Below, piece by piece: positions 1 through 10,052 of a stretch of 10,052 nucleotides of DNA. The notes below the pieces were generated by a model. The model saw only the letters and a program-made list of their open reading frames with translations. It had not been told where the DNA came from and ran no database searches. The first letter of the stretch is position 1. Each line of letters opens with the position of its first letter. The stretch is from assembly GCA_016213455.1 (NCBI GenBank), contig JACRAG010000108.1, positions 1-10,052 on the forward strand, in the 5' to 3' direction. The position numbers and the translations under genes are program-made. The stretch comes from Anaerolineae bacterium. Its GTDB lineage: Bacteria; Chloroflexota; Anaerolineae; Anaerolineales; Anaerolineaceae.

Positions 1-1
1 G

Positions 2-1999
<1,998 letters not shown>

Positions 2000-2010
2000 G
2001 CGTGCATCAA

Positions 2011-2036
2011 TGCCCTGGAGGGGATTGGACAGGGCA
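2011..2036 (+). repeat. Small hairpin just after katG
   Basis: TGCCCTG at 2011-2017 pairs perfectly with CAGGGCA at 2030-2036 across a 12-base loop, starting 11 bases after the katG stop. No T-run follows, so by itself it is not a standard terminator. It may protect the katG message 3' end or act with the stronger terminator 20 bases further on. Confidence 0.45.
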
Positions 2037-2057
2037 GACAACCAAATGATGTTAAGC

Positions 2058-2103
2058 CCCCGTCCAGCAACCGGTGACCACCGGAAGCTGGACGGGGATT
2101 TTT
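2058..2103 (+). terminator. Intrinsic terminator of katG
   Basis: CCCCGTCCAGC (2058-2068) pairs perfectly with GCTGGACGGGG (2087-2097). After a symmetric AA/AA internal loop the hairpin continues with CCGGT (2071-2075) against ACCGG (2080-2084), closing a GACC loop. Five T residues (2099-2103) follow within two bases of the stem. This is a textbook Rho-independent terminator and separates katG from the sugar operon. Confidence 0.9.
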
Positions 2104-2204
2104 AACCCCCCAACTCCATCTGGTCCGGCAGGCAGAGATTCCGGTTGTTTTGGGCGGAAAGGCTCAGCGGCGGTCGCGGGGTGGGGGTTTGTTTGATCTC
2201 CCAT
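2104..2204 (+). other. Intergenic stretch without a recognised element
   Basis: Between the katG terminator and the CRP-like palindrome lie about 100 bases of mixed composition, including a G-rich run around 2178-2188. No ORF, hairpin or promoter stands out. With the elements listed separately it makes up the 319-nt gap between katG and the regulator gene. Confidence 0.6.
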
Positions 2205-2220
2205 TGTGATAAATGTCACA
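2205..2220 (+). promoter_or_regulatory. CRP-type activator site (TGTGA-N6-TCACA)
   Basis: TGTGA at 2205-2209 and TCACA at 2216-2220 form a perfect inverted repeat with a 6-base spacer, the same core as the enterobacterial CRP consensus, followed by TTT as in the extended consensus. Its centre (2212.5) lies about 60 bases upstream of the start point predicted from the -10 box, close to the -61.5 of class I CRP-dependent promoters. The spacing is read from the sequence. That a CRP/FNR-family regulator binds here is inference. Confidence 0.6.
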
Positions 2221-2236
2221 TTTCGAAAAATATGAC

Positions 2237-2265
2237 TTGACTCTCAAAGTTGTTTTTGTTATTCT
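2237..2265 (+). promoter_or_regulatory. Sigma-70-type promoter of the sugar operon
   Basis: A -35 box TTGACT (2237-2242) and a -10 box TATTCT (2260-2265) are separated by exactly 17 bases in a locally AT-rich stretch. The predicted transcription start is near 2272, giving a leader of about 47 bases before the regulator ATG. An alternative -10 within the TATATA at 2265-2270 would need a 22-base spacer and is less likely. Confidence 0.65.
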
Positions 2266-2270
2266 ATATA

Positions 2271-2302
2271 TGAAAATATTCTCGTATCTGAAAAGATTTT
2301 CA
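2271..2302 (+). promoter_or_regulatory. Candidate operator for the SorC-type regulator
   Basis: TGAAAA-GA-TTTTCA at 2289-2302 is a perfect 6-2-6 palindrome. A second copy of its left half, TGAAAATATT (2271-2280), precedes it by 18 bases and matches TGAAAAGATT at 9 of 10 positions. The element begins at the predicted transcription start, where a bound repressor would block initiation. Autoregulation by the adjacent SorC-family protein is inferred from position; the sequence does not prove it. Confidence 0.55.
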
Positions 2303-2318
2303 TAAATAAACCACAACC

Positions 2319-3275
2319 ATGGTCAAACTCTCCCCGCTGGATGAGACGCGATTGCTGGTGAAAGTCAGCAAGCTGTACTACGAAGAAGGGCTTTCGCAGG
2401 ACGATATCATCCTGCGTTTGAATCTCTCGCGCTCGAAGATCTCCCGCCTGTTACAGCAGGCGCGGGATGAGGGGATTGTCCAGATCACCGTGGTGACGCC
2501 CAAACACCTGTATTCGGACCTTGAAAACCGGTTGGAGAAACACTTTGGGCTGCAAGAAGCAGTGGTGGTGGAAACACACGCCGGTGACACGCAGGAAAAT
2601 GTGCTGCGCGCGCTGGGTGTCGCCGCCGCGGGGTACCTGGAGCGGGCGGTTACGGCATCGACCACCCTGGGTATTTCCTGGGGTTCGACGCTGAACAGCA
2701 TGGTCGCGGCGATGCGTCCCATTTCGCTTCCCAACGTCAACGTGGTGCAAATCATTGGCGGGTTGGGGCAGCCGGAAGCAGAAATCCATGCCACCGATCT
2801 GTGTCACCGGCTGGCGCGGGCTTTGAATGGGCAGCTGACCTTGCTGCCAGCGCCCGGGATTGTCGGCAGCCAGCAGGCGCGTGAAGTATTGTTGGCTGAC
2901 ACATATGTCCGGCGGGCGGTGGAGATGTTCAGCCGCCTTGACCTGGCGTTTGTCGGCATTGGCGCGCCGACTCCTGAGTCGCTGATGATGCGGGACGGCT
3001 CCATTCTTTCGGCGCATGAAATGGAGCTCTTGCTTCAAAATGGGGCGGTTGGCGACATCGCGCTGCGATTCTTTGACGGGTTGGGGCAGCCGGTGGGTTC
3101 AGATATCGATCAACGCGTAATCGGCATTACGCTCGAGCAGTTGAAACGCGTGCCCCGCGTGGTGGGCATTGCGGGCGGCGCGGAAAAGCACCGGGCTGTG
3201 CGCGGGGCATTGGCGGGCAGGTTGGTGCATGTTTTGATCACCGACTCGGTGACCGCCGGGAAACTGCTGGAGTAA
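2319..3275 (+). CDS. SorC/DeoR-type sugar-responsive transcriptional regulator
   Basis: 318 residues, the usual length for the SorC family (DNA-binding helix-turn-helix plus C-terminal sugar-phosphate-binding domain related to SIS/NagB folds). Residues 8-24 (LVKVSKLYYEEG) and the helix-turn-helix at about 25-47 (LSQDDIILRLNLSRSKISRLLQQ) match the family signature. The effector domain shows GISWGSTL, the FVGIGAPTPES loop, and near the end GIAGGAEKHRAVRGAL followed by VLITD. The only nearby start is the ATG at 2319, because an in-frame TAA lies at 2307-2309. No Shine-Dalgarno is visible before it, unlike the other genes of this operon. It is first in the operon, 22 bases before the SIS gene, and probably regulates its own operon in response to a phosphorylated sugar. 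The effector is unknown. Confidence 0.95.
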   Translation: MVKLSPLDETRLLVKVSKLYYEEGLSQDDIILRLNLSRSKISRLLQQARDEGIVQITVVTPKHLYSDLENRLEKHFGLQEAVVVETHAGDTQENVLRALGVAAAGYLERAVTASTTLGISWGSTLNSMVAAMRPISLPNVNVVQIIGGLGQPEAEIHATDLCHRLARALNGQLTLLPAPGIVGSQQAREVLLADTYVRRAVEMFSRLDLAFVGIGAPTPESLMMRDGSILSAHEMELLLQNGAVGDIALRFFDGLGQPVGSDIDQRVIGITLEQLKRVPRVVGIAGGAEKHRAVRGALAGRLVHVLITDSVTAGKLLE

Positions 3276-3297
3276 TCCTTTATTGATTGAGGTAGGT

Positions 3298-3900
3298 ATG
3301 AACGAAGACCAAATTTTAGAGATGGCCGCCCAGGTCATTGAAACAGAAAGCCGGGCTGTAGCCAGTTTGATGGACCAGCTCAAGCCTTCTCTGGTGCAGG
3401 CGGCGACGGCGATGTTGAACTGTAAAGGTCATGTGATTGTGGCTGGCGCAGGGACAAGCCATGCCGTGGCGCTGCGTTTTGCGCACCTGCTGTCTTGCTG
3501 TGGAACACCAGCCCTGTTCTTACATCCTGGCGACAGCCAGCATGGTTCGGCGGGGGCAGTGCGGGCAGAGGATGTGCTGGTGGCGCTCTCCAAGGGTGGG
3601 GAAACCACTGAAGTCAATTTCCTGGCGCGCGTCGCAAAAGAGCGTGGGGCGGTGGTGATCGGGATCACCGAAAAACCGGCTTCCACCCTGGGAAGAATGA
3701 GCGATATTACGCTTGAGATTAAAGCGCCAGAGGGCGTTGATCCGTATGGGATGATTGCCACCGGCAGCTCCTTGTTTAATGCAGCCTATTGTGACGCATT
3801 GTGCATCGTCCTGCTCAATCTGCGCGGTTACTCGGTGGAACAGTTTGGACAGACGCATCCAGGCGGCGCGGTCGGGCAAAAACTGAAAGGGGTGGCCTGA
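3298..3900 (+). CDS. SIS-domain sugar-phosphate isomerase, KpsF/GutQ-like, no CBS domains
   Basis: 200 residues containing a single SIS domain. Family marks are VIVAGAGTSHAVA (about 47-58, phosphosugar-binding loop), LFLHPGDSQHGS with His82, the LSKGGET motif (97-103) and the C-terminal HPGGAVG (187-193), the last being typical of arabinose-5-phosphate isomerases such as KdsD and GutQ. Those enzymes carry two CBS domains after the SIS domain; here the protein stops about 7 residues after HPGGAVG. The glycine-rich loop reads AGTSH rather than the GMGKSG of KdsD, so a different sugar phosphate is plausible. The start is the ATG at 3298 with GAGG at 3289-3292; the TTG at 3283 has no such signal. 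Its stop TGA shares its last base with the next ATG, so translational coupling is likely. Aldose-ketose isomerisation of a phosphorylated sugar is inferred. Confidence 0.92.
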   Translation: MNEDQILEMAAQVIETESRAVASLMDQLKPSLVQAATAMLNCKGHVIVAGAGTSHAVALRFAHLLSCCGTPALFLHPGDSQHGSAGAVRAEDVLVALSKGGETTEVNFLARVAKERGAVVIGITEKPASTLGRMSDITLEIKAPEGVDPYGMIATGSSLFNAAYCDALCIVLLNLRGYSVEQFGQTHPGGAVGQKLKGVA

Positions 3901-4946
3901 TGATGAAAGCAGCCTATGTGACCGACCCGATGCGCATTGTTCTGCGCGAAACACAGGTTCCCACTCCCCCGGACGATGGGCTTGTGATGGCTGTCAAAGC
4001 CTGCGGCGTGTGCGGTTCGGATCTGCGCCGCTGGCGTGAGGGCGCTTATGCGGGTAGCGAAGACTTGATTGCCGGGCATGAAATCGCGGGTGTGGTGACC
4101 GGCGTGGGCAGCCAGGTCAAAGATTACCAGGTGGGCGATTTTCTGGCTGTTGCTCCCGACGTGCACTGCGGCAAATGCTACTACTGCGAACACGGACTCT
4201 ACAACCTGTGTGATGACCTGCACCTGATCGGCATCACGCCGGGTTATAACGGCGGTTTCGCCGAATCGATGGTGTTGACCGGTGAGATGTTGCGCGGTGG
4301 TATTGTTCACCGGGCGCCGGGGTCGATGAGCTTTTCGCAGGCAGCGCTGGCAGAACCGCTCAGCTCGGTGCTGGCTTCGCATGCCGAAGCGAGTACCACC
4401 CTGGGGGATACGGTCGTGGTGATGGGTGGGGGGCCGATCGGCTGCCTGCATATTGCCGTGGCGCATGCGCGCGGCGCGCGGGTGATCCTGTCGGAGCCGA
4501 GCGCCGTCCGCCGCCAGATTGCCGGGCGTTTTTCGCCCGAATGGATTTTTGACCCCACGACATCCAACCTGGTTGAGGAAGTGCGCCGGGTCACGAACGG
4601 GCGCGGCGCCGATCTTGCCCTCTGCGCCAACCCGGTGGCAGCTACGCACACCCAGGCGGTCGAACTGGTGCGTAAACGCGGCAAAGTGGTGTTGTTTGGC
4701 GGACTGCCCAAAGCCAGCCCAATGACCACCCTGGACGGCAACCGCCTGCACTATAACGAAATTCGCGTTTTGGGGGCTTTCTCCTATCATCCCAGCTACC
4801 ACGCCCTGGCCCTGGAGACGATTGAACGCGGGCTGATCAACAGCGAACACATGATTACGCATACTTTCCCACTTGCAGAGATTGACCGGGCTTTCCAGAC
4901 GGCTGCCAGCGGCGAAGCACTTAAAGTGATGGTAACGATCGATTAA
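3900..4946 (+). CDS. Zinc-dependent NAD-linked polyol/alcohol dehydrogenase (MDR family)
   Basis: 348 residues, medium-chain dehydrogenase/reductase of the sorbitol/threonine dehydrogenase branch. Catalytic zinc ligands are visible as Cys38 (GVCGSD), His60-Glu61 (AGHEIAG) and Glu152 (LAEPLSS). The structural zinc site is complete with Cys90, Cys93, Cys96 and Cys104 (HCGKCYYCEHG, then NLCDD). The Rossmann loop is GGGPIG (176-181), and an acidic residue at the end of the second strand (ILSEP, Glu199) favours NAD over NADP. The start is the ATG at 3900, overlapping the previous stop as ATGA-type coupling, with AAAGGGG at 3886-3892 as ribosome-binding site; the ATG at 3903 is also possible. It probably oxidises a secondary hydroxyl of a sugar, polyol or sugar acid between the neighbouring isomerases. 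The substrate cannot be read from sequence. Confidence 0.95.
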   Translation: MMKAAYVTDPMRIVLRETQVPTPPDDGLVMAVKACGVCGSDLRRWREGAYAGSEDLIAGHEIAGVVTGVGSQVKDYQVGDFLAVAPDVHCGKCYYCEHGLYNLCDDLHLIGITPGYNGGFAESMVLTGEMLRGGIVHRAPGSMSFSQAALAEPLSSVLASHAEASTTLGDTVVVMGGGPIGCLHIAVAHARGARVILSEPSAVRRQIAGRFSPEWIFDPTTSNLVEEVRRVTNGRGADLALCANPVAATHTQAVELVRKRGKVVLFGGLPKASPMTTLDGNRLHYNEIRVLGAFSYHPSYHALALETIERGLINSEHMITHTFPLAEIDRAFQTAASGEALKVMVTID

Positions 4947-4958
4947 CAGAGGAACCCA

Positions 4959-6305
4959 ATGATCGGACTCAACTACGAACTCGAACAACGCGAAGCATCC
5001 GGCAACCCTGTGCGCGTCGGGCTGATCGGCGCCGGGCAAATGGGCACAGACGTGGTGGCGACCACCAGGATGATGAAAGGCATCCGCATCGTGGTCTCTG
5101 CGGATATTGATATCGAACGCGCCATCGCGGCATATAAAATTGCCCAGATCGAGGGTGATGTGGTGGTGGCTGAGACGGCGCAGCAGGCTGATGAAGCGGT
5201 GGCTGCCGGCAAGCTGGTTGCCGCCCGCGACTATCGGGTGGTCACGGACATGAAGAACATCGACGTGATGCTCGAAGCGACCGGCGTGCCTGAGATCGGC
5301 ACGCGCGCAGCCCTGCGGTCGGCGCGTAACGGGCAGGATCTGGCGATGATGAATGTGGAAACGGATATCACCGTCGGCCCCATCCTGCACTGGTATGCCG
5401 GGCAAAAGGGCGTGCTGTATGCCCTGGCTGCCGGCGACGAGCCTGCCGCCTGCAAGGAACTGTATGATCTGGCTGTTTCGATGGGTTTCACCGTGGTGGC
5501 TGCGGGGAAAGGCAAGAACAATCCGCTCGACCGGCACGGCACACCCGCCGACCCTGCCATTCAAAAAGAAGCCGCCCGGCGCGGTCTCAGCCCGAACATG
5601 TTGATCGAGTTCATCGATGGTTCCAAAACCATGATTGAGATGGCGGCGGTGTCCAATGCCACCGGTCTCATTCCGGATGTACGCGGCATGCATGGTCCAA
5701 GCACCGACCGCGACCATTTGAACCAGACTTTTGCCCTCAAAGAGGAGGGCGGTGTGCTGAACAAGATGGGCGTGGTTGATTACGGCATCGGGCGGGTGGC
5801 TCCGGGTGTGTTCCTGATCGTGCGTACCGATCATCCGCGCCTGCGCGAAGCAATGATCCTGCGCGATATGGGCAACGGCCCATATTACACCTTGTTCCGA
5901 CCCTTCCACCTGTGCAGCATCGAAGTTCCCCTGACCTGTGCCATGCTCGGCATTCGCAAACAGTCGAATATGGTGCCGCTCAACCGCCTGGTCTCCGAAG
6001 TCTTTGCAGTCGCCAAACGCGATCTGCTCCCCGGCGACACGCTGGACGCGATTGGTGGGACGGCTTATTACAGCCTGATCGACACGTATGAAACCGCCAA
6101 AGCCGAATGCCTGCTGCCGATTGGGCTGGCAAAAGGCGCCAGGGTTATCCGCCCGATCCAAATGGATGCGCCGATCACCTGCGCAGATGTCGAAATCAAA
6201 CCGTCCACGGTTTACAGCCTGCGCCAGCTGCAGGAGCAGTGGTTTGAGGGCAAGATCAGCGAGCCGGAATTGCTCAAAGCCGTGGATGAGCTGGCAGCAG
6301 ATTAA
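4959..6305 (+). CDS. COG4091-type NAD(P)-dependent oxidoreductase with SAF domain, DXR-like (DRL) family
   Basis: 448 residues. The N-terminal Rossmann fold carries GLIGAGQMG (21-29). The middle shows the family blocks VTDMKNIDVMLEATG (95-109), AAGKGKNNPLDRHGTP (181-196), FIDGSKTMIEMAAVSNATG (218-236) and VRGMHGP (241-247). The C-terminal part (about 345-415) is SAF-like, with AVAKRDLLPGDTL and LPIGLAKGARV. This is the group often labelled homoserine dehydrogenase with SAF domain. Its characterised member is Brucella DRL, which turns 1-deoxyxylulose 5-phosphate into the branched methylerythritol phosphate with NADPH. Here the gene sits 12 bases after the dehydrogenase, with GAGGA at 4949-4953, inside a sugar operon. 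A catabolic oxidation or carbon-skeleton rearrangement is therefore more likely than homoserine or isoprenoid synthesis. Family assignment is from recalled motifs; the reaction is inferred. Confidence 0.88.
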   Translation: MIGLNYELEQREASGNPVRVGLIGAGQMGTDVVATTRMMKGIRIVVSADIDIERAIAAYKIAQIEGDVVVAETAQQADEAVAAGKLVAARDYRVVTDMKNIDVMLEATGVPEIGTRAALRSARNGQDLAMMNVETDITVGPILHWYAGQKGVLYALAAGDEPAACKELYDLAVSMGFTVVAAGKGKNNPLDRHGTPADPAIQKEAARRGLSPNMLIEFIDGSKTMIEMAAVSNATGLIPDVRGMHGPSTDRDHLNQTFALKEEGGVLNKMGVVDYGIGRVAPGVFLIVRTDHPRLREAMILRDMGNGPYYTLFRPFHLCSIEVPLTCAMLGIRKQSNMVPLNRLVSEVFAVAKRDLLPGDTLDAIGGTAYYSLIDTYETAKAECLLPIGLAKGARVIRPIQMDAPITCADVEIKPSTVYSLRQLQEQWFEGKISEPELLKAVDELAAD

Positions 6306-6317
6306 GAGCAGCTTTCT

Positions 6318-6367
6318 GCGCGGCACGCTTTCCCGGCAGGGATGGCTTAATCCTCAGGATGCCGCGC
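6318..6367 (+). repeat. Intercistronic hairpin between oxidoreductase and isomerase genes
   Basis: GCGCGGCA (6318-6325) pairs with TGCCGCGC (6360-6367). The enclosed stretch holds two smaller foldbacks, TCCC/GGGA (6331-6334 and 6339-6342) and the odd palindrome ATCCTCAGGAT (6350-6360), the latter sharing a base with the outer stem. No T-run follows. It lies 18 bases before the ribosome-binding site of the next gene, which suggests message stabilisation or dosage control within the operon. Confidence 0.5.
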
Positions 6368-6398
6368 GTCGTCAAGACAAGATTAAAAGGAGAAAAAC

Positions 6399-7808
6399 AT
6401 GGCAAAAGTTACCCTGGGTGTGATCGTTGGCAATCGCGACTTTTTCCCCGACCGGTTGGTGACCGAGGCGCGGGCAGACATCCTCCAATTGTTCCAGGAA
6501 ATGGACATTGAGGCAGTCATTCTCGATGAAAACGCCACCAAGCTGGGCGGGGTGGAGACCTGGACGCATGCCAAAATTTGCGCCGACCTGTTCAAGAAAA
6601 ATGCTGAACGGATTGACGGCATCCTGGTCGTTCTGCCCAATTTTGGTGATGAAAAGGGTGTGGCGGATACGGTCAAGCTCTCCGGGTTAAATGTGCCCAT
6701 TCTGGTGCAGGCCTATCCGGATGACCTGAACCAGCTGACGGTGGAGCGCCGGCGGGACGGGTATTGCGGCAAGATCTCGGTTTGCAACGACCTGCGCCAG
6801 TACGGTTACGCATACAGCCTGACCGAACTGCACACGGTGCATCCCATGACCGAAAGCTTCCGGGCCGATCTGGCAAAATTCGTCGGCGTCTGCCGGGTGG
6901 TGCGGGGATTGAAAAATGCCCGGTTTGGGGCCATCGGCGCGCGCCCCGGCAACTTCAACACCATGCGCTTCAGCGAGAAGATGCTCCAGAATTATGGAAT
7001 GAGCGTCGTGACTGTGGATTTCTCCGAAATCCTGGGCAATGCCGGCAAGCTGACGGACGATGACGCGCGGGTCAAAGAAAAGCTGGCAGCCATCCGGGGC
7101 TACGCCAGGCACGATGCGGTGCCCTCTCCTGCCCTGGTCCGCATGGCCAAACTTGGCCTGGTGATCGATGATTGGATGAAGGAATATGACCTGACCGCCA
7201 GCGCCATCCAGTGCTGGACCTCGCTGCAGCAGAACTACCACATCAATGTGTGCACGCTGATGAGCATGATGAGCGAGCAGCTCATGCCGTCGGCTTGCGA
7301 AGTGGACATCACTGGCGTGGCTTCCATGTACGCGCTGCAGCTGGCTTCCGGTTCTCCGAGCGCGCTGGTTGACTGGAACAACAATTACGGCGGCGATCCC
7401 GACAAGTGCGTGTTGTTCCATTGCGGCAACTGGGCCAAGAGCTTCCTGCCTGAGATCGAAATCAAGAACGCCGAAATTCTGGCGACCACCCTCGGTACGG
7501 ATAACACGTATGGCGCCGTAGCTGGACGCGTACCTGCCGGACCCATGACCTATGCTCGCATCAGCACCGATGACAACCTTGGTTTTATCCGCACCTACGT
7601 TGGCGAAGGTGAGTTCACCAGCGATCCGCTGGATACCTTCGGCGCGCGCGCGGTGATTCACACCCCTGGCTTACAAAAATTGATGCGCTACATCTGCAAG
7701 AATGGCTTTGAGCATCATTGCGCCATGAACGCCTCGCACTCGGCTGACATTCTGGCTGAGGCGTTCGAAACGTACTTCGGCTGGGACGTTTACCATCATT
7801 TGGGTTAG
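6399..7808 (+). CDS. L-fucose/L-arabinose isomerase family protein
   Basis: 469 residues, COG2407-type ketol isomerase, shorter than E. coli FucI (about 590 residues), as many uncharacterised relatives are. Three candidate metal ligands are present: Glu301 in ACEVDITG, Asp325 in LVDWNNN and His447 in NASHSAD. The 24-residue spacing between the Glu and Asp equals that of FucI Glu337 and Asp361, and the His corresponds to FucI His528. Further family marks are [10 protein letters not shown] (78-87) and HCGNWAKSF near 341. The start at 6399 has a strong AAAAGGAG at 6385-6392. It follows the DRL-like gene by 93 bases. It likely interconverts an aldose and ketose using a divalent metal in the cytoplasm. 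The isomerase neighbours and the hydrolase downstream suggest a substrate other than fucose, but which one is unknown. Confidence 0.92.
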
Positions 7809-7837
7809 CCAAAGGTCTTGCAAGAGCGGTTCGATTG

Positions 7838-7904
7838 GAAAGGAGGTGGCTTGCACTTACGAGAAGATGAGAAAACAAGGATACAGACTGCGAGTCCAGG
7901 CTAA
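7838..7904 (+). other. Possible leader peptide with strong ribosome-binding site (weakly supported)
   Basis: AAAGGAGGT is an almost ideal Shine-Dalgarno sequence (GGAGG at 7842-7846), yet no annotated gene starts after it. Four bases beyond GGAGG, a TTG at 7851 opens a 17-codon frame that ends in TAA at 7902-7904 and shares its last A with an ATG at 7904. It may encode a short leader peptide, or the signal may be a remnant. The peptide has no recognisable motif. Confidence 0.2.
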
Positions 7905-7951
7905 TGAACAGGGCAATCTGTATCCCGTCGGTTATGGAAGAAATCCATAAC
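7879..7951 (+). promoter_or_regulatory. Two hairpins in the leader of the binding-protein gene
   Basis: GGATACAGA (7879-7887) pairs perfectly with TCTGTATCC (7917-7925) across 29 bases, and GTTATGG (7931-7937) pairs with CCATAAC (7945-7951) across 7 bases. Both lie in the 194-base gap between the isomerase and the binding protein and end 40 bases before the latter's ribosome-binding site. Neither is followed by a T-run. They may serve as processing or stabilising elements that raise the binding-protein message relative to the enzymes, a pattern common for ABC transporter binding proteins. Confidence 0.45.
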
Positions 7952-8002
7952 AACCTTATTCTACCAAATCGCCGAAACCATTTTGTCTACGGAGTTCAAA
8001 AA

Positions 8003-9025
8003 ATGAAACACCTGGTTCGTGCTTTGTCCTTTTTGCTTGTTTTGTCTTTCTTGTTGACGGCCTGCGCCCCCGCGGCTCAGCCCGCCCAGGAAGCCGGCGA
8101 GAAAAAATACACGATCTGCTTTGCCTTCCAGGATCTTGAAACGGAATTCTGGATGGCGGGACATAAGGCCATCACCGAGACCCTCAAGGCCAAAGGCTAT
8201 GAAGTGGTCGAGGTCAACTCCAATGAAGATGCCAACAAGCAGCTGGAGCAGGTCAAGAACTGCATCGCGCAAAAAGTGGACGGCATCATGGTCATCCCGG
8301 TGGACGGCTCGATTGCCCTGAAACTGATTGCCGAAGCCAACAAAGCCGGCATCCCCATCGGCATCTTCAACCGCCCGCCCCAGAGCGACGAAGGCAATGC
8401 CCTGACCGTTGTGGCGAACAATGAAAAGATCGCCGAAGCGACGGTTGAATATATGGCACAGGAAGCCCAGAAACTGGGCAGGAAAATCAAGCCCCTCATC
8501 ATGGTTGGCGACCTGGGTGACCCCAATGCGGTTGGCCGCAAACAGGGTTTCTACAACGTGATCGAAAAATACCCCGACCTGTTCGAGACCCCGGTGGAAG
8601 TGGCGACCAAATGGAATGCCGACGTGGCCCGCGATGGTCTGCAGGCTGCCATGACCGCCAATCCTGATATCGACTTCCTCTTCACCTCCTCTGACTTCCT
8701 GTATCCCACCATCCAGGGCGTGCTGGAGCCGCTCGGCAAGTGGAAGAAGATCGGAGAAGAAGGTCACGTCATCATGGGCGGTCTCGACGGCGACAAGACA
8801 GCCTGCAGCCTGATGCAGTCGGGCAATGCCTTTGTGGATGCGACCGGCGTGCAGGACCTGTATTTTGAGGCCGATTCCCTGCTGGCTGCCATCATCAAAG
8901 CAGTCGAAACCGGCGAGAAAACCCCGGATGCCTGGCTGGATGACCCCGGCTTTGCGCTGACCCAGGGCAACATGGCTACCAAAGAACTGGATATGTGGGG
9001 CTGTAAGTTGTTCCACGGGAAATAA
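8003..9025 (+). CDS. Sugar ABC transporter substrate-binding lipoprotein (RbsB-like, Peripla_BP_4)
   Basis: 340 residues. Lipoprotein signal peptide: MKHLVR, a hydrophobic stretch, then the lipobox LTAC with Cys21 as the acylated residue, followed by a short Ala/Pro/Gln linker. The mature domain begins at KKYTICFAFQDLETEFW, typical of pulse-type sugar-binding proteins. Diagnostic segments are QVKNCIAQKVDGIMVIPVD, GIPIGIFNRPP, VGDLGDPNAVGRKQGF and GGLDGDKTACSLMQSG. The ATG at 8003 is chosen because it gives a clean signal peptide and has GGAG at 7991-7994. The in-frame ATG at 7904 would add 33 residues ahead of it. The protein would be anchored at the outer face of the cytoplasmic membrane and deliver a sugar, probably a pentose-like sugar or small glycoside, to a permease. 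No permease or ATPase gene follows in the window, which is unusual. Ligand unknown. Confidence 0.95.
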   Translation: MKHLVRALSFLLVLSFLLTACAPAAQPAQEAGEKKYTICFAFQDLETEFWMAGHKAITETLKAKGYEVVEVNSNEDANKQLEQVKNCIAQKVDGIMVIPVDGSIALKLIAEANKAGIPIGIFNRPPQSDEGNALTVVANNEKIAEATVEYMAQEAQKLGRKIKPLIMVGDLGDPNAVGRKQGFYNVIEKYPDLFETPVEVATKWNADVARDGLQAAMTANPDIDFLFTSSDFLYPTIQGVLEPLGKWKKIGEEGHVIMGGLDGDKTACSLMQSGNAFVDATGVQDLYFEADSLLAAIIKAVETGEKTPDAWLDDPGFALTQGNMATKELDMWGCKLFHGK

Positions 9026-9032
9026 AGTGTTC

Positions 9033-9088
9033 ATTGATCTTCAACGGGTGAATGCTTTGTAGGTGGCTGGCCCGGATTGAAGATCAAT
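9033..9088 (+). repeat. Long inverted repeat directly after the binding-protein gene
   Basis: ATTGATCTTCAA (9033-9044) is perfectly complementary to TTGAAGATCAAT (9077-9088), and CGGG/CCCG (9045-9048 and 9071-9074) can extend the stem across a two-base bulge. The loop is about 22 bases. It starts 8 bases after the stop codon. There is no T-run downstream, so it is better read as a 3' stabiliser or a Rho-independent-like element of uncertain strength than as a canonical terminator. Confidence 0.55.
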
Positions 9089-9108
9089 AAGCTGCTGTCA
9101 GAATGATC

Positions 9109-9153
9109 AACGCCGGTTCTCATCGAGAACCCTATCAGTTGGGAACCGGCGTT
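9109..9153 (+). repeat. Overlapping, mutually exclusive hairpins
   Basis: AACGCCGGTTC (9109-9119) pairs with GAACCGGCGTT (9143-9153). A second perfect foldback, GGTTCTC (9115-9121) against GAGAACC (9125-9131), uses part of the same left arm, so the two structures cannot coexist. The arrangement resembles a switch, but no T-run follows and no downstream gene starts close by. It may simply be a second element of the operon's 3' end. Confidence 0.45.
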
Positions 9154-9261
9154 CCCTTGAAGAGGTATTCGTAAAATCAACGAAAGGTTGGATTGCGTAT
9201 AATTTTCTGTGCATTACCGGTACATTATTTGATTGATTGTTGTCAAAGTGTCGTTGGTGAT

Positions 9262-9435
9262 ATGGATAGTCTTTTACTCGGGCAGAAAAATCGCCAAATC
9301 AAAGGTGAGTTCGGCATTTTGGATTACATGACGAAGTGGAACGTGTACGAGGAGTTGGCAAGGCTTGATCGCAACCAACTTCGAATCAATGGAACATTAC
9401 CAGGTGTCTGGCGCTGGTTTAAACAGATGGCGTGA
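9262..9435 (+). CDS. Doubtful small ORF, unrecognised
   Basis: A 57-codon frame starting MDSLLLGQ and ending RWFKQMA; it can be extended upstream to a TTG at 9193 (80 codons). A weak GGTGA (9256-9260) precedes the ATG at 9262. I do not recognise the protein; no signal peptide or membrane segment is visible in the shorter form. Codons such as AGG, CGA, GGA and TTA are used more freely than in neighbouring genes, and the surrounding DNA is AT-richer. This suggests a foreign small gene, a decayed gene fragment, or chance. I would not treat it as real without homologues. Confidence 0.2.
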   Translation: MDSLLLGQKNRQIKGEFGILDYMTKWNVYEELARLDRNQLRINGTLPGVWRWFKQMA

Positions 9436-9438
9436 ACC

Positions 9439-9551
9439 GCACAATAAATGTGCCATTGTTGGGCCAAAATCAGCTTTGACATCTGTGTCTGACCCCGGTT
9501 GACCGGCAGATTTGGCAGGTCAATCGCCGGCTGATGGATCTTTGCCGGCGA
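9439..9551 (+). promoter_or_regulatory. Cluster of short palindromes upstream of the hydrolase gene
   Basis: Within about 110 bases lie GCACA/TGTGC (9439-9443 and 9449-9453), GACA/TGTC (9478-9481 and 9486-9489), TTGACC/GGTCAA (9499-9504 and 9518-9523) and TCGCCGGC/GCCGGCGA (9524-9531 and 9544-9551, 12-base loop). The last two are adjacent. They could be operators or leader hairpins controlling the hydrolase gene, which must have its own promoter if the operon ends after the binding protein. None matches the TGAAAA operator seen before the regulator gene. Confidence 0.35.
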
Positions 9552-9598
9552 AAAAGTTATTGTTAGAACTGAGAGATCATTAATCACAGGGAGTTGTT

Positions 9599-10052
9599 AT
9601 GACTTTTGAACCGATCCACCCCGATTCAAGCGGGCATTTCCTGATCACGCAGAGCGGTCAACCGTTTTTCTGGTTGGGCGATACAGCCTGGGAATTATTC
9701 CACCGTTTGAACCGCGAAGACGCAGAAAAATACCTTGAGACACGCCGCAAGCAGGGTTATAACGTCATCCAGGCGGTCATTCTGGCTGAGTTGGACGGGC
9801 TGCACACCCCCAATGCGTATGGACATATTCCGCTGCTGGGCGACGATCCCACCCGGCCCAATGAAAATTACTTCAAATATGTGGACGAAATCATTCGCCT
9901 TGCCGCGAAAAAGGGACTATACATTGGGCTGCTGCCCACCTGGGCCGATAAGGTGGATGGGCGCAGCGGATGGGGCATCGGTCCGGTGATTTTTAACCCG
10001 GAGAATGCACGTATTTACGGGAAATACCTGGGCCAACGCTACCAGGATGAAC
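9599..10052 (+). CDS. DUF4038/GH140 apiosidase-type glycoside hydrolase, 3' end outside window
   Basis: The first 151 residues of a DUF4038 (Pfam apiosidase-like catalytic domain) protein. Signature segments are [18 protein letters not shown] (20-37), [23 protein letters not shown] (53-75), [17 protein letters not shown] (83-99), [14 protein letters not shown] (106-119) and [16 protein letters not shown] (133-148), all characteristic of the TIM-barrel domain of GH140. The founding GH140 enzyme releases D-apiose from rhamnogalacturonan-II side chains, but the family is broad and other substrates are possible. The catalytic acids fall beyond the window. The start at 9599 has AGGGAG at 9588-9593, and an in-frame TAA at 9581-9583 rules out a longer N-terminus. 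There is therefore no signal peptide, and the enzyme is probably cytoplasmic, acting on small imported glycosides. Confidence 0.9.

Follow-up and report, generated by a model that had tools for sequence, protein, structure and literature searches.

The gene content of this locus suggests part of an operon that breaks down a branched sugar freed from apiosides, with D-apiose as the likeliest candidate, and in which a DRL (DXR type II) oxidoreductase would linearise the branched carbon chain. We regard this reading as tentative, at slightly less than an even chance. Its observed basis is the gene content, its recurrence in other genomes, homology, conserved residues and the missing genes of the MEP pathway. 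An earlier note on this DNA had proposed an apiose-like locus, and the proposal gains support because the module recurs, PF13204 genes are enriched near it, the isomerase family is shared with apiose operons and the DXR-II residues are intact in an order that lacks the MEP pathway; apiose as the substrate is likely rather than proven.

The window (the whole stretch of 10,052 nt that was analysed) is the entire contig C560 of a MAG of 3.03 Mb, a draft in 594 contigs that is 61.6% complete. The genes sit where the earlier note had placed them, and coordinates, strand and Pfam families agree (Table 1).

Table 1. Features of the window, with positions, strand and supporting matches
Feature	Position	Strand	Support
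SorC/DeoR-type sugar-sensing regulator	2319..3275	+	Sugar-bind PF04198 1.4e-72
SIS-domain sugar-phosphate isomerase, KdsD/GutQ-like, 205 aa	3283..3900	+	SIS PF01380 1.7e-21
Zinc-dependent medium-chain dehydrogenase (ZnDH), polyol/threonine type	3900..4946	+	ADH_N/ADH_zinc_N, PF08240/PF00107
DRL (DXR type II) oxidoreductase	4959..6305	+	DRL_cat PF21135 6.3e-62; 3upl 1.9e-116
FucI/AraA-fold aldose-ketose isomerase, predicted	6399..7808	+	Fucose_iso_C 3e-32
Sugar-binding lipoprotein, lipobox LLTAC, ribose/xylose-type ABC importer	8003..9025	+	Peripla_BP_4 PF13407 1.4e-40; start at 8003 likely
Strong RNA hairpin, no U-run, between binding-protein gene and GH140	9109..9153	+	folding
GH140/PF13204 hydrolase, N-terminal 151 aa up to contig end	9599..10052	+	Apiosidase PF13204 5e-56

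The recurring module and its relation to known apiose routes

The SIS, ZnDH and DRL genes form a module with an FGGY kinase and often a FucI-like isomerase, which recurs in sediment, groundwater and gut bacteria of at least eight phyla. SIS and ZnDH genes are each present at 54 of the 56 module places and the FGGY kinase at 48, while no FucI was detected within 11 kb at 22 of the 56, which counts against the apiose reading. The SIS protein reaches 140 bits with the KdsD model, below the cut-off of 505, and its best solved chain is 3fxa, followed by the arabinose 5-phosphate isomerase 2xhz; that it is nearly universal in the module yet has no assigned step in the route proposed below is a point against that route. 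Solved relatives of the ZnDH include the ketose reductase 1e3j as well as sorbitol and L-arabinitol dehydrogenases.

The earlier note had seen no apulose kinase. This is correct for the window, but the kinase is missing because the contig ends, and in relatives the full module includes an FGGY kinase. Four FGGY genes are present in the MAG itself; their identity to the kinase of the related locus L113 is 24-38%, and no orthologue of the module kinase was found among them. Identity of the five compared module kinases to AplK-type (apiose-type) kinases is 24-29%. The known apiose-type kinase and the module kinase are not orthologues, which likewise counts against apiose. Four module-type kinases scanned have XylB as their top model, below its cut-off.

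FucI-like proteins of Sodalis, Klebsiella and Rahnella that lie in AptAB-type operons share 52% identity with the FucI-like protein of the window. The Sodalis operon matches the E. coli apiose-type cluster in its kinase (72%), transketolase halves (78% and 73%) and regulator (72%), the Klebsiella kinase matches that of the cluster at 70%, and the SorC regulator of the window has blastp identities of 39.7% and 40.0% to its counterparts in the apiose-type operons of E. coli and Sodalis. In the FucI tree, fifteen module FucIs including that of the window cluster together with a FucI that is AptAB-linked in a different Anaerolineae genome. The window FucI falls outside the clade with most aldolase-linked rows, so that a plain fucose pathway is disfavoured, with the caveat that the long branches of L147 and L150 come together there. 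Against the apiose reading, five other DRL-linked FucIs stand in a different half of the tree along with two aldolase-linked rows, and class II aldolases adjoin some FucI-like proteins.

The window protein has the fold of L-fucose/L-arabinose isomerases but is only 10-16% identical to the solved enzymes, with no sequence-level match in the PDB, and the operon partners of those isomerases differ from those in the window. Its residues E301, D325 and H440 are invariant in 15 of 15 rows, and the E-to-D spacing of 24 is the same as in E. coli FucI; they may be the counterparts of the metal-ligand triad of that enzyme (E337, D361 and H528).

D-apiose degradation pathway I consists, according to passages of PMC13001218, of an isomerase (apsI), a kinase (aplK) and a transketolase (aptA/aptB), in Pectobacterium and E. 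coli ST131/STc14. Shared with it are an isomerase, probably of the same family, the FGGY kinase (in relatives), the SorC-type regulator (40%) and the ribose-type ABC importer, whose permease and ATPase genes follow the binding-protein gene in L113 and L004, not in the window. By contrast, the module has SIS-ZnDH-DRL where pathway I has the transketolase step. Neither an AptA/AptB split transketolase nor an AplK-type kinase was found in the window; L016 and L031 hold the module plus aptA, aptB and kinase homologues, and only 2 of the 56 module places have both transketolase halves within 11 kb. Oxidative apiose routes lead through apionolactone and apionate and use an oxidoisomerase and RuBisCO-like or decarboxylase enzymes; the presumed substrate is the same, but a Pfam scan of the genes in the window shows none of their domains. 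The earlier note had called the enzyme set non-standard; to call it wholly so is too strong, because the isomerase is probably common to pathway I and the full module includes a kinase.

Linkage of GH140 to the operon

The closest relative is L113 (same contig as L003), with a DRL 90% identical to that of the window. There a GH140 gene, 82% identical to the window GH140 over the available 151 aa, lies directly 3' of the kinase in a cluster with DUF4432 and Rpe. The operon membership of the hydrolase, which the earlier note had called unproven, is still so within the window, but in L113 the gene is inside the same cluster. Compared with the GH140 apiosidases (8t9w; 3kzs/5msy), the L113 orthologue has the 'Apiosidase' 8t9w as its best solved match (4.2e-117, 395 bits, about 430 residues) and reaches 228 bits with 3kzs. 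The window copy, a predicted enzyme, ends at residue 151. No signal peptide was seen on the window GH140 by eye.

It is also conceivable that the adjacency on this contig results from an assembly join or a recent rearrangement and is functionally uninformative here, which would be compatible with any of the other readings. Five genes separate the binding protein from GH140 in L113, where the window has a stretch of 573 nt (9026-9598) without match in L113, L003 or L004, and the draft state of the MAG points the same way. The orthologue within the L113 cluster shows, however, that the linkage is genuine in this relative, and we regard a join or recent rearrangement as rather unlikely.

Among the 34 pre-set module stretches, PF13204 genes occur in 6, against 0.43 expected under uniform placement (tail 2e-6); L113 is outside this count, its stretch having been chosen since it held a match, and L021 was dropped as a linked locus, as only a C-terminal Collagen_bind_2 domain is found there. 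Identity to the window GH140 is 82% only in L113; it is 51% in L039 and 27-32% for the best genes at the other five linked loci. PF13204 is a broad family, and most module-linked members are divergent. Nine Anaerolineaceae genomes with a close DRL have no PF13204 match, which counts against apiose and corresponds in part to the homologous operons without GH140 that the earlier note had named as a refutation. Neither DRL, FucI nor split transketolase was found in ten further PF13204 stretches, which likewise counts against apiose; these come from contig C585 of the same MAG, other contigs of two module genomes, the congeners G001, G002 and G004 (twice), the family members G017 and G018, and G100 of the order. 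Among them, an FGGY gene at the edge of L154 is 39% identical to a module kinase, and L156 holds a ZnDH.

The 36 non-module DRL stretches gave no GH140 match with our own profile, a weak comparison, confined to the stretches themselves. As a neighbour control, we considered 112 further ORFs near modules, 300-1300 aa in length (104 scanned jointly, seven large ones singly, one truncated ORF excluded). No glycoside hydrolase is among the 25 commonest of the 188 families in the joint scan, nor was a glycoside hydrolase catalytic domain found in the seven large ORFs. A rescan of ten of the 104 yielded a GH123-like gene in L013 and a single-chain transketolase in L018.

The DRL and competing readings

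The window DRL is homologous to DXR type II of Brucella (3UPL/3UPY) over residues 1-427 (392 bits) and has the same substrate-binding residues, with K184, K186, T224, H245 and R314 corresponding to Brucella K191, K193, T229, H250 and R320, which are kept in 56 of 56 module DRLs. It differs in its setting in a sugar operon and in the proposed reverse direction on a hydroxylated analogue. Among 151 genomes of the order (Anaerolineales), DXR-I and IspG are found in none and HMG-CoA reductase in 139, so the DRL cannot serve MEP synthesis there. Its role as a chain-linearising step, suggested in the earlier note, thereby gains support as a prediction. Production of MEP for isoprenoids, with incidental neighbours, is the known role of DXR-II, and some DRLs complement E. 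coli dxr mutants according to parts of PMC3847144; given the gene counts, we reject it for this order and consider it extremely improbable, and the linkage to SIS and ZnDH likewise speaks against it. In the module genomes with named loci, DXR-I is present alongside the module in 23 of 34, nine of the 11 without it being Chloroflexota, and it is absent from all eight Hyphomicrobiales genomes with a non-module DRL.

The DRL might instead be an ordinary NAD(P) dehydrogenase of a linear sugar or sugar phosphate, in a pentose or hexose pathway of FucI isomerase, FGGY kinase, SIS and Rpe. Taken singly, such parts are frequent in linear-sugar operons, FucI-like relatives adjoin class II aldolases, an arrangement known from fucose pathways, and the XylB-like kinase matches fit as well. 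This appears improbable to us since an isomerase, FGGY kinase and Rpe pathway has no need of a DRL, the window FucI stands apart from most aldolase-linked rows, and the retained residues include T229 and H250, which are replaced in DLO1/DLO2 (passages of PMC3847144). A somewhat likelier alternative, though still improbable, is another branched substrate, be it 2-C-methylerythritol, hamamelose or a different branched polyol or sugar, with the same DRL chemistry and a loosely linked GH140. The nine relatives without PF13204 favour it. Related DRLs adjoin E1/E2 dehydrogenase genes or a polyol PTS (22 of 117 places of other DRLs), the latter in line with polyol-phosphate oxidation by the DRL family, a point also for the apiose reading, and this would fit a conversion of MEP via DXP to acetyl-CoA and glyceraldehyde 3-phosphate. 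Of the 56 module places, 4 (L006, L008, L009, L041) have E1-type genes within 11 kb, in the first three 9-10 kb downstream, which would suit methylerythritol. On the same strand within 4 kb, however, the E1 genes needed for a DXP product occur at only one (L041) of 58 module places (L083 and L113 repeat others), window positions 310 and 232 set the module DRLs apart from the PTS/E1E2 type, and PF13204 and apt-type neighbours favour apiose.

Proposed route and wider meaning

For D-apiose, we infer every substrate and reaction as well as the order of reduction and phosphorylation. A cytoplasmic GH140 would release free apiose, which the FucI-like enzyme would convert to the achiral apulose and the ZnDH would reduce to apiitol. 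The FGGY kinase, absent from the contig, may then phosphorylate the CH2OH adjoining CHOH, giving 2-C-(hydroxymethyl)tetritol 4-phosphate, that is, MEP with CH2OH in place of CH3. With NAD(P)+, the DRL would oxidise the CH2OH on the quaternary carbon of this apiitol phosphate, and a retro-aldol/aldol rearrangement, DXP reductoisomerase in reverse, would yield a pentulose 5-phosphate that Rpe, and possibly SIS, could pass to the pentose phosphate pathway. The net reaction would be apiose + ATP to pentulose 5-phosphate + ADP, and the hydride taken by the dehydrogenase would be given back by the DRL if both use the same cofactor.

Such a route would open a branched sugar in a new way, by a reversed reaction of isoprenoid synthesis, and, if true, make the module a third kind of apiose route. 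As a possible but doubtful generalisation, DRL/DXR-II may primarily be a catabolic branched-alditol-phosphate oxidoisomerase, acting on apiitol phosphate to form pentulose 5-phosphate in SIS-ZnDH-FGGY modules and, in operons with a glucitol-type PTS and/or E1/E2 genes, on methylerythritol phosphate made on uptake to form DXP and thence acetyl-CoA and glyceraldehyde 3-phosphate, with the Brucella-type isoprenoid role as a recruitment. As far as passages of PMC3847144 go, the DRL family has no single accompanying pattern of isoprenoid-pathway enzymes, and DXR-II activity occurs in Chloroflexus, which has just the mevalonate pathway, and in Finegoldia, which has neither pathway; recruitment of a catabolic DRL, if true, would explain active DXR-II in such bacteria without the MEP pathway. 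In open-licence literature, apiose with apulose and GH140 with apiose gave no match, the matches for apiitol and for hamamelose with catabolism concern other matters by title, and the matches listed for apiosidase and for methylerythritol with catabolism and carbon source do not describe such a route.

A promoter-like site 5' of the SorC gene is at chance level (2 sites in the window against 3.2 expected), and no known RNA family was found in the window. The hairpin downstream of the binding-protein gene is strong (-26.9 kcal/mol for a 76-nt stretch, z -2.9, none of 200 shuffles equally stable) and is possibly an attenuator or an mRNA-processing stem.

Gene content and recurrence of the DRL module

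Gene calls and domain matches in the window confirm the gene content described in the earlier note. On the + strand the order is katG, SorC, SIS, ZnDH, DRL, FucI-like isomerase, sugar-binding lipoprotein and the start of GH140, of which only the N-terminal 151 aa are present. The spacing is close from SorC to DRL (7 nt, an overlap, 12 nt) and widens afterwards to 93, 194 and finally 573 nt. A strong hairpin lies inside this 573-nt gap upstream of GH140, which may be transcribed separately. For the katG-type peroxidase at the contig start we found nothing that points to membership in the module.

For the wider comparison, species genomes were scanned with a DRL profile, the best 80 of 550 confirmed loci were kept and their ORFs were then searched with profiles. 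A DRL counts as a module place when two or more of SIS, ZnDH and FGGY kinase lie within 6 kb; each DRL is counted once, and the duplicates L003, L083 and L129 are excluded. In all, 56 places fall under this definition. Within 11 kb of the DRL, ZnDH and SIS are each present at 54/56 and FGGY at 48/56, which is partly built in by the definition. FucI-like isomerases (34/56), SBP (24), SorC (15), M24 (12), DUF4432 (4), E1alpha (4), Rpe (3) and GH140 profile matches (8) were counted over the same distance on contigs many of which are short; seven of the eight GH140 places, i.e., the window and six others, have PF13204 by Pfam. Among the hosts are members of Chloroflexota, Planctomycetota, Sumerlaeota, Acidobacteriota, Bacillota, Spirochaetota, Verrucomicrobiota, Synergistota and Fibrobacterota, with one in Pseudomonadota. 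Thermanaerothrix daxensis (L007) and Pelolinea submarina (L008) are module carriers available in culture. The interpretation as an apiose-type branched-sugar locus with a DRL is upheld in part, but to call the enzyme set non-standard, as the earlier note did, goes too far, since a kinase recurs in the module and the isomerase is probably shared with apiose pathway I.

The closest relative, L113, which lies on the contig of L003, has the order SorC, SIS, ZnDH, DRL, PAS/GAF gene, FucI, binding protein, permease, ATPase, permease, GDSL, FGGY, GH140, DUF4432 and Rpe. The window resembles the leading part of such a set whose back end is rearranged or broken: GH140 is the next gene after the one for the binding protein, and the 573 nt between them have no match in L113, L003 or L004.

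Role of the DRL

An isoprenoid role of the DRL is contradicted here by the distribution of pathway enzymes in the order: DXR-I and IspG were found in none of its 151 genomes, the window's own included, and HMG-CoA reductase (HMGR) in 139 of them. The latter is likewise present in eight of the nine other genomes of the family with a close DRL. The MAG whose contig C560 is, over its full length, the window, a draft of 3.03 Mb, has none of the three because it is incomplete (61.6%). Among the 42 genomes behind the named loci, DXR-I occurs alongside the module in 23 of 34 module genomes (Chloroflexota make up nine of the 11 without it) versus none of eight Hyphomicrobiales genomes with a non-module DRL. 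This difference fits a DRL that replaces DXR-I in these Hyphomicrobiales and has another role in the module.

Lys191, Lys193, Thr229, His250 and Arg320 of DXR-II, which PMC3847144 describes as substrate-binding, interface or diagnostic, are kept in all 56 module DRLs and also in most other DRLs compared; for the DLO1 and DLO2 families the same paper reports substitutions of Thr229 and His250. The module DRLs cluster on the DRL tree (four label changes versus a shuffle mean of 36), on which some long rows are unsure. Window position 310 is Tyr in 56/56 module DRLs and Trp or Phe in 29 of 33 DRLs from operons with PTS or E1/E2 genes, and position 232 is Ser in 47/56 and Ala or Gly in 30 of these 33. 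Our guess from the sequences is that Tyr310 and Ser232 might contact an extra hydroxyl. We consider it highly probable that the module DRL is catabolic.

Evidence bearing on apiose as substrate

A PF13204 (GH140/apiosidase) match occurs somewhere in 22 of the 34 module genomes. Of the 34 pre-set module stretches, a count that omits the window and L003, six contain a PF13204 gene (L013, L014, L023, L030, L039 and L053) versus 0.43 expected under uniform gene placement (tail 2e-6); as genes for sugar use tend to lie together, this null model is a weak one. In L003 the GH140 of the cluster lies about 0.7 kb past the end of the stretch examined. Only L113 (82%) and L039 (51%) have a GH140 near the window's own; the best PF13204 genes of the other five linked loci share 27-32% identity with it and so may differ in activity. 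Those PF13204 proteins that bear DUF5060 are perhaps hydrolases other than apiosidases.

The FucI-like proteins in operons of Sodalis, Rahnella and a Klebsiella plasmid are 52% identical to that of the window and neighbour a split transketolase, an FGGY kinase, a sugar-binding regulator and a ribose-type importer. By blastp the genes compared from Sodalis and Klebsiella have orthologues in an E. coli cluster next to entD: the kinase is 72% identical in Sodalis and 70% in Klebsiella, and for Sodalis the two halves of the transketolase share 78% and 73% and the regulator 72%. In position and gene content the E. coli cluster corresponds to the one described in PMC13001218, where the strains named do not include the one compared; the carriers tested in that paper grew on apiose, and two oxidoreductases stand in for the isomerase apsI. 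Another Anaerolineae genome, at locus L150, pairs a FucI-like protein 59% identical to the window's with two AptA/AptB-like halves, at 51% and 34%, and with a kinase that shares 48% identity with the E. coli one. In L016 and L031 the DRL module and homologues of aptA, aptB and the kinase occur together within about 9 kb; identities are 46-51% for the N halves of the transketolase, 32-40% for its C halves and 37-41% for the kinases.

A tree was built from 44 FucI-like rows scoring >600 and longer than 400 aa, after 11 loci that duplicate others or are shorter copies had been excluded. In it, 15 module FucIs including the window's group with L150 and L147 (95/88), a join that may be false because both are long branches. 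A separate clade holds 12 rows, seven of them aldolase- or M24-linked (100/99), and five other DRL-linked FucIs fall in another half of the tree, together with rows from planctomycetes and two that are aldolase-linked. The window's genome has a second FucI-like gene, which belongs to the aldolase/M24 clade (C361), and a more distant third (C46).

Several observations count against apiose. The recurrence of GH140 with homologous loci, which the earlier note proposed as a check, is seen in part: PF13204 occurs in the six stretches and the L113 cluster, but it is absent from all nine other Anaerolineaceae genomes with a close DRL, and of four congeners, three carry PF13204 but lack a match to DRL. 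FucI-like proteins also occur in aldolase-linked loci, a single-chain transketolase is encoded on the opposite strand in the module locus L018, and E1-type genes lie 9-10 kb downstream of DRL in L006, L008 and L009. Ten other PF13204 stretches (L114-L116, L152-L158) contain no DRL, FucI or split transketolase. On balance, the evidence tips somewhat towards apiose.

Proposed chemistry and the wider DRL family

DXR converts R-CO-CHOH-CHOH-CH2OP by retro-aldol and aldol steps into a 2-C-branched aldehyde, which is then reduced. For R = CH3 this yields MEP, and for R = CH2OH it would yield apiitol phosphate. In the module, apiose would be isomerised to apulose, ZnDH would set the configuration needed by DRL, and DRL would run the reaction in reverse, from apiitol phosphate and NAD(P)+ to a pentulose 5-phosphate. 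As apulose has no stereocentre, ZnDH could set this configuration; solved relatives of the window's ZnDH include a ketose reductase and an L-arabinitol dehydrogenase. An alditol rather than apulose as kinase substrate fits a kinase distinct from AplK, and Xu5P or Ru5P as product fits the Rpe of some module copies. SIS fits none of these steps clearly, and arabinose 5-phosphate/ribulose 5-phosphate exchange is our default guess for it. The proposal of a DXR reaction run in reverse is specific and testable, and the module is likely a new, DXR-II-based form of sugar catabolism.

In a wider set of 117 DRL places, searched with our own profiles and in which L083 and L113 repeat others, glucitol-type PTS genes lie near 22, E1alpha/E1beta near 17 and both at five. 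The E1 genes near non-module DRLs are pyruvate/acetoin-dehydrogenase-like. This gene context suggests that 2-C-methylerythritol is taken up as MEP, which DRL would oxidise to DXP for cleavage to acetyl-CoA and GAP. If true, such catabolism would account for the DXR-II carriers without the MEP pathway that PMC3847144 reports.

The best solved match of the window's SIS is 3fxa ("SIS domain protein"), which we take to be a Listeria protein, and in a Listeria innocua record a PTS adjoins DRL.

Locations of individual features and lists of DRL contexts
Feature	Location	Observation
katG-type peroxidase	window 2-1999	upstream of operon; frame open from contig start
SIS	window 3283-3900
57-codon open frame	window 9262-9435	in gap upstream of GH140; could be a remnant or small gene
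PAS/GAF-domain gene	L113:4346-5368	separates DRL and FucI; missing in window
PF13204 with N-terminal DUF5060	L053:5440-6990, L023:4131-5663, L030:13455-15011, L013:6609-8267	near DRL modules; DUF5605 additionally in two of the four
138-aa frame with Collagen_bind_2	L021:2169-2585	C-terminal domain also present in L039 GH140; no PF13204 domain in the frame
Second PF13204 gene of the window's MAG (L114)	G000:C585:3515-3679	cut by contig end
FucI-like (L145)	G000:C361:7480-8901	55% identity; adjoins FGGY kinase and M24-family gene
FucI-like (L119)	G000:C46	about 38% identity; adjoins FGGY kinase
M24-family (prolidase/creatinase-like)	L007:14310-15437, L006:15396-16508, L025:11299-12408	examples near module DRL
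PTS-context DRLs outside module	L077, L093-L095, L097-L112, L124, L125
E1-context DRLs outside module	L034, L045, L057, L059, L062, L069, L072, L073, L076, L079, L126
PTS/E1-context DRLs	L123-L126	annotated examples
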